64,000 nucleotides of DNA from Halorubrum sp. F4 (GTDB lineage Archaea; Halobacteriota; Halobacteria; Halobacteriales; Haloferacaceae): NCBI RefSeq assembly GCF_027257195.1, contig NZ_JAPDFS010000002.1:208344-272343 (forward strand), in the 5' to 3' direction. This document shows positions 1-64,000 of the stretch, piece by piece. The notes below the pieces were generated by a model that worked only from the letters and a program-made list of their open reading frames with translations, did not search any database and was not told where the DNA came from. The first letter of the stretch is position 1; the number at the start of each line of letters is the position of its first letter. The translations under genes and the position numbers were made by a program.

Positions 1-669
1 GTAGTCGGTGTCGCGCGGGAACTCCTCGTAGTTCTCGACGGTGATCCCGGCCTCCTCGGCGGCCGCACGCATCGATTCGCCGGTCGCCACCGAGAAGGGT
101 TCGTTCACCGCCGTGACGTACACCGAGTCAGGCTGCGGATCGAGATTCAGCAACGCGGAGGTCGCCTCGTTGCCGATGATGCTCACCGTGGGGATCGTCC
201 CGAAGCTGTACTCGTACCCCTCCTGCCAGATCTGCGGCGACTCGGCGCTCCCGGTGATGTGGGGCATGGAGTTCTGCTCCATGATCGGACAGACCGCGAG
301 GGTGACGTTACTGGAGTACGGGCCGAGGACGGCGTCCGCCCCGTCGTTGATCATCTGTGAGGCCGCGTCCGCCCCGGCCGACGGGTTCGACTGTGCGTCG
401 GCATACTCGATCTCGACCTCGTAGGTCTCTCCGTCGATCTCGATCCCGCCCTGCTCGCGGTTGATCGTGTCGGCCCACAGGTCGTATCCTCGCTGGGTGA
501 CGCCGCCGCCGAATCGGAGGTCACCGGACAGCGAGGTCACCGCGCCGAGCTTGAAGAAATCGCGCTCGGAGCCGCCGCCGAGCCCGGCACAGCCGGCCAG
601 CCCGACCGCGGTCGCCGCGCCGCCGACACCCTTCAGGAACGTTCGCCGATCGCCGTGTTTTCGTGTCAT
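1..669 (-). CDS. ABC transporter substrate-binding lipoprotein, branched-chain amino acid type (3' end cut by window edge)
   Basis: The visible 223 codons encode the N-terminal part of a periplasmic-binding protein of the Leu/Ile/Val (Peripla_BP_6) type. The first residues form a Tat signal (RRTFLKG, residues 8-14) followed by a lipobox LAGC with the lipidated Cys at about residue 27, as is usual for haloarchaeal secreted lipoproteins. The mature part begins with FFKLGAVTSLSGDLRFGG, the typical start of this family, and continues with the DGADAVLGPYSS ligand-lobe motif. It should capture a polar solute outside the cell for an ABC importer whose permeases lie beyond the window edge. The exact ligand cannot be read; urea or amides are alternatives to amino acids. 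Confidence 0.9.
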   Translation of the reverse strand, partial: MTRKHGDRRTFLKGVGGAATAVGLAGCAGLGGGSERDFFKLGAVTSLSGDLRFGGGVTQRGYDLWADTINREQGGIEIDGETYEVEIEYADAQSNPSAGADAASQMINDGADAVLGPYSSNVTLAVCPIMEQNSMPHITGSAESPQIWQEGYEYSFGTIPTVSIIGNEATSALLNLDPQPDSVYVTAVNEPFSVATGESMRAAAEEAGITVENYEEFPRDTDY

Positions 670-684
670 AGCTACGCACGGGAG

Positions 685-712
685 TCACGATTTATTCGTG
701 ATAAATGTTTAT
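685..712 (-). promoter_or_regulatory. AT-rich promoter region with small inverted repeat
   Basis: An AT-rich patch lies 20-40 bp upstream of the transporter start. It contains TTTAT-N5-ATAAA (691-705), which fits a haloarchaeal TATA element placed for a nearly leaderless transcript; the symmetry could also be a regulator site. Assigned by position only. Confidence 0.45.
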
Positions 713-827
713 ATGGGAATCAGTATGTGTGTTCGTTCGTTCACGGAGGCACCGATACCTGGGGGGATCAGCCGGCGACGGGTTGCGAGCGTTTTTGTCC
801 GCCCGCGGCTCACACCCACCCACTCAC

Positions 828-2237
828 ATGGCGCGTCTCCTCCACTACTCCGACATCGAGAACGTCTTCGACGTCCCCGAGCGGGCGGCCCGGCTCGCCG
901 GGCGGATCCGCGAGCTTGACGGTCCCGACGCCGCGGTCGTCGCCACCGGCGACACCACCGCGCCGGGCGTCCTCTCGCTGGTCGCGAAGGGACGCCAGAC
1001 GATCGACTTCTACGCGGCGACCGACACGCTGCTCGACACCTTCGGCAACCACGAGTTCGACTACGGCCCCGACGCGCTCCGCGGGCTCGTCGACGACGCG
1101 CCGGTCGAGTTCGTCTCCGCGAACGTCCGCGACGAGGACGGCGACCCCTTCGGACGGCGGGAGGGCGTCGTCCCGTGGACGACCCGTGCGGTCGACGGCG
1201 CGACCGTCGGCTTCGTCGGCGTCACCGACCCCGCGACCGACTCGCTGAACCCGATGGCCGCGCCGCTCACCTTCGACGAGCCGGTCGCGGCCGTCCGGGA
1301 GGCGCTCGCCGAGCTTGAACTCGAGGGGCCGCCGGTCGACCACCGTGTCGTCCTCTCGCACCTCGGCGGCGGCGACGACGACCTCGCCCGCGAGCTCGAC
1401 GTGGACGCAGTCCTCGGCGGGCACGTCCACAGCCGTCGGAACGAGCGCGTCGACGGGACGCTCCTCGTCCGCCCCGGCGTGAACGGCGAGGCCGTCGCCG
1501 AGATCGACCTCGGCGTGAACGGCGACCCGGACGACCCCGCCAACTCCGGCGGCCACGCCACCGCGACGCTTCACGAGCCGGACGGGGTCGCCCCGCACGC
1601 CGACCTCCGCGACTCGCTCACCCAACGGATGGGGGCGGCCGACCTCGACGAGGTCGTCGACCGGGTCGCGGAGCCGATCGAGCGAACCGGCGAGGTCGTC
1701 CACGGCGGGGAGTGCCGCGCCGGCAACTTCGTCGCCGACGCGTTCCGCTGGGCGCACGACGCCGACGTGGGACTCTCGAACGCCGGGGGACTCCGGCAGG
1801 GCGATCCCTGGCACGGCGACGTGACGAAGGCGGACCTCATCAGCCTCATTCCGTTCGAGGAGCCGGTGGTGCTCACCGACGTCACCGGCGCGGAGCTGCG
1901 CGCCGTCCTCCGGGAGATGGCCGCACCGGACATCGACTTCGGCGAGGACGACTGGTGGCACGGCCACGTCTCGAACGCGCGGGTCGTCTGGGACGCCGCG
2001 AGCGAGGAGCTCCTCGAGGCGACCGTCGCGGGCGAGCCCATCGACCCGGACGGGCGGTATACGGTCGCCACCTCCGAGTACCTGCTCCATTCCGACCACG
2101 AGTTCCCGACGCTTTCGGAGCGTCACCGGATCGGCGAGGCCGACATCCAGTACGAGGTGCTCGCCGACTTCGCCCGCGAGCGCGGTATCGATCCCCGGAT
2201 CGAGGGGCGGATCGAGATCCGGAACCGGAGAGAGTGA
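828..2237 (+). CDS. 5'-nucleotidase/UshA-family metallophosphoesterase
   Basis: 469 aa with the two-domain plan of the 5'-nucleotidase family: calcineurin-like metallophosphoesterase (about residues 1-230) and 5'-nucleotidase C-terminal substrate domain (about 280-430). Metal-site motifs are D9, GD at 41-42, GNHEFDYG at 73-80, SHLG at 177-180 and GGHVH at 197-201; the C-terminal domain has GNFVADAFRW and SNAGG. The first motif reads D-I-E where the family usually has D-x-H. No export signal is visible from the chosen ATG, so a cytoplasmic phosphatase acting on nucleotides or related esters is likely. The start at 828 matches the MARLLHYSD beginning; an in-frame upstream extension has no homologous character. 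Substrate unknown. Confidence 0.88.
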   Translation: MARLLHYSDIENVFDVPERAARLAGRIRELDGPDAAVVATGDTTAPGVLSLVAKGRQTIDFYAATDTLLDTFGNHEFDYGPDALRGLVDDAPVEFVSANVRDEDGDPFGRREGVVPWTTRAVDGATVGFVGVTDPATDSLNPMAAPLTFDEPVAAVREALAELELEGPPVDHRVVLSHLGGGDDDLARELDVDAVLGGHVHSRRNERVDGTLLVRPGVNGEAVAEIDLGVNGDPDDPANSGGHATATLHEPDGVAPHADLRDSLTQRMGAADLDEVVDRVAEPIERTGEVVHGGECRAGNFVADAFRWAHDADVGLSNAGGLRQGDPWHGDVTKADLISLIPFEEPVVLTDVTGAELRAVLREMAAPDIDFGEDDWWHGHVSNARVVWDAASEELLEATVAGEPIDPDGRYTVATSEYLLHSDHEFPTLSERHRIGEADIQYEVLADFARERGIDPRIEGRIEIRNRRE

Positions 2238-2259
2238 AACGACGAAACGGTCGAATACG

Positions 2260-3153
2260 CTACGGCAGTTCCACGTCGACGTCGTGTTGCCGGCCCGCCG
2301 CCTTCACCGTGTTGTACAGGAGCATCGCGCGGGTCATCGGCCCGACGCCGCCGGGGACCGGCGTGATCGCGCCGGCGACCTCCTTCGCGGAGTCGTAGTC
2401 CACGTCGCCGACGAGCTCGTAGCCCTTCTCCGTGTCGGCGTCGACGCGGTTGATCCCCACGTCGATCACGGTCGCGCCCGGCTTCAGGCTCGAGCCGTCG
2501 ACGAACTCCGGGATCCCCGCGGCGGCGATCACGAGGTCGGCGTCGGCGAGCTTCCCCTCGAGGTCCTCGGTCCGGGAGTGGCAGACGGTCACGGTGGCGT
2601 TCCCCTGCGGAGCCTTCTGGATCAGGAGGTTCGCCATCGGCTTGCCGACGATGTCGGAGCGGCCGACGACGACCGCGTCGGCTCCCTCGGTCTCGACGTC
2701 GTAGGCGGCGAGCAGCTTCTGGACGCCGTGGGGCGTACAGGGCTTGTAGCGGGCGTCACCGGCGACGAGCCGCCCGACGTTCTCGGGGTGGAAGCCGTCC
2801 ACGTCCTTCTCGGGGTCGATCCGCCGGAGCACCTCGCGACCCTCGACGTGGTCGGGGACGGGCAGCTGGACGAGGATCCCGTGGACGTCCTCCCGCGCGT
2901 TGAGGTCGTCGATGGTCGAGAACAGCTCCTCGGCGGGGGCGTCGGCGTCGACGTCGACGTGGATCCCCTCGATGCCGACCTCCTCGCAGTCGCGCTGTTT
3001 CATCGAGACGTACGTCTCGCTCGCGGGGTCGTCGCTCATCAGCACGGTCGCCAGTCCGGGCTTCACGCCCGCGTCCGCGAGCGTCTCCACGCAGTCGGCG
3101 ACGCCCGACCGGACGTCCGCCGCCACCGCCTCGCCGTCGATGACCTCTGTCAT
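2260..3153 (-). CDS. folD: Bifunctional methylenetetrahydrofolate dehydrogenase/methenyltetrahydrofolate cyclohydrolase
   Basis: 297 aa, the normal FolD length. It interconverts 5,10-methylene-THF, 5,10-methenyl-THF and 10-formyl-THF with NADP in one-carbon metabolism. Visible signatures are the catalytic Y48-x3-K52 in ETYVSMKQRD, the ILVQLPVP segment (about 94-101), the nucleotide-binding loop VVVGRSDIVGKPMANLL (about 161-177) and the C-terminal TPVPGGVGPMT. It converges with the nucleotidase gene (22-bp gap). Its upstream flank is the AT-rich island, so it probably has its own promoter. Its presence shows the organism uses tetrahydrofolate for C1 transfer. Confidence 0.97.
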   Translation of the reverse strand: MTEVIDGEAVAADVRSGVADCVETLADAGVKPGLATVLMSDDPASETYVSMKQRDCEEVGIEGIHVDVDADAPAEELFSTIDDLNAREDVHGILVQLPVPDHVEGREVLRRIDPEKDVDGFHPENVGRLVAGDARYKPCTPHGVQKLLAAYDVETEGADAVVVGRSDIVGKPMANLLIQKAPQGNATVTVCHSRTEDLEGKLADADLVIAAAGIPEFVDGSSLKPGATVIDVGINRVDADTEKGYELVGDVDYDSAKEVAGAITPVPGGVGPMTRAMLLYNTVKAAGRQHDVDVELP

Positions 3154-3575
3154 ACTCGAACGGGGCGGCGGGAGCGGTAAAAGCTACCCGGGATCGTGTC
3201 GATCGAAGTGAGTACCAGTGGTGAAGTATACACGAAAATGGATCTATTCCGCCGCTTGATCTTCGGAGCCGCCTGACCCCGACTTTCCGGTCGGATAACG
3301 ATATAAACGTACGAGGTAACTCGCCGATCTGACGAAATGAACCAGATTCTCGGCCATGAACCCGCGTCCAGTTCTCCACCACTTCTCGGATGTAAGATCA
3401 CTGCTCTATTGAAAATTTCAACAGATGATGTGTTTGAACCACCATGTTGAATATAGTAAGTATATTCGGCACAAATATCTCATTCGTTTCCGCATTAGTA
3501 TGGTCTGTAAAGCGGCCGCACGAACCGTTTACGAGAAAACAAACATCATCTTAGTCCTACTACTGACAGACCGTC
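3154..3575. other. AT-rich intergenic region (422 bp), no convincing gene
   Basis: The base composition drops sharply from the GC-rich flanks. No open frame here has haloarchaeal character. There is a 13-bp palindrome TTGAAAATTTCAA at 3409-3421 and several TATA-like runs (e.g. 3583-3600 just inside the next gene end). It looks like the edge of an acquired or decayed segment. Confidence 0.6.
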
Positions 3576-4067
3576 TCATCTGAATAGGTTATATATTTTA
3601 TCGAAAATAGAAACCGCATCCGAGGAGGTACTATCGTCTACCGCACCGTTTTCAGGACATTTATCTTCATCAACTCCTTCACAACTTGGACAGATTGATT
3701 GACTACAACTCTCACATTCAAGGATTCGATCAGTACTACTGCCACAGGTTGGACAAGTCAAAACATCTGTCTCCGAGTTGCCTTTGTTCTGATTCTCTTC
3801 GTTTTGGAGAGTGACATTCTCGGGTGGGTTCATTCGGCTTGTTTCTTTATCCCGAACCCTTTCTCGCCGTTTCCGACCCGTTCCCCGCCGATCCCGAATT
3901 TGTGGCCCATCCCCAGCAAAACTGGTTGAATTACCACCTATTTTTTGAGACGGACACTTGTGATTTTCCGGTAGTCGATGGATTCCACAGAACGACTGCC
4001 CGCAAAAGTCGCATGAGAATGCATGTTCTACAGAGTTCCCGCAAGTGTCAAAGTCACAAGAACCCAT
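3576..4067 (-). CDS. AN1-type zinc-finger protein with second C-terminal zinc motif
   Basis: 163 aa. Residues 4-38 form an AN1 finger: C4-x4-C9-x9-C19-x2-C22-x4-C27-x2-H30-x5-H36-x-C38. The middle (about 50-95) is basic and low-complexity (RDRRGTGRKRRERVRDKE) and probably disordered. The tail (about 100-140) has CPTC, CESC and CPSC pairs that could bind further zinc. AN1 fingers in eukaryotes occur in proteins linked to ubiquitin or stress; the archaeal role is not established. Codon use is far more AT-rich than neighbours, suggesting transfer. A similar finger is encoded divergently 318 bp away. Confidence 0.75.
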   Translation of the reverse strand: MGSCDFDTCGNSVEHAFSCDFCGQSFCGIHRLPENHKCPSQKIGGNSTSFAGDGPQIRDRRGTGRKRRERVRDKETSRMNPPENVTLQNEENQNKGNSETDVLTCPTCGSSTDRILECESCSQSICPSCEGVDEDKCPENGAVDDSTSSDAVSIFDKIYNLFR

Positions 4068-4077
4068 ATCTGATATG
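4065..4077. promoter_or_regulatory. Palindrome over the AN1 start codon
   Basis: CATATC-T-GATATG is a perfect 13-bp palindrome covering the start codon of the leftward AN1 gene. It could be an autoregulatory operator or part of the translation start context; this is position-based inference. Confidence 0.35.
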
Positions 4078-4384
4078 TTAAAATTCTGCTACCGCATAAA
4101 ATAATCACGGGATGATTCTGCTGTGGTTGGCTGCTGTTGGGGGGTGTAATCTAACATCTGTATTCGATCCACTCCGTTGGTTTTCTCGCAATCAGTGGCA
4201 CCTTCGCGCCCTGTATTCAGCACGGTACATGTTTCATCTACTAAGGATATCCACAGAGCGAGCGTGCTCAAGTCGGGAGTGTCCAAGCCCACTTCTTTCT
4301 AGAAGTAGGAGGCTACTCGCCAGTTGGGTGAGAAGGATGTGTTTCTCGCCATAATGTTATCATAGTATCCTGTTATGATCGCTT
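4078..4384. other. Divergent AT-rich intergenic region between two AN1 genes
   Basis: About 310 bp separating two divergent AN1 finger genes. Short open frames exist on both strands (about 67 and 80 codons), but neither shows recognisable motifs or the acidic composition of haloarchaeal proteins. An inverted repeat ATCATA-N9-TATGAT (4359-4379) sits just before the rightward gene and is a candidate promoter or operator. Confidence 0.5.
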
Positions 4385-4705
4385 ATGAATTGTAAAGAGT
4401 GTGGAGAGACCGATTCGATGCCGTACACCTGTAGTCGGTGTGACCAGAAGTTCTGCGTCTCTCATCGTCTCCCTGAGTCACACAACTGTATCGGACTCCA
4501 AGTTGAGAGATCTAACCGCGCCGCGCTTAGGGAAGATGGAACAGAGATTCCTTGGTTTGAGAGCGATGATCCACGACCAAGTAGAACAGAACAAGAAGGG
4601 TCGTCACTGACTTTGAACACCATCCTTCTCGCCTTGATAATCCTGCTTGCAATCGGGGGATTCGCCGTTTTTGCCATTTCCTTCCTTACTTCAGGTGCCA
4701 TTTAA
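4385..4705 (+). CDS. Membrane-anchored AN1-type zinc-finger protein
   Basis: 106 aa. An N-terminal AN1 finger (C3-x2-C6-x9-C16-x2-C19-x4-C24-x2-H27-x5-H33-x-C35) is followed by a polar linker and one hydrophobic helix at about residues 78-102 ending at the C-terminus, so the finger should face the cytoplasm as a tail-anchored protein. The finger is strikingly like that of the divergent neighbour (both contain HRLPE.H.C), implying duplication or shared function. Function unknown; similar small AN1 proteins recur in haloarchaea. Confidence 0.78.
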   Translation: MNCKECGETDSMPYTCSRCDQKFCVSHRLPESHNCIGLQVERSNRAALREDGTEIPWFESDDPRPSRTEQEGSSLTLNTILLALIILLAIGGFAVFAISFLTSGAI

Positions 4706-4769
4706 CCGTTATCGGGGATTTTACACACTGATATCTGGCTCACCAGCAGTTATCGGATCCGCCCGCCGA

Positions 4770-5540
4770 TCACTCGGGGTACAGCTCCTCCTCCCGGTCG
4801 ATCGCGTCGATCGCGGCGACCTCGTCGGCGGCGAGTTCGAGGTCGGCGGCCGCGAGGTTCGCTCGGAGGTGCCGCTCGCTCGACGCCTTCGGGATCGCCA
4901 CGACCGGGTCCTTCGCGGTCGCCCACGCGATCGCGACCGCCTCGGGCGTCGCGTCGTGTCGTTCCGCGATCTCACTCACTGTGTCGATCTCGCCCACTTT
5001 CCCGCCCGCGAGCGGCGAGTACGCCAGGACGGGATACCCGTGCTCGCGCGCGTGTTCGATCAGCTCGGAACGGTAGAAGAGCGGGTGAAGCTCGGTCTGG
5101 TGGGCCGCGATCGGGGCGTCGAGTACCTCGCGGGCGCGCTCGAGGTCGTCGATCTCGAAGTTCGAGACGCCGACCGCGCCGACGACTCCCTCCTCGACGA
5201 GGCGGTCCATCGCGGGCAGGGTCGTCTCCGGGTCGTACGCGCCGCGCGGGCGGTGAACGTACAGCAGGTCGATCCGGTCGACGCCGAGCAGCTCGGCGCT
5301 CTCGCGAGCGGTCGGCCCGACGTCATCCGCGGCGAGCGCGTCTATCCAGAGCTTCGTCGCGACCGTGACCGCCTCGCGGTCGACGTCGCTTTCGGCGAGT
5401 CCCTCCCCGACGACGGCCTCGTTGCCGTAGATCCGAGCGGTGTCGACGTGGCGGTAGCCGAGGTCGAGGGCGGTCGCGATCGGGGCGGGCTCGTCGATTC
5501 CCATCGTTCCGAGCCCCACTCGCGGGAGGTTCAGGTCCAT
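4770..5540 (-). CDS. Aldo/keto reductase
   Basis: 256 aa, NADPH-dependent oxidoreductase of the AKR superfamily (TIM barrel, cytoplasmic), reducing or oxidising small carbonyl compounds. The tetrad is visible: D33 (HVDTARIYGNE), Y38, K63 (ATKLW) and H96 (LLYVHRP). The GVSNFE and AIPKASS segments and the C-terminal pyridine-nucleotide region are present. The start at 5540 gives the normal MDLNLPRVGLGTMG beginning; a 38-residue upstream in-frame extension is encoded by a tandem repeat and rejected. A second, related reductase lies at 51309-52148. Substrate not predictable. Confidence 0.92.
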   Translation of the reverse strand: MDLNLPRVGLGTMGIDEPAPIATALDLGYRHVDTARIYGNEAVVGEGLAESDVDREAVTVATKLWIDALAADDVGPTARESAELLGVDRIDLLYVHRPRGAYDPETTLPAMDRLVEEGVVGAVGVSNFEIDDLERAREVLDAPIAAHQTELHPLFYRSELIEHAREHGYPVLAYSPLAGGKVGEIDTVSEIAERHDATPEAVAIAWATAKDPVVAIPKASSERHLRANLAAADLELAADEVAAIDAIDREEELYPE

Positions 5541-5576
5541 ACTCCGACTCGCGGTCGACGATCCATAAACGCCGGC

Positions 5577-5635
5577 GTCACGGCGACGTGGAACCGGAGT
5601 GTCACGGCGACGCGAAACCGGGGTGTCACGGCGAG
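5577..5635. repeat. 24-bp tandem repeat, about 2.5 copies
   Basis: Units start at 5577, 5601 and 5625, each beginning GTCACGGCGA. The first two are complete 24-bp copies with three differences and the third breaks off. The array fills the gap between the aldo/keto reductase start and the end of the HAD gene, whose last codons overlap its edge. It resembles slippage-generated spacer DNA. Confidence 0.75.
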
Positions 5636-6300
5636 CCGATCGGCGAGCGGCCACAGAGGCTCACGAGGTCGTGGAGGTCGTCGATCTCGTAGGTCGGTTG
5701 CGTGGAGAGCTCGAAGGACCGGCGGTGTGGGCGTCGGATGAACGCGGAGTCGATCCCGGCGTTGTCGGCCGCGAGGACGTCCGACTCGTTGTCGCCGACG
5801 AACAGCGCGGTGGACGCATCGAGGTCCGCGAGCGCCCGTTCGAGGTAGTACGGCGAGGGTTTCTTCCGCGAGAGGCTGGCGATCGAGGGCTCGCGGCCGT
5901 AGACGACGTCGAAGCGATCGGCGAGTCCGAAGTGCGCGAGGAGGTCGTCAACGGTGGCCTGTTGGTTCGAGGAGACGATCCCGAGCGCGGCGTCGAGATG
6001 CGCCAGCGCGTCGACGTCCTCGTAGGGAGTCTTGCGGCCGGCCCGCGAGGCGGCGACCTGCGCGTCGGACGCGGTCCGATCGCGGACGCGCCAGAACTCG
6101 ACCGGATCGATCCCGTAGCGGTCACAGATGTCGGAAAGCGTCGCCGGGTCGACGCCGACCGCGACGTCGTCGACGTGTGCGAGGTCCGGGTCGGTCACGC
6201 CCAGCCGCTCGAACGCCTCCCAGGCGGCCTCGCGGAGGGTGTCGAACGGCGTTCGACCGACGATCACCCCGTCGTGATCGAGAACGACGGCGTCGTACAC
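5626..6300 (-). CDS. HAD-superfamily phosphatase (phosphoglycolate phosphatase-like)
   Basis: 224 aa with all HAD motifs: D8-x-D10 (VLDHDGVI), the Ser/Asn motif II at about 110-112 (VSSNQQ), Lys at 146-147 (SRKKPSP) and the acidic motif IV VGDNESD (168-174). A helical cap lies at about residues 18-95. It should dephosphorylate a small cytoplasmic metabolite; Gph/PGP-like specificity is only a family guess. Starts with GTG. It runs codirectionally toward the aldo/keto reductase and could share a transcript with it. Confidence 0.88.
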   Translation of the reverse strand: MYDAVVLDHDGVIVGRTPFDTLREAAWEAFERLGVTDPDLAHVDDVAVGVDPATLSDICDRYGIDPVEFWRVRDRTASDAQVAASRAGRKTPYEDVDALAHLDAALGIVSSNQQATVDDLLAHFGLADRFDVVYGREPSIASLSRKKPSPYYLERALADLDASTALFVGDNESDVLAADNAGIDSAFIRRPHRRSFELSTQPTYEIDDLHDLVSLCGRSPIGSP

Positions 6301-6422
6301 GTCGCTTCCTCGGTCGTTAACCGGGAAAAAGGTTTCAGTGGGAGGTCCGTGGTCGCGCTTTCGGAATCCACGAGTACCCCTGTACTTTCAATACCCGGCG
6401 CGTCCAACGTTCCGATTGGACC

Positions 6423-7562
6423 ATGAACATCGCTGATATCGCAGTGCCGGAGTACGTCGAGGTCGACGCCGACGAGCGACTCGCCAAGGTCCGATCCATC
6501 TTCGAGCGTGAGAACCCGAAGGGAATCGTCGTCACGGAGGACGGCGAGTACGCGGGAGTCGTCGGGGAGAAACAGCTGCTGCGGTCACGGATGGAGGACG
6601 ACACGAAGGTCTCCGCCGTCGTCAAGCCCGCCCCCTCGGTGAAGCGGACGGAGGACGTTCGCGAGACCGCTCGGCTCCTCGTCGAGGGCGACGTGAAGAT
6701 CGCGCCGGTCTACGAGGGCGAGAAGCTCTACGGGATCGTGACCGTCGACCAGATCCTCGAGGCCGTCCTCGAGAGCCTCGACGCCATCACGGTCGATCAG
6801 ATCGTCACGACCGACGTGATCGGCATCAACGAGAAGGACAGCGTGGGCCGAGCGATAAACCGGCTCCGCGAGAACGGGATCTCCCGGCTCCCGGTGCTCG
6901 ACGACGACGGGATGCTCACCGGCGTCGTCACCACGAACGACATCGTGGAGTTCGTCGTCCGCGACCAGGAGCGGCAGGGGAGCGGCGACCGCGCCGGCGA
7001 CATCGACCGGATGCTCGACCTCCCCGTCTACGACATCATGTCGAGTCCGGTCGTGACGGCGACCGCCGACGAGACCGCAAAGGAGGCGGTCTCCCGCATG
7101 TTCGACAACGACGTCTCCGGGCTCGTCGTCACTCCCGAGGACGTCGACGCGGTCGCGGGGATGGTCACCAAGACCGACGTGTTGCGCGCGCTCACGTTCA
7201 CCGAGGAGGACTCGCTCGACGTCCAGATCACGAACGTCGACCTCCTCGACCGCACCTCGCGGGAACACATCGTCGAATCGATCGAGAGCGTCGCGGACAA
7301 GTACGCCCAGATGCAGGTGATGCACGCGCACGTCCGGCTCCACCAGCACAAGGAGAAGCTCCGTGGGACGCCGCTCATCCAGTGTCAGATCCGCCTCCGG
7401 ACGGACCAGGGCCAGCTCGGCGGTTCCGGCGAGGGATACGGCGCCGAACACGCCTTCCACGTGGCACTCGACAAGCTGGAGCGAAACGTCCTCGAGCTCA
7501 AGGGCGTCAACGCCGACGAGGAGTACCGCGGCCAGCTGCTCCGGAAGCTCGGCGAGCTCTAG
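6423..7562 (+). CDS. Four-CBS-domain protein with C-terminal HPF/RaiA-like domain
   Basis: 379 aa. Residues 1-250 hold four CBS motifs in two Bateman pairs (about 1-57, 62-120, 122-180 and 198-250), expected to sense adenosyl nucleotides. Residues about 262-379 form a separate alpha/beta domain with a VMHAHVRLHQHKEK strand and the tail LELKGVNADEEYRGQLLRKL, resembling the ribosome hibernation factor (HPF/YfiA) fold. The protein is a plausible energy-sensing ribosome-binding regulator; this is inference from architecture. A short leader and divergent placement relative to the HAD gene suggest its own promoter near 6390-6410. Confidence 0.8.
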   Translation: MNIADIAVPEYVEVDADERLAKVRSIFERENPKGIVVTEDGEYAGVVGEKQLLRSRMEDDTKVSAVVKPAPSVKRTEDVRETARLLVEGDVKIAPVYEGEKLYGIVTVDQILEAVLESLDAITVDQIVTTDVIGINEKDSVGRAINRLRENGISRLPVLDDDGMLTGVVTTNDIVEFVVRDQERQGSGDRAGDIDRMLDLPVYDIMSSPVVTATADETAKEAVSRMFDNDVSGLVVTPEDVDAVAGMVTKTDVLRALTFTEEDSLDVQITNVDLLDRTSREHIVESIESVADKYAQMQVMHAHVRLHQHKEKLRGTPLIQCQIRLRTDQGQLGGSGEGYGAEHAFHVALDKLERNVLELKGVNADEEYRGQLLRKLGEL

Positions 7563-7660
7563 GCGTTCCCGACGCGACGTCGATCCGGCTCCGGCCCGCT
7601 CGACCCCCGTTTCTCTTCTCGTTCGTCCGCTCTCCCGTTCGACCGTCCGCTCCCCGGTAC

Positions 7661-8371
7661 CTAGTCGCCGCTCGCGCCGGCCATCAGCCCCTCCTCCACG
7701 ATCCTGAACGTCGCGGAGTCGCCGGCGGGTCTCGAACGGTGTTTCTCCAGCGTCGCCCGCCGGTTGCCGCCGCGGAAGCGGTCGACGCGTACGATCGCCC
7801 CGGTCCAGTGGTTGAGCGTGTTGCCGCCGAGCGCGCGGTCGCGGTCGCTCTCGGGGTCCGTGAACACCTGGTTCGTTATCACCACCGCGACGTCGTGTCG
7901 TCGCGCCAGAGAGAGGAGGTGTGTCACCTGTTTCGCGACCTTCCGGAGCGACTGGCCGCCCTCCGTGTCCTCGGCGCGCTCGAGCCGATAGAAGCCGGTC
8001 GCGGAGTCCAACACGATGAGCTCCACCTCCGCCGCGAGCTCCTCGGCGTCGCGGACGGCCTCGCGCTGGTCCTCGAAGTCGTACGCCTCGGTTATCACCA
8101 GCCGGGAGGCCAGCTCCTCGACGCTCTCGTCGACGTCCGGACGGTCGATTCGGGCACTCGCCATCTGCTCGAACCGGTCGATCGAGAGCCCCTCGGTGTC
8201 GATGAAAAGCGATCGGTCGCCGGCCGCCGCGACCTCGATCGCCGCGGCGAGCGCGAGGTTGGTCTTGCCCGCGGCGGGCGGGCCGTACACCTGCGTGACG
8301 ACCCCGCGTTCGAACCCCCCGCCGAGCAGGTCGTCGACCGACTCACAGCCGGTCGGGATCGGATCGCTCAC
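7661..8371 (-). CDS. radB: DNA repair and recombination protein RadB
   Basis: 236 aa, the archaeal RadA paralogue consisting of the RecA-type core alone, without the N-terminal helix-hairpin-helix domain. Walker A is GPPAAGKT (30-37) and Walker B is in ELIVLDSATGF (about 114-124); the L2/sensor region reads VITNQVFTDPESD and LEKHRSRPAG lies near the C-terminus. RadB assists RadA in homologous recombination. A TATA-like CTTTAA patch around 8393-8402 precedes the start. It is convergent with the CBS gene. Confidence 0.95.
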   Translation of the reverse strand: MSDPIPTGCESVDDLLGGGFERGVVTQVYGPPAAGKTNLALAAAIEVAAAGDRSLFIDTEGLSIDRFEQMASARIDRPDVDESVEELASRLVITEAYDFEDQREAVRDAEELAAEVELIVLDSATGFYRLERAEDTEGGQSLRKVAKQVTHLLSLARRHDVAVVITNQVFTDPESDRDRALGGNTLNHWTGAIVRVDRFRGGNRRATLEKHRSRPAGDSATFRIVEEGLMAGASGD

Positions 8372-8480
8372 TGGGGGACGTTCAGTCCCGTTCGTCTTTA
8401 AGGGGTCGGTACGGCGGAGCGGATCGACGGTCGGACCGTCGACCCCGCCCTATCGCGTCGCCAACCGTCCAGATAACGCC

Positions 8481-9836
8481 CTACCGCGCCGCCAGCCACT
8501 CGGCGAAACCGCCGGTCAGGAAGTCGGCGTAGTTGACGATTCCCAGATACAGCGAGACGAGAACGACGACGACGATCGGGATCCGAACGATCCAGATCCA
8601 GGCGGTTCCGAGCGAGCCGAGGTCGCCGATCCCCTTTTCGAGTTCGTTGCGGGCGACGTCGGGGATCACCCAGCCGACGAACAGCGCGAGCAGCAGGGAG
8701 CCGAGCACGAGCAGGACCCCGCCGGCCAGGTTGTCGTACAAACCGAGGAAGATCAGGTCGATAGTCACCGGGACGCCGAGCAGGAAGACGGCGACGCCGA
8801 TGGCCGTCGCGGCGGGGATGCGCGCGACGTCGACCTCGTCGATCAGATACGAGACGAGCACCTCAAGGATGCTGATCGCCGAGGAGAGCGCCGCGATCCC
8901 GACCATCGCGAAGAACACGATCCCGATGACTCGACCGCCGGGGATCCCGGCGAACGCCGACGTGAGGCTCACGAAGATCGCGCTGGGACCGGGACCGCCG
9001 GGATCGATCCCGGCCGCAAAGAGGAACGGGAAGACGACGAAGCCAACGATCACGGCGATGAGGGTGTCGAGCGCGGCGATAATGCCCGCGTCCGCCGCGA
9101 GATTCCGGTCCTCGCCGAGGTAGGAGGCGTAGGTGATCATCACGCCCATCCCGAGCGAGAGCGTGAAGAAGGCCTGTCCGGCGGCGGCCGGCAGGATGCT
9201 CGTCCAGTTCGCGGCGAGGTAGCCGAAGTCCGGCGTGAGGTAGTACGCGTACGCCGCTCCCGCGGCGTCCAGCGTGAACGCGTACCCAGCGAGCCCGACG
9301 AGCAGCACGACGATCGCTGGCACCATCACCTTCACACCGACCTCGATACCCCGGCGCACGCCGGCCGCGATGATCCCGATGACGAGTGCCATGAACACGG
9401 CGTGAAACAGGAGGGAATCGAGTCCGGTGGTGACCGAGCCGTACAGCGCGTTCGCCTCCTCGGGACCGGCGAGCGCGTACCCGTCGGTGACCCCGATCAA
9501 GGTGTACCGGAGGAACCAGCCGGCGACGACGCTGTAGTACGAGAGGGTGACGAAGCCGGTGATGACGAACAGCCAGCCGAGGTAGTTCCACGCCCCGCTG
9601 CCGAGTTCGCGTATCGCACCGACCGGGTTCAACTCGGTGTACCGGCCGATGACGAACTCGACGAGGATCGCCGGGAACCCGATCAACACGACGAAAAGTA
9701 GGTAGAGGAGCAGGAACGCCCCGCCGCCCTCCTGGCTGGTGATGAACGGGAACCGCCAGATGTTCCCGAGTCCCACCGCGCTCCCGACCGCCGCCAGGAT
9801 GAACCCCATTCGTGTCGCCCACGTCTCGCGTGCCAT
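8481..9836 (-). CDS. Sodium-dependent transporter, neurotransmitter:sodium symporter (NSS/SNF) family
   Basis: 451 aa, highly hydrophobic, about 11-12 transmembrane helices of the LeuT fold. The N-terminal signature AAVGSAVGLGNIWRFPF (about 15-31) is diagnostic: it covers the unwound helix 1 that binds Na+ and substrate. GGGAFLLLYL and the central GMGVMITYASYL support the assignment. It should import an amino acid or amine with Na+, suiting a halophile's sodium gradient. Substrate unknown. The gene is monocistronic, starting about 200 bp from the divergent flavoprotein gene. Confidence 0.94.
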   Translation of the reverse strand: MARETWATRMGFILAAVGSAVGLGNIWRFPFITSQEGGGAFLLLYLLFVVLIGFPAILVEFVIGRYTELNPVGAIRELGSGAWNYLGWLFVITGFVTLSYYSVVAGWFLRYTLIGVTDGYALAGPEEANALYGSVTTGLDSLLFHAVFMALVIGIIAAGVRRGIEVGVKVMVPAIVVLLVGLAGYAFTLDAAGAAYAYYLTPDFGYLAANWTSILPAAAGQAFFTLSLGMGVMITYASYLGEDRNLAADAGIIAALDTLIAVIVGFVVFPFLFAAGIDPGGPGPSAIFVSLTSAFAGIPGGRVIGIVFFAMVGIAALSSAISILEVLVSYLIDEVDVARIPAATAIGVAVFLLGVPVTIDLIFLGLYDNLAGGVLLVLGSLLLALFVGWVIPDVARNELEKGIGDLGSLGTAWIWIVRIPIVVVVLVSLYLGIVNYADFLTGGFAEWLAAR

Positions 9837-10010
9837 CGTTATCGGACCGACCCGGTTGGTAACTAAAAGAGTGTCTTTCCGCCGCCGAGGATCGGCGGTA
9901 GAATTGGATGAACGATCGTTTTCGATCGATCCGCGGTCGGTCGAGCGTGGCTCCGGAGCGGACTCGAAACGGGAAGAACCGGGACGGTCGACCGAACCCC
10001 GGCGGCGACC

Positions 10011-10040
10011 GTGAATTTAATGCCGTGAGGTCGACCTCAC
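10011..10040 (+). promoter_or_regulatory. TATA-like element and perfect 16-bp palindrome
   Basis: A TATA-like GAATTTAA (10013-10020) lies about 26-33 bp before the ATG at 10046, as for a leaderless haloarchaeal transcript. Between it and the start is the perfect palindrome GTGAGGTCGACCTCAC (10025-10040). A dimeric repressor bound here would block RNA polymerase entry; regulator unknown. Confidence 0.6.
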
Positions 10041-10045
10041 AGGAT

Positions 10046-11446
10046 ATGGAACGCGTAGACGTCGCGATCGTTGGCGGGGGGCCTGCCGGTTCGGCCGCGG
10101 CGCACGCGGCCGCGAGCGGCGGCGCGGACGCCCTCGTGTTGGAGAAGGGGGTACCGCGGGCGGACCGCGAGGGGCTCGGTCCCGACTCCACCGACGCCGC
10201 CGGGATCTTGAACTACTGGGTCGACATCATGGGGATCCACCCCGACGAGTTCGCCGACGGGGTCGTCCAACGGGAGCTGAACCGGGCGGAGTTCCGCGGC
10301 CCCTCGGAGGCCGCAACGCTGTACGACACGGGTATCGAGTCCTCTTACGACGGGTTCGGATACACCTTCCACCGCGCCCGTTTCGACGACTGGCTCCGCG
10401 AGCGCGCCGAGGACGCCGGCGCGGAGTATCGGGTCGGCGTCTCGGTCCGCGAGGTCGACACCGACCCGGACGCGGGCCCCGACGTCGACGATACCGACGG
10501 AACGCCTCGACACACCCTTGGGCTCGCCGACGGGGACGAGATCGGTGCCGACTTCGTCGTGCTCGCGGACGGACCCCAGCGAACGGTGACCAACCGGGTG
10601 CTCGACGAGTACCTCCCGGCGGGGGGGGGCGGGTCCGACCGGCTCGCACCGCCGGAGGCCAACCACATCGCGTACCAGGAGTACCGCCGCATCCCCGAGG
10701 CGATCTACGAGGAGGTGAAGGACGCCATCGTCTTCTGGTGGGGCGTGATGCCCGGCGAGACCGCGTACCCGTGGATCTTCCCGAACCGGGACCGCGTCTG
10801 TCGGATCGGGCTCACGATGCCCATCGGGATGGACCTCAACGACTTCGACGTCGACGCCTACGAGCTGCTCTCGGCGGACGACGAGTCGATCCCGGGCGGC
10901 GCGGAGTACGTCCGCCGGCTGCTGGAGTGGCAGTACGGCGACGAGTACGACGTCGAGGAGGACTTCCCGCTCGTCGAGGACGCCGGCAAACGCGGCGGGA
11001 CGGAGACGTATCCGATCTCCTCGACGCGGCCCATCGACTCGCCGACCGGCGCGGGGATCGCGGTCGCCGGCGGTGCCATGGGGACCACCTCGGCGTTCCA
11101 CGAGGGCGGCGACCACGTCGCCGTCCGCACCGGCGCGATCGCGGGCGAGCTCGCCGCCGCCGGCGACCTGGCCCCGTACAACCGCCGCTGGAAGGAGGCG
11201 ATCGGCGACGAGGTCGTCCGAAACGTGACGATGGCGGACATGGTCGCCGACTACGGTCCCGAAGACTGGAATCGGGTCATCGGCGCGGCGGACGCGATGC
11301 TCGCCGCGGGGGCGGGCGACGGCCTGCTCGCACAGCCGTACCGCTCCGGATGGGAGTCGCTGAAACTCGTTCTCGGCTACAAGTGGAACAAGCGGAAGAC
11401 GAAACGAGACTACGTGACGATAGACGAGGACGAGTACGTCTACTGA
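10046..11446 (+). CDS. FAD-dependent oxidoreductase, geranylgeranyl reductase / FixC family
   Basis: 466 aa flavoprotein. The FAD dinucleotide fold is VAIVGGGPAGSAAAHAA (about 5-21); the second FAD motif is around FVVLADGPQ, and SSTRPIDSPTGAGIAVAGGA gives the C-terminal FAD contact. The family includes digeranylgeranylglycerophospholipid reductases that saturate archaeal isoprenoid chains and FixC-like electron-transfer oxidoreductases. The substrate cannot be decided here; lipid or menaquinone-side-chain reduction are possibilities. The start at 10046 sits just after the palindrome; an upstream in-frame extension is rejected because it would run through the TATA and palindrome. Confidence 0.88.
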   Translation: MERVDVAIVGGGPAGSAAAHAAASGGADALVLEKGVPRADREGLGPDSTDAAGILNYWVDIMGIHPDEFADGVVQRELNRAEFRGPSEAATLYDTGIESSYDGFGYTFHRARFDDWLRERAEDAGAEYRVGVSVREVDTDPDAGPDVDDTDGTPRHTLGLADGDEIGADFVVLADGPQRTVTNRVLDEYLPAGGGGSDRLAPPEANHIAYQEYRRIPEAIYEEVKDAIVFWWGVMPGETAYPWIFPNRDRVCRIGLTMPIGMDLNDFDVDAYELLSADDESIPGGAEYVRRLLEWQYGDEYDVEEDFPLVEDAGKRGGTETYPISSTRPIDSPTGAGIAVAGGAMGTTSAFHEGGDHVAVRTGAIAGELAAAGDLAPYNRRWKEAIGDEVVRNVTMADMVADYGPEDWNRVIGAADAMLAAGAGDGLLAQPYRSGWESLKLVLGYKWNKRKTKRDYVTIDEDEYVY

Positions 11447-11463
11447 ACGGTCCCTACGTCTCG

Positions 11464-12510
11464 TCACTCGACCCGGCGATCGGCCGCCGTCGCCGCTGCC
11501 TCCCGTTCGCGCGCGTACAGGTCGAGGACCACCTTCGCTCCGCCGAGCGCGACCGGCCCGACGAAGAGACCGACCCCGCCGAAGAGGACGATCCCGCCGA
11601 ATATCCCCAGGACGATGATCGCCACGTTGATCGCGCCGGCCCGGTTGATCACGGCGGGGCGGAGGTACACGTCCGAGAGACTGACGAGAACGCCGAAGAC
11701 GAAGAGGACGATCGCCGCGGTGGACCGGCCGCGGGCGAGGAGGAACACCGATATCGGGACCCAGACGCCGAACGAGCCGACGAGCGGGAGCAGCGTGAGG
11801 ACGAACGCCGCCACGGTGAGGAACGTGACGCCCGGAACGCCGAGCAGGAACAGTCCGACGCCGAGAAGCAGCGCCTGGATCCCCGCGACGATGACGTTGC
11901 CGACGACCGACGCCCACATCAGGTCGTCGAGCTCCGCCATCAGGTCGCGCTGGACGCGGTCCGAGATCGGCGCGACGGCGAGCGCCCACTCGGCCAGTCG
12001 GTCGCCGTCACGCAACAGCGCGAAGAGAACGAAGAACGTCACCGACAGTCCCACGGTCAGGTCGGGGAGCCCGCGGAGCAGTCCGAGCCCCCAGCTCGCG
12101 AGGCGCTGGATGGCGGCGTTGATCGGCTCCTGATAGGTCACGTAGAGCACGTCGATATCGATGACGTACCCGAAGATCTCGATCTCGTCGACCACGAACT
12201 GCCGCAGCTCGCCGCGGCGGATCGCGGCGAGGAGCGCGATCCCCTGTCGGATCGCGACCGTGAGGACGTACGCGAGGGGGACGAACAACACGAGGATCGA
12301 TCCCGCGATCACCGAAGCCGCGGCCACGTCCGGCCGCATGTACTCCTCCGCACGGTGTTGGACGGGCGCGAGCACGTACGCGAGGACCACCGCGAGGAGC
12401 ACGTACTGGAGATACGTGACGATGAAGGCGGTCGCGAGCAGCACGCTGGCGGCCGCCAGAACCGTGAGCCCGGAGAGCGTCGGCAACCGCCGCGCTGGTC
12501 CGTCGCTCAT
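11464..12510 (-). CDS. AI-2E family transporter (PerM/YdiK type membrane protein)
   Basis: 348 aa from the ATG giving MSDGPARRLPTLSG. About seven or eight hydrophobic helices: two or three at the N-terminus, a soluble segment (about 75-140), then a C-terminal helix cluster with PLVGSFGVWVPI and IFGGIVLFGGVGLFVGP, which fit this permease family. Members export or exchange diverse solutes, and some are Na+(Li+)/H+ antiporters, so the AI-2 name should not be taken literally. It converges with the flavoprotein gene. An upstream in-frame extension to 12684 lacks typical features. Confidence 0.85.
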   Translation of the reverse strand: MSDGPARRLPTLSGLTVLAAASVLLATAFIVTYLQYVLLAVVLAYVLAPVQHRAEEYMRPDVAAASVIAGSILVLFVPLAYVLTVAIRQGIALLAAIRRGELRQFVVDEIEIFGYVIDIDVLYVTYQEPINAAIQRLASWGLGLLRGLPDLTVGLSVTFFVLFALLRDGDRLAEWALAVAPISDRVQRDLMAELDDLMWASVVGNVIVAGIQALLLGVGLFLLGVPGVTFLTVAAFVLTLLPLVGSFGVWVPISVFLLARGRSTAAIVLFVFGVLVSLSDVYLRPAVINRAGAINVAIIVLGIFGGIVLFGGVGLFVGPVALGGAKVVLDLYAREREAAATAADRRVE

Positions 12511-12806
12511 CTCGGTCCGGGGAGTCGGCGGGTTCGTTCGGGCATCCGATGTGTCCGTGACGGACGGGAGCCCGTATAAATCCGTGCGGTGTGTCGGCAC
12601 GGCTGGACGTGCCATCCCGATCCCACGGATCGGTCGAAACGCCAGCGAAAACACCCCACTAGTCCAACTATATCTCGCCAACAACTAATTTTCAACGTTG
12701 ATATTCATGGCAGCAAGTACTTATGGACGCCCCGAGTACGGTCACGTAACCAGCAATCGGTCAGGGGTCGGGGGAACTGACCGTTCCGAACCGCTGGATT
12801 CAGACA
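12511..12806 (+). promoter_or_regulatory. Upstream region of the pilin gene
   Basis: About 300 bp without a gene and lower in GC toward its right end. TATA-like sequences occur around 12664-12670 and 12718-12725, the latter consistent with a short 5' leader of about 55-60 nt before the pilin ATG at 12807. No other signal is evident. Confidence 0.4.
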
Positions 12807-13295
12807 ATGAAACCACACAACCTGTTCAACACGGACGACCGCGCAGTCAGTCCCGTTATCGGTGTTATCCTAATGGTCGCGATTACGGTGATCCTCGCGG
12901 CCGTCATCGGGACGTTCGTGCTCGGTCTGGGGGACTCGCTCGGGGACAATCAGCCGACGGCACAGTTGGATGTAAGTCTCGAAAACAGTACCAACGCTGA
13001 TGAGCGAAACGTTACGATCGAGCACGGTGGTGGCGACCGAATTGATGCCGAGGCACTCCGTGTAGTCGTTACTGATGAGGATGGAAACCAGGCGGACGCC
13101 ACAGACCAGTTCACAGATCCGTTCACAGTCGGAGACACGAATGTAGGAAGCTTCACGGTTAATAATACTGATGCGCAGCATGATTTCCGCATTCGCGTCA
13201 TCCACCTTCCCAGCGATTCGATACTGGTAGACGAAACGATCCAAGTAGATGGAACTGACGGAATGAACAGCGACACCGATATCTCGTTCAACTGA
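12807..13295 (+). CDS. Type IV pilin-like protein with class III signal peptide
   Basis: 162 aa. The N-terminus carries the haloarchaeal prepilin signature: a short charged leader, then [18 protein letters not shown] with prepilin-peptidase cleavage expected after about residue 12, followed by a roughly 25-residue hydrophobic helix (to about 40) that forms the pilus core. The rest is a beta-rich, Thr/Asn/Asp-rich exposed domain. It should be an adhesion or surface pilus subunit secreted by the PilB/PilC machinery, none of which is in the window. Base composition is less GC-rich than neighbours, so recent transfer or phase variation is possible. Confidence 0.88.
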
Positions 13296-13312
13296 ACGGG
13301 TGGATACCGTTA

Positions 13313-13334
13313 GTTTCTACTTCTAATTTTTATT
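13313..13334 (+). terminator. T-rich terminator after the pilin gene
   Basis: A pyrimidine-rich run ending in five T (13327-13331) lies about 30 bp after the pilin stop, typical of intrinsic archaeal termination at oligo-T stretches. Confidence 0.45.
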
Positions 13335-13369
13335 GATGGGATTCGACACCAACGATAAACCTTATTCCC

Positions 13370-13388
13370 GTTGGGTCTGTTACCCAAC
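13370..13388. promoter_or_regulatory. Candidate operator of the TumE/TumA-type pair
   Basis: GTTGGGT-N5-ACCCAAC, a perfect inverted repeat with 7-bp arms and a 5-bp spacer, ends 11 bp before the first gene of the pair, between a TATA-like CTTATT and the ATG. A Shine-Dalgarno-like AGGAGA follows at 13391-13396. Autorepression by the DNA-binding partner is the natural reading. Confidence 0.6.
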
Positions 13389-13399
13389 ATAGGAGACCG

Positions 13400-13708
13400 A
13401 TGCCGGCGACAGTCGTGTACCGGGAGGAAGACGAGAAACTCGACGGGAGTCGGTACGAGATGGTCGCGTGGCAGGTCCCGGTGAGCGAGGACTTCCCGCA
13501 GGGGTTGAAGTATAGCTTCCAGTACATGGACGCTGACGGCGACACCCTCCTGCGGTACGACAACTCGCCGTACCACCTGGACGTCGGCCGGCATCATCGC
13601 CACCCACCCGAAGATGAGATCACGAAACTGGAGTTCACAGGTCTCTCCGACCTGATCGACGACTTCCAGAACGAGGTGAACGAGATCTATGAGCAACGAA
13701 CCGACTGA
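13400..13708 (+). CDS. TumE-like toxin of a type II-style toxin-antitoxin pair (DUF6516 family)
   Basis: 102 aa. The fold-defining segment is YSFQYMD (38-44), then RYDNSPYH (52-59) and RHHRHPPED (64-72), followed by a helix LSDLIDDFQNEVNEI. The R-Y-D-N and the His-rich turn before PP match the DUF6516/TumE family as I know it. The next gene, overlapping by 20 bp, encodes an HTH protein, as in TumE-TumA pairs. Cellular target is not established from the sequence. The start follows an AGGAGA box. Confidence 0.72.
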   Translation: MPATVVYREEDEKLDGSRYEMVAWQVPVSEDFPQGLKYSFQYMDADGDTLLRYDNSPYHLDVGRHHRHPPEDEITKLEFTGLSDLIDDFQNEVNEIYEQRTD

Positions 13709-14156
13709 CACCGAACCCACGCACGACGAGTTCACGCCCGACTCGGACGACGTCGAATATCCTTCGACCCTCCGCATCACGTCGCTCCCGGCGGAGCAGG
13801 CCCAAGCGGCGGCCGTCGAGCGAGCCGAACGGTGGGAGGAAGGTGAGGAGGTGCCACACGTCGTCAACTTCGAGGACCGAGCACGGCTCCGCCAGCTACT
13901 CACCGACCGGCGAATGGAGCTGCTCGAGACGGTGATGGATGACCCACCGGAGAGCATTCGCGCACTGGCTGACCGGCTCGATCGTGACGTCCACGACGTC
14001 CACGACGACCTGTACCTGCTGGCCGAGTACGACGTCGTCCACTTCGAGGAGGAGGGCCGCGCGAAGAAACCGTACGTCCCCTACGACACGGTCCGGATCG
14101 AGGTCGAGTTCGGCCTGCCGCGCGGCGAAGGATCAGATCCGGCCGTATCGGCGTAG
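13689..14156 (+). CDS. TumA-like HTH DNA-binding antitoxin (HVO_A0114-type)
   Basis: 155 aa. An acidic N-terminus precedes a winged helix (about 75-140): RRMELLETVMDDPPESIRAL, then ADRLDRDVHDVHDDLYLLAE as the recognition helices, and the wing YDVVHFEEEGRAKKPYVPYD. The MarR/ArsR-like fold suggests it binds its own promoter (candidate operator 13370-13388) and neutralises the upstream 102-aa protein. The genes overlap by 20 bp, so translation is probably coupled. The pair sits just inside tRNA-Pro, a common place for mobile cargo. Confidence 0.72.
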   Translation: MSNEPTDTEPTHDEFTPDSDDVEYPSTLRITSLPAEQAQAAAVERAERWEEGEEVPHVVNFEDRARLRQLLTDRRMELLETVMDDPPESIRALADRLDRDVHDVHDDLYLLAEYDVVHFEEEGRAKKPYVPYDTVRIEVEFGLPRGEGSDPAVSA

Positions 14157-14270
14157 CCGACGTTTTTGAGATCGCCGATCTGGCGGTTCATGGCGCACCC
14201 CCCGAACGCCGTTTACGGGCGGTAGGCGGTGCTAAGGCTCTTGTTAATGGGAACCTGTAAAACGTGTGAT

Positions 14271-14340
14271 GGGACCGCTGAGAGTCGAACTCAGGTCCTA
14301 CGGACCCCATCCGCAGAGGATACCACTACCCCACGGTCCC
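14271..14340 (-). tRNA. tRNA-Pro (anticodon GGG)
   Basis: Read on the minus strand, GGGACCG pairs with CGGTCCC as acceptor stem; the anticodon stem TGCGG/CCGTA encloses ATGGGGT with anticodon GGG; the T arm is CTGAG-TTCGACT-CTCAG. No intron and no encoded CCA. It reads CCC (and CCU) proline codons. Confidence 0.93.
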
Positions 14341-14386
14341 GGGTCGCACTCGGAGGAACGACCGTCCCGTAATTAAGGACTTCGTT

Positions 14387-15541
14387 TCAATCGTCGTCGC
14401 GAGGGACGACGAGGTCGCCGTCGTCGCGCACCGCCAGGCTCGCGATCGGGTCGCCCTCGTAGACGGCCAACCCCTCACACCGCGAGACGACGTACCCGTC
14501 GTGGTCGGCCCGGACGCTTCCAAGCGGCTCGCCCGTCGCCGAGACGACCGTCGCGAGAGCGTCGCCCTCGACGAACTCCTCGCCCGCGTCGACGCGATGA
14601 CGGACGAGCCCGGAGACGTCCGTCGTCGGGCCGCGATAGCGCCGAACCGGATAGTCGACGGGGCGCTCGTCGACGTATTCCGCGGGCTCGCCGACGCCTT
14701 CCGGCACTTCCTCGGAGGCGAGCAGGTCGAGTTCGACCGCGACCGCGAACGCGCCCGCGACGCCGCCGGCGACGAGGCGGTCGTCGACGACGCCGTGGGA
14801 GCCGAGCTCGGCGGTGAACGCCGGGATCCCGGCCTCGTTGAGGACGGCTCCCGCGAGCGAGCGCTGGAGGTCCTCCTCGACGTACTCCGCGGCGGGGTAC
14901 TCGGTGAGCGTCGGGAAGCCGAAGGCATCGACGACGGACTCGAGGTCGGCCGCGAGCGACCCCGCTTCCGACTCGCTTCGCCGGTCACCGTACAGGACCC
15001 GGTCGCGGATCGCGAACGGCTCGCTGTCGACGCCCGCAGTGTGACAGTCGATCAGGGCGTCCGCGGCGACGGCGTCGGCGGGATCCGACCCCGCCTCGCC
15101 CTCGCCGACGACCGCCTCGTAGAGCCGCGCGTCGATCCGCTCCTGAAGCTTCGGTGGGCGCGCCGACTCCGCGTCGGCGTCGGGGAAGTGTCGGTTCGGG
15201 TCCTCGTCGTCGTAGTAGGTGTGTCTGGCGTTTCGGCGGAGCCCGGCGGGCGAGACGACCGGGATCGCGACGACCGCCCCCGCGAGCGAGGTCAGCGTCT
15301 CCGAGTCCGCGACGAGCGCGTCCATCGTCTCCAACACGACCGCGATCCCGGTCGCCTCGTCGCCGTGGACGCCGCCGGTCAGCCAGAGCGTCGGGCCCGG
15401 GGCGCCCCCGTTGGCGACGATCACGGGGAGCCGTTCCGGCGTCCCGGTCGGGAGGTCGGCGATCTCGAGCCATCCGCGGTCGACGGTTCCGGGGGCGGCG
15501 CTCGCGCTTCCGAGTTCGAGGTCGCGTCGGTCGGCTTCCAT
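14387..15541 (-). CDS. Succinylglutamate desuccinylase/aspartoacylase-family zinc hydrolase
   Basis: 384 aa, a carboxypeptidase-like zinc amidase. Zinc ligands H59 and E62 lie in GGVHGDEATG, H167 in DALIDCHTAG, the substrate loop DPNRHFP at 114-120, and the catalytic Glu at 245 in AELGSHG. The C-terminal beta domain (about 300-384) resembles the extra lobe of bacterial members. It should hydrolyse an N-acyl amino acid or similar amide in the cytoplasm; exact substrate unknown. It may be transcribed toward tRNA-Pro from a promoter near 15545-15575; cbf5 lies upstream on the same strand. Confidence 0.87.
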   Translation of the reverse strand: MEADRRDLELGSASAAPGTVDRGWLEIADLPTGTPERLPVIVANGGAPGPTLWLTGGVHGDEATGIAVVLETMDALVADSETLTSLAGAVVAIPVVSPAGLRRNARHTYYDDEDPNRHFPDADAESARPPKLQERIDARLYEAVVGEGEAGSDPADAVAADALIDCHTAGVDSEPFAIRDRVLYGDRRSESEAGSLAADLESVVDAFGFPTLTEYPAAEYVEEDLQRSLAGAVLNEAGIPAFTAELGSHGVVDDRLVAGGVAGAFAVAVELDLLASEEVPEGVGEPAEYVDERPVDYPVRRYRGPTTDVSGLVRHRVDAGEEFVEGDALATVVSATGEPLGSVRADHDGYVVSRCEGLAVYEGDPIASLAVRDDGDLVVPRDDD

Positions 15542-15563
15542 GGGCGAACGGCTCCCGGGGAAC

Positions 15564-16544
15564 CTATAAAAGAACGCGTTCGAGCGCGACGACCGTCCCC
15601 GACTCGGCGTCCGGATCGCCGACGAACCGCCCGAGACAGACCGCCGTCCCGTCGGGGGTGAAACAGGCGACGAGCGGCGCGTCCGTGTCGTCGTCCCGCG
15701 TCGATCCCGTGACCGCGTCCGCCGCGTCGAGGTCGCTCTCGATCACGCCGGGCGCGTAGACGGGGGCTCCGGTGGCGACGTTGCGCGCGGCGGAGGGCGC
15801 GATCGTCACCGACGGGAGGTGGACCAACGCGTCCTCGGCGGGGCGGACGACCTCCCGGAGGAACCCGTCGTCGCCCTCCTCGGCCCACGCGAGCGCGTCC
15901 GTGAGGTCCTGGAGCGTGTGGAGGTCGCGGTCGTCGAACGGGTCCGTGGCGGTCCGACGGAGGTGTCCCATGTGCGCGCCGACGCCGGCGGCGAGCCCGA
16001 GGTCGTGACACAGCTTTCGGACGTACGTCCCCGACTCACAGCCGATCCGGATCAGGGCCCGCCGTTCCTCGAGTTCGAGCACGTCGAGCTCGTGGATCGT
16101 CCGAGTTCGCAGCCGGCGGGTGACCGCGCTCTTCCGGGGAGGTTTCTGGTATAGCTCGGTCTCGAACTCCGCGACGACTTCCCGGAGATCCGACGGTGCG
16201 GGACCGTGAAGCTCCAGCACGGAGACGTACTCCTTCGACCCCTCGAGGAACACCTGGGCCATCCGGGTCGCGGTGCCGGTGAGCGTGGGGAGACAGCCGG
16301 TCACCTTGGGGTCGAGCGTCCCCGCGTGGGCGACGCCGTCGATCCGCGGACCGTCGGGATCGAGCGCCGCGAGCGTGTCGTTGATCGCGTCGCGGACCCA
16401 CGCGGAGAGCTGGTGTGAGGAGGGGCCCGCGGGCTTGTCGACGTTGACGACGCCGAACCGGAGCAGCCCCGGGACCGACCGCTCCCCGGGCGGGGCGCGG
16501 AGCGGGTCATCGGCGTCGTCGGTGTCGTCGGTGTCGTCGGTCAT
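15564..16544 (-). CDS. cbf5: tRNA/rRNA pseudouridine synthase Cbf5 (H/ACA RNP catalytic subunit)
   Basis: 326 aa. The TruB-type catalytic Asp is D78 in GVAHAGTLDPKVTG; FGVVNVDKPAGPSSHQ (31-46) and KEYVSVLELHG are also family signatures, and a PUA domain occupies the last 80 residues or so. It isomerises uridine in rRNA guided by H/ACA RNAs together with Nop10, Gar1 and L7Ae, and can act on tRNA position 55. The first 13 residues are a DDT-repeat acidic tail encoded by a short tandem repeat. It lies directly after cytidylate kinase, the usual archaeal order (cmk-cbf5), 48 bp apart. Confidence 0.96.
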   Translation of the reverse strand: MTDDTDDTDDADDPLRAPPGERSVPGLLRFGVVNVDKPAGPSSHQLSAWVRDAINDTLAALDPDGPRIDGVAHAGTLDPKVTGCLPTLTGTATRMAQVFLEGSKEYVSVLELHGPAPSDLREVVAEFETELYQKPPRKSAVTRRLRTRTIHELDVLELEERRALIRIGCESGTYVRKLCHDLGLAAGVGAHMGHLRRTATDPFDDRDLHTLQDLTDALAWAEEGDDGFLREVVRPAEDALVHLPSVTIAPSAARNVATGAPVYAPGVIESDLDAADAVTGSTRDDDTDAPLVACFTPDGTAVCLGRFVGDPDAESGTVVALERVLL

Positions 16545-16592
16545 CTGGATGTCCGTGTGTGCTGGGAGTTGCGAGTTCCGGTTCGGTGGCGT

Positions 16593-17171
16593 TCAGAAGT
16601 CGTAGGAGACGCCCTCGATCGGGACCTTCCCCTCGTCGTCGTCGGGATCGTAGGCCTCGACCGTGGCGACGAGCGCGTCGAGGAAGCGGTCGGGACCCCA
16701 GCGGGCGGTGTTGTAGGCGGCGTCGTAGATGGAGAGGTCGTCGATGTCGACGTCGTAGTACTCCAGGTACCGCTTTCGCTCGGAGGCCTCGCGACGGAGC
16801 GTCTCCTCGCGCGCCTGCGAGACGGGTTTGTCCTCCCGGTCCGCGATCCGTTCGGCGCGGACGTCGACGGGGGCGTCGAACCAGAACCGGAGGTCGGCGT
16901 GCTCGCCGGCGAGCCAGCCGGCCAGCCGCGACTCGAGCACGACCGACTCGCGGGTCGTCGCGATCTCGCAGAGCCGACGGTCGAGGTCGCGGTCGATGTC
17001 GCCGTCGTCCTCGGCGTGTTCGTTGAACTCGACGGGCGTCATGCCGCGGTCGGCGGCCATCTCCCGAAAGATGTCGCCGCCGGAGACGTGGTCGAGCCCG
17101 AGCGCCCCGGCGAGCCCCGCGGCGTTCGTGCTCTTCCCGCTCCCGGGCGGACCGGAGACGGTGATCAACAT
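16593..17171 (-). CDS. cmk: Cytidylate kinase, archaeal type
   Basis: 192 aa. P-loop GPPGSGKST at residues 7-15, GGDIFREMA (NMP-binding), RLAGWLAG and the lid region around REDKPVSQAREETLRRE. It phosphorylates CMP/dCMP with ATP in pyrimidine nucleotide salvage. The start is set at the ATG giving MLITVSGPPGSG; a GTG two codons earlier is possible. It heads the cmk-cbf5 pair. The DUF106 membrane gene that often precedes cmk in archaea is not here. Confidence 0.94.
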   Translation of the reverse strand: MLITVSGPPGSGKSTNAAGLAGALGLDHVSGGDIFREMAADRGMTPVEFNEHAEDDGDIDRDLDRRLCEIATTRESVVLESRLAGWLAGEHADLRFWFDAPVDVRAERIADREDKPVSQAREETLRREASERKRYLEYYDVDIDDLSIYDAAYNTARWGPDRFLDALVATVEAYDPDDDEGKVPIEGVSYDF

Positions 17172-17253
17172 ATCCACCCTCCGGCAGGACCGTTCAAAAC
17201 GGTTGTCGTTCGCGTCCGGTGTGACTCCTCGTTCCGGGAGGGTTCGTCGCGTC

Positions 17254-17604
17254 TCACTCCGTCGCGGCCGTCATCGACCAGACCGCGACGAGACCGAGGA
17301 GGACCGCCGGGACGAGCGGGAGCACGAGGTACGTCGCGAAGAACGTGAACCCGAACGCCCCGGCGGCGTACGGGTACGCGTAGATGATACCGGGGATGAC
17401 GAGGACGCAGGTGAACAACACGGCCGTCAGCGCCCATCCCTTTCGGCCGAAGCCGTCGGCGGTCGGCTCCGTGGTTTCGACGGTGGAGGCTCCTCCTTTC
17501 GAGCCGAGTTCCGCGGGTCCGGCATCGCCGTCGTCCGGGCTGTGGACGTACCCCCCCTCGTCGCCGGTCGAGGAACGGTCCGCCGCGTCGGTCTCAGAAC
17601 TCAC
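17254..17604 (-). CDS. Small membrane protein, uncharacterised
   Basis: 116 aa. The first half is acidic and disordered, the second half has two hydrophobic helices (about 57-79 and 84-109; the first contains LFTCVLVIPGIIYAYPYAAG). Nothing identifies a function. Its start overlaps the end of the upstream MDR gene by 11 bp, so the two are translationally linked and it may accompany that enzyme. Confidence 0.7.
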   Translation of the reverse strand: MSSETDAADRSSTGDEGGYVHSPDDGDAGPAELGSKGGASTVETTEPTADGFGRKGWALTAVLFTCVLVIPGIIYAYPYAAGAFGFTFFATYLVLPLVPAVLLGLVAVWSMTAATE

Positions 17605-18646
17605 TGTCCGGTTTCAGGACCACTTTGCCAAAGCCCTCACGGTTCCCGATCATCTCGTGTGCGCGCGCGGCCTCGCTCATCGGGAGCGTCTCGCGGATCC
17701 GCGGCTCGAAGGTGCCGTCCCAGACGAGTTCGAGGACGTCGTCGACCTCTCCCGGCGTCGCCATCGTCGACCCGAGAACGGAGAGCTGGTTCCAGAAGAT
17801 CCGGTTGAGCCCCGCGTCCGGGTTCGGACCGGTCGTCGCCCCGCAGGTGACGAGCCGTCCGCCCTTCGCCATCGACTTCAGCGAATCCGGGTACGTCGCC
17901 TCGCCGACGTGGTCGACGACGACGTCGACCCCGCGTTTCCCGGTCAGTTCGGCGATCTCGTTCGCGAAGTCGGTCGCCTCGTAGTCGATGACGTGATCCG
18001 CGCCGCACGCCTCGGCGTGCGAGAGCTTCTCCTCCGTGGAGGCGGTCGCGAACACCTCACAGCCCGCGTGGTCGGCGATCTGGACCGCGGCGTGGCCGAC
18101 CCCGCCCGACGCGCCGAGCACGAGCACGCTCTCGCCGGCCTCGACGTCCGCGCGCGTGTGGAGCATGCGCCACGCGGTCTGGAAGACGAGCGAGGCGGAC
18201 CCGGCCACCTCCCAGTCGACGTCGTCCGGAACGGGAACGAGATTCTCGGCGGGCACCGCGGCCCGTTCGGCGTGGACGCCGCGGACGTGCTCGCCGATGA
18301 TGTGGAAGGAGACGCAGAGCGACTCCTCGCCGCTTCGGCAGAACTCGCACTCCCCGCAGGCGACCCCCGCGCTCACCGCGACGTGGTCGCCGGGCTCGAA
18401 CCGCGTCACGCCCTCGCCGACCGCCTCGACGACGCCCGCGGCGTCGCTGCCGGGGATATGCGGCATCTCCAGATCGACCCCTGGAAGCCCACGGCGGGTC
18501 CAGATATCGAGGTGATTCAACGCGCCGGCCCTGACGTCGACGAGCACCTCCCCGCGTGCCGGTTCGGGGTCGGGAAACTCGTCGTACTCGATCACGTCAC
18601 GGTCGCCGTGGGCGTCGAACTGGACGGCCTTCATGGAGTCATCCAT
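17594..18646 (-). CDS. Zinc-binding alcohol dehydrogenase/quinone reductase family (MDR) oxidoreductase
   Basis: 350 aa. The Rossmann motif is GASGGVGHAA (about 173-182). The structural-zinc loop has C97, C100, C103 and C111 (GVACGECEFCRSGEESLC). The position normally holding the catalytic-zinc Cys reads L-N-H (42-45), so the catalytic zinc may be missing, as in quinone-oxidoreductase-like members. NAD(P)H-dependent reduction of a cytoplasmic carbonyl or enone is likely. An alternative start four codons in (MKAVQFDAHG) is equally plausible. Confidence 0.87.
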   Translation of the reverse strand: MDDSMKAVQFDAHGDRDVIEYDEFPDPEPARGEVLVDVRAGALNHLDIWTRRGLPGVDLEMPHIPGSDAAGVVEAVGEGVTRFEPGDHVAVSAGVACGECEFCRSGEESLCVSFHIIGEHVRGVHAERAAVPAENLVPVPDDVDWEVAGSASLVFQTAWRMLHTRADVEAGESVLVLGASGGVGHAAVQIADHAGCEVFATASTEEKLSHAEACGADHVIDYEATDFANEIAELTGKRGVDVVVDHVGEATYPDSLKSMAKGGRLVTCGATTGPNPDAGLNRIFWNQLSVLGSTMATPGEVDDVLELVWDGTFEPRIRETLPMSEAARAHEMIGNREGFGKVVLKPDSEF

Positions 18647-18863
18647 CGCGGGAGTGCACTAAACAGTACGCCACACGGCGTCGTCGCCGGCGGTCCTCGG
18701 CGGCAGTCCTCGGCGGCGGTTCTCGACGACGGTATCCCCGTGGGAACGGGGACCACTCGGCCGGTCCTTTCGTGATGTTTAAGTACCGAAGCGGAGTTGA
18801 TCCGGATGCACGAACTGCAGGGGTGTCGGTCCCCGAGTCCGAGAGGGCGACGATACGACGCGA
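18647..18863. other. Leader region of the ribosomal/RNAP operon with short GC-rich repeats
   Basis: About 215 bp. A 13-bp repeat of the CGGCGGxxxTxCT form occurs two or three times at 18686-18723. A TATA-like TTTAAGTA at 18779-18786 could start a transcript through tRNA-Ser into the uS13 operon. Confidence 0.45.
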
Positions 18864-18949
18864 GTTGCGGTAGCCAAGCCTGGCCCAAGGCGCAGGGTTG
18901 CTAACTCTGTGGCGTCACTGCCTCCGGGGTTCGAATCCCCGCCGCAACG
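18864..18949 (+). tRNA. tRNA-Ser (anticodon GCT)
   Basis: Acceptor GTTGCGG/CCGCAAC with G discriminator; anticodon stem CAGGG/CTCTG encloses TTGCTAA with anticodon GCT; a long variable arm marks it as class II; T arm CGGGG-TTCGAAT-CCCCG. It lies 57 bp before uS13 and is probably cotranscribed with it. Confidence 0.94.
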
Positions 18950-19006
18950 CTCGAAACGACCGAGCACCGCCGGGATCGCGCCGGTAGGGCTCACTGCGAT
19001 CAACAC

Positions 19007-19528
19007 ATGAGCACGGAAGAATCACAGGACGACTCGCCGGAGGAGGAGGAAGACCTCCAGTACTTCGTTCGGATCGGGGGAGCGGACCTCGACGGGACGA
19101 AGACGGTCGAGCGAAGCCTATCTGAACTCAACGGCATCGGCACGCGCATGGCGCGGCTGGTCGCCGAGAAGGCCGGCGTGGACCGAACGTCCACGTTCGG
19201 GCTTCTCGACGAGGAGGATATCGAGGCGGTGGTCGACGTCGCCGAGAACCTCGAGGACCACGTCCCGTCATGGATGACCAACCGACAGAACGACTTCTTC
19301 ACCGGGGAGACGACCCACCTCGTCGGCACCGACGTCAACGAGAAACGTCGTCACGACATCAACCTGATGAAGCAGATCGAATCGTACAAGGGCGTCCGTC
19401 ACAAGCGCGGCCAGAAGGTCCGCGGCCAGCGGACGAAGTCCACGGGCCGGACCGAGGGGACCATCGGCGTCAACGTCGAGGAGATCCGCGAGGAGATGGC
19501 CGAAGAGGAAGCGGGTGACGACGAATGA
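19007..19528 (+). CDS. rps13: 30S ribosomal protein uS13
   Basis: 173 aa, full archaeal length with an acidic N-terminal start. [19 protein letters not shown] is the conserved helix-hairpin-helix; the basic tail [19 protein letters not shown] contacts tRNA and rRNA in the subunit head. Its stop overlaps the uS4 start (ATGA), consistent with coupled translation. Confidence 0.97.
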
Positions 19529-20052
19529 GCACCGGAAAGAACACCAAGGGCTACGAGACGCCGAACCACCCGTACCAGGGCGAGCGGATCGCCGAGGAGT
19601 CCGACCTCCTCTCGCGGTACGGCCTGAAGAACAAGGAGGAGCTCTGGCGAGCGCAGTCGGAACTGCGCCGCATGCGCCGGGAGGCACGACGTCTCCTCGG
19701 CGAGGCCCAGGGTGACGTCGAGGTCGCCGGAGAGGCCGGCTCGGAGTTCGTCGCACGACTGCGCCGCATCGGCGTGCTCGGCGACAACGACGACATCTCG
19801 ACGGTCCTGTCGCTCGACGTGACGGACCTCCTCGAGCGCCGCCTCCAGACGGTGGCGTACCGACAGGGGTTCGCCTCCTCGACGCAGCAGGCCCGCCAGT
19901 TCATCGTTCACGGACACGTCACCGTCGACGGCGCGCGCGTGACGCGCCCCTCGGTGAAGGTCGACGTGAGCGACGAGGGCGCCATCGCCTTCGACGAGAA
20001 CAGCCCGCTCGCGGACGATCTCCACCCCGAGCGCGCGGAGTCACAGGAGTAA
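19525..20052 (+). CDS. rps4: 30S ribosomal protein uS4
   Basis: 175 aa. Archaeal uS4 with the S4 RNA-binding domain around [20 protein letters not shown] and [14 protein letters not shown] primary 16S-binding assembly protein. Overlaps uS13 by 4 bp, and uS11 follows after 6 bp. Confidence 0.97.
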
Positions 20053-20058
20053 CCAATC

Positions 20059-20448
20059 ATGAGTGGATCCGAGGACGGAAAGTGGGGAATCGCCCACGTG
20101 TACGCGTCGTTCAACAACACCCTCATCACGGTCACCGACGAGACGGGCGCCGAGACGATCGCCAAGTCGTCCGGCGGCACCGTGGTGAAGCAGAACCGAG
20201 ACGAGGCGTCGCCGTACGCCGCCATGCAGATGGCCGAGGTCGTCGCGGAGCGGGTCAAGGAGGCCGGCTTGGAGGGCGTCCACGTCCGCGTTCGCGGTCC
20301 CGGCGGCAACCTCAACAAGTCGACCGGCCCCGGCGCGCAGGCGACGATCCGTGCGCTGTCGCGTGCGGGCGTCGAGATCGGGCGCATCGAGGACGTCACG
20401 CCCATCCCGCACGACGGGACGAAGGCGCCGAAGAACAAACGAGTCTGA
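20059..20448 (+). CDS. rps11: 30S ribosomal protein uS11
   Basis: 129 aa. [20 protein letters not shown], the [11 protein letters not shown] helix and [12 protein letters not shown] motifs identify uS11, which forms part of the platform near the mRNA exit. The C-terminus ends in a basic KAPKNKRV tail. One base separates its stop from the RpoD start. Confidence 0.97.
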
Positions 20449-20449
20449 C

Positions 20450-21202
20450 ATGACGGAAGCCGACTTCGACGTGGAGTACGTCGAACGGGACGATCGCAGC
20501 GCGCGGGTGCTGATCCGCGGGCTCACGCCGGCGTTCGCCAACGGCATTCGCCGCGCGATGATCGCCGACGTCCCGACGTTCTCGATCGACACGGTGCGGT
20601 TCGTCGAGAACTCCTCCGTGATGTTCGACGAGATGATCGGGCTGCGATTAGGGCTCGTTCCGCTAACGACGCCGCTCGACGAGTTCGAGATCGGCGACAC
20701 CGTCACGCTCGCGCTCGACGTCGAGGGGCCGGCGACCGCCTACTCCGGGGACATCGAGTCCGCGGAGCCGATGGTCGAGCCCGCCGACGAGAACGTGCCC
20801 ATCGTCGAACTGAAGGAGGGACAGCGGCTGGAGTTCGAGGCCGACGCGGTCCTCGAGGCCGGCAAGGAGCACGCCAAACACCAGGGCGGCGTCTCCGTCG
20901 GCTACAGACACCTCCAGCGCGTCTCGGTCGAGGGCGACCGTGGCGAGTTCGACGACGAGGAGCCGCGCATCCTCCGTGGCGTCATCGAGACGCCCGAGGG
21001 AGAGGTCGTCGCCACCGACGAGTTCGGCAACGACCTCTCGGAGCGGTATCCCGGAAAGGAAGTGCGCGTCGAGGACGTCCCCGGCGCGTTCGTCTTCCAC
21101 ATCGAGACGGACGGCTCGTTCACGGTCGAGGAACTGCTGCTCCGCGCGATCGACTCCATCGAGGAGCGCGCGGACGAACTTCGAACGAAGGTCGCGGTAT
21201 AA
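20450..21202 (+). CDS. rpoD: DNA-directed RNA polymerase subunit D
   Basis: 250 aa, the alpha/Rpb3 homologue that starts polymerase assembly with Rpo[21 protein letters not shown] and the [18 protein letters not shown] motif are diagnostic; [17 protein letters not shown] forms the dimerisation helix. It contains no cysteine at all, so the Fe-S cluster found in some archaeal RpoD proteins must be absent. The start at 20450 is one base after uS11; an upstream in-frame extension lies inside rps11 and is rejected. Confidence 0.96.
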
Positions 21203-21374
21203 GGAATGTCGACTCCCGGAACCACACACACGGCGCTCGCCCCGTTCGCGAGCGTCGGCGTCGCCCCGAACGGCGCCGCCGTCACGGACGACGGGACGAT
21301 CCCGCACGGCGGGACGCCCCCGAACGGCGGGACCGAAAGTGGTTTGAAGGGAGCCGGATTACCCAGGAGTGCAC

Positions 21375-21459
21375 GCAGGGATAGCCAAGTCAGGCCAACG
21401 GCGCAGCGTTCAGGGCGCTGTCCTGTAGAGGTCCGCAGGTTCAAATCCTGCTCCCTGCA
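21375..21459 (+). tRNA. tRNA-Leu (anticodon CAG)
   Basis: Acceptor GCAGGGA/TCCCTGC with A discriminator; anticodon stem CAGCG/CGCTG encloses TTCAGGG with anticodon CAG; long variable arm; T arm GCAGG-TTCAAAT-CCTGC. It is embedded between rpoD and rpl18e, so it is likely processed from the operon transcript, though a TATA-like TTTGAAG at 21343-21349 may provide its own promoter. Confidence 0.94.
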
Positions 21460-21497
21460 CTCCGCTTTTCAGGAACCCCCCACAGGGAGGGACAGCT

Positions 21498-21851
21498 ATG
21501 AGTAGCAAGACGAATCCGAACTTACAGAACCTCATCGCCGATCTGAAGTCGGTCTCGCGTGACTCCGGTGCCAACGTGTGGCAGGACGTCGCCGACCGAC
21601 TGGAGAAGCCACGGCGTACCCACGCCGAGGTCAATCTGGGTCGCATCGAACGGTACGCAAACGAAGACGAGACGGTCGTCGTTCCCGGCAAGGTGCTGGG
21701 CAGCGGCGTCCTAGAGAAGAACGTCACCGTCGCCGCCGTCGACTTCTCGGGCACCGCCCGCACGAAGATCGACCAGGCGGGCGAGGCGGTGTCGCTCGAC
21801 CGGTTCGTCGAACGGAACCCCGAGGGCGGCAACGTCCGGGTGATCCGATGA
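21498..21851 (+). CDS. rpl18e: 50S ribosomal protein eL18
   Basis: 117 aa. [40 protein letters not shown] and the final RVIR match archaeal eL18 (L18e). A GGGAGG ribosome-binding site precedes the ATG, appropriate for a gene following a processed tRNA. The stop overlaps the uL13 start by 4 bp. Confidence 0.96.
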
Positions 21852-22297
21852 GCCTCGCGAAGGTCGACGCGGACGTCGTCGTCGACGCTCAGGACTGCAT
21901 CCTGGGCCGGGTCTCCTCGAAGGTCGCACAGCGCGTCCTCGACGGGGAGACCGTCGCCGTGGTCAACGCGGAGCACGCGGTGATCACCGGCAACGAGGAG
22001 GCGACGATGGACACCTACCACACTCGCGCGAACCTCGGCTCGGACAGCGGGCCGTACTACCCCAAGCGGCCGGACCGCATCTTCAAGCGGGCCATCCGCG
22101 GGATGTTGCCGTACAAGAGCGAGGACGGCCGCGAGGCGCTCTCGAACGTCCGCGTCTACGTGGGCAACCCCTACGAGCGCGACGAGGACGCCGAGGCGGT
22201 CGTCCTCGAGGACACGTCGCTGGACCGACTCTCGAACATCAAGTTCACCACGCTCGGGGACGTCTCCGAGTCCCTGGGAGCTAACGTCACATGGTAA
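21848..22297 (+). CDS. rpl13: 50S ribosomal protein uL13
   Basis: 149 aa. [18 protein letters not shown] near the start and [18 protein letters not shown] in the middle are uL13 signatures. The ATG at 21848 overlaps the eL18 stop (ATGA). A much longer in-frame upstream extension lies inside rpl18e and is rejected. Confidence 0.96.
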
Positions 22298-22689
22298 CTA
22301 ACACCTCGGGCAAGAAGAAGACGGCCGTCGCCCGCGCAACGGTGCGCGACGGCGAGGGTCGCGTTCGCATCAACTCCCAGCCGATCGAGCTGGTCGAACC
22401 ACAGCAGGCGCGCCTCAAGATGCTGGAGCCGTTCCGCATCGCCGACGAGGAGATCCGCGACGACGTCGACATCGACATCGACGTGACCGGCGGCGGGTTC
22501 AGCGGTCAGGCGGACGCGACGCGGACCGCCATCGCCCGCGGGCTCGTTCAGCACCTCGGCGACGCCGAGCTGCGCGACGCGTACATGAGCTTCGACCGCA
22601 CGCTGCTGGTCAACGACGTGCGCCAGTCCGAACCCAAGAAGTGGGGCGGACCCGGCGCGCGTGCCCGCTACCAGAAGTCCTACCGCTGA
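22291..22689 (+). CDS. rps9: 30S ribosomal protein uS9
   Basis: 132 aa. [20 protein letters not shown] at the start, [19 protein letters not shown], and the basic C-terminus [11 protein letters not shown] that reaches the P-site tRNA. Overlaps uL13 by 7 bp. Confidence 0.97.
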
Positions 22690-22701
22690 GGTGATCCAGT
22701 C

Positions 22702-22896
22702 ATGATGATCCCCGTCCGGTGTTTCACGTGCGGCAACGTCGTGGGCGAACACTGGGAGGAGTTCAAGGAGCGCGCTCGTGAGGGAGACGAGGACCCCGGC
22801 GAGGTGCTCGACGACCTCGGCGTGAACCGACACTGCTGTCGGCGGATGCTGGTGAGCCACCGGGATCTCGTCGACGTCGTCTCGCCGTACCAGTAA
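22702..22896 (+). CDS. rpoN: DNA-directed RNA polymerase subunit N
   Basis: 64 aa zinc-binding Rpb10 homologue. The zinc site is C7-x2-C10 ([10 protein letters not shown]) with the paired C45-C46 (RHCCRRML). It helps hold RpoD-RpoL in the polymerase. Two adjacent ATGs exist; the first is used here. rpoK starts 2 bp after its stop. Confidence 0.97.
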
Positions 22897-22898
22897 CA

Positions 22899-23081
22899 AT
22901 GTCAACACAGAGATACAATCGGTACGAGAAGGCGCGGATCCTCGGGGCGCGCGCCCTGCAGGTGTCCTACGGGGCTCCCGTGCTGATCGAGACGGACCAG
23001 ACGGAGCCGATCCTCGTCGCCGCGGAGGAGTACGACGCGGGCGCGCTCCCCTTTACCGTCCGGAGGGAAGCCGACGCGTGA
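22899..23081 (+). CDS. rpoK: DNA-directed RNA polymerase subunit K
   Basis: 60 aa, omega/Rpb6 homologue. [20 protein letters not shown] is the conserved core helix that clamps the RpoA C-terminal region; the acidic tail found in eukaryotic Rpb6 is absent. The stop overlaps the enolase GTG start. Confidence 0.96.
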
Positions 23082-24280
23082 CCCGGATCACCAACGTCTC
23101 GTTGCGACGGATCCTCGACTCCCGGGGCAATCCGACGGTCGAGGCGGACGTGCTCACCGAGTCCGGCGGCTTCGGTCGCGCGGCGGCACCGAGCGGCGCG
23201 TCGACCGGGGAGTTCGAGGCGATCGAACTCCCCGCCGAGGAGTCGATCGCGAAGGCGAGGGAGCGCGCGGTTCCCCGTCTCGAGGGGCTGTTCGCCGGGG
23301 ACCAGCGATCCGTCGACGCCGCGTTGCGGGCGGCGGACGGCACCGACGACTTCTCGGCCATCGGCGCGAACAGCGCGGTCGCCATCTCGATGGCGGCGGC
23401 CAAGGCCGGCGCGGACGTGCTCGGCGCGCCGCTGTACCAGCACCTCGGCGGCGCGTTCCGCGGCGGGAACTTCCCCGTCCCGCTCGGCAACGTCGTCGGC
23501 GGCGGGGAACACGCCAAGGAGGCGACGCACATCCAGGAGTTCCTCGCCGCCCCGGTCGGCGCGCCGAGCGTCTCGGAGGCCGTCTTCGCGAACGCCGCGG
23601 TCCACGCGGCGGTCGCGGACGTGCTCGACGAGCGCGGCGTCCCGGCGGCGAAGGGCGACGAGGGCGCATGGGCCCCGCCGATATCGGACGCGGAGGCGTT
23701 CGAGGTCGTCGAGGAGGCGGTCGACCGCGTCGAGGAGGACGTGGGCTTCGAGATCCGCTTCGGGCTCGACGTGGCGGCCGCGGAGCTGTACGATGACGAC
23801 GCGGACGCATACGTCTACGGCGACGAGACGCGCTCGACCGACGAGCAGATCGAGTACGTCGCCGGACTCGTCGAGGAGTACGACCTCGCGTACGTCGAGG
23901 ACCCGCTCGACGAGAACGACTACGAGGCGTTCGCGGAGCTGACGGACCGGGTCGGCGACCGGACGCTGATCTGCGGCGACGACCTGTTCGTCACCAACGT
24001 CGAGCGGCTCCGGGACGGGATCGACGCGGGCGCGGCCAACAGCATCCTGATCAAGCCGAACCAGATCGGGACGCTCTCGGACGCGTTCGACGCGGTCGAG
24101 CTCGCGACCCGAAACGGCATGGAGAGCGTCATCTCCCACCGCTCGGGCGAGACCGAGGACACGACCATCGCACACCTCGCCGTGGCGACCGATGCCGCCT
24201 ACATCAAGACGGGCACGGTCGGCGGCGAGCGAACCGCCAAGCTGAACGAACTGGTCCGCATCGCGGACGACGCGGTATGA
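23078..24280 (+). CDS. eno: Enolase (phosphopyruvate hydratase)
   Basis: 400 aa, normal archaeal length. Converts 2-phosphoglycerate to phosphoenolpyruvate. Visible: [26 protein letters not shown], the Mg2+ ligands in [21 protein letters not shown] and CGDDLFVTN, the catalytic Lys in [11 protein letters not shown] and [10 protein letters not shown]. It begins with GTG inside the rpoK stop, so this glycolytic gene is translationally coupled to the polymerase genes. Confidence 0.97.
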
Positions 24281-24296
24281 CGGACCCATACGACGC

Positions 24297-25145
24297 ATGA
24301 GTGAAGACAACGACGCGGTCGAACTCGACGAGGACGCCGAGACCGAGGCGGTCGACGCGGACGTCGAGGAGGAGGCCGACACGACCGAGGAATCGACCGC
24401 CGACGCGGGTGCCGAGGAGGCCTCCGCCGACGCCGATACAGAGACCGAAACCGCGGACGACGCGGTCGAGACGGACGCCGCGGCCGACCCGGATCCCGAC
24501 GCCGACGAGGCCGAGGAGGAGGAGGACGCCTCGCCGTTCGACGACGACGTGATGCCCGACGACGACGTCGACCTGCTCATCCCCGTCGAGGACTACCTCT
24601 CCGCCGGCGTCCACATCGGGACCCAACAGAAGACCGCGGACATGGAGCGGTTCATCCACCGCGTCCGCGACGACGGGCTCTACGTGCTCGACGTGAGCGA
24701 GACGGACGGTCGGATCCGCACGGCGGCCGACTTCCTCGCGAACTACGACCCCGAGCAGATCCTCGTCACGTCCTCGCGCCAGTACGGCCGGTTCCCGGCC
24801 AAGAAGTTCGCCGACGCGGTCGGCGCGCGCGCGCGGACCGGCCGGTTCATCCCCGGAACGCTCACGAACCCCGACTACGCCGGCTACATCGAGCCGGACG
24901 TGGTCGTGGTGACGGACCCGATCGGCGACGCCCAGGCCGTCAAGGAGGCGATCACGGTCGGCATCCCCGTGATCGCGATGTGTGACTCGAACAACCAGCT
25001 GTCGAACGTCGACCTCGTCATCCCGACGAACAACAAGGGTCGACGCGCGCTGTCGGTCGTCTACTGGCTACTCGCCAACGAGACGCTCGACCGCCGCGGC
25101 GCGGACACCGTCTTCGCCCTCGAGGACTTCGAGGACGAACTGTAG
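24297..25145 (+). CDS. rps2: 30S ribosomal protein uS2 with long acidic N-terminal extension
   Basis: 282 aa. The ribosomal core (from about residue 95) has [37 protein letters not shown]-like RNA contacts and [20 protein letters not shown]. The first 85-90 residues are almost entirely D, E, A and T, a low-complexity acidic tail that is not part of the family fold; such tails occur in haloarchaeal uS2. It ends the operon. Confidence 0.96.
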
Positions 25146-25164
25146 CCGGCCGACGTTCGAGTTC

Positions 25165-25182
25165 GACTCGCCTTTTTCACCG
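25165..25182 (+). terminator. T-rich terminator of the ribosomal/RNAP operon
   Basis: A GC-rich stretch followed by a run of five T (25173-25177) 28 bp after the uS2 stop suits archaeal intrinsic termination. Confidence 0.5.
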
Positions 25183-25216
25183 CCACTCGATCCTCGCCGA
25201 GCGACGGCTCTGTCGT

Positions 25217-25810
25217 TCACTCCTCGACGGGATCGGTTCCGGCGGGATCTGCTCCGGCGGGACCGGCCGCGGCGTCCGGCACGTCGTGGGTCCATCGCGA
25301 CTCGATCTCCCGGTTGGCCATCACGATCCGGTCGCCGTCGTCGGTGTCGATCCGGGTCTTCCGGAGTTCGATCGCCGCGACCGTTCCGGTCACGCCCTTC
25401 GCCTCGACGCGGTAGCCGACGTTGAAGTCGGGGTCGCGGAGGAGGTAGACGCCCGCGACGGTGTCCTCGATCATCTCCGAGAGCGCGTAGGAGATGCCGA
25501 GCGCGATGAAGCCGATCGCGGTGCCGAGGCTGGCCGCGATCTCGCCCATGCCGACGACCTTCAGAAAGGTGAGCGCGACGCCGAACCAGAGGAAGACGGC
25601 CAGGATCGTGACGAGGAGATCGCCGACCAGTTCGCGGTCGCCGACGTACACCCGTTCAACCGACGACCGGACGACCGCGAGGGCGACCCTGATCGTCACG
25701 TACGCCAGCGCGAGGAAGACGATCCCCGAGAGGATCCGGGGGATCGCGGCGACCATACCGTCGACGAAGTCGGCGAGCGATCCGGCGATCAGCGATCCGA
25801 TCGGCGTCAT
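25217..25810 (-). CDS. Small mechanosensitive ion channel (MscS family)
   Basis: 197 aa. Three hydrophobic segments (about 5-45, 60-85 and 92-115) are followed by the MscS beta domain, with GYRVEAKGVTGTVAAIELR and DDGDRIVMANREI, the usual sequence after the pore helix. It should open on membrane stretch during hypo-osmotic shock. The start at 25810 is preferred to a 28-residue upstream extension with no family character. It is inserted on the opposite strand between rps2 and the mevalonate-kinase gene. Confidence 0.85.
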   Translation of the reverse strand: MTPIGSLIAGSLADFVDGMVAAIPRILSGIVFLALAYVTIRVALAVVRSSVERVYVGDRELVGDLLVTILAVFLWFGVALTFLKVVGMGEIAASLGTAIGFIALGISYALSEMIEDTVAGVYLLRDPDFNVGYRVEAKGVTGTVAAIELRKTRIDTDDGDRIVMANREIESRWTHDVPDAAAGPAGADPAGTDPVEE

Positions 25811-25926
25811 GGCGGCACGACGGCGGCCGGGCGTGAAAAGGTACGGGCCGGACCGGCCCCGACGTTGGACGACGAGGCGACCCGCCAAGCGCAACGCCTG
25901 TAAGCCCTCGGGGTGAGTGGGAGGAC

Positions 25927-26943
25927 ATGACCGTCTGTGAAGCGCCGGGGAAGGTCTACCTCTTCGGCGAACACGCCGTCGTCTACGGCGAACCCGCGGT
26001 ACCGGCGGCGATAGAGCGCCGGGCGCGGGTGACCGCCGAACCCCGCGAGGACGACCACGTCCGGGTCACCGCCGAGGACCTCTCGCTCGACGGGTTCACC
26101 GTCGAGTACGCCGGCGGCACGGGGGAACGTCCCGACATCGACGCGCCCGCGCCGCTCGTCGAGGCCGCGATGGGGTACGTCGACGCCGCGGTGCGGCAGG
26201 CCCGCTCGGCGGCCGACGCGCCCGACGCCGGCTTCGACATCACCGTCGAAAGCGAGATCCCGCTCGGCGCCGGGCTCGGATCCTCGGCCGCCGTCGTCGT
26301 CGCGGGGATCGACGCGGCGACGCGCGCGCTCGGCGAGCCGCTCGACCGACGGGAGTTGGCCGACCGGGCCTACCGTGCCGAGTTCGAGGTCCAGGACGGG
26401 CAGGCCTCCCGGGCGGACACGTTCTGCTCGACGATGGGGGGAGCCGTCCGCGTCGAGGGCGACGACTGCGAGCCGATCGACGCGCCGAACCTCCCGTTCG
26501 TGATCGGGTTCGACGGCGGCGCGGGCGACACCGGCGAGCTCGTCGCCGGGGTCCGCGAGCTCCGCGAGCAACACCGGTTCGCGGCCGACACCGTCCGGTC
26601 GATCGGCGACGTCGTGCGCGCCGGCGAGGAGCTGTTGGCGGACGCCGTCCCCGAGGCCGACCCGTCCCGGGAGCTGCTCGAGGAACTGGGCGACCTGATG
26701 GACTTCAACCACGGCCTCCTGTCCGCGCTCGGCGTCTCCGCGCGCTCGCTCGACGCGATGGTCTGGGCGGCCCGCGACGCGGGCGCACACGGCGCGAAGC
26801 TCACCGGCGCGGGCGGCGGCGGCTGTATCGTCGCGCTCGACCCCGGCGAGGAGACGCCGACCGCGCTCTCGTTCACGCAGGGGTGTGAGGAGGCGTTCCG
26901 CGCGGAGCTGGCGACCGAAGGGGTCCGAGCGGTGGAGCCGTGA
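25927..26943 (+). CDS. mvk: Mevalonate kinase
   Basis: 338 aa GHMP kinase. APGKVYLFGEHAVVYG (6-21) and the ATP-binding PLGAGLGSSAAV (112-123) are diagnostic; the catalytic Asp lies in QASRADTFCSTMGG and motif 3 is KLTGAGGGGC. Converts mevalonate to 5-phosphomevalonate for isoprenoid lipid synthesis. Overlaps the next gene by 4 bp (GTGA). Confidence 0.96.
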   Translation: MTVCEAPGKVYLFGEHAVVYGEPAVPAAIERRARVTAEPREDDHVRVTAEDLSLDGFTVEYAGGTGERPDIDAPAPLVEAAMGYVDAAVRQARSAADAPDAGFDITVESEIPLGAGLGSSAAVVVAGIDAATRALGEPLDRRELADRAYRAEFEVQDGQASRADTFCSTMGGAVRVEGDDCEPIDAPNLPFVIGFDGGAGDTGELVAGVRELREQHRFAADTVRSIGDVVRAGEELLADAVPEADPSRELLEELGDLMDFNHGLLSALGVSARSLDAMVWAARDAGAHGAKLTGAGGGGCIVALDPGEETPTALSFTQGCEEAFRAELATEGVRAVEP

Positions 26944-27734
26944 CGCCCGGCAAGGGAGGAAGCGGCGAGCCCACCCTCGACGCTCCCGTCGTGCTCAAGC
27001 TCGGCGGGAGCGTGATCACCGAGAAGGACCGCCCCGAGACGGTCGACGAGTCGGCGCTCGCGGCCGCCGGCGACGCGATCGCCGACGCGCTCGATCGGGG
27101 CGCGATCGAGCGGCTCGTCGTGGTTCACGGCGGCGGGAGCTTCGGGCATCACCACGCCAGCGAACACGGGATCTCGACGAGCGAGGGGACCCGGGACGCC
27201 GGCGCGGTGATGGACGTCCACGGCGCGATGAAGCGGCTCAACCGGGCCGTCCTCACTGCGCTCCACGACCGCGACGTGCCCGCCGTCCCCGTCCATCCGC
27301 TCTCGCTCGCGGCGCGGGCCGCGGGCGTCGACGGCGGGCTCGACCTGCCGCTCTCCTCGACGGCGACGCTGCTCGACGAGGGGTTCGTCCCGGTTCTCCA
27401 CGGCGACGGGGTCGCGACCGCGGGCGAGGGAGTGACGGTCGTCTCCGGCGACGAACTCGTCGTCGAGCTCGCTACGGGGCTCGGAGCCGACCGTGTGGGC
27501 GTCTGTTCGACGGTCCCCGGAGTCCTCGACGACGACGGGTCGGTGATCCCGTCCATCGACGACTTCGACGCGGTCGCCGACGCGCTCGGCGCGAGCGACG
27601 CGACCGACGTCTCGGGTGGCATGGCGGCGAAGGTCAGGGAGCTGCTCGCGCTCGACGCGCCGGCGTCCGTCTTCGGCCCGGACGGGCTGGAGGCGTTCCT
27701 TCGCGGGGAGACGCCGGGAACGCGGATCGAGTGA
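26940..27734 (+). CDS. ipk: Isopentenyl phosphate kinase
   Basis: 264 aa amino-acid-kinase fold. VVLKLGGSVITEKDRPE near the start, VVHGGGSFGHHHASEHG with the catalytic His, GDGVAT and DVSGGMAAKVRELL. It phosphorylates isopentenyl phosphate to IPP, the last step of the archaeal mevalonate route. Starts with GTG overlapping mvk, so the two are cotranslated. The rnj and prenyl-transferase genes often found next in archaea are not here. Confidence 0.95.
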   Translation: MTPGKGGSGEPTLDAPVVLKLGGSVITEKDRPETVDESALAAAGDAIADALDRGAIERLVVVHGGGSFGHHHASEHGISTSEGTRDAGAVMDVHGAMKRLNRAVLTALHDRDVPAVPVHPLSLAARAAGVDGGLDLPLSSTATLLDEGFVPVLHGDGVATAGEGVTVVSGDELVVELATGLGADRVGVCSTVPGVLDDDGSVIPSIDDFDAVADALGASDATDVSGGMAAKVRELLALDAPASVFGPDGLEAFLRGETPGTRIE

Positions 27735-27822
27735 CGACGCCGAACCCGACCGGCACCGATGCCTCGAGCCGTCCGGATACTTATGTAGTCCGCTCAACGA
27801 TCCCCATAGAGCCGGCACCATC

Positions 27823-30099
27823 ATGAGTACACTCTCGGATACGATCCGCGTTCTCCACGTGGACGACGAGCCGGAATTCGCGGAGATGACTACGACGCTT
27901 CTCGAGCGCGAGAACGAGCGTCTTACCGTCGAGACGGCCGCCAGCGCGAGCGAGGGTCTCGATCACGTCGCGACGAACCACGTCGACTGTATCGTCTCCG
28001 ACTACGACATGCCCGGGCTGAACGGGATCGAGTTCCTCGAGGCCGTCCGCGAGGAGAACCCCGACCTCCCCTTCATCCTGTTCACCGGAAAGGGGTCCGA
28101 GGAGGTCGCCAGCGACGCCATCTCGGCGGGCGTCACCGACTACCTTCAGAAGGGATCCGCCACCAGCCAATATGCCGTCCTGGCCAACCGGATCCGCAAC
28201 GCCGTCGAGGGCTTCACCGCCAAGCGTGAACGCCGACGACACCTCGACGCCATCGAAACCGCCCAGGAGGGGATCAGCATCCTCGACGATGGACGGTTCA
28301 TCTACGTGAACCGGGCGTACGCCGACCTGTACGGATACGAACCCGCGGAGATGATCGACGAGCGCTGGGAGCTGATCTATCCCGACGAGGAGGTGGCTGC
28401 GGTCCGCGACGAGATCCTCCCGACCGTAGCCGAGACGGGCACCTGGCACGGAGAGACGACCGGCCTCCGGGCTGACGGCAGTACGTTCGTCGAGGATCAC
28501 ACCCTCGCGAGGACCGAAGGGGGTGAACTCGTCTGTACCGTTCGGGACGTCACCGAGCGCGAGGAACGGGAGAAGCGGCTCGAACGAACCACGGCCCGTC
28601 TCGAACTCGCGGTCGAGGGCGCGAACCTCGGGGTCTGGGACTGGGACATGCGTACCGACGAGGTCGAGTTCAACGAGAAGTGGGCCGAGATGATCGGCCA
28701 CACGCTGGAGGAGCTCGAACCGCATCTCGACGCGTGGGAGACCCGCGTCCACCCGGACGACCTCGACGACGTCGAGGCGGCGTTACAGGCCCACATCGAC
28801 GGAGAGACGCCGTACTACGACACCGAACATCGGATGCGAACCGCCGAGGGCGACTGGAAGTGGATACGTGACATCGGCACGGTCGTCGAGCGAGACGACG
28901 CGGGCGAGCCGGTCCGCGCGGTGGGGATCCACCTCGACGTCACCGATCAGAAGGAGCGCGAGCGGGAACTCGACCGACGCACCGAGAGCTTGGAGGAGTT
29001 GACCACCGAACTCGAAGAGCAGTATCGGTATTTCTTCGAACAGGCACCGGTCATGGCGGCCGTGACCCGGACCGAAGACGGGAAACCGGTCGTCGAGGAC
29101 TGCAACCAGTTGTTCGCCGAAACGCTGGGATACAGCAAGGACGACGTTCTCGGCCGGGGGCTGGCGGAGTTCTATACGGCCGAGTCACGTCGAGAGCTCC
29201 TGCGTGAGGGGGGCTACGAGCGAGCCCTGAACGGGGAGTTCCTCCGGGAGGACAGGGAACTGAGCACCGCCGACGGCGAGACCGTCGAAGCCCTCCTGCG
29301 GGCCGTTCCCCGGCACGACGCTCGCACGAACGCCGTCGGAACGCTCGCGTTCTACGTCGACGTCAGCGAGCGAAAGGATCTCGAACAGGAGAAAAAGCGG
29401 CTGGAGGAGTTCACCAGCATCGTCTCTCACGACCTGCGGAACCCCCTGAACGTCGCAGCAGGACGAGTCGATCTGGCCCGTGACGAGTGTGACAGCGAGC
29501 ATCTCGAGGACGCGGAGGACGCACTGGATCGGATGGAAGAGCTGATCGACGACCTCCTGCGTCTCGCACGGAGCGGAGACCACGTCGACGAGGCGGTGCC
29601 GATCGATCTCGAAGCCGCCGTGCGGAACTGCTGGCGGAACGTCGAGACCGCCGACGCAACGCTCGTGATCGGGATCGGACGGACGATCCGGGCCGATCGA
29701 AGTCGGGTGAGTCAGCTCTTCGAGAACCTGTTTCGGAACAGTGTGGAACACGGTTCCACTGGCAGCCGGGCGGAGCCCAGCGACAGCGTGGAACACAGTT
29801 CCACTGGCAGTCGGCCTGCGGCCGACGACAGCGTCGAGCACGGCGGGACGGGCGTGACCGTCACCGTGGGCGAACTGGATGACGGGTTCTTCGTCGAGGA
29901 CGACGGGACCGGGATACCCGAAGACGTCCGGGAGGACGTGTTCGAGGCCGGATACTCGACCTCGACCGAAGGGACCGGATTCGGGCTCTCGATCGTGAGA
30001 CAGGTCGCCGAGGCACACGGGTGGACGATCCGCGTAACCGACGGCTCCGAAGGCGGAGCACGGTTCGAGATCACGGACGTCGAGTTCGTCGAAACGTAG
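27823..30099 (+). CDS. Hybrid PAS-sensor histidine kinase with N-terminal receiver domain
   Basis: 758 aa, no membrane segment. Order: receiver domain (about 8-125; phospho-acceptor D60 in VSDYDMPG, conserved Lys in FTGKGSEE), three PAS/PAC domains (about 135-250, 262-380, 395-505), HisKA (phosphorylated H536 in VSHDLRNPLN) and HATPase (about 610-758; N box with N639, G boxes DDGTGIPE and GTGFGLSIV). Cytoplasmic signal relay; ligand unknown. An insertion of about 40 residues just after the N box is made of 15-residue repeats (see separate entry). Start at the ATG at 27823 after a TATA-like ACTTATG at 27778-27784; no cognate output regulator is adjacent. Confidence 0.93.
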   Translation: MSTLSDTIRVLHVDDEPEFAEMTTTLLERENERLTVETAASASEGLDHVATNHVDCIVSDYDMPGLNGIEFLEAVREENPDLPFILFTGKGSEEVASDAISAGVTDYLQKGSATSQYAVLANRIRNAVEGFTAKRERRRHLDAIETAQEGISILDDGRFIYVNRAYADLYGYEPAEMIDERWELIYPDEEVAAVRDEILPTVAETGTWHGETTGLRADGSTFVEDHTLARTEGGELVCTVRDVTEREEREKRLERTTARLELAVEGANLGVWDWDMRTDEVEFNEKWAEMIGHTLEELEPHLDAWETRVHPDDLDDVEAALQAHIDGETPYYDTEHRMRTAEGDWKWIRDIGTVVERDDAGEPVRAVGIHLDVTDQKERERELDRRTESLEELTTELEEQYRYFFEQAPVMAAVTRTEDGKPVVEDCNQLFAETLGYSKDDVLGRGLAEFYTAESRRELLREGGYERALNGEFLREDRELSTADGETVEALLRAVPRHDARTNAVGTLAFYVDVSERKDLEQEKKRLEEFTSIVSHDLRNPLNVAAGRVDLARDECDSEHLEDAEDALDRMEELIDDLLRLARSGDHVDEAVPIDLEAAVRNCWRNVETADATLVIGIGRTIRADRSRVSQLFENLFRNSVEHGSTGSRAEPSDSVEHSSTGSRPAADDSVEHGGTGVTVTVGELDDGFFVEDDGTGIPEDVREDVFEAGYSTSTEGTGFGLSIVRQVAEAHGWTIRVTDGSEGGARFEITDVEFVET
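29743..29849 (+). repeat. 45-bp palindrome-bearing tandem repeats in the kinase ATPase domain
   Basis: Two copies in register 45 bp apart carry the inverted repeats GTGGAAC-N3-GTTCCAC at 29743-29759 and 29788-29804; a third, degenerate copy starts at about 29833. They encode SVEHGSTGS-type 15-residue units inserted directly after the N-box Asn. Both reading frame and DNA symmetry are kept. Confidence 0.85.
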
Positions 30100-30241
30100 C
30101 TCCGCCGTGCCGGGAGCGGCACCGATCGAGCACGAGGACGCGAACCGTCGTCGGAGACGAACCGTCGTGTGACGTCCGCACGTCGGCGGACGATCGGAGC
30201 CGGACAGAACCCTTATTCGACCGACTACCCTCCCTTCGGGC

Positions 30242-31285
30242 ATGAACGAAGCGGACGTCAGAGAGCGGCTGCGGGCTGTCACCGATCCCGACCTCGGCGA
30301 CGACGTGGTCTCGCTCGGCCTGGTGAACGGGATCGACCTCGACGAGGGGGCGGGGACCGTTCACGTCTCGCTGGCGCTCGGAGCGCCGTTCTCGCCACAC
30401 GAGTCGACGATCGCCGACGACGTGCGGGCGGCGCTGTCGGACGCCGGCCTCGACGTGGAGCTGTCGGCGTCGATCCCGAACGACCTCTCGGCGGACGAGC
30501 AGGTCCTTCCGGGCGTCGAGAACGTGATCGCGGTCGCCTCCGGGAAGGGCGGCGTCGGGAAGTCGACGGTGGCGGTGAACCTCGCGGCGGGACTCTCCGA
30601 GCTCGGCGCGCGGGTCGGCCTCTTCGACGCCGACGTGTACGGCCCGAACGTCCCGCGGATGGTCGCCGCCGAGGAACGACCACAGACCGACGGCGAGACG
30701 ATCGTCCCGCCGGAGCGGTACGGGGTGAAACTCATGAGCATGGACTTCCTCACCGGCGAGGACGACCCCGTTATCTGGCGCGGACCGATGGTCCACAAGA
30801 TCATCACCCAGCTGGTCGAGGACGTCGAGTGGGGCGAGCTGGACTACCTCGTGATGGACCTCCCCCCTGGAACCGGCGACACCCAGCTCACGATCCTCCA
30901 GACGCTGCCGCTGACGGGCGCGGTGATCGTCACCACGCCACAGGACGTGGCGCTCGACGACGCGACCAAGGGCCTTCGAATGTTCGGCAAACACGACACG
31001 AACGTGCTCGGGATCGCCGAGAACATGGCCGGGTTCCGGTGTCCGGACTGTGGCGGGTTCCACGAGATATTCGGCTCCGGCGGCGGGAAGGCGCTCGCGG
31101 CCGACCACGACCTCCCGTTCCTCGGCGGGATCCCGCTCGACCCGGCCGTCCGGACCGGCGGCGACGACGGCGCGCCGGTCGTGCTCGGGGATGGCGACAC
31201 CGCCGACGCGTTCCGGGTCCTCGTCGAGAACGTCGCGAACAACGCCGGCGTCGTGCGTCGCCGCGAGATGAGCGGGGGACGATGA
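30242..31285 (+). CDS. apbC: Mrp/ApbC-type Fe-S cluster carrier ATPase
   Basis: 347 aa. An N-terminal MIP18/DUF59-like domain (about 1-80) is followed by a P-loop NTPase with deviant Walker A SGKGGVGKST (100-109), DADVYGPNVPRM, and the CxxC FRCPDCGGF (about 263-271) that holds a bridging Fe-S cluster in the dimer. It delivers Fe-S clusters to apoproteins. TATA-like CTTATTCG at 30211-30218 suggests a leaderless start. Overlaps the next gene by 4 bp. Confidence 0.95.
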   Translation: MNEADVRERLRAVTDPDLGDDVVSLGLVNGIDLDEGAGTVHVSLALGAPFSPHESTIADDVRAALSDAGLDVELSASIPNDLSADEQVLPGVENVIAVASGKGGVGKSTVAVNLAAGLSELGARVGLFDADVYGPNVPRMVAAEERPQTDGETIVPPERYGVKLMSMDFLTGEDDPVIWRGPMVHKIITQLVEDVEWGELDYLVMDLPPGTGDTQLTILQTLPLTGAVIVTTPQDVALDDATKGLRMFGKHDTNVLGIAENMAGFRCPDCGGFHEIFGSGGGKALAADHDLPFLGGIPLDPAVRTGGDDGAPVVLGDGDTADAFRVLVENVANNAGVVRRREMSGGR

Positions 31286-31623
31286 CCGGGGAAAACAGGT
31301 CGGAGGACGGCGGAACCGACGGGTCCGCCGATCCGTCGGAGGCCGCCGACCCGCTGGCGGCCGCCGGCGTCGACCCGGTGGTGCCGGACTCGGCATCGGA
31401 CGCGGCGGCCGCGGAGTTCCCCGACGACGCGGAGGTCCGCGAGTTCCTTCGGGAGGTCGCCGCCGACGTGCGCGGCGACAGCTCCGAGAGCAAACAGCTC
31501 TCGGCGGTGCTCTACCGCGTGTCGGACCTGTACGACCCCGCGGAGTCGACCTCGCCCGAGGAGATCTACCTCAACGTCCGCCACATCATGCGGATCAAAG
31601 AGCAGGGCGGGATCGAGCGGTAG
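31282..31623 (+). CDS. Conserved haloarchaeal protein, function unknown
   Basis: 113 aa. The first 50 residues are acidic and low-complexity; the rest is a compact helical domain (EVREFLREVAADVRGDSSES, then VLYRVSDLYDP and YLNVRHIMRIKEQGG). No known motif. It overlaps the Mrp/ApbC gene (ATGA), so it probably works with or is dosed together with that Fe-S carrier. Confidence 0.75.
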   Translation: MTGENRSEDGGTDGSADPSEAADPLAAAGVDPVVPDSASDAAAAEFPDDAEVREFLREVAADVRGDSSESKQLSAVLYRVSDLYDPAESTSPEEIYLNVRHIMRIKEQGGIER

Positions 31624-31645
31624 TCAGGGTTGCGGAAGAAGCGGA

Positions 31646-31719
31646 AGCCAGGGCAGGGATTTGAACCCCGGAAGTCTCGATTACAAGTCGAGTGCATGAA
31701 CCGCCCATGCTCCCCTGGC
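31646..31719 (-). tRNA. tRNA-Thr (anticodon TGT)
   Basis: On the minus strand, acceptor GCCAGGG/CCCTGGC; anticodon stem CTCGA/TCGAG encloses CTTGTAA with anticodon TGT; T arm CGGGG-TTCAAAT-CCCTG. No intron, no CCA. Convergent with the gene at 31282. Confidence 0.93.
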
Positions 31720-31799
31720 GCAGGCGTGAGTTCTCGACCCTCGTATGAGTGCGTGTCGCTTTCGGCGAACCTATCGGGGCGAGCGAGTCCCGGTCCGAC

Positions 31800-32342
31800 T
31801 CACTCTCCGTCGTCGATCTCCTTGCGGAGTTCGACCCGGTGAAGACCGTATCCGCGGTCGGCGTAAAACGACCGCGCCCGCTCGTTGTCCGCGAGCGCCT
31901 CCAACGTGACCGCGTCCGCGCCAGCCTCGGCGAGTTCCCGCTCGGCCGCCGCGAGCAGCGCCGACCCGATCCCCTCGCCGCGCCGCTCCGGCGACACGAA
32001 GAGGTTGCTCACGAGGCCGCGCGTTCGGTCGCGCTCGTATCCCTCGCGCTCGATCGAGAACGCCACGAAGCCGACGATCGGTTCCGCCCCGTCCCCCTCG
32101 CCGCCCGTTTCGTCGCTCACGTCGCCCGTTTCGTCGCTCACGTCACCGTCCCGTGCCACGAGCAGCTCGCCGGTGACGACGCTCCGGGCGACCCACTCTC
32201 TGACCGCGTTGCGGTTCGCCGACGCGAGCAGCGTCGATCCGTGTCGCCGCTGGTCGCGGGCGAGTTCCAGCCACAGGTTCGTGACGGCGTCGACGTCGTC
32301 GACGGTGGCCGCGGTGACTCGTGGACCCTCGGGTTCGGACAC
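31800..32342 (-). CDS. GNAT-family N-acetyltransferase
   Basis: 180 aa. The acetyl-CoA site is LFVSPERRGEGIGSALLAAA; the final strand ARSFYADRGYGLHRVELRK is typical. Substrate unknown. The GTG at 32342 is chosen because no ATG lies between here and the neighbour's stop at 32386. An 18-bp tandem duplication (32107-32146) doubles the segment DVSDETG in the middle of the protein. Confidence 0.82.
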   Translation of the reverse strand: MSEPEGPRVTAATVDDVDAVTNLWLELARDQRRHGSTLLASANRNAVREWVARSVVTGELLVARDGDVSDETGDVSDETGGEGDGAEPIVGFVAFSIEREGYERDRTRGLVSNLFVSPERRGEGIGSALLAAAERELAEAGADAVTLEALADNERARSFYADRGYGLHRVELRKEIDDGE

Positions 32343-32385
32343 GCGTTCCAGTTCGTGGCGGTCGGTGTTGAGCCTGCCGGCCGAC

Positions 32386-33003
32386 TCAGACCTCCCGACA
32401 GTTCGGACAGATCGCCTGTCCGTTCGCGTCCGCGAGCTCCGGGGCGAGCGTGCCACACACCTCACAGACGCCCTGCGTCGGGGACCCGGCGGCGTCCGTC
32501 GAGGACGCGGTCCGTGCTCGGTCGGATCCCCGCGCCGCGTCGGCGGTCCCCGACCGGGTCGTCTCGAGGCGGGTTCCGTTCCGCGCGTCGGCGTCGATCG
32601 CCGGCTCGTCGGCGGTGTCCTCCTCCCGCGTCGCGCCCGCGGCGAGCGAGTCGCGCGCGGTGACGACCCCGACCGCCTCACCGTCGGCGGCGACGACGAC
32701 GCGGTCGACTCCCTCGGCGACCAGCCGCTCCTCGACGGCCCGAAGCCCGTCGTCGGGCGCGACGGTGGGGAGCGGCGGCCGCATCACCGATCCCACGGTC
32801 GCGTCGTCGACGTCGCCCTCGAGGACGGCCGCGAGCGCGTCCCGTGCGGCGAGCCGGCCGACGGCCTCCCCGCCACGGAGGACGACCAGACAGTCGGTTT
32901 CCTCCTCGACCAGCAGCGCGGCCGCGTCCGCGAGCGGGTCCGACTCGCTGACCCCGAGGAACTCCCGGTGCATCACGTCGCGAACCGTGGTGTCTATGCG
33001 CAT
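32386..33003 (-). CDS. CBS-domain pair with C-terminal zinc finger
   Basis: 205 aa. Two CBS motifs (about 1-58 and 65-122; TVRDVMHREFLGVSESD and TVGSVMRPPLPTVAPDD), a long acidic linker and a C-terminal zinc-ribbon CEVCGTLAPELADANG with CPNC. CBS pairs bind adenine nucleotides; the zinc end suggests contact with nucleic acid or a partner protein. Role unknown. The GNAT gene follows 43 bp downstream and may be cotranscribed. Confidence 0.83.
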   Translation of the reverse strand: MRIDTTVRDVMHREFLGVSESDPLADAAALLVEEETDCLVVLRGGEAVGRLAARDALAAVLEGDVDDATVGSVMRPPLPTVAPDDGLRAVEERLVAEGVDRVVVAADGEAVGVVTARDSLAAGATREEDTADEPAIDADARNGTRLETTRSGTADAARGSDRARTASSTDAAGSPTQGVCEVCGTLAPELADANGQAICPNCREV

Positions 33004-33177
33004 ACTCGCGGATCGGCGGCGAACGGCTAAAAACTGCCCCCGGTACCGTTATCACGCCTCCGGGCGTAGAACCCGGTTCGGTGGACGATCCGCGAAACGC
33101 GCGATACGGACCGTCGTTCGATACGAAACGCGGAGCCGAAAGGGAGCCTTGAAACGCCCCGGCGTCGGAACGCGGAT

Positions 33178-33876
33178 ATGACCATACCCTCGTTCGTGAT
33201 CGGGATCGCGGGGGGGACCGGCGCGGGGAAGACGACGGTCTCCCGGCTCGTCACACAGAACCTCGGCGACGACGTCACGCGGATCCCGCTCGACAACTAC
33301 TACGAGGACCGTTCGGAACTCTCCTTCGAGGAGCGTCGGGAAGTCAACTACGACCATCCCTCCGCCTTCGAGTGGGAGCTCCTCCGCGCGCACCTCGAGA
33401 CGCTGTTGGAGGGCCGACCCGTCGAGATGCCCCAGTACGACTTCGAGGTACACAACCGGAAGGACGAACGCGTGACCGTCGAGCCGACCGACGTCATCGT
33501 GCTCGAGGGAATCCTCGCGCTTCACGACGAGGACATAAACGGGATGATGGACCTCCGGTTGTACGTCGAGACCGACGCCGACGTGCGGATCCTCCGGCGG
33601 ATCCGCCGCGACGTGCTCGATCGGGGCCGCGACCTGGAGGGAGTGATCGACCAGTACCTCTCGACGGTGAAACCGATGCACGAGCGGTTCATCGAGCCGA
33701 CGAAGGGCCACGCCGACCTGATCATCCCGGAGGGAGCGAACAGCGTGGCGGTCAACCTCATCGAGGAGAAGCTTCACGCCGAGATCGAGGGGAACGCCGT
33801 GCGCAACTGGGAACGCGGGAGCCTGGAGCGCGAGCTCGCCGAGAAGCGCTCGCCGGACCTCGACGCCGAGGAATGA
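33178..33876 (+). CDS. udk: Uridine kinase (uridine/cytidine kinase)
   Basis: 232 aa. P-loop GGTGAGKT (12-19), DNYYEDRSELSFEERREVNY (substrate contact), HPSAFEW and the lid RRIRRDVLDRGRD. Phosphorylates uridine and cytidine to UMP/CMP in salvage; related members act on other small hydroxyl substrates. Convergent with lrp. Confidence 0.94.
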   Translation: MTIPSFVIGIAGGTGAGKTTVSRLVTQNLGDDVTRIPLDNYYEDRSELSFEERREVNYDHPSAFEWELLRAHLETLLEGRPVEMPQYDFEVHNRKDERVTVEPTDVIVLEGILALHDEDINGMMDLRLYVETDADVRILRRIRRDVLDRGRDLEGVIDQYLSTVKPMHERFIEPTKGHADLIIPEGANSVAVNLIEEKLHAEIEGNAVRNWERGSLERELAEKRSPDLDAEE

Positions 33877-33939
33877 GAGACGGCGGGTCGGCGTCCGTCT
33901 TCACCCGGACGGCTCGTCCACCGAGCCGCTCGTCCACGG

Positions 33940-34353
33940 TCACCCGAGCCGCTCGTCCAGGATCAGTCGCGTCTTCGTGGACTTGACGTCGTCGAGCTCG
34001 CGCGCCTGCGTGATGAGTTCGTTGACGGCGCGGGTGTCCACCGCGTCGACGACGAGAACGATGTCGTCCTCGCCGGAGACCTGCCAGACGAAGTCGACCT
34101 CCTCCCACTCCATCATGCGCTCGCCGACCGCCGCGGTGTCGACGTTCATCTCCACGGAGATCTCGATCATCGCCTTCACGTTGCCGGTTCGGGTGGTCAC
34201 CGTGAACCGCTCGATGACCCCCTCCTCGGTCATTCGGTCGACACGGTTTCGGACCGTCCCCTCGGAGGTACCGACCCGGTCCGCGATCTCGGTGTAGGGG
34301 GTTCGCGCGTCCCGTCGCAGGATCGAGAGGATCCGGCGGTCGAGGTCGTCCAT
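33940..34353 (-). CDS. lrp: Lrp/AsnC-family transcriptional regulator
   Basis: 137 aa. HTH at about 1-50 (LDRRILSILRRDARTPYTEI, TSEGTVRNRVDRM), linker, then the ligand-binding RAM domain (about 65-137; VWQVSGEDDIVLVVDA). Archaeal Lrp proteins sense amino acids and often repress their own gene. It is divergent from carA; three 15-bp palindromes lie between them (34385-34399, 34437-34451, 34567-34581), fitting control of both genes. Exact effector unknown. Confidence 0.93.
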   Translation of the reverse strand: MDDLDRRILSILRRDARTPYTEIADRVGTSEGTVRNRVDRMTEEGVIERFTVTTRTGNVKAMIEISVEMNVDTAAVGERMMEWEEVDFVWQVSGEDDIVLVVDAVDTRAVNELITQARELDDVKSTKTRLILDERLG

Positions 34354-34384
34354 ACGGCGCGAAGGAGCGGCGACGACTTACGGC

Positions 34385-34399
34385 TTACGAACATCGTAA
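34385..34399. promoter_or_regulatory. Lrp-type palindromic site 1
   Basis: TTACGAACATCGTAA, a perfect inverted repeat with a 3-bp centre, 32-46 bp upstream of the lrp start codon. The placement suits autoregulation of lrp. Confidence 0.65.
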
Positions 34400-34436
34400 C
34401 ACCCCTTCGAACTCCATAGAGAACTACCGGTGAGAG

Positions 34437-34451
34437 TGCGATGTTCGTAGC
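34437..34451. promoter_or_regulatory. Lrp-type palindromic site 2 (imperfect)
   Basis: On the minus strand this reads GCTACGAACATCGCA, sharing TACGAACATCG with site 1. It lies about 52 bp from site 1 (about five helical turns), compatible with cooperative binding of an oligomeric Lrp. Confidence 0.55.
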
Positions 34452-34566
34452 AACCTTCGTAGCCATCCACGCAGTCGTTGCCCCCGACGTGGACGGACGG
34501 ATCGCACGGTGATTCCCGGCGTTGGACCGGCCCGTCCGGACGACGACCGTTCGGGCCGCCCGCTTG

Positions 34567-34581
34567 TTACGAATTTCGCAA
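34567..34581. promoter_or_regulatory. Lrp-type palindromic site 3
   Basis: TTACGAATTTCGCAA, a near-palindrome of the same design, about 20 bp upstream of the carA TATA box (TTTAATAT, 34601-34608). The position just upstream of the box is more typical of activation than of blocking. Confidence 0.6.
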
Positions 34582-34600
34582 CTCACCTTCGAACGACGCA

Positions 34601-34631
34601 TTTAATATGGTTCATCCGTACGTATCTCGTA
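34601..34631 (+). promoter_or_regulatory. carA core promoter
   Basis: TATA box TTTAATAT (34601-34608) about 24-31 bp before the ATG at 34632, so the transcript should be leaderless or nearly so. Confidence 0.6.
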
Positions 34632-35693
34632 ATGTCGGACGCCTACATCGCGCTGGCCGACGGACGCGTGCTCGAAGCGCGCACCCGTGCGCCGGGGCGG
34701 ACACGTGGTGAACTCGTGTTCACGACCGCGTACACCGGCTACGAGGAATCGCTGACCGATCCCTCCTACGCCGAGCAAGTGCTGACCTTCTCGTATCCCC
34801 TGATCGGGAACTACGGCGTCCGATCCGAGCGGTTCGAGTCCGACTCCGTCCAGCCGCGCGCGGCGATCGCCCGCGAGATGACCGACGACGTCGCCGAGTG
34901 GCTCGAAGGCGAGGGCGTCCCGGCGATCGACCACCTCGACACCCGCGAGATCGTCACCACCGTCCGCGAGGAGGGCGCGATGGCCTGCGGTATCGCCGCC
35001 GGCGAGGACGCGACTCCCGAGGACGCGATGGCCGAGATGGAGGCCTGCGAGCCGATGAGCGCGCACGTCGACATCGGCGCGCAGGTGTCCGTCGCGGAGC
35101 CGACCGTCCACGAGGGCGGCGACGAGGCGACGGTCGCGCTGCTCGACTGCGGCGCGAAGGGATCCATCATCTCCTCGCTCACCGAGCGCGGCGCGGACGT
35201 CCACGTCCTCCCGTACGACGCGACTCCCGAGGACGTGGCGGCGGTCGAACCCGACGTGCTGTTCGTCTCGAACGGCCCGGGCGACCCGGAGAACTTCGTC
35301 GCGGCCCACGAGGTCGTCGACGCCTTCGCCGGCGACCTGCCGATGGCCGGGATCTGTCTCGGCCAGCAGGTGATCACCAGCGCGCTCGGCGGTTCGACCG
35401 CGAAGATGTCGTTCGGCCACCGCGGCGTCAACCAGCCGGTGAAGGACCTCCGGACCGACCGGGTCGTGATGACCACCCAGAACCACGGCTACACCGTCGA
35501 CGACACCGGCCCGCTCGAGGTGACGCAGGTGAACGTCAACGACGACACCGTCGAGGGGCTCGACAGCGCGGAACTCGACGTTATCACCCGTCAGTATCAC
35601 CCGGAGGCGAACCCCGGTCCGCACGACTCGCTCGGCTTCTTCGACGAGGTGCTCGAGCTGGCGGAGTCGCGCCAGCCGGTCGCCGCCGACTGA
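34632..35693 (+). CDS. carA: Carbamoyl-phosphate synthase small (glutaminase) subunit
   Basis: 353 aa. N-terminal CPSase small-chain domain (about 1-130; VFTTAYTGYEESLTDPSYA) and class I glutamine amidotransferase (about 165-345) with nucleophile Cys in AGICLGQQ and the H/E in YHPEANPGP. It supplies ammonia to CarB for carbamoyl phosphate used in arginine and pyrimidine synthesis. carB is not adjacent, so subunit balance must be set elsewhere. The divergent lrp and palindromes imply amino-acid-responsive control. Confidence 0.96.
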   Translation: MSDAYIALADGRVLEARTRAPGRTRGELVFTTAYTGYEESLTDPSYAEQVLTFSYPLIGNYGVRSERFESDSVQPRAAIAREMTDDVAEWLEGEGVPAIDHLDTREIVTTVREEGAMACGIAAGEDATPEDAMAEMEACEPMSAHVDIGAQVSVAEPTVHEGGDEATVALLDCGAKGSIISSLTERGADVHVLPYDATPEDVAAVEPDVLFVSNGPGDPENFVAAHEVVDAFAGDLPMAGICLGQQVITSALGGSTAKMSFGHRGVNQPVKDLRTDRVVMTTQNHGYTVDDTGPLEVTQVNVNDDTVEGLDSAELDVITRQYHPEANPGPHDSLGFFDEVLELAESRQPVAAD

Positions 35694-35895
35694 GCGGCCC
35701 GCCGGAACCGTCCTCGATTCCGGGGCGGTTCTCGACCACCGAGCTCCCCCGTTCTACCGCGCGGTTCCCGCGACCGGCCCTGACCCTTTGGAGTACCAGT
35801 CCTCCACCGACGCTCCCCTTTCCTCCCCGAGTTCCGTCCCGTTTCGCCCGCCCGCTTCCGGCGGCGTTTTCACCCGTGGCCTCCCAGGGACGTCC

Positions 35896-36813
35896 ATGAC
35901 ACGCGAGGTCCTCCTCACCAACGACGACGGGATCGACGCGGCCGGGATCCGGGCGCTCTCGGAGGCGCTCTCCGCGGAGTACGACGTGACCGTCGTCGCG
36001 CCGGCGACGAACCAGTCGGGCGTCGGCGGGAACCGTTCGTGGTGGGAGACCACCGTCGAGTACACCGAGCGCGACCTCGGATACGCCGTCGAGGGGACCC
36101 CCGCCGACTGCGTCGCCGTCGCGGAAGTCGCACTCGAGTTGGAGCCGGACGTCGTCGTCTCCGGCTGTAACCACGGGCCGAACATCGGCGCGCACGTCCT
36201 CGGCCAGTCGGGGACGGTCGGCGCGGCCATGGAGGCGGCGTTCCTCGGAACGCCCGCGATCGCGGTCTCGCTGTACGACCGCGGGAATCTCCCGATCCCG
36301 CCGACGGTGAGCCACGACGACTTCGCGCTCGCGGGACGGGTGGCGACCGACCTCGTCGCTCGCATCGACGACGACGGACGGCTCCCCTTCGGCGCGGACG
36401 TGCTCAACGTCAACGTCCCCGCCGCGGACGACGAGGCCGCCGCCGACCCGACCTACCGGGTGACCGAACCCGCTCGCGGCTTCGACGTGATCGAGTTCCA
36501 CCCCGGAACCGACGCAGCGGGCGACGGGGGAGAAGCCGGGAGCGGGGCGGCGGACGGCGACGCCTCGGGGTTCGGCGAGCGTCGCGGCGAGATGGGAATG
36601 GAGCTGCGCGACCGCTTCTGGCGGGAGTTTCTCCGGGGCGACGTGGCCGACGACCCCGGGTCGGACCGGCGCGCGACGGTCGAGGGCGAGGTGAGCGTCT
36701 CGCCGCTGTCGTCGTCGCGATCGATCGCCGGCGACCGGGTCGGCGAGACGTTCGACGTAACGGGTGAAACGATCGACGTCACCGGCGAGACGGTCGACCT
36801 CGCCGGCGAGTAG
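35896..36813 (+). CDS. surE: 5'/3'-nucleotidase SurE
   Basis: 305 aa. Metal site LTNDDG (D10, D11), APATNQSGVGGN and VVSGCNHGPNIG match SurE, a stationary-phase phosphatase acting on nucleoside monophosphates. The core ends near residue 230; about 60 extra residues follow, ending in three repeats of the form GETxDVTGE/GETVDLAGE. The tail is unusual for the family. An upstream in-frame extension is rejected. The start lies about 200 bp after carA. Confidence 0.93.
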   Translation: MTREVLLTNDDGIDAAGIRALSEALSAEYDVTVVAPATNQSGVGGNRSWWETTVEYTERDLGYAVEGTPADCVAVAEVALELEPDVVVSGCNHGPNIGAHVLGQSGTVGAAMEAAFLGTPAIAVSLYDRGNLPIPPTVSHDDFALAGRVATDLVARIDDDGRLPFGADVLNVNVPAADDEAAADPTYRVTEPARGFDVIEFHPGTDAAGDGGEAGSGAADGDASGFGERRGEMGMELRDRFWREFLRGDVADDPGSDRRATVEGEVSVSPLSSSRSIAGDRVGETFDVTGETIDVTGETVDLAGE

Positions 36814-36830
36814 GCCTCAGTAGGCCTCGA

Positions 36831-37061
36831 CTACCGGGGCCGACGGGAGCCGTCGGTGAACTCCGAGGCGAGCCTGCTCAGGTACCAGACGAGGAGCAGT
36901 CCGAGGAGGAACCCGCCGCCGGTCGCGACGGCCAGTTGGACGGCGGTCGGGTCGCCGAGGAGGGTGATGAGCGGCGGCGAGACGGTCACCAGCAACAGGA
37001 ACCCGAGTTTCACCTTTCGGTTTCCCGCGTCGCGCTCCTCCCGCGACATCGGCTCTACCAT
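36831..37061 (-). CDS. Small two-helix membrane protein, uncharacterised
   Basis: 76 aa from the ATG giving MVEPMSREERDAGN. Two hydrophobic helices (about 17-33 and 38-60; LLLVTVSPPLITLL, then GGGFLLGLLLVWYL) and a basic tail. No family recognised. An upstream in-frame ATG at 37100 would add 13 residues. Confidence 0.65.
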   Translation of the reverse strand: MVEPMSREERDAGNRKVKLGFLLLVTVSPPLITLLGDPTAVQLAVATGGGFLLGLLLVWYLSRLASEFTDGSRRPR

Positions 37062-37502
37062 CCCGCACCTCCGGGCCGCAGGGACCCCGATCCGGACCAT
37101 CGCGTCTCCATGTCCGGTCCACGGCCCGGGCGGCTATCAACCCCGTGGACCGAGTCGTCTCGCGCGGTCCGGCTCGACCGAATCCTCTCGCTCGGCCCGT
37201 CTCGGTCGAATCGCCTCGATCGCGAACTGATCTACGCCAAACGACGCCGTTGGCTTATAAACGTCTCGACCGTTCACGCGGTATGCGGCGGTTATCGGTG
37301 TGAACGGTCTCGACGGTTTATCCCTGTACGCCTCCGATGTTCGGACGCCCCTACCCGCGGCCCCGACGGCGGGACGGGAGCGGACGGATCGACGACGTCT
37401 GAGCGGACAGATCGACGACGTCTCGCCGACTCGATCCGCGTCTCCCGCCGTGACGCCGACGGTTTCGCGGCGTTTTTGAGTCGACCCCGACAACCCGGAG
37501 GT
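37062..37502. other. Long leader region before gltX with repeats and stem-loops
   Basis: About 440 bp without a credible gene. It holds a TATA-like CTTATAAAC (37253-37261), an inverted repeat GACCGTTCAC-N22-GTGAACGGTC (37268-37309) and a 23-bp tandem duplication with one mismatch (37378-37400 and 37401-37423). The gltX core promoter is probably TTTTTGAG at about 37474-37481, with GGAGGT directly before the ATG. The upstream part may encode a small RNA or an operator. Confidence 0.55.
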
Positions 37503-39275
37503 ATGGACGACGAACTCCGCGAGCGGGTCGAGGCGGCCGGCGAGACGGCCGCCCTCTTCAATGCGCTCAAACACGACAGCGACCCCGACGTGGGCGCGAT
37601 CATGGGCCCGCTGATGGGCGAGAATCCCGAGTTCCGCCCCCACGGCGACGAGATCCCCGGCGTGCTCGCCCCGATCGTGAGCGAGGTCGGCCGGATGGAC
37701 GAGGCCGAGCGTCGGGAGCGACTCGAGGAGCTCGCGCCGGACCGGCTCGCGGAGCTGGAGGCCGACGACGAGGAGGACGAACACGTCCTCCCCGACCTGC
37801 CGAACGCGGAGGCGGGCGAGGTCGTGATGCGCGCCGCGCCGAACCCCAACGGCCCCTGGCACATCGGCCACGCTCGCATGCCCGCGGTCATCGGGACGTA
37901 CAAGGAGCGGTACGACGGCGAGTTCATCTGCCGGTTCGACGACACCGACCCCGAGACGAAACGGCCCGACCTCGACGCCTACGACGCCATTCTCTCGGAC
38001 ATCGAGTACCTCGGCTTCGAGGCGGACCGCGTCCTTCGAGCCTCGGACCGGCTCGAGACCTACTACGAGCACGCCCGCGAGCTGATCGAGCGCGGCGGGG
38101 CCTACACCTGCTCGTGTTCCGGCGAGGCGTTCTCGGCGTTGAAGAACGACGGCGAAGCCTGCCCGCACCGCGAGAAGGACGAGGAAACCGTCCGAGAGGA
38201 GTTCGAGTCGATGGTCGACGGCGAGTACGACGCCGGCGAGATGGTCCTCCGTGTACGGACCGATATCGGACACAAGAACCCGGCGCTGCGCGACTGGGTC
38301 GCGTTCCGGATGATCGACACGCCACACCCCCGCGAGGCGGCCGCCGACTACCGCTGTTGGCCCATGCTCGACTTCCAGTCGGGCGTCGACGACCACCTCA
38401 CCGGCGTCACCCACATCATCCGCGGCATCGACCTCCAGGACTCCGCGAAGCGCCAGCGCTTCGTCTACGACTACTTCGGCTGGAAGTACCCGGAGGTGCT
38501 CCACTGGGGTCACGTCCAGCTCGACGAGTACGACGTGAGCCTCTCGACGTCGACGATCAAGGAGCTCATCGAGGCGGGGGAGCTGACGGGGTGGGACGAC
38601 CCGCGCGCGCCGACGATCAAGTCGGTCCGGCGGCGCGGCATTCGGGGCGAGGCGCTCGTCGAGTCGATGACCGACCTCGGGATGTCGACCTCCGACGTCG
38701 ACCTCGCGATGTCGTCGGTGTACGCGAACAACCGCGACCTCGTCGACGACGGGGCGGACCGGTTCTTCCTCGTGCGCGACCGCGAGGACGACCCGGCCGT
38801 CGAGCTGCCGGTCGTCGACGGCGACGCGCCCGCGCCGGCCGCCGGCCGCCCCGCGCGACACCCGGAGCATCCCGACCGCGGCGACCGAACGATCCCCGCG
38901 GGACGGGTCCGCCTCGAGACCTCGGACCTCCCGCCGACCGGCGAGCGCGTCTGGCTGAAGGGGTACGGCTGCGTGCGCCACGCGGACGACGAGCTCGTCT
39001 ACGTCGACGACGACATCGACGTGGTCCGCGACGGCGACGTCGACGTGGTCCACTGGGTCCCCGCGGCGGAGTCGCTCGAGACGCTCCTGCGGACCGTCGA
39101 GGGCGACGTACGCGGCTACGCCGAGCCCGGGATAGCCGACGCCGGGACCGACGCAGTCGTCCAGTTCGAGCGCGTCGGCTTCGCCCGACTCGACTCGTTC
39201 GACCCGGCGGGCACCGACGAACCCGACGGACCGACCGGCGAGGAGGACCTGGTCGCGTACTTCGCACATCCCTGA
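37503..39275 (+). CDS. gltX: Glutamyl-tRNA synthetase (archaeal GluRS)
   Basis: 590 aa. A helical N-terminal appendix (1-100) is followed by the class I catalytic core with HIGH motif at 120-123 (NPNGPWHIGHARM), DDTDPETKRP, and SLSTSTIK in the KMSKS position (about 344-351); the C-terminal beta-barrels bind the anticodon. Loads glutamate on tRNA-Glu and, in archaea, also tRNA-Gln for transamidation. The start is placed at the GGAGGT-preceded ATG; a long in-frame upstream extension into the leader is rejected. Confidence 0.96.
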   Translation: MDDELRERVEAAGETAALFNALKHDSDPDVGAIMGPLMGENPEFRPHGDEIPGVLAPIVSEVGRMDEAERRERLEELAPDRLAELEADDEEDEHVLPDLPNAEAGEVVMRAAPNPNGPWHIGHARMPAVIGTYKERYDGEFICRFDDTDPETKRPDLDAYDAILSDIEYLGFEADRVLRASDRLETYYEHARELIERGGAYTCSCSGEAFSALKNDGEACPHREKDEETVREEFESMVDGEYDAGEMVLRVRTDIGHKNPALRDWVAFRMIDTPHPREAAADYRCWPMLDFQSGVDDHLTGVTHIIRGIDLQDSAKRQRFVYDYFGWKYPEVLHWGHVQLDEYDVSLSTSTIKELIEAGELTGWDDPRAPTIKSVRRRGIRGEALVESMTDLGMSTSDVDLAMSSVYANNRDLVDDGADRFFLVRDREDDPAVELPVVDGDAPAPAAGRPARHPEHPDRGDRTIPAGRVRLETSDLPPTGERVWLKGYGCVRHADDELVYVDDDIDVVRDGDVDVVHWVPAAESLETLLRTVEGDVRGYAEPGIADAGTDAVVQFERVGFARLDSFDPAGTDEPDGPTGEEDLVAYFAHP

Positions 39276-39369
39276 CGCCCGCGGTGCCGGGAGTGGGCAC
39301 GGTGTTGACGTTCCTCACGGCCCGCCGTCGGCACGGCGTTCCCGCGCGGTCCGCCGTCGCGGAGTTTAA

Positions 39370-39726
<357 letters not shown>

Positions 39727-39817
39727 CGGCCACGTCCCCGGACGGTCCCTCGTTTCGTCAACCGCCACGGGTCCCGGTTCCCCGAGGTTACAAGGCTCCC
39801 GGCCGGAAGTGACGCGT

Positions 39818-41203
39818 ATGTTCGGAACCAGCGGGATCCGCGGACGTGTCGGGAAGGAGGTCACGGCCGCCGTCGCGCTCGACGTGGGTCGCGCGGTGGG
39901 CACCGAGGCGGATCGGGTGATCGTGGGCCGTGACGCCAGGCGGTCGGGCGAGACGCTCCGCGACGCGTTGGTCGCGGGGCTCCGCGAGACCGGCGCGGAC
40001 GTGGTCGACGTGGGACGCGCGGCGACCCCGACGGTCGCGCGGGCGATCGGTGACCGCTCCGCCGACGCCGGGGTCGTCGTGACCGCCTCGCACAACCCGG
40101 CCCCGGACAACGGGCTCAAGCTGTGGACCCCGTCGGGACAGGCGTATCCGCCGGCCCGTCAGGACGTCATCGAGCGGCGGATCCGGGAGGAGGCGTTCGA
40201 CCTCGGCGACTGGGAGGAGCAGGGCGGATACGAGCGACGGAACGACGCGACGGACCGCCACCGCGACGCGCTGGTCGCGGCCGGCGAGCGCGCGGCCGAA
40301 ACGGGGACGACGGAACTCGACGACTCGGGAGGGCTTCCGGCCGACGACCCCCTCGCCGACCTCTCGGTCGTCGTCGACGTGGGTAACGGAATGGGCGGAG
40401 TGACCGCCGACGCGCTCCACGAGCTGGGCGCGGACGTCGAGACGCTCAACGCGACCCCCGACGGTCGCTTTCCCGCCCGCCCGAGCGAGCCGACCGCGGG
40501 GAACTGCGAAACGCTCGTCGCCACGGTCGAGGCGATCGACGCCGACCTCGGGGTCGCCCACGACGGCGACGCCGACCGCATGATGGCCGTCACCGACGAG
40601 GGAGCGTTCGTTCCCGGCGATCTGCTCCTCGCCGTCTTCGGCCGGGCGGCGGCCGAGGAGGGCGATCGCGTCGCCGCGCCGGTCGACACGAGCCTCGCGG
40701 CCGCGGACGCGCTCGCGGCGGTCGGTGCCGAACTCGTCTACACGCGCGTCGGTGACGTGTACGTGGCCGAGCGCGCCGCGGACGCGGGGGTCGCCTTCGG
40801 CGGGGAGCCCTCCGGCGCGTGGATATTCCCCGAGGAGACGCTGTGTCCCGACGGGCCGCTGGCGGCGGTCCGGCTCGCCACGCTCGCGGCGTCGACGCCG
40901 CTCTCGGAGCGAGTCGCCGCGATGGACCGGTACCCGATCCGGCGTCGGTCGGTCGAGACGGAACACAAGACGGCGGCGATGGAACTGATCGAGGAGCGCG
41001 TGACGGACGAGTTCGACGAGGTCTCCACGCTCGACGGGGTGCGCGTCGACGCGGACGACGGCTGGTTCCTCCTCCGGGCATCCGGGACGGAGCCCCTGGT
41101 TCGGATCACGGCGGAGGCGCGGGAGGCCGACGCCGCGGACCGTCTGCTCGACCGCGCGAGCGGGATCGTCGACCGCGCGCTCGCGGACGCGGCCGGTCGG
41201 TGA
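39818..41203 (+). CDS. glmM: Phosphoglucosamine/phosphohexose mutase
   Basis: 461 aa of the alpha-D-phosphohexomutase family. MFGTSGIRGRVG start, phosphoserine loop TASHNPAPDNG (S91), Mg2+ motif DGDADR (about 248-253), sugar-binding GGEPSGAWIF and the phosphate-binding RASGTEPLVRI. Interconverts hexosamine-6-P and 1-P, or phosphomannose/phosphoglucose. The GlmU-type gene 95 bp downstream supports the glucosamine branch leading to UDP-GlcNAc for glycoproteins and surface glycans. Confidence 0.88.
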   Translation: MFGTSGIRGRVGKEVTAAVALDVGRAVGTEADRVIVGRDARRSGETLRDALVAGLRETGADVVDVGRAATPTVARAIGDRSADAGVVVTASHNPAPDNGLKLWTPSGQAYPPARQDVIERRIREEAFDLGDWEEQGGYERRNDATDRHRDALVAAGERAAETGTTELDDSGGLPADDPLADLSVVVDVGNGMGGVTADALHELGADVETLNATPDGRFPARPSEPTAGNCETLVATVEAIDADLGVAHDGDADRMMAVTDEGAFVPGDLLLAVFGRAAAEEGDRVAAPVDTSLAAADALAAVGAELVYTRVGDVYVAERAADAGVAFGGEPSGAWIFPEETLCPDGPLAAVRLATLAASTPLSERVAAMDRYPIRRRSVETEHKTAAMELIEERVTDEFDEVSTLDGVRVDADDGWFLLRASGTEPLVRITAEAREADAADRLLDRASGIVDRALADAAGR

Positions 41204-41297
41204 GCGGATCGGCAGCCGCCGGTCCGTCCACCGGTCGGCCGACGGCCGCCGGACGACGCCGCAATACCTTTCCCGCCGTCGGCTGACGTGCGGGTAT

Positions 41298-42482
41298 ATG
41301 CAGACCGTCGTACTCGCGGCCGGCGAGGGAACGCGGATGCGTCCGCTGACCGCGAACACGCCGAAGCCGATGCTACCGGTCGCCGGAAAACCGCTCGTCG
41401 TCCGGTGTCTGGAGGACGCGATCGCCGCCGGCGCGAGCCGCATCGTCGTCGTCGTGGGGTACGAGGCGGACGTGGTCCGAACCGCCCTCGACGAGCGCGA
41501 CTGGCCGGTACCCGTCGTGACCGTCACGCAGGCCGAACAACTCGGGACCGCGGACGCCGTCCGCACCGCCCGAAGCGAGCTCAGCGAGGACCCCTTCGTC
41601 GTGTTGAACGGGGACGCGCTCTACGACCGCGAGTCGTTGGCGGCGCTGTACGAGGCGGACGCCGCGGTCGGCTCCTATCGGGTCGAGAACCCCTCGTCGT
41701 ACGGGGTGTTGCGCGTCGCCGACGGTCGGGTCGAGGGCGTCGTCGAGAAGCCCGCGGACCCGCCCTCGAACCTCGTGAACACGGGCGGGTACGTCTTCCC
41801 CGCCGAGGCGCTCGCGTGGCTCGACGTCGACGAGAGCGAGCGCGGCGAACTGGAGCTCACGGACGTGCTCCAGCGGGCCTGTGAGACGACCGACGTGCGG
41901 TCGGTTCCCTTCGATCGCTGGCTCGATGTGGGCCGGCCGTGGGAGTTGCTCGCGGCCAACGAGTGGAAGCTCGCGGAGCTCGATCGCGAGGTCGCAGGCG
42001 ACGTCAGCGACGACGCGGAGCTCCGGGGGGACGTCGTCGTCGAGGCGGGCGCGACCGTCGAGCCCGGCGTCGTGATCGAGGGGCCGGCGCTCGTCGGGGC
42101 CGGCAGCCACGTCGGCCCGAACGCGTACGTCCGCGGCGCGACGTACCTCGGACCGGACGTGCGAGTCGGCCACGGCGTCGAGATCAAGAACAGCGTCGTG
42201 ATGGCCGACTCGGCGGTGCCACACCTCACGTACCTCGGCGACAGCGTGCTCGGCGAGGACGTCAACCTCGGCGCGGGCACGACCGTCGCGAACCTCAGAC
42301 ACGACGGGGAGCCGGTCGAGCTCACGGTGAAGGGCGAGCGGGTGAGCACGGGCCGTCGGAAGTTCGGGATCGTCTGCGGCGACGGCGTCAGGACCGGGAT
42401 CAACTGTACGATCAACGTCGGGATCGTCCTCTCCTCGGGCGCGACCGTCGCGCCGGGCGAGACGGTCCTGCGGGACCGGTGA
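41298..42482 (+). CDS. GlmU-type sugar-1-phosphate nucleotidylyltransferase/acetyltransferase
   Basis: 394 aa. N-terminal nucleotidyltransferase (about 1-225; VLAAGEGTRMRPLTANTPKP) and C-terminal left-handed beta-helix of hexapeptide repeats (about 235-394; YLGDSVLGEDVNLGAGTTVA, GRRKFGIVCGDGVRTG). It should uridylate N-acetylglucosamine-1-P and perhaps acetylate glucosamine-1-P, as in archaeal bifunctional enzymes; a dTTP- or glucose-specific activity is possible. It follows the mutase gene. Confidence 0.88.
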   Translation: MQTVVLAAGEGTRMRPLTANTPKPMLPVAGKPLVVRCLEDAIAAGASRIVVVVGYEADVVRTALDERDWPVPVVTVTQAEQLGTADAVRTARSELSEDPFVVLNGDALYDRESLAALYEADAAVGSYRVENPSSYGVLRVADGRVEGVVEKPADPPSNLVNTGGYVFPAEALAWLDVDESERGELELTDVLQRACETTDVRSVPFDRWLDVGRPWELLAANEWKLAELDREVAGDVSDDAELRGDVVVEAGATVEPGVVIEGPALVGAGSHVGPNAYVRGATYLGPDVRVGHGVEIKNSVVMADSAVPHLTYLGDSVLGEDVNLGAGTTVANLRHDGEPVELTVKGERVSTGRRKFGIVCGDGVRTGINCTINVGIVLSSGATVAPGETVLRDR

Positions 42483-42504
42483 GGAGACGGGAGGGAACGC
42501 CGCC

Positions 42505-42999
42505 ATGTACCGGAACGGCCACGTCGGGGCCGCGCTCGCCGCGTACTCGCCGGTCGGGTTCACGCTCGCCGCGCTCCCCGGGATCGAACTCGCGGCGGTC
42601 GCAGGCGCAGTCGTCGTCTCGACGGCGATGCTCCCCGACCTCGACACCCGCGTCCCGTTCGTGACACACCGCGGGATCACCCACACCGTCTGGTTCGCGC
42701 TCGCTCTCGGGGCCCTCTTCGCGCTCGTCGGCGGTGCGGTCGGATTCGGGGCGGGGGTCCTCCGGGCGATCGCGTTCGGCGCGCTCGGATTCGTGCTCGG
42801 GGCAGGAACGGTCGTCTCACACCTCCTCGCGGACGTTATCACGCCGATGGGGATCCGGCCGTACGCGCCAGTCAGGGGCGACCACTACACTCTCGACGTC
42901 GTGCGGGCGGCGAACCCGATCGCGAACTACGTCCTGCTCGCGTCGGGCGGGACGGTCGCCGGCGTCGCGGTGCTCGCCGGGACGGTCGTCGGCGGGTGA
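42505..42999 (+). CDS. Membrane-bound metal-dependent hydrolase-like protein (DUF457/YdjM type)
   Basis: 164 aa, about four transmembrane helices. MYRNGHVGAALAAY, STAMLPDLDTRVPF, THRGITHTVWF and TVVSHLLADVITPMGIRP carry the His/Asp residues of the family. Biological role is not well known. It follows the GlmU-type gene by 22 bp and is probably cotranscribed. Confidence 0.83.
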   Translation: MYRNGHVGAALAAYSPVGFTLAALPGIELAAVAGAVVVSTAMLPDLDTRVPFVTHRGITHTVWFALALGALFALVGGAVGFGAGVLRAIAFGALGFVLGAGTVVSHLLADVITPMGIRPYAPVRGDHYTLDVVRAANPIANYVLLASGGTVAGVAVLAGTVVGG

Positions 43000-43060
43000 C
43001 CGGGTCGGTTTCGACGACCTCCGCGTCACCGTCGCTCGTCGTCCGAGCCTCGTGAGAAAG

Positions 43061-43135
43061 TGGGTTGGGGCAGATTTGAACTGCCGGCCTCCTCCATGTC
43101 AAGGAGGTGTCATAACCGGACTAGACTACCAACCC
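43061..43135 (-). tRNA. tRNA-Val (anticodon GAC)
   Basis: On the minus strand, acceptor GGGTTGG/CCAACCC with A discriminator; anticodon stem CCTCC/GGAGG encloses TTGACAT with anticodon GAC; T arm GGCAG-TTCAAAT-CTGCC. No intron, no CCA. Confidence 0.93.
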
Positions 43136-43296
43136 GCCGGGGCTTACTGACGCATCTCGTCGTATCCGGGGGACGTAATTGAACCTTTCGTTTCGGGGGC
43201 CCGCGAGACGATCACGGGTTCGGATCGGCGACGTCGTGGTGGCGTACCGTCGACGGCTTTCGACCGGTTTTACTGCGTCGGCGCGAGCCGTTTCGT

Positions 43297-44418
43297 ATGG
43301 TCGATCTCTCCGCTCGTGTGGACCGGTTGGACGAGTACCTCGACGCCCGCGGGCTCGAGGCCGTGTGGTTCGCCGAGCCCAACGGCTTCGCGTGGCTCAC
43401 CGGCGGCGACAACGTCGTCGACGCGGACGCTTCACTGGGGATCGCCGCCGCCGGCTACGACGGCGAGTTTCGCGCCGTCACGGACAGCATCGAGGCCCGC
43501 CGGCTCGCCGACGAGCAACTGCCGGAGGCGTTCACGGTCGAGTCGTTCCCGTGGTACGCGACGTCGCTCGCGGAGGCGGTCGCCGACCGCTCCCCGCTGC
43601 CCGCCGCCGCCGACTTCGACGCGCCGGAGTTCGATCCGGTCGAGGCGAGCCGACTCCGACAGCCGCTCACCGACGAGGACGTCGAGCGCTACCGCGAGTT
43701 GGGCCGTGAGGCGGCGGCCGCCCTCGAGACGGTCTGTCGAAACCTCGAGCCGGAGGACCCCGAGTACGAGGTGGCCGCCGGGATCGACATCTCGCTCGCC
43801 TCGCGGGACGTGAACACGCCGGTGGTCCTCGTCGGCGGCGCGGAGCGCGCGAAGTCCTACCGCCACTTCGTCCCCACCGACGCGACCCTCGGCGAGTACG
43901 CGCTCGTCTCGATCACCGCCGAACGCGGGGGACTGTACGCCTCGCTCACGCGGACGGTCGCGTTCGACCCGCCGGACTGGCTCGAGCGACGCCACCGTGC
44001 GGCCGCCCGCGTCGAGGCCACGGCGCTCGCCGCGACCCGAGCGGCCGCCGCCGGCGACCTCGGGGAAGGCGAGGGTCCGGGGACCGCCGGCGACGTCTTC
44101 GAGGCGATCAGCGAGGCGTACGACGCGGTGGGGTTCGAGGACGAGTGGAAGCACCACCACCAGGGCGGGGCGGCGGGCTACGCGGGGCGGGAGTGGATCG
44201 CGCGCCCCGACGGCGACGAGCCCGTGGTCGAGCCGATGGGGTACGCCTGGAACCCGACCGTGGCCGGCGCGAAGAGCGAGGACACGTACCTCGTCGACGG
44301 CGACCGCCACGAGCTGCTCACGAAGACCGGCCAGTGGCCCACACACGAGGTCGACTCCGTCGCCGTCGACGGCGTTCCGACGGAGACGTTCGAGCGGCAC
44401 GCGCCGACGGTCCGCTGA
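43297..44418 (+). CDS. M24 (pita-bread) peptidase-like protein lacking the metal-site aspartates
   Basis: 373 aa. N-terminal creatinase-like domain (about 1-125) and C-terminal pita-bread fold (about 130-373). The strand that normally carries two metal-binding Asp residues reads LVSITAERGGLYASLTRTV, with Ser in both positions, while the His region HHHQGGAAGY and the Glu region EPMGYAWNP/AKSEDTYLV are kept. It may be a non-peptidase or use altered chemistry. TATA-like GTTTTACT at 43267-43274. Confidence 0.82.
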   Translation: MVDLSARVDRLDEYLDARGLEAVWFAEPNGFAWLTGGDNVVDADASLGIAAAGYDGEFRAVTDSIEARRLADEQLPEAFTVESFPWYATSLAEAVADRSPLPAAADFDAPEFDPVEASRLRQPLTDEDVERYRELGREAAAALETVCRNLEPEDPEYEVAAGIDISLASRDVNTPVVLVGGAERAKSYRHFVPTDATLGEYALVSITAERGGLYASLTRTVAFDPPDWLERRHRAAARVEATALAATRAAAAGDLGEGEGPGTAGDVFEAISEAYDAVGFEDEWKHHHQGGAAGYAGREWIARPDGDEPVVEPMGYAWNPTVAGAKSEDTYLVDGDRHELLTKTGQWPTHEVDSVAVDGVPTETFERHAPTVR

Positions 44419-44533
44419 ACTCCGGCCTCGACGATCGTTCCTCCTCACGTCACCGCACGCCCCGCTTCGTGTGGGCGACGCCGCGATCCGCGTGGGGGGA
44501 AGTTTCATGCTGATGGAACCCGATCCGTCTCCC

Positions 44534-45412
44534 ATGTCGGACGACCCGTATCGCGGTCCTCGATCGGCGCTCGAGGCTGCGGCCGAAAGGCGGGGTATCG
44601 ACGACCCGAACCCGAACGGGGGACCACGGGTCGCGCGAGTCCCGAACTCACACGTCCACGACACCTTCGAGGTGGGGGGACTCGAGACGAAACGCGACGA
44701 GTCGCTCCTGGAGGCGATCCTCGCGGACCGGGACGGAGTCAGCGCCGCCTCGGCGACCCAGCGAAACGGGACCGTCGGCGTCCATCACGACCCGTCCGTC
44801 TCGCGGGACGACCTTCGGGGCGAACTGGAGTCGCACGGCCTCGCGGTCGCTCCCGGGGACGAGGCGTTCGCGAGCCGGCGGGCCTCGCAGTTCGCCTCCG
44901 CCCGCGTCGCCGTCGCGGTGCTGTTCGGGCTCATGGTCGCGACGCCGTACGTCGCGGTGTTGTACCCCACCCGCCTCGAGTGGCTGTTCTACGACCCCGT
45001 CACCGTCGAGTACCTCCGGTCGATCCTCGACTCGCGGGTGGCGACGCACTTCTTCGTCAACCTCGCCACGCTGTCGGGCGTCGCGTTCCTCGTCGCCTGC
45101 GGACCGACGATCCGCCGGGCGGTCGCCGCGGCGACCGAGGGTCGGATCACCCGAGAACTCGCGTTCGTCGGCGGCGTCTGTGCCGTCTTCGGGTACAGCA
45201 CTCTCGCGGCGTTCACCGGCTTCGGCGGCGCGGTCCACTACGACCTCGTCGCCTACGCGGTCGCCGGCGTCACCGTCTGGACCCACTTCGCGACGGAGGA
45301 GGCGTCCGTCGAGCAGCGTGCGACCGAATCGGACGCCGTCGTGAGCGGCCGGGAGTCCGAGGCGGACGCCGACGTCGACGACCGCGTCGCGCTGACCGAC
45401 GGCGGGCGGTAG
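44534..45412 (+). CDS. Four-helix membrane protein with N-terminal HMA-like domain, uncharacterised
   Basis: 292 aa. Residues about 40-110 look like a ferredoxin-like/HMA fold without the metal CxxC (FEVGGLETKRDESLLEAILA). Four hydrophobic helices follow (about 125-145, 170-190, 205-225 and 230-250), then an acidic tail. The first part resembles the regulatory domains of metal pumps, but no pump domain is present. Function unknown. The ATG at 44534 is preferred to one 11 codons upstream. Confidence 0.72.
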   Translation: MSDDPYRGPRSALEAAAERRGIDDPNPNGGPRVARVPNSHVHDTFEVGGLETKRDESLLEAILADRDGVSAASATQRNGTVGVHHDPSVSRDDLRGELESHGLAVAPGDEAFASRRASQFASARVAVAVLFGLMVATPYVAVLYPTRLEWLFYDPVTVEYLRSILDSRVATHFFVNLATLSGVAFLVACGPTIRRAVAAATEGRITRELAFVGGVCAVFGYSTLAAFTGFGGAVHYDLVAYAVAGVTVWTHFATEEASVEQRATESDAVVSGRESEADADVDDRVALTDGGR

Positions 45413-45484
45413 GCCGGGCGGTTCGGTTCCGACGCTCTCCCGCGCAATCGCCACGCGTTTATCGCTGGAATCGAACGATCGGAC

Positions 45485-45883
45485 ATGAAGGAGACCCTGG
45501 AGTCGGACCTCTACCAGCGGACGAAGGCGCTCTTAGAGCCCGGCGACATCGAACTCGCCGGCTGTATCGTTCACACGGATCTGGCCGGCCAGGAGGACCT
45601 CGAGATGCACGAGCTCACCGTCGACGCCAACGAGGTCATCGCCGACCACGCCGGGAAGGGCGAGACGTACATCGAGGCGGGCAACGACGACACCGACTTC
45701 TCGTCGAACCAGTTCCAGGGACGCACTCTCGAGGACGAGGCGTTCGTCTGGGAGTGTCAACAGCTCCTGCGCGACGGGACCTTCGACGTGGTGTTCTACT
45801 ACGAGGCCGACGTCGACCAGGCGGCGCTCGCGGCCGATCTCGCCGACCTCGACGGCGTCGACCGCGTGACGCAGGTCCCGTGA
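45485..45883 (+). CDS. Conserved haloarchaeal protein (possibly DUF5778)
   Basis: 132 aa. A compact alpha/beta protein with MKETLESDLYQRTKALLEPG, a central SSNQFQGRTLEDEAFVWECQ and the tail DVVFYYEADVDQAALAADL. I associate this with a small haloarchaea-specific family but cannot confirm its number. TATA-like CGTTTATC at 45456-45463 gives a leaderless start. Confidence 0.72.
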   Translation: MKETLESDLYQRTKALLEPGDIELAGCIVHTDLAGQEDLEMHELTVDANEVIADHAGKGETYIEAGNDDTDFSSNQFQGRTLEDEAFVWECQQLLRDGTFDVVFYYEADVDQAALAADLADLDGVDRVTQVP

Positions 45884-45896
45884 GGACGCGATCGCC

Positions 45897-46544
45897 GTGA
45901 GCGACACGGTCCTGATTCCCGGCGGCCGCGACGTGCGCGCGACGCTCGATACCGCCGGCAGCGACGGCTCCGCCGCGGCCGGCACGGCCGACGCGACCGT
46001 CGACGCCGTCGTGGTCGCGTGTCCGCCACACCCACGCCACGGCGGCCACCGCGGCGACGGGCGGCTGACCGCGGTCTCCGACGCCCTGACCGCCCGCGGG
46101 ATCGACTGCCTCCGGTTCGACTACGGCGAGTACGACGAGGGGTACGGTGAGTGTACTGACGCCGACAACGCCGTCGGCTGGGCGCTCGATCGGTACGAGC
46201 GGGTCGGACTGTTCGGCTACTCGTTCGGCGGCACCGTCGCGCTCGTCACGGCCGGTTCGCGGCCGGAGCTCGCCGGCGTCTGCGCGCTCGCGCCCACCGC
46301 GCGGCTGAACCCCGATGTCGACGCGGTCGCCGCCCTCGACGACCTCGCGACGCGCGGGGCGCCCGTCCGCGTCGTGTACGCGACTCGCGACTCGACCGCC
46401 GACTGGGAGCCCGTCGTCGAGCGGGCGGAAGAACTGGGCGTCGAGACGGTTGAGTTCGAGTCGGACCACTTCTTCGTCGGCCGTACCGACGACGTCGCCG
46501 GCGCGGTCGCCGACTTCCTCGCGCCGCGGCTCCGCGCGGAGTGA
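45897..46544 (+). CDS. Alpha/beta hydrolase
   Basis: 215 aa. Nucleophile elbow GYSFGG with the active Ser (about 110), an early CPPHPRHGGHRGDGR oxyanion region, and a C-terminal His in SDHFFVGR. Similar to dienelactone-hydrolase/YqiA-like esterases; substrate unknown. Starts with GTG 13 bp after the upstream gene, so cotranscription is likely. Confidence 0.85.
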   Translation: MSDTVLIPGGRDVRATLDTAGSDGSAAAGTADATVDAVVVACPPHPRHGGHRGDGRLTAVSDALTARGIDCLRFDYGEYDEGYGECTDADNAVGWALDRYERVGLFGYSFGGTVALVTAGSRPELAGVCALAPTARLNPDVDAVAALDDLATRGAPVRVVYATRDSTADWEPVVERAEELGVETVEFESDHFFVGRTDDVAGAVADFLAPRLRAE

Positions 46545-46595
46545 CCGTCGACGCCGCGAGCCCCGGAGCGAGAACCCGTCGCGGGCCGGCCACGG

Positions 46596-47111
46596 TCACC
46601 GCAGCCCGTCGATCAACTCCGCGGCCATCCGCTCGCCGCGGGCGGGGTCGTACCCCTCCATCCGGAGGTGTGCGAGCGGGGCCACGTACGGGTTCCGCTC
46701 CCAGTGGGCCCACACTTCCGTCGAGCCGTCGGCGGTCGGGAACAGCCGGACGTGGACCTGCCAGTCGCCGGTGAGTCCCTCCGGGCGGTGGACGAAGCTG
46801 CCGACCTCGTGGACCGTTTCTCCGTCGCGGTCGTACGCGTGGAAGTACGCGCGGACCAGCTCCGAGAAGCCGCACTCGGAGAGTCGCTCGCGGGTCTCCG
46901 CCGGGGTGATCGGCAGGGTACCGGCGTACTCGTCCGTGGGCGGCGGCAGCACCTGTACGTGATCGGGTACGCCCTCGTCGGGCAACTGCGCGAGCAGTCT
47001 CCCGACCGCGATCCGGACCCGCCAGAACCCGATGAGACGCCCGAGGAGGAACCCGATCGGGAGGATCGTGAGAAGCAGTCGGCGTCGCCGGCGCGTCAGG
47101 ACCGGGCGCAT
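46596..47111 (-). CDS. Membrane-anchored protein of unknown function
   Basis: 171 aa. An N-terminal basic patch (RRRRR) and one hydrophobic helix (about 12-32) are followed by a soluble domain with Trp/Tyr-rich strands (GDWQVHVRLFPTADGSTEVW). No family recognised. It begins 3 bp after the TFS stop, so it shares the TFS transcript. Confidence 0.7.
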   Translation of the reverse strand: MRPVLTRRRRRLLLTILPIGFLLGRLIGFWRVRIAVGRLLAQLPDEGVPDHVQVLPPPTDEYAGTLPITPAETRERLSECGFSELVRAYFHAYDRDGETVHEVGSFVHRPEGLTGDWQVHVRLFPTADGSTEVWAHWERNPYVAPLAHLRMEGYDPARGERMAAELIDGLR

Positions 47112-47114
47112 CGC

Positions 47115-47444
47115 TCAGTTGTACCCGCGCCAGCGGCGGCCGCACTCCTTGCATTTAAAGAATCGGGTGGGGGGCTCGTCGGCCGCGCCGGTCTGTTTGA
47201 TCGTGTACCACGCCTCGTCGTGGCCGCACGCCTCACAGACGACGTCGGTGGCGGTCGGCTTCCCCTCGAAGTTCGCGCCCTCCTCCGTCTCGATCACCTC
47301 CTCGCCGGTCTGTTCGGTGGTCGACTCGAACCGCTCGGCGAGCTCCTCGTCGCGCTCGGTGGTCGCCCCGCAGTCGTCGTTTTGACACACCATCACGCCG
47401 TCCCGCGAGACCATCATCGAACCGCAGTCGTCACAGAACTGCAT
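47115..47444 (-). CDS. tfs: Transcription factor S (archaeal TFIIS/RPA12-like)
   Basis: 109 aa. N-terminal zinc ribbon C4-x2-C7...C20-x4-C25, an acidic linker, and a C-terminal ribbon VVCEACGHDEAWYTIKQTG with CKEC. The catalytic acidic pair lies in AADEPPTRFFKC. It stimulates transcript cleavage by stalled RNA polymerase. Confidence 0.95.
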   Translation of the reverse strand: MQFCDDCGSMMVSRDGVMVCQNDDCGATTERDEELAERFESTTEQTGEEVIETEEGANFEGKPTATDVVCEACGHDEAWYTIKQTGAADEPPTRFFKCKECGRRWRGYN

Positions 47445-47503
47445 CTCCCGACGCTACGGCTCGGACACGTTTATCTTCCCTGTTGATCACGCTCGTCTCC
47501 GAG

Positions 47504-48067
47504 TCACTCGTCGATCCGGCCGTGCCGATCGAATCGAGGACCCTCGTCCGTCACCATCGGACAGTCGCGGAGGCGGAACTCCTCGAAGCCGATAGCCTCG
47601 AGTATCGACGCGTCCTCGTGAGTACAGGCGGTCTCCGGCGGCTCAGCGAAGTACGGACACCGGTGACAGTACGTCCGTTTGTCGACGACGTGGTCGGTCG
47701 CCTCGCGCGGATCCGCCTCCGGGACCTCTACGCCCTCATCGAGGTCGTCGGGACCCGCCTCCAACGCGTCCCAGACGCCGTCGACGTCGACCTCGTCGAC
47801 CTCCATCCGCTCGAACGGGTCGTCGCCGGCTCCCACGGGCTCCGGATCGTCCTCGAGTTCCGCGAACGGATCGGCGGCGGTCCGCTCCGTCTCGCCCGTC
47901 CCGTCCGGTCCGGTGAAGAGGCCCTCGCCGCGGTCGGCGTCGATCCCGTCGAACGGCTCGTCGTCCAGTACGTCGGTCTCCTCGATCGAGTCGTCGTCCA
48001 GTACGTCGACCTCGTCGTCAGATCGATCGGTCGGGTCCCCGGATCGATCGGTCGGGTCGTCACTCAT
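47504..48067 (-). CDS. Acidic haloarchaeal protein with C-terminal four-Cys motif
   Basis: 187 aa. Residues 1-125 are acidic and disordered, with a DPTDRSG/DPTDRSD repeat at the start. The tail holds TYCHRCPYFAEPPETACTHE and RLRDCPMV, a likely zinc or Fe-S site (C-x2-C...C...C). Function unknown. It overlaps the upstream coiled-coil gene by 4 bp. Confidence 0.75.
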   Translation of the reverse strand: MSDDPTDRSGDPTDRSDDEVDVLDDDSIEETDVLDDEPFDGIDADRGEGLFTGPDGTGETERTAADPFAELEDDPEPVGAGDDPFERMEVDEVDVDGVWDALEAGPDDLDEGVEVPEADPREATDHVVDKRTYCHRCPYFAEPPETACTHEDASILEAIGFEEFRLRDCPMVTDEGPRFDRHGRIDE

Positions 48068-49089
48068 CGTCCGCCCCGATCGGTCCCGCCGTTCGGTTCG
48101 TCGTCGCGACGGATCCCCTCACCGCTCGCTTCCCCGCCGCTTGCTTCCCCGCCGCTCGCTTCACCGTCACCCGTGCTCGACTCCGGTGGCGTCCCGTCCC
48201 CGGGACCCGACGAGGAACGGGCCGGTTCGTCCGGGGCCACGTCACCCTCGAGTGCGGGCCTGTCGTCGACGGTCAGCGTCGAGCGCCGGTAGAACCGGTC
48301 CGCGGGGTCGAGATCGTCGAACCGGGCCTCACAGAAGGGACACTCGGGAGTCGAGAGCAGCGAGAGCCGGACCGTGTTCTCACACCCGCCGCAGTCGGCC
48401 TTCCGAACCCCGTGCCGGTTCGCCGTCCGGAGGAGCGTATCGAGCCGCTCCTGGTCGGCGCGGTCCCGTCGAACCGCTCGGAGCTCGCGCTGCGTCCGGA
48501 CGACCGCGCTCGCGACCCGCGAGAGCTTCTCCGAACGGTCCTCATCCGCCGCCGTCAACTCCTCGAGACGGTCCTCGGCGGTCGAGAGGCGTTCCTCCGC
48601 GTTCGCGACGCGATCGTCGACCGCGCCGACGTCGGTCTCGACGGCCGTCACCGTCGCGTCGAGCCGATCGAGCGCCTCCTCGACCGACTCGATCCGCGTC
48701 TCCGCGCCGTCGAGTCGCTCCGCGGCGGTCTCCAGGTCGGCCGCGACGGTCTCCAGTCGCTCGGCCGTCTCGGGATGTTCGTGGTCCGCCTCGGCTTTCC
48801 CCTCCAGATCGCGATAGAGCCGGACGAACCGCTCGCGGAGGTCCTCGACGTCCTCGTCGACCGACGAGCCGAGCGATTCGAGCTCCGAACGCACCGAGTC
48901 GATCGATCCCTCCAGGCGATCGGTCGTCTCGCGCAGGTCCACGAGCGCGGCACGGATCTCGGCGATCTCCTCGGGGGGCGACGCGCCGTGACCGTCGCTC
49001 CCGGGAGCCGCGGCCTCCACCCCGTCTCCCCCGTCGGTGGCGCCCTCGACCGATCCCTCGACGGTCCCCTCGCCGTCGGGATCGCTCAT
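48064..49089 (-). CDS. Coiled-coil protein with C-terminal zinc ribbon
   Basis: 341 aa. After an acidic start, residues about 45-225 form a long coiled coil with heptad-like E/L/R repeats (DLRETTDRLEGSIDSVRSEL and similar). A zinc ribbon follows (DCGGCENTVRLSLLSTPECP, C-x2-C...C-x2-C), then a low-complexity Gly/Glu/Ser tail with repeats. It is the middle gene of a three-gene set with a KaiC-like ATPase (49173-50009) and the Cys protein, suggesting a scaffold. The longer upstream in-frame extension overlaps the ATPase gene and is rejected. Confidence 0.8.
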   Translation of the reverse strand: MSDPDGEGTVEGSVEGATDGGDGVEAAAPGSDGHGASPPEEIAEIRAALVDLRETTDRLEGSIDSVRSELESLGSSVDEDVEDLRERFVRLYRDLEGKAEADHEHPETAERLETVAADLETAAERLDGAETRIESVEEALDRLDATVTAVETDVGAVDDRVANAEERLSTAEDRLEELTAADEDRSEKLSRVASAVVRTQRELRAVRRDRADQERLDTLLRTANRHGVRKADCGGCENTVRLSLLSTPECPFCEARFDDLDPADRFYRRSTLTVDDRPALEGDVAPDEPARSSSGPGDGTPPESSTGDGEASGGEASGGEASGEGIRRDDEPNGGTDRGGR

Positions 49090-49172
49090 CGAGATGTCCT
49101 CCGCATCTACGCCACCTTCGGCGGCGAGGCTTAAGTAACCTGTCGCGCGGTTCGCCGGATCCGTTGAACTCC

Positions 49173-50009
49173 TCACCGGATCTTTCGAACGTCGCTGATG
49201 TCGAAGCCGCCGTCGTGGACTTCGGTCTCGAACCGGACGATGTTCTCCGCCTCGAGCCGCGAGAGGACGCCGCGGAACTCCCGGACGAACATGGTCCGAG
49301 CGCGCTTCGACCCGCCGCTCTCCCACGTGAACTGGAGCGTGCCGCCGGCGGCGTCCATCAGCGTGCCGAACTCCCGGTCCGAGAGCGCGTCCGCGTTGAC
49401 CAACACCAGGATCAGTCCCTGCCACCGGGTGGCGGCCTTCTTCAATCCCTTCATCACCATCGCGATGTCGCTCCACTCCATGTCGTCGGAGGCGGCGGAG
49501 ACGAGGTCGGTCACGGAGTCGATACAGACGACGTTGCCGGCGGCGTGGTCGGTCAGATAGTCGCCGAAGGCGGTGAGCACGTCGTCGTAGCGACCGTGTT
49601 CGCCGAGGTCCGCGATCGTCGTCGTCTCCCCCTCGTACCACTCCCGCGGGACCGGACTGAGCTGGAAGAACTCGGGCGAGAGGTCGCGGAACTCGATCCC
49701 CTCGACCGCGGCGTCGACGACCTCCTCCGCCAGCGTGTACTCCATCTCCCTCGTCAGCGCCTCCTCGCCGGCGGTGAACGAGAGATAGTGGACCGCCGGC
49801 GGGACCTCCCCGTCGCCGGGGAGATCGCCGTAGTAGAGGTCGAACAGCTCCTCGTCGGTCCGACCGAGGGCGTTCATCGCCGCGCTCGTGTAGAGGAACT
49901 CCCGCGCGCCGGCCCCCGACTCGCCGGCGAGCAGGACCACGCTTCCGGGGGGCGCGCCGCCGTCCAGGATCGAATCCAGTCGGGCGACGCCGAACGGGAC
50001 ACTCGACAT
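49173..50009 (-). CDS. KaiC/RAD55-like RecA-fold ATPase with degenerate Walker A
   Basis: 278 aa. The P-loop region reads LLAGESGAGAREFL: the invariant Lys and Ser/Thr of GxxGxGK(S/T) are Arg and Glu. Walker B NVVCIDSVTDL and the later strands are kept. ATP hydrolysis is doubtful; a regulatory or scaffold role is more likely. The start gives MSSVPFGVARLDSIL, the usual RecA-family beginning. It leads the coiled-coil and Cys-protein genes on the same strand. Confidence 0.82.
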   Translation of the reverse strand: MSSVPFGVARLDSILDGGAPPGSVVLLAGESGAGAREFLYTSAAMNALGRTDEELFDLYYGDLPGDGEVPPAVHYLSFTAGEEALTREMEYTLAEEVVDAAVEGIEFRDLSPEFFQLSPVPREWYEGETTTIADLGEHGRYDDVLTAFGDYLTDHAAGNVVCIDSVTDLVSAASDDMEWSDIAMVMKGLKKAATRWQGLILVLVNADALSDREFGTLMDAAGGTLQFTWESGGSKRARTMFVREFRGVLSRLEAENIVRFETEVHDGGFDISDVRKIR

Positions 50010-50091
50010 ACCTCGGTACGGGTCGCGGGCCCGCTTAGTGTTGTCCCTCGTCGTCCAGTCGGCGCGGCCGCGATCCCGTCGTGGTCCCCGT

Positions 50092-51120
50092 TCAGCCGTC
50101 GACCCGTGCACCCTCGTTCGTGGCCCGGACGACGGCGACGTTTCCGGCGACGCCCGCGGTCTCGAGCGCGTTGTCGCCAGCCTCCCTCGCCGCGCCGGCG
50201 TGGTCCGCGTCGGTGACCCCGTAGACGACGGGACCCCAGGAGGACTGTCCGGCCCCGAAGATCGCCGGCGACGCCGACAGCGCCGCTACCACGTCGCCGA
50301 CGGGCGAGCGGTAGACGCCGCCCTGCTCGTCGGCGTACCACGCGCCGTTGAGCCGTCCCACCGACGCGACAGCCGATCCGAACGTCTCCGCCCGGCCCGC
50401 GGCGATGGCGGGCAGCACCTGGCGTGTAACGATCCCGGCGATACGGTCGGCAAGCCCCGGCTCCGCCCGCTCGACGGCCGCCCGCATCGAGGCGTCCTCG
50501 CTCTCCCCGTTTCGTCCCGGCCCCGCGTCCGGTCGGACGAGCAGGAACCGCCAGTCGTCGGGGACTCGGTGGCGTGCGGCGACCGGCGGCACCCGCCACT
50601 CCCCGTCGTCCGGGCGGTCGGTGGTGAACCGCGCGGTCGGGTGGCCGGCGTCGAGGACGAACCCGCCCGCCTCGAAGGCCGCGACGCCGACCCCGGAGCG
50701 ACCCCCCCGTCCCAGCGCGGGAGCCCGCTCCCGGACCGCAGGGTCCATCCCGTACGCCCGGGCGATCGCTGCCAGCGTCGTCGCGGCCAGCTGGGTCCCG
50801 CTCCCCAACCCCGCGTGTCGGGGGAGCGAGGCGTGAACCGTGACGGTCGCGCCCGGAACGCCGAGGAGGCCGGCGGCGGTCGCGGCGTACTCGCGGACGT
50901 CATTGTGGAGCGCGCTCGCGACGGCGGACGCGGAGCGACTCCCGACGGCCTCCGCCGCTTCGTCCCGGACCCTCACCGCGACCGACTCGGCCGGCGTCGC
51001 CTCGATCTCCACGCGCGGCTCCGCGAGCGCCAGCCCGACCGCGCCGTACAGCCGCTCGTGTGAGAGGCTGAGGTTACAGAAGCCGAAGTGAAGCCGTGCG
51101 CCGGCGCTCGCGAGTGCCAT
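50092..51120 (-). CDS. Beta-RFAP synthase-like GHMP-superfamily protein
   Basis: 342 aa. SAGARLHFGFCNLS start, the GHMP glycine-rich loop PRHAGLGSGTQLA, and GAGQSSWGPVVYG. It resembles beta-ribofuranosylaminobenzene 5'-phosphate synthase (MptG), the first committed step to methanopterin. Haloarchaea are thought to use folate, and folD is in this window, so the product may serve another pterin or a different GHMP reaction. It overlaps no neighbour. Confidence 0.8.
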   Translation of the reverse strand: MALASAGARLHFGFCNLSLSHERLYGAVGLALAEPRVEIEATPAESVAVRVRDEAAEAVGSRSASAVASALHNDVREYAATAAGLLGVPGATVTVHASLPRHAGLGSGTQLAATTLAAIARAYGMDPAVRERAPALGRGGRSGVGVAAFEAGGFVLDAGHPTARFTTDRPDDGEWRVPPVAARHRVPDDWRFLLVRPDAGPGRNGESEDASMRAAVERAEPGLADRIAGIVTRQVLPAIAAGRAETFGSAVASVGRLNGAWYADEQGGVYRSPVGDVVAALSASPAIFGAGQSSWGPVVYGVTDADHAGAAREAGDNALETAGVAGNVAVVRATNEGARVDG

Positions 51121-51308
51121 CGTCGTCTCCGCGTTCGGTCCGGATACCTAAAAGGAACCGAGACGGTGGCGAAAACCGCCGTCGTGGACGGGACGGGCTT
51201 CGATCGTCGTCGCTTCGCCGCGATCAGCGACGTTGCGGTCGGCGATGCCGCGGCCGATCTCGAGCCCGTTTCCGAACCCATTAGTCGCTCGAGCGCCCAT
51301 CCCGGGAC

Positions 51309-52148
51309 ATGTCTTCTCCGGAGCAGTCGGCCGATAGCGTGGCTCGAGCGAACGGGATGCCGGTCCTCGGGCTCGGTACCTGGGAGAACGAGAACCCGGA
51401 ACAGTGTGCCGAGAGCGTCAGAATCGCCCTCGAGACGGGGTACCGTCACGTCGACACCGCACAGGCGTACGGCAACGAGTCGGCGGTCGGTCGGGGGATC
51501 GCCGCCGCCGACGTCGACCGCGAGGACGTCTTTCTCGCCACCAAGGTGTGGACATCGAACCTCGCGTACGAGGACGTCATCGAGACGACCGAGGAGAGCC
51601 TCGAGAAGCTCGGCGTCGACGCGGTCGACCTGCTGTACGTCCACTGGCCGGCGGGCGCGTACGACCCCGAGGAGACGCTTCCGGCGTTTGACGAACTCCG
51701 CGACCGCGGACTGATAGAGCGCGTGGGCGTCTCGAACTTCGAGCCCGACCACGTCGAGCGGGCCATGGACGTCCTCGACGCCCCGATCTTCGCGAACCAG
51801 GTCGAGACGCACCCGTTCTGTAAGCAGACGGAGCTGCGCGCTCACGCCGAGGAACACGGCTACGAGATCGTCGGGTACTCGCCGCTCGCGCGCGGGACGG
51901 TGTTCGAGAACGACGTGATCGGCGAGATCGCCGCGGACCACGACGCCAGCGCGGCACGGGTCAGTCTGGCGTGGCTCCGCGAGAAGGGCGTGACGGCGAT
52001 CCCGAAGGCCACGAGCGAGAGTCACATCGCCGACAACTGGTCGAGCCGGGAGCTCGAGCTGACCGACGAGGAGATCGGCCGGATCGACGGGATCGAACGG
52101 TACGCCCGGGAGGTCCACCCGGACTTCGGCCCCGACGCCTGGGAGTAA
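51309..52148 (+). CDS. Aldo/keto reductase (second copy)
   Basis: 279 aa. Tetrad D49 (RHVDTAQAYGNE), Y54, K79 (ATKVW) and H112 or so in LLYVHWPAG; RVGVSNFEPDHV and TAIPKATSESH are present. NADPH-dependent carbonyl reductase, cytoplasmic. It resembles the 4770-5540 enzyme but has an extra N-terminal stretch, so the two are paralogues rather than a recent duplication. Confidence 0.92.
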   Translation: MSSPEQSADSVARANGMPVLGLGTWENENPEQCAESVRIALETGYRHVDTAQAYGNESAVGRGIAAADVDREDVFLATKVWTSNLAYEDVIETTEESLEKLGVDAVDLLYVHWPAGAYDPEETLPAFDELRDRGLIERVGVSNFEPDHVERAMDVLDAPIFANQVETHPFCKQTELRAHAEEHGYEIVGYSPLARGTVFENDVIGEIAADHDASAARVSLAWLREKGVTAIPKATSESHIADNWSSRELELTDEEIGRIDGIERYAREVHPDFGPDAWE

Positions 52149-52182
52149 GTGCCGGCCGGGACCCGCCGAATCGTCCGATCGA

Positions 52183-52425
52183 CTATCGCGTCTCGTCCGG
52201 CGAGACCGAGCAGGTGTCGACGCCGAGGAGTGAGTACAGTCCGCAAGTCTCGGTCGCCGCGGTACCGAGCATGACGAGCGCGACGACGCCGAGGATCGGC
52301 GACGCGATCGCGGGGAGCGGAGCGGCACCGGCGAGCGTCGCGAGCGAGACCGTTCCCAAGACCGCGCCGATCACGGTCCTGACGCGCTTGTCCGTGACTC
52401 CAACGTTCTTGTCGATACTACACAT
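52183..52425 (-). CDS. DUF2892-like small inner-membrane protein
   Basis: 80 aa from the ATG giving MCSIDKNVG; a GTG four codons earlier is possible. MCSIDKNVGVTDKRVRTVIG and the final TCGLYSLLGVDTC match the YgaP-type DUF2892 membrane helix pair, often linked to rhodanese/thiol chemistry. Two hydrophobic helices (about 20-37 and 42-60). No rhodanese is adjacent. Confidence 0.78.
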   Translation of the reverse strand: MCSIDKNVGVTDKRVRTVIGAVLGTVSLATLAGAAPLPAIASPILGVVALVMLGTAATETCGLYSLLGVDTCSVSPDETR

Positions 52426-52464
52426 TATTACTGGCACGGACTAAAGCCTGTCGACGGTCGGTCC

Positions 52465-52506
52465 GATGAGGTGACGTCGATGAAGTGGCGTCGATGAGGT
52501 GACGTG
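52465..52506. repeat. 14-bp tandem repeat, three copies
   Basis: Copies at 52465-52478, 52479-52492 and 52493-52506 of the form GATGARGTGRCGTS. It lies in the gap between the DUF2892 and UspA genes. Right of it (52545-52635) short ACCGTCAC/CACCGTCACCGG units recur. Probably slippage DNA, not coding. Confidence 0.75.
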
Positions 52507-52614
52507 GACGACGATCGCGCCGCGGCAGACGCTGACGAACGTCGACCGCGGACGACCGTCACGGAACGGTCGTCATCGAGTCGCCGTCCCCGAACCACCG
52601 TCACCGGATGACCG

Positions 52615-53046
52615 TCACCGAATCACCGTCACCGGAACCACCGCCTTGTCGACGACGCTCTTCGCGACGCTGCCGACGACCTGTTCGCGCTCCTCGGAGA
52701 GCCCGCGGTGTCCGACGAAGATCGCGTCGGCGTTGCTCTCGCCCGCGAACTCGGTGATCGCGTCCGCGGGTCGTCCGGTGAGCAGCTGCGTTTCGACGTC
52801 GATCTCGGTGGCCGCCTCGTCGGCGACGTCGTTCGCGACCGACCGTGCGTTCTCGAGGACGCGTTCGCCCTCCTCGACGGCCGCCTCCTCCCCGGGAAGG
52901 ACGAGCGTGCCGTCGATCAGTTCCGAGTCCGGCGTCAACACGTGAGCGACCACGAGCGTGGCGTCGAACGCGGCCGCCTGGCGCGCGGCGTATCGGACCG
53001 CTTCGTCACCCAGCGTGGACCCGTCGGTGGCTACGAGGTAACGCAT
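52615..53046 (-). CDS. Universal stress protein (UspA family)
   Basis: 143 aa. YLVATDGSTLGDEAVRYA start and the ATP-binding loop GHRGLSEEREQVVGSVAK near the C-terminus. Binds ATP; role in stress adaptation is family knowledge. The tandem-repeat tract directly after its stop may act as a 3' end. Confidence 0.92.
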   Translation of the reverse strand: MRYLVATDGSTLGDEAVRYAARQAAAFDATLVVAHVLTPDSELIDGTLVLPGEEAAVEEGERVLENARSVANDVADEAATEIDVETQLLTGRPADAITEFAGESNADAIFVGHRGLSEEREQVVGSVAKSVVDKAVVPVTVIR

Positions 53047-53129
53047 ACCTGATGGTTCCGCCGCGACCTACATAACTCCTGTCGGCCGTTCCCGAGTCGT
53101 GGCTCTCCGCGGGTCGGCCCTATCCTCCG

Positions 53130-53648
53130 CTACTCCCCGTCCCAGTAGCCGACGGCGTCCTCGGCGTCGTAGTAGCCCTCCAGCGAGCGCTCCTCCCGGC
53201 CGCCGGGCGGGGATCCGACGTACACGCCGAACGTCCCCGAGTCGGGATACACCGTGACGTCAGGTTCCACCATCGTCGAGATCGCGAGGTACCGGAGGGC
53301 ACCCTCCGAGTCGTTGATCACCCGATGCCCCCCGGATTCGTCGGCCGGGAGCGCGACGTACGTGCCCGACACGAGTTCGTGGGCTTCGTCCGTCCCGGTG
53401 TCGTCCGCTCCGGGTTCGTCCGCCACCGTCGCCAGCCGGATCGTACCGGTCCCCTCGAGGACGTATATCGCCTCCTCGTTCGCCGTGTGGTAGTGGAACG
53501 GCCACGACTTGCCCCCCGGCGGCAGCTCGTAGAGGCTACACCCGATCGCGTCGCCGCCGGCGGCCTCGCCCAGCTGCTTCCGCCTGAACCGTGCCTCGCC
53601 GCGGTCGGTCTCGGTCCACTCCAACTCGGCCTCGTTGACGCGTCCCAT
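53130..53648 (-). CDS. Cupin-domain protein
   Basis: 172 aa. Cupin motif 1 is FHYHTANEEAIYVLEGTG and motif 2 includes ADESGGHRVIND. A beta-barrel likely to bind a metal through the two His of HYH, the Glu and the later His. The ligand or reaction is unknown; similar proteins act on sugars or small acids. Confidence 0.87.
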   Translation of the reverse strand: MGRVNEAELEWTETDRGEARFRRKQLGEAAGGDAIGCSLYELPPGGKSWPFHYHTANEEAIYVLEGTGTIRLATVADEPGADDTGTDEAHELVSGTYVALPADESGGHRVINDSEGALRYLAISTMVEPDVTVYPDSGTFGVYVGSPPGGREERSLEGYYDAEDAVGYWDGE

Positions 53649-53829
53649 GGGTCGCCAACGGAACCGGCGGTGATAGTTCCGGGGGGCGGAGCCCGTCAGC
53701 GTCGTGGACCTTTATGCCCTACCCGCCCGAACCGGGCGACGTGATCCCCTCCACGACGACTCCTTCGAGTTCGCCCGCGGTCCCGTCACGGTCGCCCGCC
53801 AGCCCTTCGCGGTCGTTCTCCACTCGTCG

Positions 53830-54642
53830 ATGTATCTGACCCTGTTCGGGGGTCTCTTCGTCGGACTCGGTCTCGCGATGGCGTGGTACGGAGCCCGTCC
53901 GCTCGTCGTCCTTCCGCGGCTGCTCCGGACGGAGGTCCGCCGACCCGACGCGGTGACCGACGGCGGAGACGGCGAGTTCGTCGCGGTCCGCGGGACCGCG
54001 CGTGCGTCGGCGGAAACGCTCAGGAGCCCGTTCACCGGAACCGAGTGTCTCGGGTTCGAGTTCGAGGTCACCGAACGCCAGCCGTTCGGGATCGGGGTCC
54101 CGTGGTTCCACGCGCACCTCGACGACGGGATCGCCACCGCTCCGTTCTCGCTGGACGATCCGAACCACCCGAGCGTCCCCGATGATCCGAGCGTCCCCGA
54201 TGACCCGGGCGTCCTCGACGACGCGGCCGGCGGCCTCGCCGTCCGCCCGTCGTCGCGGCGGTTCTCGCTCGACACGGTCCCGACGGTCGTCCGCGTCGGC
54301 GCGGGAGAGACGCCCCCCGACCGGGTGCGCCGGTTCGTCGACGTCCGCGAGGGACTCGATCCGGTCGCCGGACGGATCGCGGCGATCCCCTTCCTCGGCG
54401 CTCGCCGCTACGTCGAGCGCCGGATCGACCCGGGCGAGGAGTATCTCGTCGCCGGCCGGATCGAACGCGACGGGCGCGGGGAGAACGGGACGACCGGGAT
54501 CGCGCTCTCCGGCGACCTCGTGATCACGGAGCGATCGATCCGTGGGTTCGTGCTCTCGAGACTCCGTCGAGCCGCGTTTCCCCTCCTCGTCGCGGTCGTG
54601 TTCGTGGTCGCGGGGCTGTGGGGGATCGCGATCGGGGCGTGA
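53830..54642 (+). CDS. Two-helix membrane protein with a GIDE/MULAN-like domain
   Basis: 270 aa from the ATG giving MYLTLFGGLFVGL. A first helix (about 2-22), a soluble beta-rich domain (about 40-235; VRGTARASAETLRSPFTGTE, CLGFEFEVTE) and a final helix (about 248-268) resemble the membrane domain of GIDE/MULAN E3 ligases, but no RING finger is present. A short DDPSVPDDP-type repeat interrupts the domain. An in-frame GTG 42 codons upstream would give a longer version. Function unknown. Confidence 0.65.
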   Translation: MYLTLFGGLFVGLGLAMAWYGARPLVVLPRLLRTEVRRPDAVTDGGDGEFVAVRGTARASAETLRSPFTGTECLGFEFEVTERQPFGIGVPWFHAHLDDGIATAPFSLDDPNHPSVPDDPSVPDDPGVLDDAAGGLAVRPSSRRFSLDTVPTVVRVGAGETPPDRVRRFVDVREGLDPVAGRIAAIPFLGARRYVERRIDPGEEYLVAGRIERDGRGENGTTGIALSGDLVITERSIRGFVLSRLRRAAFPLLVAVVFVVAGLWGIAIGA

Positions 54643-54728
54643 CGATGAGTCATGGACTTCCACCTCCGCTCCCGGCGAGTCTCCGGAACGACGATCTCGC
54701 CGGGCTTACAGATATATGAATAAAACGA

Positions 54729-54740
54729 AGATATATTGCG
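54729..54740 (+). promoter_or_regulatory. TATA box of the HTH/TumE-like pair
   Basis: ATATAT at 54731-54736 is 26-31 bp before the GTG at 54762, giving a leaderless start. The 54700-54740 stretch is distinctly AT-rich, with AGATATAT present twice. Confidence 0.5.
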
Positions 54741-54761
54741 AAACGTCCCATACGGACCGTC

Positions 54762-55289
54762 GTGATCGATTTCGACCCGGCTCCCGAATCCGATGGTGAA
54801 CGGCCGCGGTGGCAGGAGGGAACTGACACGTTCGATCGGATATACGACGTCGTTCTCGGCGTCTCGTCGCCGACCGCGTATACCGACATCGCTGACCTCG
54901 CGGGGTGCTCGCCGAACGCGGCGAAGAAGCATCTCGACCGTTTGGCGGAGATGGGCGTCGTCCGTGCGGATCACGACGGTCGTCCCGCGAGGTACGAACG
55001 GAACGCGGGATATCTCGAATGGCAAGAGGCGAGCCGGATCGCCGCCGACCTCTCCGTCGAGGAGATCGTCGACCGTGTCGCGGACCTCGAGGAGCGTCGA
55101 TCCGAATACGAGGCACGGTTCGGAACCACGGATCCGGCCACAGTCTCCGTGTTCGAGACTGCCGACCACGGGACGATCCACGACCGAATGAACGCGGTCA
55201 GCGAGTGGCGGGGGGTGATCCGCGATATCCGGCTCTACGAGTTCGCCCGCCGGCTCTCACAGAACGACGGCCATCTGATACCAGCCTAA
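54762..55289 (+). CDS. HTH DNA-binding protein, first gene of a TA-like pair (possibly DUF7342)
   Basis: 175 aa, GTG start. HTH at about 25-75 (TDIADLAGCSPNAAKKHLDR, then LAEMGVVRADHDGRPARYER as wing). The rest is an alpha-helical domain (EEIVDRVADLEERRSEYEAR) that could dimerise or hold the partner protein. The next gene starts on the A of this stop codon (TAATG), so the two are cotranslated. By analogy with TumA it is the probable antitoxin; direct evidence is lacking. Confidence 0.75.
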   Translation: MIDFDPAPESDGERPRWQEGTDTFDRIYDVVLGVSSPTAYTDIADLAGCSPNAAKKHLDRLAEMGVVRADHDGRPARYERNAGYLEWQEASRIAADLSVEEIVDRVADLEERRSEYEARFGTTDPATVSVFETADHGTIHDRMNAVSEWRGVIRDIRLYEFARRLSQNDGHLIPA

Positions 55290-55729
55290 TGGGTCCACCA
55301 TCGGAGGATCCGACGGCCGATTCGACCGGCCCGCCGGACCGACAGACGTTGCGCCTCCTGGAACGACGGTTGGCGTCCGACCCGCTCGTCGCGGAGACGC
55401 TGTTCGAGCCGGACCCGTACGAACCACGGCTCCTCCGGACGAGGATCGACGATGAACGATATCCCGATCCGGCGACTGCGGCCCGGATCGACGTCCGATG
55501 GTTCACGACGGACGACTTCTCGATACACTATCTCGAGGATCGGGCCGACGAAGGCCACTGGGAGTGTCGCTGGGATCGACACCCGAACACGCACAACGCT
55601 CGGGTACACTTTCACGAGCCACCGACGGGCGCTGCGGTCACGGATCTCGAACTCTCCTCGATCCACCCGCTCGAAGTCTACTCGACGGTGGTTACCGCGA
55701 TCGAGCAGCGGATCCAGGACCTCTGGTGA
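55289..55729 (+). CDS. TumE-like protein, partner of the HTH gene
   Basis: 146 aa. After a 65-residue lead the domain reads DFSIHYLED (76-84), then RWDRHPNTHN (94-103), HFHEPP (107-112) and LELSSIHPLEVYSTVVTAIE (120-139). The order R-(Y/W)-D-x2-P...H-x-H-x-P-P, then a Leu-Glu strand and a long helix, matches the TumE-like protein at 13400-13708 closely. That similarity suggests a divergent TumE-type toxin. Its start overlaps the HTH stop by one base. Activity unproven. Confidence 0.68.
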   Translation: MGPPSEDPTADSTGPPDRQTLRLLERRLASDPLVAETLFEPDPYEPRLLRTRIDDERYPDPATAARIDVRWFTTDDFSIHYLEDRADEGHWECRWDRHPNTHNARVHFHEPPTGAAVTDLELSSIHPLEVYSTVVTAIEQRIQDLW

Positions 55730-55770
55730 GTTCTCGGGACGGTCCGATATCGAGCGTTCGGTGAGCGGTC

Positions 55771-56784
55771 TCAGTCGACTCGGACGACCTGCTTCCCGAC
55801 GTTGTCCCCCGAGAAGAGCCCGAGGAACGCGTCCGGCGCGTTCTCCAGCCCCTCGACGACGGTCTCTCGATGCTCGATCTCGCCGTCGGCGACCCACTTC
55901 GAGAGCCGGTCCGCCGCCTCGTCGAACCGGGTCGCGTAGTCGCTCACCAGCAGTCCCTGAACCCTCGCACGCGCGGCGATGAGAAGCGGGAGCTTCCGCG
56001 GCCCGGTGGGCGTCTCCTCGTCGTTGTAGTGGGCGATCTGCCCGCAGACGGCGACCCGTGCGTCGAGGTTCAGGTCTCGGAACACCGCGTCAGTGATCGG
56101 GCCGCCGACGTTGTCGAAGTAGACGTCGACCCCGTCCGGGGCGGCCTCGGCGAGCGCCGCGCCGTAGTCGTCCGCGGTCCGGTAGTTGATCGCGGCGTCG
56201 AAGCCGAGGCCCGCCGTGAGCCACTCGGTCTTCTCGTCGGTGCCCGCGAAGCCGACGACGCGACAGCCGTTCAGCTTCGCGATCTGGCCCACGACGGACC
56301 CGACCGCGCCGGCCGCTCCGGAGACGACGACCGTGTCGCCCGGCTTCGGCTCGCCGACCTCGAGCAGGCCGAAGTACGCCGTCCGACCGGGCATCCCCAG
56401 GACGCCGAGGTACGCGGGCGGGTCGGCCACGGCCGGGTCGACGGGTGCGACGTCGTCGGCGTCGAGGACCGCGTGGTCGGCCCACGTCCCGTTTCCAACC
56501 ACGAGGTCGCCGGGTTCGTACCGGTCGTCGGCGCTCTCGACCACCTCGCCGACGACGCCACCCTGCAGCGCGTCGCCGACCGCCCACGGCTCCGCGTACG
56601 ACTCGGCGTCCCGCATCCGCCCGCGCATGTACGGGTCGACGGAGAGGTAGCGGACGCGGACGAGCAGTTCGCCGGCGTCGGGACTCGGGCGGTCTCGCTC
56701 CCGGAAGTCGAAACAGTCGAGGTCCGGTTCGCCGCGGGGCCGCTCGGCCAGGATCCACTCGCGCGTGGTGTCGGTATCGGTCAC
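55771..56784 (-). CDS. NADP-dependent oxidoreductase, CurA/leukotriene-B4 reductase type (MDR)
   Basis: 337 aa. LSVDPYMRGRM near the start, the Rossmann segment VVVSGAAGAVGSVVGQIAKL, and YFDNVGGPITDAV are typical of 2-alkenal/curcumin reductases, which lack zinc. It should reduce alpha,beta-unsaturated carbonyls with NADPH. Convergent with the HTH/TumE-like pair. Confidence 0.9.
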   Translation of the reverse strand: MTDTDTTREWILAERPRGEPDLDCFDFRERDRPSPDAGELLVRVRYLSVDPYMRGRMRDAESYAEPWAVGDALQGGVVGEVVESADDRYEPGDLVVGNGTWADHAVLDADDVAPVDPAVADPPAYLGVLGMPGRTAYFGLLEVGEPKPGDTVVVSGAAGAVGSVVGQIAKLNGCRVVGFAGTDEKTEWLTAGLGFDAAINYRTADDYGAALAEAAPDGVDVYFDNVGGPITDAVFRDLNLDARVAVCGQIAHYNDEETPTGPRKLPLLIAARARVQGLLVSDYATRFDEAADRLSKWVADGEIEHRETVVEGLENAPDAFLGLFSGDNVGKQVVRVD

Positions 56785-56898
56785 GTCCTCCCTTCTCGCC
56801 TGCGAGCCAATAGCCTTCTGACGGCGGCGGTCGGAGGACGGCGGTCGGCCGCCGTCCCCTCGGTCGGTCCTCCCCTCAGTCGTCGCCGACGTGGCCTC

Positions 56899-57420
56899 TC
56901 ACTCTTCGGCGTCGCCGACGGGTCGAGCGACCATCTCGCCCCAGGACTCGAAGCCGTGCCGGTCGTAGAAGCCCCGTGCGCGCTCGTTCTTCGGGTCGAC
57001 GTCGAGCACGATCCGGTCGAGCGGGAGGTCCTGGTCGACAGCGAGGTCGAGCGCGGCGTTCATGAGGTCGTCGGCGACGCCGGTGCCACGGTAGTCGGGC
57101 GCGAGGTAGAGCTCGTTGATCACGGCGGCGTCCCAGACGAACGCCAGCCGCTCGGGCAGACAGAAGACGTAGCCGACGATCGAAGTACTATCCGCGGTTT
57201 CGTCCACCGCGACGGTCACACAGCGCGGCTCGTCGGCGACGCAGCGGTCGACCCACGCGAGCCACTTCTCGCGGTAGTCGTCGGTGAGTTTGCCCGCGTA
57301 TGCCGTCGCCTTCGCTTCGCCGCCGGTGTTCTCGCCGAGCCCGCGCTCGAAGGCGACCTTCAGATCGTAAAGTGCCTCGGCATCGGTCGAGGCGTCGTAG
57401 GGACGGAGCTCGACGCTCAC
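56899..57420 (-). CDS. GNAT-family N-acetyltransferase
   Basis: 173 aa. The acetyl-CoA loop LAPDYRGTGVADDLMNAAL and the DPKNERARGFYDRHGF tail are diagnostic. Substrate unknown. The GTG start overlaps the end of the TIGR00300 gene (GTGA), so the two are translationally coupled and may share a substrate pathway. Confidence 0.87.
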   Translation of the reverse strand: MSVELRPYDASTDAEALYDLKVAFERGLGENTGGEAKATAYAGKLTDDYREKWLAWVDRCVADEPRCVTVAVDETADSTSIVGYVFCLPERLAFVWDAAVINELYLAPDYRGTGVADDLMNAALDLAVDQDLPLDRIVLDVDPKNERARGFYDRHGFESWGEMVARPVGDAEE

Positions 57421-58688
57421 GCGTTCTCACCCGCCTCCGCGACCGCCTCGGCGTCCTCGTCGAGCACGAACTCCGCGAGGGTGGGCACGAACGTGCCGAT
57501 GTCGGTGACCATGCCGACCGCCTGCGCGGAGCCGCGGTCGAGCAGCTGCGTGACGGTGGCGGGGTTGATGTCGACACAGACCGTCTTCGTCGTCGAGGGG
57601 AGACAGTTCCCGACCGCGACCGAGTGGAGGAGGGTCGCGAGCATGAGCACGATGTCGGCGTCGTGGGCCTGATCGCGGATCGCGTCCTGCGCCTCGACCG
57701 CGTCCGTGATCGTGTCGGGGAGCGGGCCGTCGTCGCGGATCGACCCCGCGAGCACGGTGTCGACGTCGTTCTCGACGCACTGGTACATCACGCCCTCGGA
57801 GACGATCCCGTCCTCGACGGCGGCCTCGATCCCGCCGGCGCGGATGATCTCCGAGATGGTCCAGATGTGGTGTTTGTGCCCCTTCCGCGGGTGTTCGAGC
57901 GTCTCGACGTCCATCCCGAGCGAGGTGCCGTACAGCGATCGTTCCAGGTCGTGGGTGGCGAAGCCGTTGCCCGCCGACAGGGAGTCGACGTAGCCGGCCT
58001 CGACGAGTTCCGCGAGCGCGTCGCCCGCGCCCGAGTGGACGACCGCGGGGCCGGCGACGACCATCACGTTGCCGCCCGCCTCCTTCACCTCGCGCAGCTC
58101 CGCGGCGACCTCGCGGATCGTCGACTCGGAGGGACGCTCGGAGGAGACGCCGCCCTGCATGAACCCGAACGCGCCGCCGGATCCGCGTGGGCGCTCCGGC
58201 GGGTTCACGCGGATCCCCGACTCGTCGGTCGCGACGAGGTCGCCCTCCTCGACGGCGTTGAGGACCTTCGTGTACGCCCGCGGCTCACCGTCCGGACCGT
58301 TCGGATCGACGATCAGCGCGCAGTCCATCTCGATCCGCTCGACGTCGATCCATTCGCCGTCGTATCGCACCTCGGTCGGGTGGTTCGTCGTCGAGTAGAA
58401 GTCCGGGGGGACGACCTTGTCGTCGGGGGCGGCGACGAGCGCCACGTCGGAGGGGTCCTCCAACACCGCGCCGTTCTGGTGCAGTTCGTGGAGGATCGCC
58501 CGGAGCGTCTCCTCGTCGTCCGCGGAGACGCGCATTCGGCAGTACGACTCGGCCTCCTCGTGGGTCCCCACGTCGAACTGCTCGACGTCGAAGGAGCCGT
58601 CCAGGTCCATCACCGCGCCGAAACAGCGCTGCATCGTCCCGCTGTCGATGATGTGGCCCTCGATCTCGACGGTTCGCGAGTGGCTCAT
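57417..58688 (-). CDS. TIGR00300-family protein, archaeal ornithine cyclodeaminase-like
   Basis: 423 aa. GHIIDSGTMQRCFGAVMDLD start (LOR/SDH-bifunctional-region), VNPPERPRGSGGAFGFMQGG, HPRKGHKHHIWTISEII and VCVDINPATVTQLLDRGS are the family's conserved segments. A methanogen member is reported as an ornithine cyclodeaminase making proline; this protein is assigned by family only. A GNAT gene follows with overlap. Confidence 0.88.
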   Translation of the reverse strand: MSHSRTVEIEGHIIDSGTMQRCFGAVMDLDGSFDVEQFDVGTHEEAESYCRMRVSADDEETLRAILHELHQNGAVLEDPSDVALVAAPDDKVVPPDFYSTTNHPTEVRYDGEWIDVERIEMDCALIVDPNGPDGEPRAYTKVLNAVEEGDLVATDESGIRVNPPERPRGSGGAFGFMQGGVSSERPSESTIREVAAELREVKEAGGNVMVVAGPAVVHSGAGDALAELVEAGYVDSLSAGNGFATHDLERSLYGTSLGMDVETLEHPRKGHKHHIWTISEIIRAGGIEAAVEDGIVSEGVMYQCVENDVDTVLAGSIRDDGPLPDTITDAVEAQDAIRDQAHDADIVLMLATLLHSVAVGNCLPSTTKTVCVDINPATVTQLLDRGSAQAVGMVTDIGTFVPTLAEFVLDEDAEAVAEAGENA

Positions 58689-58760
58689 ACTCCACCGTGT
58701 TCCCCCGCGGAGAAACCCGTTTCCCCTGCGGCCGACGTTGCTGTCGGCGACCTCGATCGG

Positions 58761-60593
58761 TCAGATCAGCCCGAGCGCCGAGAGGATCTGGTTGCCGAAC
58801 ACCATCGACACCAGCCCGAAGAGCATGACCAACCCGGAGGAGACCGTGATCGTCCGGACGGCCGCGTGTCGGTCACCGATCGGGAGCCGGCTCACGACCG
58901 CCTCGGCGACCATCCGGAGGATCCGACCGCCGTCGAGCGGGAACGCGGGCAGACAGTTGAACAGCGCGAGCTGGATGTTGATCCAGCCGGTCCAGAAGAG
59001 CAGGTTCGCCAGCAGGAACGCGCCGCCGCCGAGGAACGCGAGCCCGCCCTCGAGGACGTAGAAGTTGGTGATACCGCCGGCGAACCCGGCGAAGTTGAAC
59101 GGCAGCCCGAACAGGCTGCCGAGCGGGAGGATCAGCGTCACGAAGACGAGCCCGAGCGCGGAGTCCGCGAGCCCGCCGATCGGAACCCCGTCGAGCGCAC
59201 CCTCGCCGCCGTCGCCCCCGAGCAGCTCGAGGTACGCGCCGGCCGGGTACTCGGAGACGCCGACGTCGTCGAGCGCGAGCCCGCTCGTGCCCGGGAAGAC
59301 GCTCACGCCGATGAACCCGCCCTCGCGGTTCGGGTGCGGATCGAGCTCCACGTCGTAGCTGACGCGCTCGTCGGCGGCGGTGTACGCGACCACCTCGACG
59401 GTCGTTCCGGGCTCGCGCTCCTGGAGCGTGGCCGCCAACGCCTCGTCGTCACGGATCCGGTCGCCGTCGATCTCCACGATCGTGAGCGGCTCGCCGACCG
59501 CCGCGCCCGCGTCGTGGATCGGGCCGTCCTCCTGAACGCCGACGATGTACGCGCCGACCGGCACCTCGCGTTCGGCGACGTTCGCGCCGTCAACTCCCTC
59601 GAGCGCCACGGTCGCCCGCTCGTCGTCGCCGACGGCGGCGAGGAACTCGCCCTCGGTCCGCACCGGCTCGCCGTTCACCGCGGTGACGACGAACGGCTCC
59701 TCTCTCACCGTGACGCCGAAGGGATTCCCGCCCGCCGAGCCGACCGCCTGAAGCTCCCGTTCGACGGTGACCTGGCGTTCCTCGTCGCCGTCGTCGACGA
59801 CCATCGGGACGTCCGCGCCGGCGTCCGCGAGCGCGGCGTCGAACGCCGCGGCGTCCGCGACCGGCTCGCCGGCGACCTCGACGATCCGGTCGCCCTGCGC
59901 GAGGCCCGCGTCGGCCGCGGGCGACCCCGGATTCACCTCGCCGACCGCGTATCCGGGCGCGACGCCCATCGCGCCCACGACGGGGCCGAAGAGCAGCGCG
60001 AAGACGACGGCCGTGAGGACCACGTTCGCGGTGACGCCGGCGGCGAACATGCGCGCTCGAGCGCCGCGGGAGGCCTCCCGGGTCGCCTCCTCGTCCGGCT
60101 CGACGAACGCGCCGACCGGCAGGACCGCGAGGAAGACCAGTCCCATCGAGTCGATGTCGATGTCCTCGACCCGGCAGAGCAGGCCGTGTGCACCCTCGTG
60201 GACCACCATCGCGATCGCGAGCCCGCCGACGATCTCGGGCGCGACGGAGAGCGGGAGGAACTCGTTGACGCCGGGGATGATGAGGAAGTTCTGCGGCTGC
60301 TGGATCGCGGAGGGTTGCGTGGCCGAGAGCGCGGAGAGTCCCGAGGAGACGATGAGGACGAACGAGCCGACCATCGCGACGAGCGCGCCGCCGAGCCCGA
60401 GGTTCGCGACCGCGCGCCAGAACCGCCGCGGTCCGGCGAGCCGTTCGAGGAACGCCCGCCCGCGACGGGTGTGGAGGGTCGTGAGCGGGCCGGAGATCCG
60501 CACGGAGTCCGGGAGGATCCCCTGGTTCCGGAGCCACGTCATGGCCGCCGTGTACGCGAGGATCCCCGTCAGGACCCACAGCACCGTGTTCAT
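58761..60593 (-). CDS. Site-2 protease (M50) with PDZ domains
   Basis: 610 aa. The zinc site is HEGAH (132-136; H132, E133, H136) in a membrane helix; the third ligand is the Asp in CLPAFPLDGGR near residue 555. Between them are about three PDZ domains (YAVGEVNPGSPAADAGLAQG and later copies). At least six membrane helices. It cleaves membrane-bound regulators inside the bilayer. The ATG at 60593 (MNTVLWVLTGI) fits; the upstream in-frame extension is rejected. Confidence 0.94.
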   Translation of the reverse strand: MNTVLWVLTGILAYTAAMTWLRNQGILPDSVRISGPLTTLHTRRGRAFLERLAGPRRFWRAVANLGLGGALVAMVGSFVLIVSSGLSALSATQPSAIQQPQNFLIIPGVNEFLPLSVAPEIVGGLAIAMVVHEGAHGLLCRVEDIDIDSMGLVFLAVLPVGAFVEPDEEATREASRGARARMFAAGVTANVVLTAVVFALLFGPVVGAMGVAPGYAVGEVNPGSPAADAGLAQGDRIVEVAGEPVADAAAFDAALADAGADVPMVVDDGDEERQVTVERELQAVGSAGGNPFGVTVREEPFVVTAVNGEPVRTEGEFLAAVGDDERATVALEGVDGANVAEREVPVGAYIVGVQEDGPIHDAGAAVGEPLTIVEIDGDRIRDDEALAATLQEREPGTTVEVVAYTAADERVSYDVELDPHPNREGGFIGVSVFPGTSGLALDDVGVSEYPAGAYLELLGGDGGEGALDGVPIGGLADSALGLVFVTLILPLGSLFGLPFNFAGFAGGITNFYVLEGGLAFLGGGAFLLANLLFWTGWINIQLALFNCLPAFPLDGGRILRMVAEAVVSRLPIGDRHAAVRTITVSSGLVMLFGLVSMVFGNQILSALGLI

Positions 60594-60731
60594 GTCGAAG
60601 CCGTCAGGGTCGCCCGGGTGTAAGGCGTTCGGTTCGGGGAACCGGGACCGATCCCCGTCGAGTCGTGCCGACCCGTTCCGATTCGAACCGCGAACTAAAA
60701 CCCCAAGTACCCCCCCGTTCAACGTCCGGCC

Positions 60732-60971
60732 ATGATCGCGCTCATCGGCTTCGTCTCTCGGCTGGTCGGCGACGTCGGCCGGTTCGTGGACATCTTCGCG
60801 AACGACCTGATCCTCGGCGCGGGCGACCCGCTCTCGGCGGTCCTCGTCGTCGTCGGACAGCTGTTGATCGTCGCCTCCGTCGCCGTGCTCGGCTACGTGG
60901 CGGTCGGCGCGCTCCTCGGCGAGATCGGCGTGAAGCTCCCCTCGCTCGGCGGTCGCGGTCGAAGCGAGTAG
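60732..60971 (+). CDS. Small membrane protein, uncharacterised
   Basis: 79 aa. An amphipathic lead (MIALIGFVSRLVGDVGRFVD) and one or two hydrophobic helices (about 35-62; LVVVGQLLIVASVAVLGYV), with a short basic tail. No family recognised. It is divergent from the M50 gene. Confidence 0.68.
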   Translation: MIALIGFVSRLVGDVGRFVDIFANDLILGAGDPLSAVLVVVGQLLIVASVAVLGYVAVGALLGEIGVKLPSLGGRGRSE

Positions 60972-61005
60972 CGCTCCCGATTCCGGGTCGGTTCGGCCGG
61001 GAAGG

Positions 61006-61928
61006 TCAGGCGACGACCTCCAACTCGATAGGATCGATCGAGACCGTCCCGCCCGGCGCGACCGTCACTCGGTGGTTCCGTGGGACCTCCCGCCAGACGC
61101 GATCGTCCTCGAACAGCGCTTCGCTCGCGACGATGGTCGCGGCGGTTCCCTCGGGATCCGGCGTCGAGCAGAACTCGCCACCGGACTCGAACGAGCCCGC
61201 CTCGCCGACGTAGAGGCTCTGCGCTGCGGTTCCCGGAGTGGCGTAGCGGGTCGCGACGATCGACTCCCCGTCGGTGAGACAGAAGGTCGCCTGCGTCCCC
61301 GCCTCCTCGTCGATCTCGGCTCGAAGCGTCTCCAGCCGTTCGAGTGCGCCGTGAACCGCGTCCGCGAGGTCGTCGAGGGACGGCTCCACCACGTCACGGC
61401 CGAGTTCGTCCTGTATCACCGCGAACGCGTGTTCGCTGTCGGTCGAGCCGTGGATCCCGAAGTAGAACTCGTCGTCGAGCGACTCGCGGACGCGACGGAT
61501 TACCTCGCGGTGGGCACCGAGCGTCCCGTTGTGCATGAACAGCAGCCGTCGTCGACCACGCTCGACCGGGTCGAGGTCGGCGTCACGCTCGTGGAGCCCG
61601 CTGCCGCCGGTGAAGGGGTGGCAGTTCAGCTGTTGGACCGAGAGGCCGGGGCTGGCCGCCCGGACGTGCGCGAAGTACAGCGAGGTCTCGATCAGCGGGC
61701 TCACGTGTCGCATGTTGTCGTCGTTCCAGGCGGGACGCACCCGCTTGTGGAGCGCCGGCTCCGGGGAGCGCTCGCGGTCGTACCACCCGACGCCCCAGCC
61801 GTCGCCGTTGAGCGGCTCGCGGCGCGCTCCTCGGCGTGCATCGACTGGTCGATGATCGAGTGATCCGGTCTGTACAGCAGTTCGTCGAGCTCCATCGGCG
61901 GGCCGTGATACGCCACGAAGCGGCACAT
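61006..61928 (-). pseudogene. Class II glutamine amidotransferase (YafJ-like), frameshifted near its N-terminus
   Basis: The start MCRFVAYHGPPMELDELLYR carries Cys2, the N-terminal nucleophile of class II amidotransferases, but this frame stops making sense after HSIIDQSMHAEER. The rest (REPLNGDGWGVGWYDRERSP through YFAHVRAASPG, QLNCHPF, FMHNGTL and the C-terminal strands) is in another frame. The switch maps to about 61821-61830 in a GCGCGC-type run, a net +2 or -1 shift. Everything else looks intact (about 307 aa if repaired), so either a recent inactivation or a sequencing error is possible. Confidence 0.85.
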
Positions 61929-62029
61929 ACGCCCCCACAACGGTTCAAACGAGTTAACTTTGTGTCACGTCACCACGTATCGCGATGTCCGATGACGCGG
62001 ATGGCTCGCGTTTCACGGGGGCGGTCGGT

Positions 62030-63013
62030 TCAGAAGAGCCCGTCGACGGCCTCGGCCGCGAGGTCGACGCCGGCCTCGAGGTCCGGCCCGAGCGGCGATC
62101 CGACGACGAGCCCGTCGGCGTGCTCCGCGACGGCGGCCGCGCGCTCGTGGACGGTTTCGGGAGTCCCCGCCATACAGAACGCGTCGATCATCGCGGGCGT
62201 CACCAGGTCGAAGGCGGCGGAGAAGTCACCGGCGGAGACGCGCTCGCCGATGGCGGCGGCGGCGTCGGCGTCGATCCCGTGTCGGTCGAGCACCGGCGGG
62301 GCCGCGCCGCCGGCGATGAACGCGACCGGCGGGCGGGCCGCCTCCCGGGCGGCGGTCTCGTCCTCGGCGACCGACACCGCGGCGTAGGCGACCAGATCGA
62401 AGTCGCCGCGACGGTCGGGCCGGTCGTCGATCCCGTCGTCGACCTGCTCGCGGGCCCACGCGAGGTCCTTCGGGTGCGAGCCGTTGAACAGCAGTCCGTC
62501 GGCGTGCTTCGCCGCCATTCGACACATGTGGGGCCCCTCGCCGCCGACGTGGACGGGGATCGACGCCCCCTGCGGGGGCTCGTAGTTGAGCCCCGCCCCG
62601 CTGGCGTCGAAGGTCCCGTCGTGGTCAACGCGCTCGCCGGCCCAGAGCTTCCGGGCGGTCTTGAACGCCTCCAGCACGGGCCGGAGCCCGCGCTCGTCCG
62701 CGAGCCCGAGGTTCCGCAGCGTCGAGGGGTCGCCCGGGCCGATCCCGAAGACGGCGCGTCCCTCCGACAGCTCGTCGAGGGTGGCGGCCCGCGAGGCGAG
62801 CGTGACCGGGTGGGTCTCGTAGGGGTTGGCGACGCCGGGGCCGAGCCGGACCGACTCGGTCGCGGTCGCGAGCTGTGAGAGGACCGCCCAAGGGTCGCGG
62901 TTGTTGTAGTGACACGTCGAGTAGACGGCGTCGTAGCCGGCGGCCTCGGCGCGGACGCCGAGGTCGACGACGCGGTGCGGGTCGTGTTCGGGGGTGAGTT
63001 CGATTCCGAGCAT
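62030..63013 (-). CDS. mer: Mer-like F420-dependent oxidoreductase (luciferase-like family)
   Basis: 327 aa. MLGIELTPEH start, YNNRDPWAVLSQLATATESV, LGPGVANPYETHPVTLASRA and AVFGIGPGD match 5,10-methylene-H4MPT reductase and its haloarchaeal homologues, F420-binding TIM barrels. In a folate-using haloarchaeon it may reduce methylene-THF or another substrate. The ATG at 63013 gives the typical beginning; an in-frame ATG at 63028 would overlap cofE. It follows cofE by one base. Confidence 0.85.
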   Translation of the reverse strand: MLGIELTPEHDPHRVVDLGVRAEAAGYDAVYSTCHYNNRDPWAVLSQLATATESVRLGPGVANPYETHPVTLASRAATLDELSEGRAVFGIGPGDPSTLRNLGLADERGLRPVLEAFKTARKLWAGERVDHDGTFDASGAGLNYEPPQGASIPVHVGGEGPHMCRMAAKHADGLLFNGSHPKDLAWAREQVDDGIDDRPDRRGDFDLVAYAAVSVAEDETAAREAARPPVAFIAGGAAPPVLDRHGIDADAAAAIGERVSAGDFSAAFDLVTPAMIDAFCMAGTPETVHERAAAVAEHADGLVVGSPLGPDLEAGVDLAAEAVDGLF

Positions 63014-63014
63014 G

Positions 63015-63791
63015 TCAGTGGTCCTCATGTCGTCCGTTGTCCTCGTAGCGCCAGTCGCGTAACGCCTGCCGGACGAAGTCTCCCTCGACCGCGCGGAAGT
63101 GCTCGTCCGACCCGGCGTGGTCGCCGAACGCCCAGTCGCGGACGACGACGACGGGCGTGCCGCCGTCGCCCTCGCCGGCGACGAGGTTCGCCGCGGACGC
63201 GAGCTCGTCGATCACGTTCTGGACGGTGACGCCCATCTCGCGGCCGTCGCGGTCGCGTTCGCCGCGCCAGTCGCGGCTCGCGGGGGTTCCCGCCCAGCCG
63301 ATCGCGACCCCGCGCTGGCCGTGTCGGAACGGCCGGCCGCAGGTGTCGCTGACGACGACGCGGTCGGCCGCGAGTCCCTCGCGGATCCGCGCCGCGCTCT
63401 CGGAGGGGCGTTTCGGGAGCAACAGCAGGTCGCCGTCGGGGACGTTCGACCGGTCGATCCCGGCGTTGACGCCGATGTGGCCGAACCGGGTCGCCGTCAG
63501 GAGGAACGGGGCCTCGGTGATCAGCTCCGTCGACTCCTCGAGGACGGCCTGGGCGAACCGGGGGTCCTTCTCCTCGCCGGCGATCGTCGCGAGCCGGTCC
63601 GCGATCTCGTTCGCGCGTGGGCCCGCCGGGAAGTCCGCGAGGTCGAACGTGCGCCCCTCCGCCTTGGAGACGACGGTGCTGGCGACGACGACGACGTCGT
63701 CCTCGCGGAGGTCGACGCGCTCGTCGATCATCGCCGCGAGGTCGTCTCCTTCCCGGATCTCCGGGAGGTCCGGGACGGCGAACAGCTCCAT
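63015..63791 (-). CDS. cofE: Coenzyme F420-0:L-glutamate ligase
   Basis: 258 aa. VVVASTVVSKAEGRTFDLAD, LLTATRFGHIGVNAGIDRSN and VVVSDTCGRPFRHGQRGVAIG are the CofE signatures. It adds glutamate residues to F420-0 with GTP. Adjacent to the Mer-like gene, which uses F420, so the pair forms a cofactor-plus-user unit. Confidence 0.95.
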   Translation of the reverse strand: MELFAVPDLPEIREGDDLAAMIDERVDLREDDVVVVASTVVSKAEGRTFDLADFPAGPRANEIADRLATIAGEEKDPRFAQAVLEESTELITEAPFLLTATRFGHIGVNAGIDRSNVPDGDLLLLPKRPSESAARIREGLAADRVVVSDTCGRPFRHGQRGVAIGWAGTPASRDWRGERDRDGREMGVTVQNVIDELASAANLVAGEGDGGTPVVVVRDWAFGDHAGSDEHFRAVEGDFVRQALRDWRYEDNGRHEDH

Positions 63792-64000
63792 ACACGACCC
63801 TGCGTGTCGGCGAGGAAAAACCCCGCCGGTACCGGGCCGGCTTGACGGTATCCGGCGACGCTCGAACCGGGACGGGGCGATGGAGTCCGGCGTCTCGGAC
63901 GCCGCGGTGGCGCGTGCCCGTGAGCGCCCGAGAGGGCGCGAACCGGCCCGCGCGAGGGACGCGGCGAGCGCTCGAAGAGCGCGAGCCGCGAGGCTGGGGA
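63792..64000. repeat. GC-rich stem-loop region at the window edge
   Basis: No gene is seen. The last 100 bp contain the hairpin GCGCCC-GAGA-GGGCGC (63924-63939) and a nested one with GCGCTC-GAA-GAGCGC (63968-63982) flanked by GCGGC/GCCGC arms, then GAGGCTGGGGA to the edge. This looks like the beginning of a dispersed haloarchaeal intergenic repeat; identity not confirmed. Confidence 0.45.

What the first reader, a model, noticed from the sequence alone, without database searches (positions are those of the whole stretch)
54762..55729. Divergent TumE-like protein paired with an HTH gene: possible undescribed toxin-antitoxin type
The 146-aa protein shares with the TumE-like protein at 13400-13708 the order: aromatic strand (Y/F-S-x2-Y), R-(Y/W)-D-x2-P, H-x-H-x-P-P after 15-16 residues, a Leu-Glu strand and a long helix. 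Its start overlaps the stop of an HTH gene by one base and a leaderless AT-rich promoter precedes both. The gene order (HTH first) is the reverse of the TumE/TumA pair and the HTH is of a different family, so this would be a new pairing. Known: TumE/TumA pairs exist. Inferred: this is a relative.
Basis: partly seen in the sequence, partly recalled or inferred. Interest (0 to 1): 0.78.

Follow-up and report, generated by a model that had tools for sequence, protein, structure and literature searches.

The report
Self-regulating TumE-like toxin gene pair
In salt-loving archaea a DNA-binding protein gene and the gene behind it travel together as a small mobile pair that appears to switch itself off, and the second protein is a distant relative of a known growth-stopping toxin, so this is probably a widespread toxin-antitoxin system that has not been described.

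Summary
Window 54762-55289 encodes a DUF7342 (PF24033) winged-helix protein; its stop overlaps by one base the start of a 146-aa protein (55289-55729) that no Pfam, NCBIfam or PADLOC model claims. That protein belongs to a large, essentially haloarchaeal superfamily, remotely homologous to the translation-blocking toxin TumE. Pfam's TumE model is a sub-threshold hit (E<=1) in 11 of 38 members (next family 3 of 38). Profile comparison scores 30.7 against at most 23.2 in 200 shuffles. The predicted fold has two helices and seven strands, as reported for TumE. Pairing is nearly absolute: 233 of 247 family ORFs have DUF7342 upstream; the 14 others are cut by a sequence end (6), broken or rearranged (6), or parted from the HTH gene by an insertion (2). 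A two-box consensus lies over the promoter (71 upstream regions) and occurs once in this genome. The pair sits in a variable slot. Best reading: a type II-like toxin-antitoxin module. Toxicity is untested.

The parts
54631..55776 (.). Variable slot holding the cassette between two conserved neighbours
   Evidence: homology to five relatives stops at 54628-54630 and resumes at 55777-55784; G026 has about 115 bp there, G037 has other ORFs
54709..54719 (+). Operator box 1 (CAnATATnTGA), upstream of the TATA box
   Evidence: 71 non-redundant upstream regions; single site in the genome
54728..54738 (+). Operator box 2 (AAGATATATTG), which is also the TATA-like element
   Evidence: haloarchaeal promoter elements from PMC4983044 (passages)
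54751..54752 (+). TA at -11/-10, fits the haloarchaeal -10 WW element; transcript probably leaderless
   Evidence: conserved CgTA; PMC4983044 passages
54762..55289 (+). DUF7342 winged-helix protein, putative antitoxin and autorepressor (175 aa, GTG start)
   Evidence: PF24033 E 1.6e-24, 87 bits against a cut-off of 31.6
55289..55729 (+). TumE-superfamily protein, putative toxin (146 aa)
55517..55624 (+). Codons 77-112: F-S-x-H-Y, R-W-D-R-H-P and H-F-H-x-P-P, the region aligned to TumE and the presumed active site
53704..54642 (+). Left conserved neighbour (312-aa protein)
55771..56784 (-). Right conserved neighbour (337-aa protein, oxidoreductase by my reading), recurrently beside DUF7342 cassettes
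13400..13708 (+). Comparison only: genuine TumE (PF20126)
   Evidence: E 1.6e-18, 66.9 bits
13689..14156 (+). Comparison only: its partner, HVO_A0114 (PF25212)
   Evidence: the same pairing in 30 of 30 TumE loci

Best explanation
A type II-like toxin-antitoxin module. The DUF7342 protein (175 aa) binds two AT-rich boxes, one of which overlaps the TATA box, and represses its own, probably leaderless, two-gene transcript [operator suggested by conservation; binding and repression inferred]. Translation passes on through a one-base stop/start overlap to the 146-aa protein, a divergent branch of the TumE toxin superfamily [remote homology shown; activity inferred]. That protein probably blocks translation, perhaps by cutting RNA with the conserved R94/D96/H98/H107/H109 cluster [inferred from published TumE, whose RNase activity is itself unproven]. 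The DUF7342 protein also binds and neutralises it [inferred from near-obligate pairing and matched divergence]. The cassette moves horizontally and settles in variable slots [presence/absence between relatives shown; transfer inferred].
For: Pairing: 100 of 101 family ORFs in the 123 loci then held have a DUF7342 ORF just upstream, the other being cut by the locus end; 233 of 247 in 253 loci. The 14 misses are 6 cut by a locus or contig end, 6 broken or rearranged, and 2 full-length genes whose HTH gene was separated (L155) or cut to a stub (L169) by an insertion. Asymmetry: DUF7342 genes without an intact partner are commoner, 6 of 31 in the set taken by search score and 7 of 19 in a set I picked. 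Matched divergence: HTH and toxin pairwise identities correlate at r 0.95 over 183 pairs (best of 500 permutations 0.08), 0.71 for pairs under 55% toxin identity. Operator: consensus over 71 upstream regions, up to 2.3 bits against about 0.07 background; one site in its own genome; in 10 relatives chosen because they carry a close homologue, 12 sites, 10 at the cassette by coordinates and 2 elsewhere at 3 mismatches. TumE link. Mobility.
Against: No growth effect, binding or RNase activity has been shown for any member. P0001 itself does not hit the Pfam TumE model, and no member that I scored reaches its gathering score (best 22.4 against 23.4 bits). The alignable stretch is only about 35 columns. 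A sister branch that also follows DUF7342 has lost the R/D pair and the second His (GWHxDxxH...HFQ) and shows no TumE similarity of its own (E 0.12), so not all members can share this active site. The pair also sits on main chromosomes (for example L141, L169). Asymmetric loss also fits an autorepressor with a dispensable effector, and the toxin-driven and HTH-driven samples were drawn differently; 19 of the 50 HTH-driven cases were picked by me largely because no partner was yet known beside them, which inflates the share without one. L250 has a nearly complete toxin frame and no HTH remnant.
Confidence: 0.6

Rival explanations
1. A self-regulating sensor cassette without a toxin: DUF7342 is a local repressor and the TumE-like protein a ligand- or nucleic-acid-binding co-regulator that relieves repression under some stress.
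For: The operator-like site is found essentially only at its own promoter. The protein has drifted far from TumE, and one branch has lost the presumed catalytic residues. HTH genes occur without an intact partner (13 of 50 in a partly selected sample).
Against: A regulator with only itself to regulate makes little sense unless the second protein has an effect of its own. TumE homology, a variable slot and patchy multi-copy presence fit a toxin-antitoxin module better.
Confidence: 0.2
2. A toxin-antitoxin pair that now acts mainly as anti-virus defence (abortive infection), the toxin being released when infection disturbs the HTH protein. This overlaps with the best explanation, so the odds are not exclusive.
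For: Variable insertion slot; cassettes of different branches beside the same gene in 6 of 44 genomes; several copies per genome and patchy spread.
Against: P0001 has no PADLOC hit. Neighbouring genes were not scanned for defence functions. No homologue was found in phage records or viral contigs, which is neutral.
Confidence: 0.12
3. The resemblance to TumE is convergence of a short His/Arg/Asp-rich motif, and the fold is unrelated.
For: Only about 35 aligned columns, 17% identity, hhalign probability 50-72%. No coordinates could be superposed. The TumE model is weak (pLDDT 69).
Against: Scores exceed 200 shuffles. Of 24736 Pfam models TumE is the one hit most often, by 11 of 38 members at E<=1 (related sequences, so not independent). 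The predicted element counts match the published TumE description (PMC10584680).
Confidence: 0.1

Closest known systems
TumE-TumA toxin-antitoxin superfamily (DUF6516, PF20126; Durairaj et al. 2023, PMC10584680)
   Same: R-[YFW]-D plus two His motif; two helices and seven strands (predicted); two-gene operon with a DNA-binding partner, partner usually first; no confident PDB match
   Different: Below the Pfam cut-off; extra N-terminal helix and strand relative to the TumE model of this window; partner is DUF7342; seen essentially in haloarchaea here; toxicity unproven
Haloarchaeal TumE / HVO_A0114 pair (PF20126 / PF25212), such as window 13400-14156
   Same: Same genome, HTH partner, remote homology of the toxin
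   Different: Toxin first in 30 of 30 loci, a different HTH family, shorter toxin
DUF7342 (PF24033)
   Same: The HTH protein is a member (87 bits, cut-off 31.6)
   Different: Pfam gives no function; the partner proteins that I scanned have no Pfam family above its cut-off

Membership tests
TumE (PF20126) | Pfam gathering score of 23.4 bits | tested here: not met
   P0001 no hit at E<=1; best family member 22.4 bits, in G041 (placed)
TumE (PF20126) | Conserved R-Y/F-D and two His | tested here: met
   R94, D96, H107, H109 in P0001; invariant or nearly so in A2 and A4. In the more diverse A1, R94, H107 and H109 hold but D96 falls below 90%. TumE invariants R52, D54, H65, H68. Not kept in the GWHxD sister branch
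TumE (PF20126) | Two helices on a seven-stranded antiparallel sheet | tested here: inconclusive
   Element counts agree in a predicted model, pLDDT 81 (a further 4-residue helix, 8-11, lies in the low-confidence tail); strand order, antiparallel pairing and superposition not checked
TumE (PF20126) | Profile similarity above chance | tested here: met
TumE (PF20126) | Growth arrest through inhibited translation | not testable with these tools
   Needs expression
Type II toxin-antitoxin system | Two small adjacent co-directional genes, obligately paired | tested here: met
   the HTH gene can occur alone
Type II toxin-antitoxin system | Antitoxin autoregulates through an operator at its own promoter | tested here: inconclusive
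   Conserved, cassette-specific operator-like boxes; binding not shown
Type II toxin-antitoxin system | Antitoxin protein binds and neutralises the toxin | not testable with these tools
   Only matched divergence, r 0.95
DUF7342 (PF24033) | Pfam gathering score of 31.6 bits | tested here: met
   87 bits
HVO_A0114 (PF25212), partner of haloarchaeal TumE | HTH protein matches HVO_A0114 | tested here: not met
   P0002 has no PF25212 hit at E<=1

The most novel reading that the evidence does not exclude
DUF7342 plus TumE-like genes form one of the largest toxin-antitoxin superfamilies of haloarchaea, several per genome. Each branch carries its own operator code, and one branch (GWHxDxxH...HFQ) has rebuilt or lost the TumE active site while keeping the pairing, so the modules have shifted from RNase-type toxicity to another effector activity, possibly virus defence.
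Probability: 0.3. Interest if true: 0.8.

Novelty: new variant of a known kind. Interest (0 to 1): 0.62.

Why it matters
If true, it gives a function to an abundant pair of unnamed gene families in haloarchaea, extends the recently described TumE toxins to a much more divergent branch with a new HTH partner, and supplies a ready operator for testing. The branches allow a direct test of whether the R/D/H site is the TumE active site, which is still unproven.

Tried and rejected
PDB and BFVD fold searches gave no match at E<=0.001; the TumE paper also reports no confident PDB match. PDB sequence searches: no match to the family; the HTH protein only weakly matches LexA-type HTH domains and a few others. 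No homologue of the second protein in phage records or viral contigs. 'Gene order reversed' rejected from PMC10584680. Two full-length toxins without an HTH gene beside them, L155 and L169, were examined and are explained by insertions; L250 is the nearest to a true orphan. Per-branch operators were sought in the eight largest HTH clusters, six of which had enough members; contrast to control is strongest for the cluster that holds P0001 and is partly the TATA box itself. My HTH conservation listing is not used: its end columns come from P0002 alone, because the other rows were trimmed to the domain. Alignment A3 used wrong-strand stretches and was dropped. Papers: PMC10584680, PMC4983044 and PMC5566976 read as passages, section 19 of the last in full; all other papers seen only in search listings.

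Full report
1. What is there. The window is G000:C12:208344-272343. Genome G006, listed as the same genus, has a contig of the same length and match position as a record titled Halorubrum yunnanense, so I infer Halorubrum. At 54762-55289 a GTG-started 175-aa gene encodes a DUF7342 protein (PF24033, 87 bits, cut-off 31.6). Its stop (TAA, 55287-55289) shares one base with the ATG at 55289 of a 146-aa gene ending at 55729. The 146-aa protein P0001 has no meaningful Pfam hit (one at 15.5 bits against a cut-off of 27) and no NCBIfam or PADLOC hit. The TumE at 13400-13708 is genuine (PF20126, 66.9 bits) and its partner is HVO_A0114 (PF25212).

2. The family. P0001 matches 72 of 98 genomes (own included, mostly genus and order relatives) at E<=1e-4, with up to nine matches in one genome. 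A profile search of 392 genomes of the phylum matched 70, all of the same genus, family or order. The rows shown without a match include 11 of the same family or order and 9 of the phylum; 302 more rows without a match were not listed, and I infer that they lie outside the order. At most ten candidates per genome were scored there. In GTDB contigs 303 stretches encode relatives; the 80 returned are nearly all haloarchaea by title. One short contig titled Syntrophomonadaceae (L130) is probably a binning error (my inference), and the other 223 were not seen. In plasmid records there are 137 with a match; the ten organism names shown are haloarchaeal genera, and 30 more names were not shown. In phage records and viral contigs there was none.

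3. Pairing. I counted a DUF7342 ORF on the same strand whose end lies from 30 bases inside to 400 bases before the start of the family domain. In the 123 loci then held, 100 of 101 family ORFs have one; the other is cut by the locus end. In 253 loci the count is 233 of 247. Some loci overlap, so copies are not all independent. Of the 14 misses, 6 are cut by a locus or contig end (L011, L133, L168, L246, L251, L253). Six more are fragments or rearrangements: L196, L202, two pieces of one broken gene in L201, a copy in L250 whose usual start is missing, and a fusion in L144. The last two are full length: in L155 a 1.6-kb stretch lies between an intact HTH gene and the toxin; in L169 only the last codons of the HTH gene remain next to the toxin. 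L250, which has a nearly complete toxin frame and no HTH remnant, is the nearest to a true orphan. Starting from DUF7342 genes instead, 37 of 50 have a partner in one frame, 3 a truncated or frameshifted one, and 10 none. Of these 50, 31 come from loci taken by search score (6 without an intact partner) and 19 from places I picked, largely because no partner was yet known there (7 without), so the overall share is inflated. Hits with an incomplete HTH domain or less than 560 bases of room downstream were dropped first, and a few of the 50 are near-identical copies. So the HTH gene can stand alone, while I saw no complete toxin gene with its usual leader but no HTH gene. Identities of HTH and toxin rise and fall together (r 0.95 over 183 pairs, best of 500 permutations 0.08; 0.71 among pairs under 55% toxin identity). 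Haloarchaeal TumE, by contrast, has HVO_A0114 downstream in 30 of 30 loci.

4. Relation to TumE. hhalign of 121 non-redundant family members against 30 haloarchaeal TumE sequences gives score 30.7, E 3.4e-5, probability 72%, over 35 columns. The reversed TumE profile scores 11.6; 100 column shuffles of TumE reach at most 23.2 and 100 of the family at most 17.2. A first, smaller family alignment gave E 1.6e-4 and probability 50%. The subgroup of L003 gives 29.7 (probability 59%) against at most 19.6 in 100 shuffles. Pfam TumE is hit, below its cut-off, by 11 of 38 members at E<=1, best E 2.8e-4; the next family by 3 of 38. The search for PF20126 in relatives also landed, below cut-off (22.4 and 21.8 bits), on two family members, in G041 and G048. 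The predicted structure of P0001 (53 sequences, pLDDT 81.4, pTM 0.75) has main helices 18-30 and 127-145 and seven strands. The TumE paper reports two helices on a seven-stranded antiparallel sheet (PMC10584680, passages). My own TumE model rests on three sequences and is weak (pLDDT 69); it shows four strands and a C-terminal helix in an order compatible with P0001. Coordinates could not be superposed. Neither PDB nor BFVD gave a match at E<=0.001.

5. A sister branch. Most DUF7342 genes that score best against Pfam are followed by proteins with GWHxDxxHPxLGxxHFQ-like motifs in place of CRWDRHP...HFHxPP. This branch is clearly homologous to the P0001 family (E 1e-17 over 123 columns) but shows no TumE similarity of its own (E 0.12). 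Either the active site was rebuilt or these members do something else.

6. Promoter and operator. Seventy-one non-redundant upstream regions (of 76 after two rows were dropped, the window's own duplicate and one with a misplaced start) give the consensus CAnATATtTGA, an 8-base spacer and AAGATATATTG ending 24 bases before the start codon in most, while the sequence further upstream is random (0.07 bit mean against up to 2.3 bits). The second box sits where a TATA box of a leaderless transcript should be, with TA at -11/-10. Haloarchaeal promoters are described with TATA, BRE and a -10 WW element, 72% of protein-coding transcripts of Hfx. volcanii are leaderless, and GUG starts occur among them (PMC4983044, passages). 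The first box is not part of a core promoter. The two-box pattern with up to three mismatches occurs once in this genome, at window 54709-54738. In ten relatives, chosen because they carry a close P0001 homologue, there are 12 sites: one at the cassette in each (by coordinates) and two elsewhere at three mismatches. Of the eight largest DUF7342 clusters six could be analysed; several show a different pattern at about the same place, with weaker contrast to the control. This fits a protein that regulates itself only.

7. Mobility. The flanking genes are conserved without the cassette. In G026 homology runs to 54630, then about 115 bases, then from 55777. In G037, with 95-96% identical flanks, the slot holds other ORFs. 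The right-hand neighbour gene has a DUF7342 cassette within its flank (about 1.5-2.5 kb held) in 6 of 44 genomes examined (of 47 that have the gene; three not examined), on either side and of different branches. A seventh, in G013, lies about 1 kb away and was cut by the locus.

8. Judgement. Shown: the pair, its near-obligate linkage, the conserved operator-like site, the variable slot, and remote similarity to TumE. Inferred: repression, toxicity, neutralisation, RNase activity, horizontal transfer. TumE toxins block translation, and the paper proposes neutralisation by diverse unrelated antitoxins; their RNase activity is proposed, not proven (PMC10584680, passages). I found no paper naming DUF7342, PF24033, PF25212, PF20126 or HVO_A0114. 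DUF6516 and TumE/TumA led to PMC10584680 as the only relevant paper by title; of the 450 papers only 20 were listed, and one search listed 9, none on this pair by title. A 2017 survey of Hfx. volcanii toxin-antitoxin loci names no TumE, but predates the name (PMC5566976, section 19). The library holds open-licence papers only, so absence there is not absence from print.

Noticed in passing
window 55771-56784 and L307, L318, L323, L324, L331, L335: This gene has DUF7342 cassettes of different branches beside it in 6 of 44 genomes examined (both sides in G006): a possible insertion hotspot or a functional link..
   Followed up: partly
L144:2541-3365 (+): ORF whose N-terminal part looks like transcription factor TFB (my reading) joined to a TumE-like C-terminal part: fusion or recombination junction..
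   Followed up: no
L155:2379-4000: About 1.6 kb between an intact HTH gene and an intact toxin gene, with a 419-aa ORF that resembles TnpB (my reading, not searched)..
   Followed up: partly
L394 and L399: DUF7342 genes without a TumE-like partner, followed after about 90 bases by a 235-aa protein that looks like an HTH plus nucleotidyltransferase (my reading)..
   Followed up: no
L381:1834-2787 (G037): The same slot holds a CBS-domain-like protein and a small protein of about 80 residues instead of the cassette (my reading, not searched)..
   Followed up: no
Most of L276-L299: Sister branch with GWHxDxxHPxLGxxHFQ-like motifs: no Pfam family in the six scanned, homologous to the P0001 family, lacks the TumE R/D pair..
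   Followed up: partly
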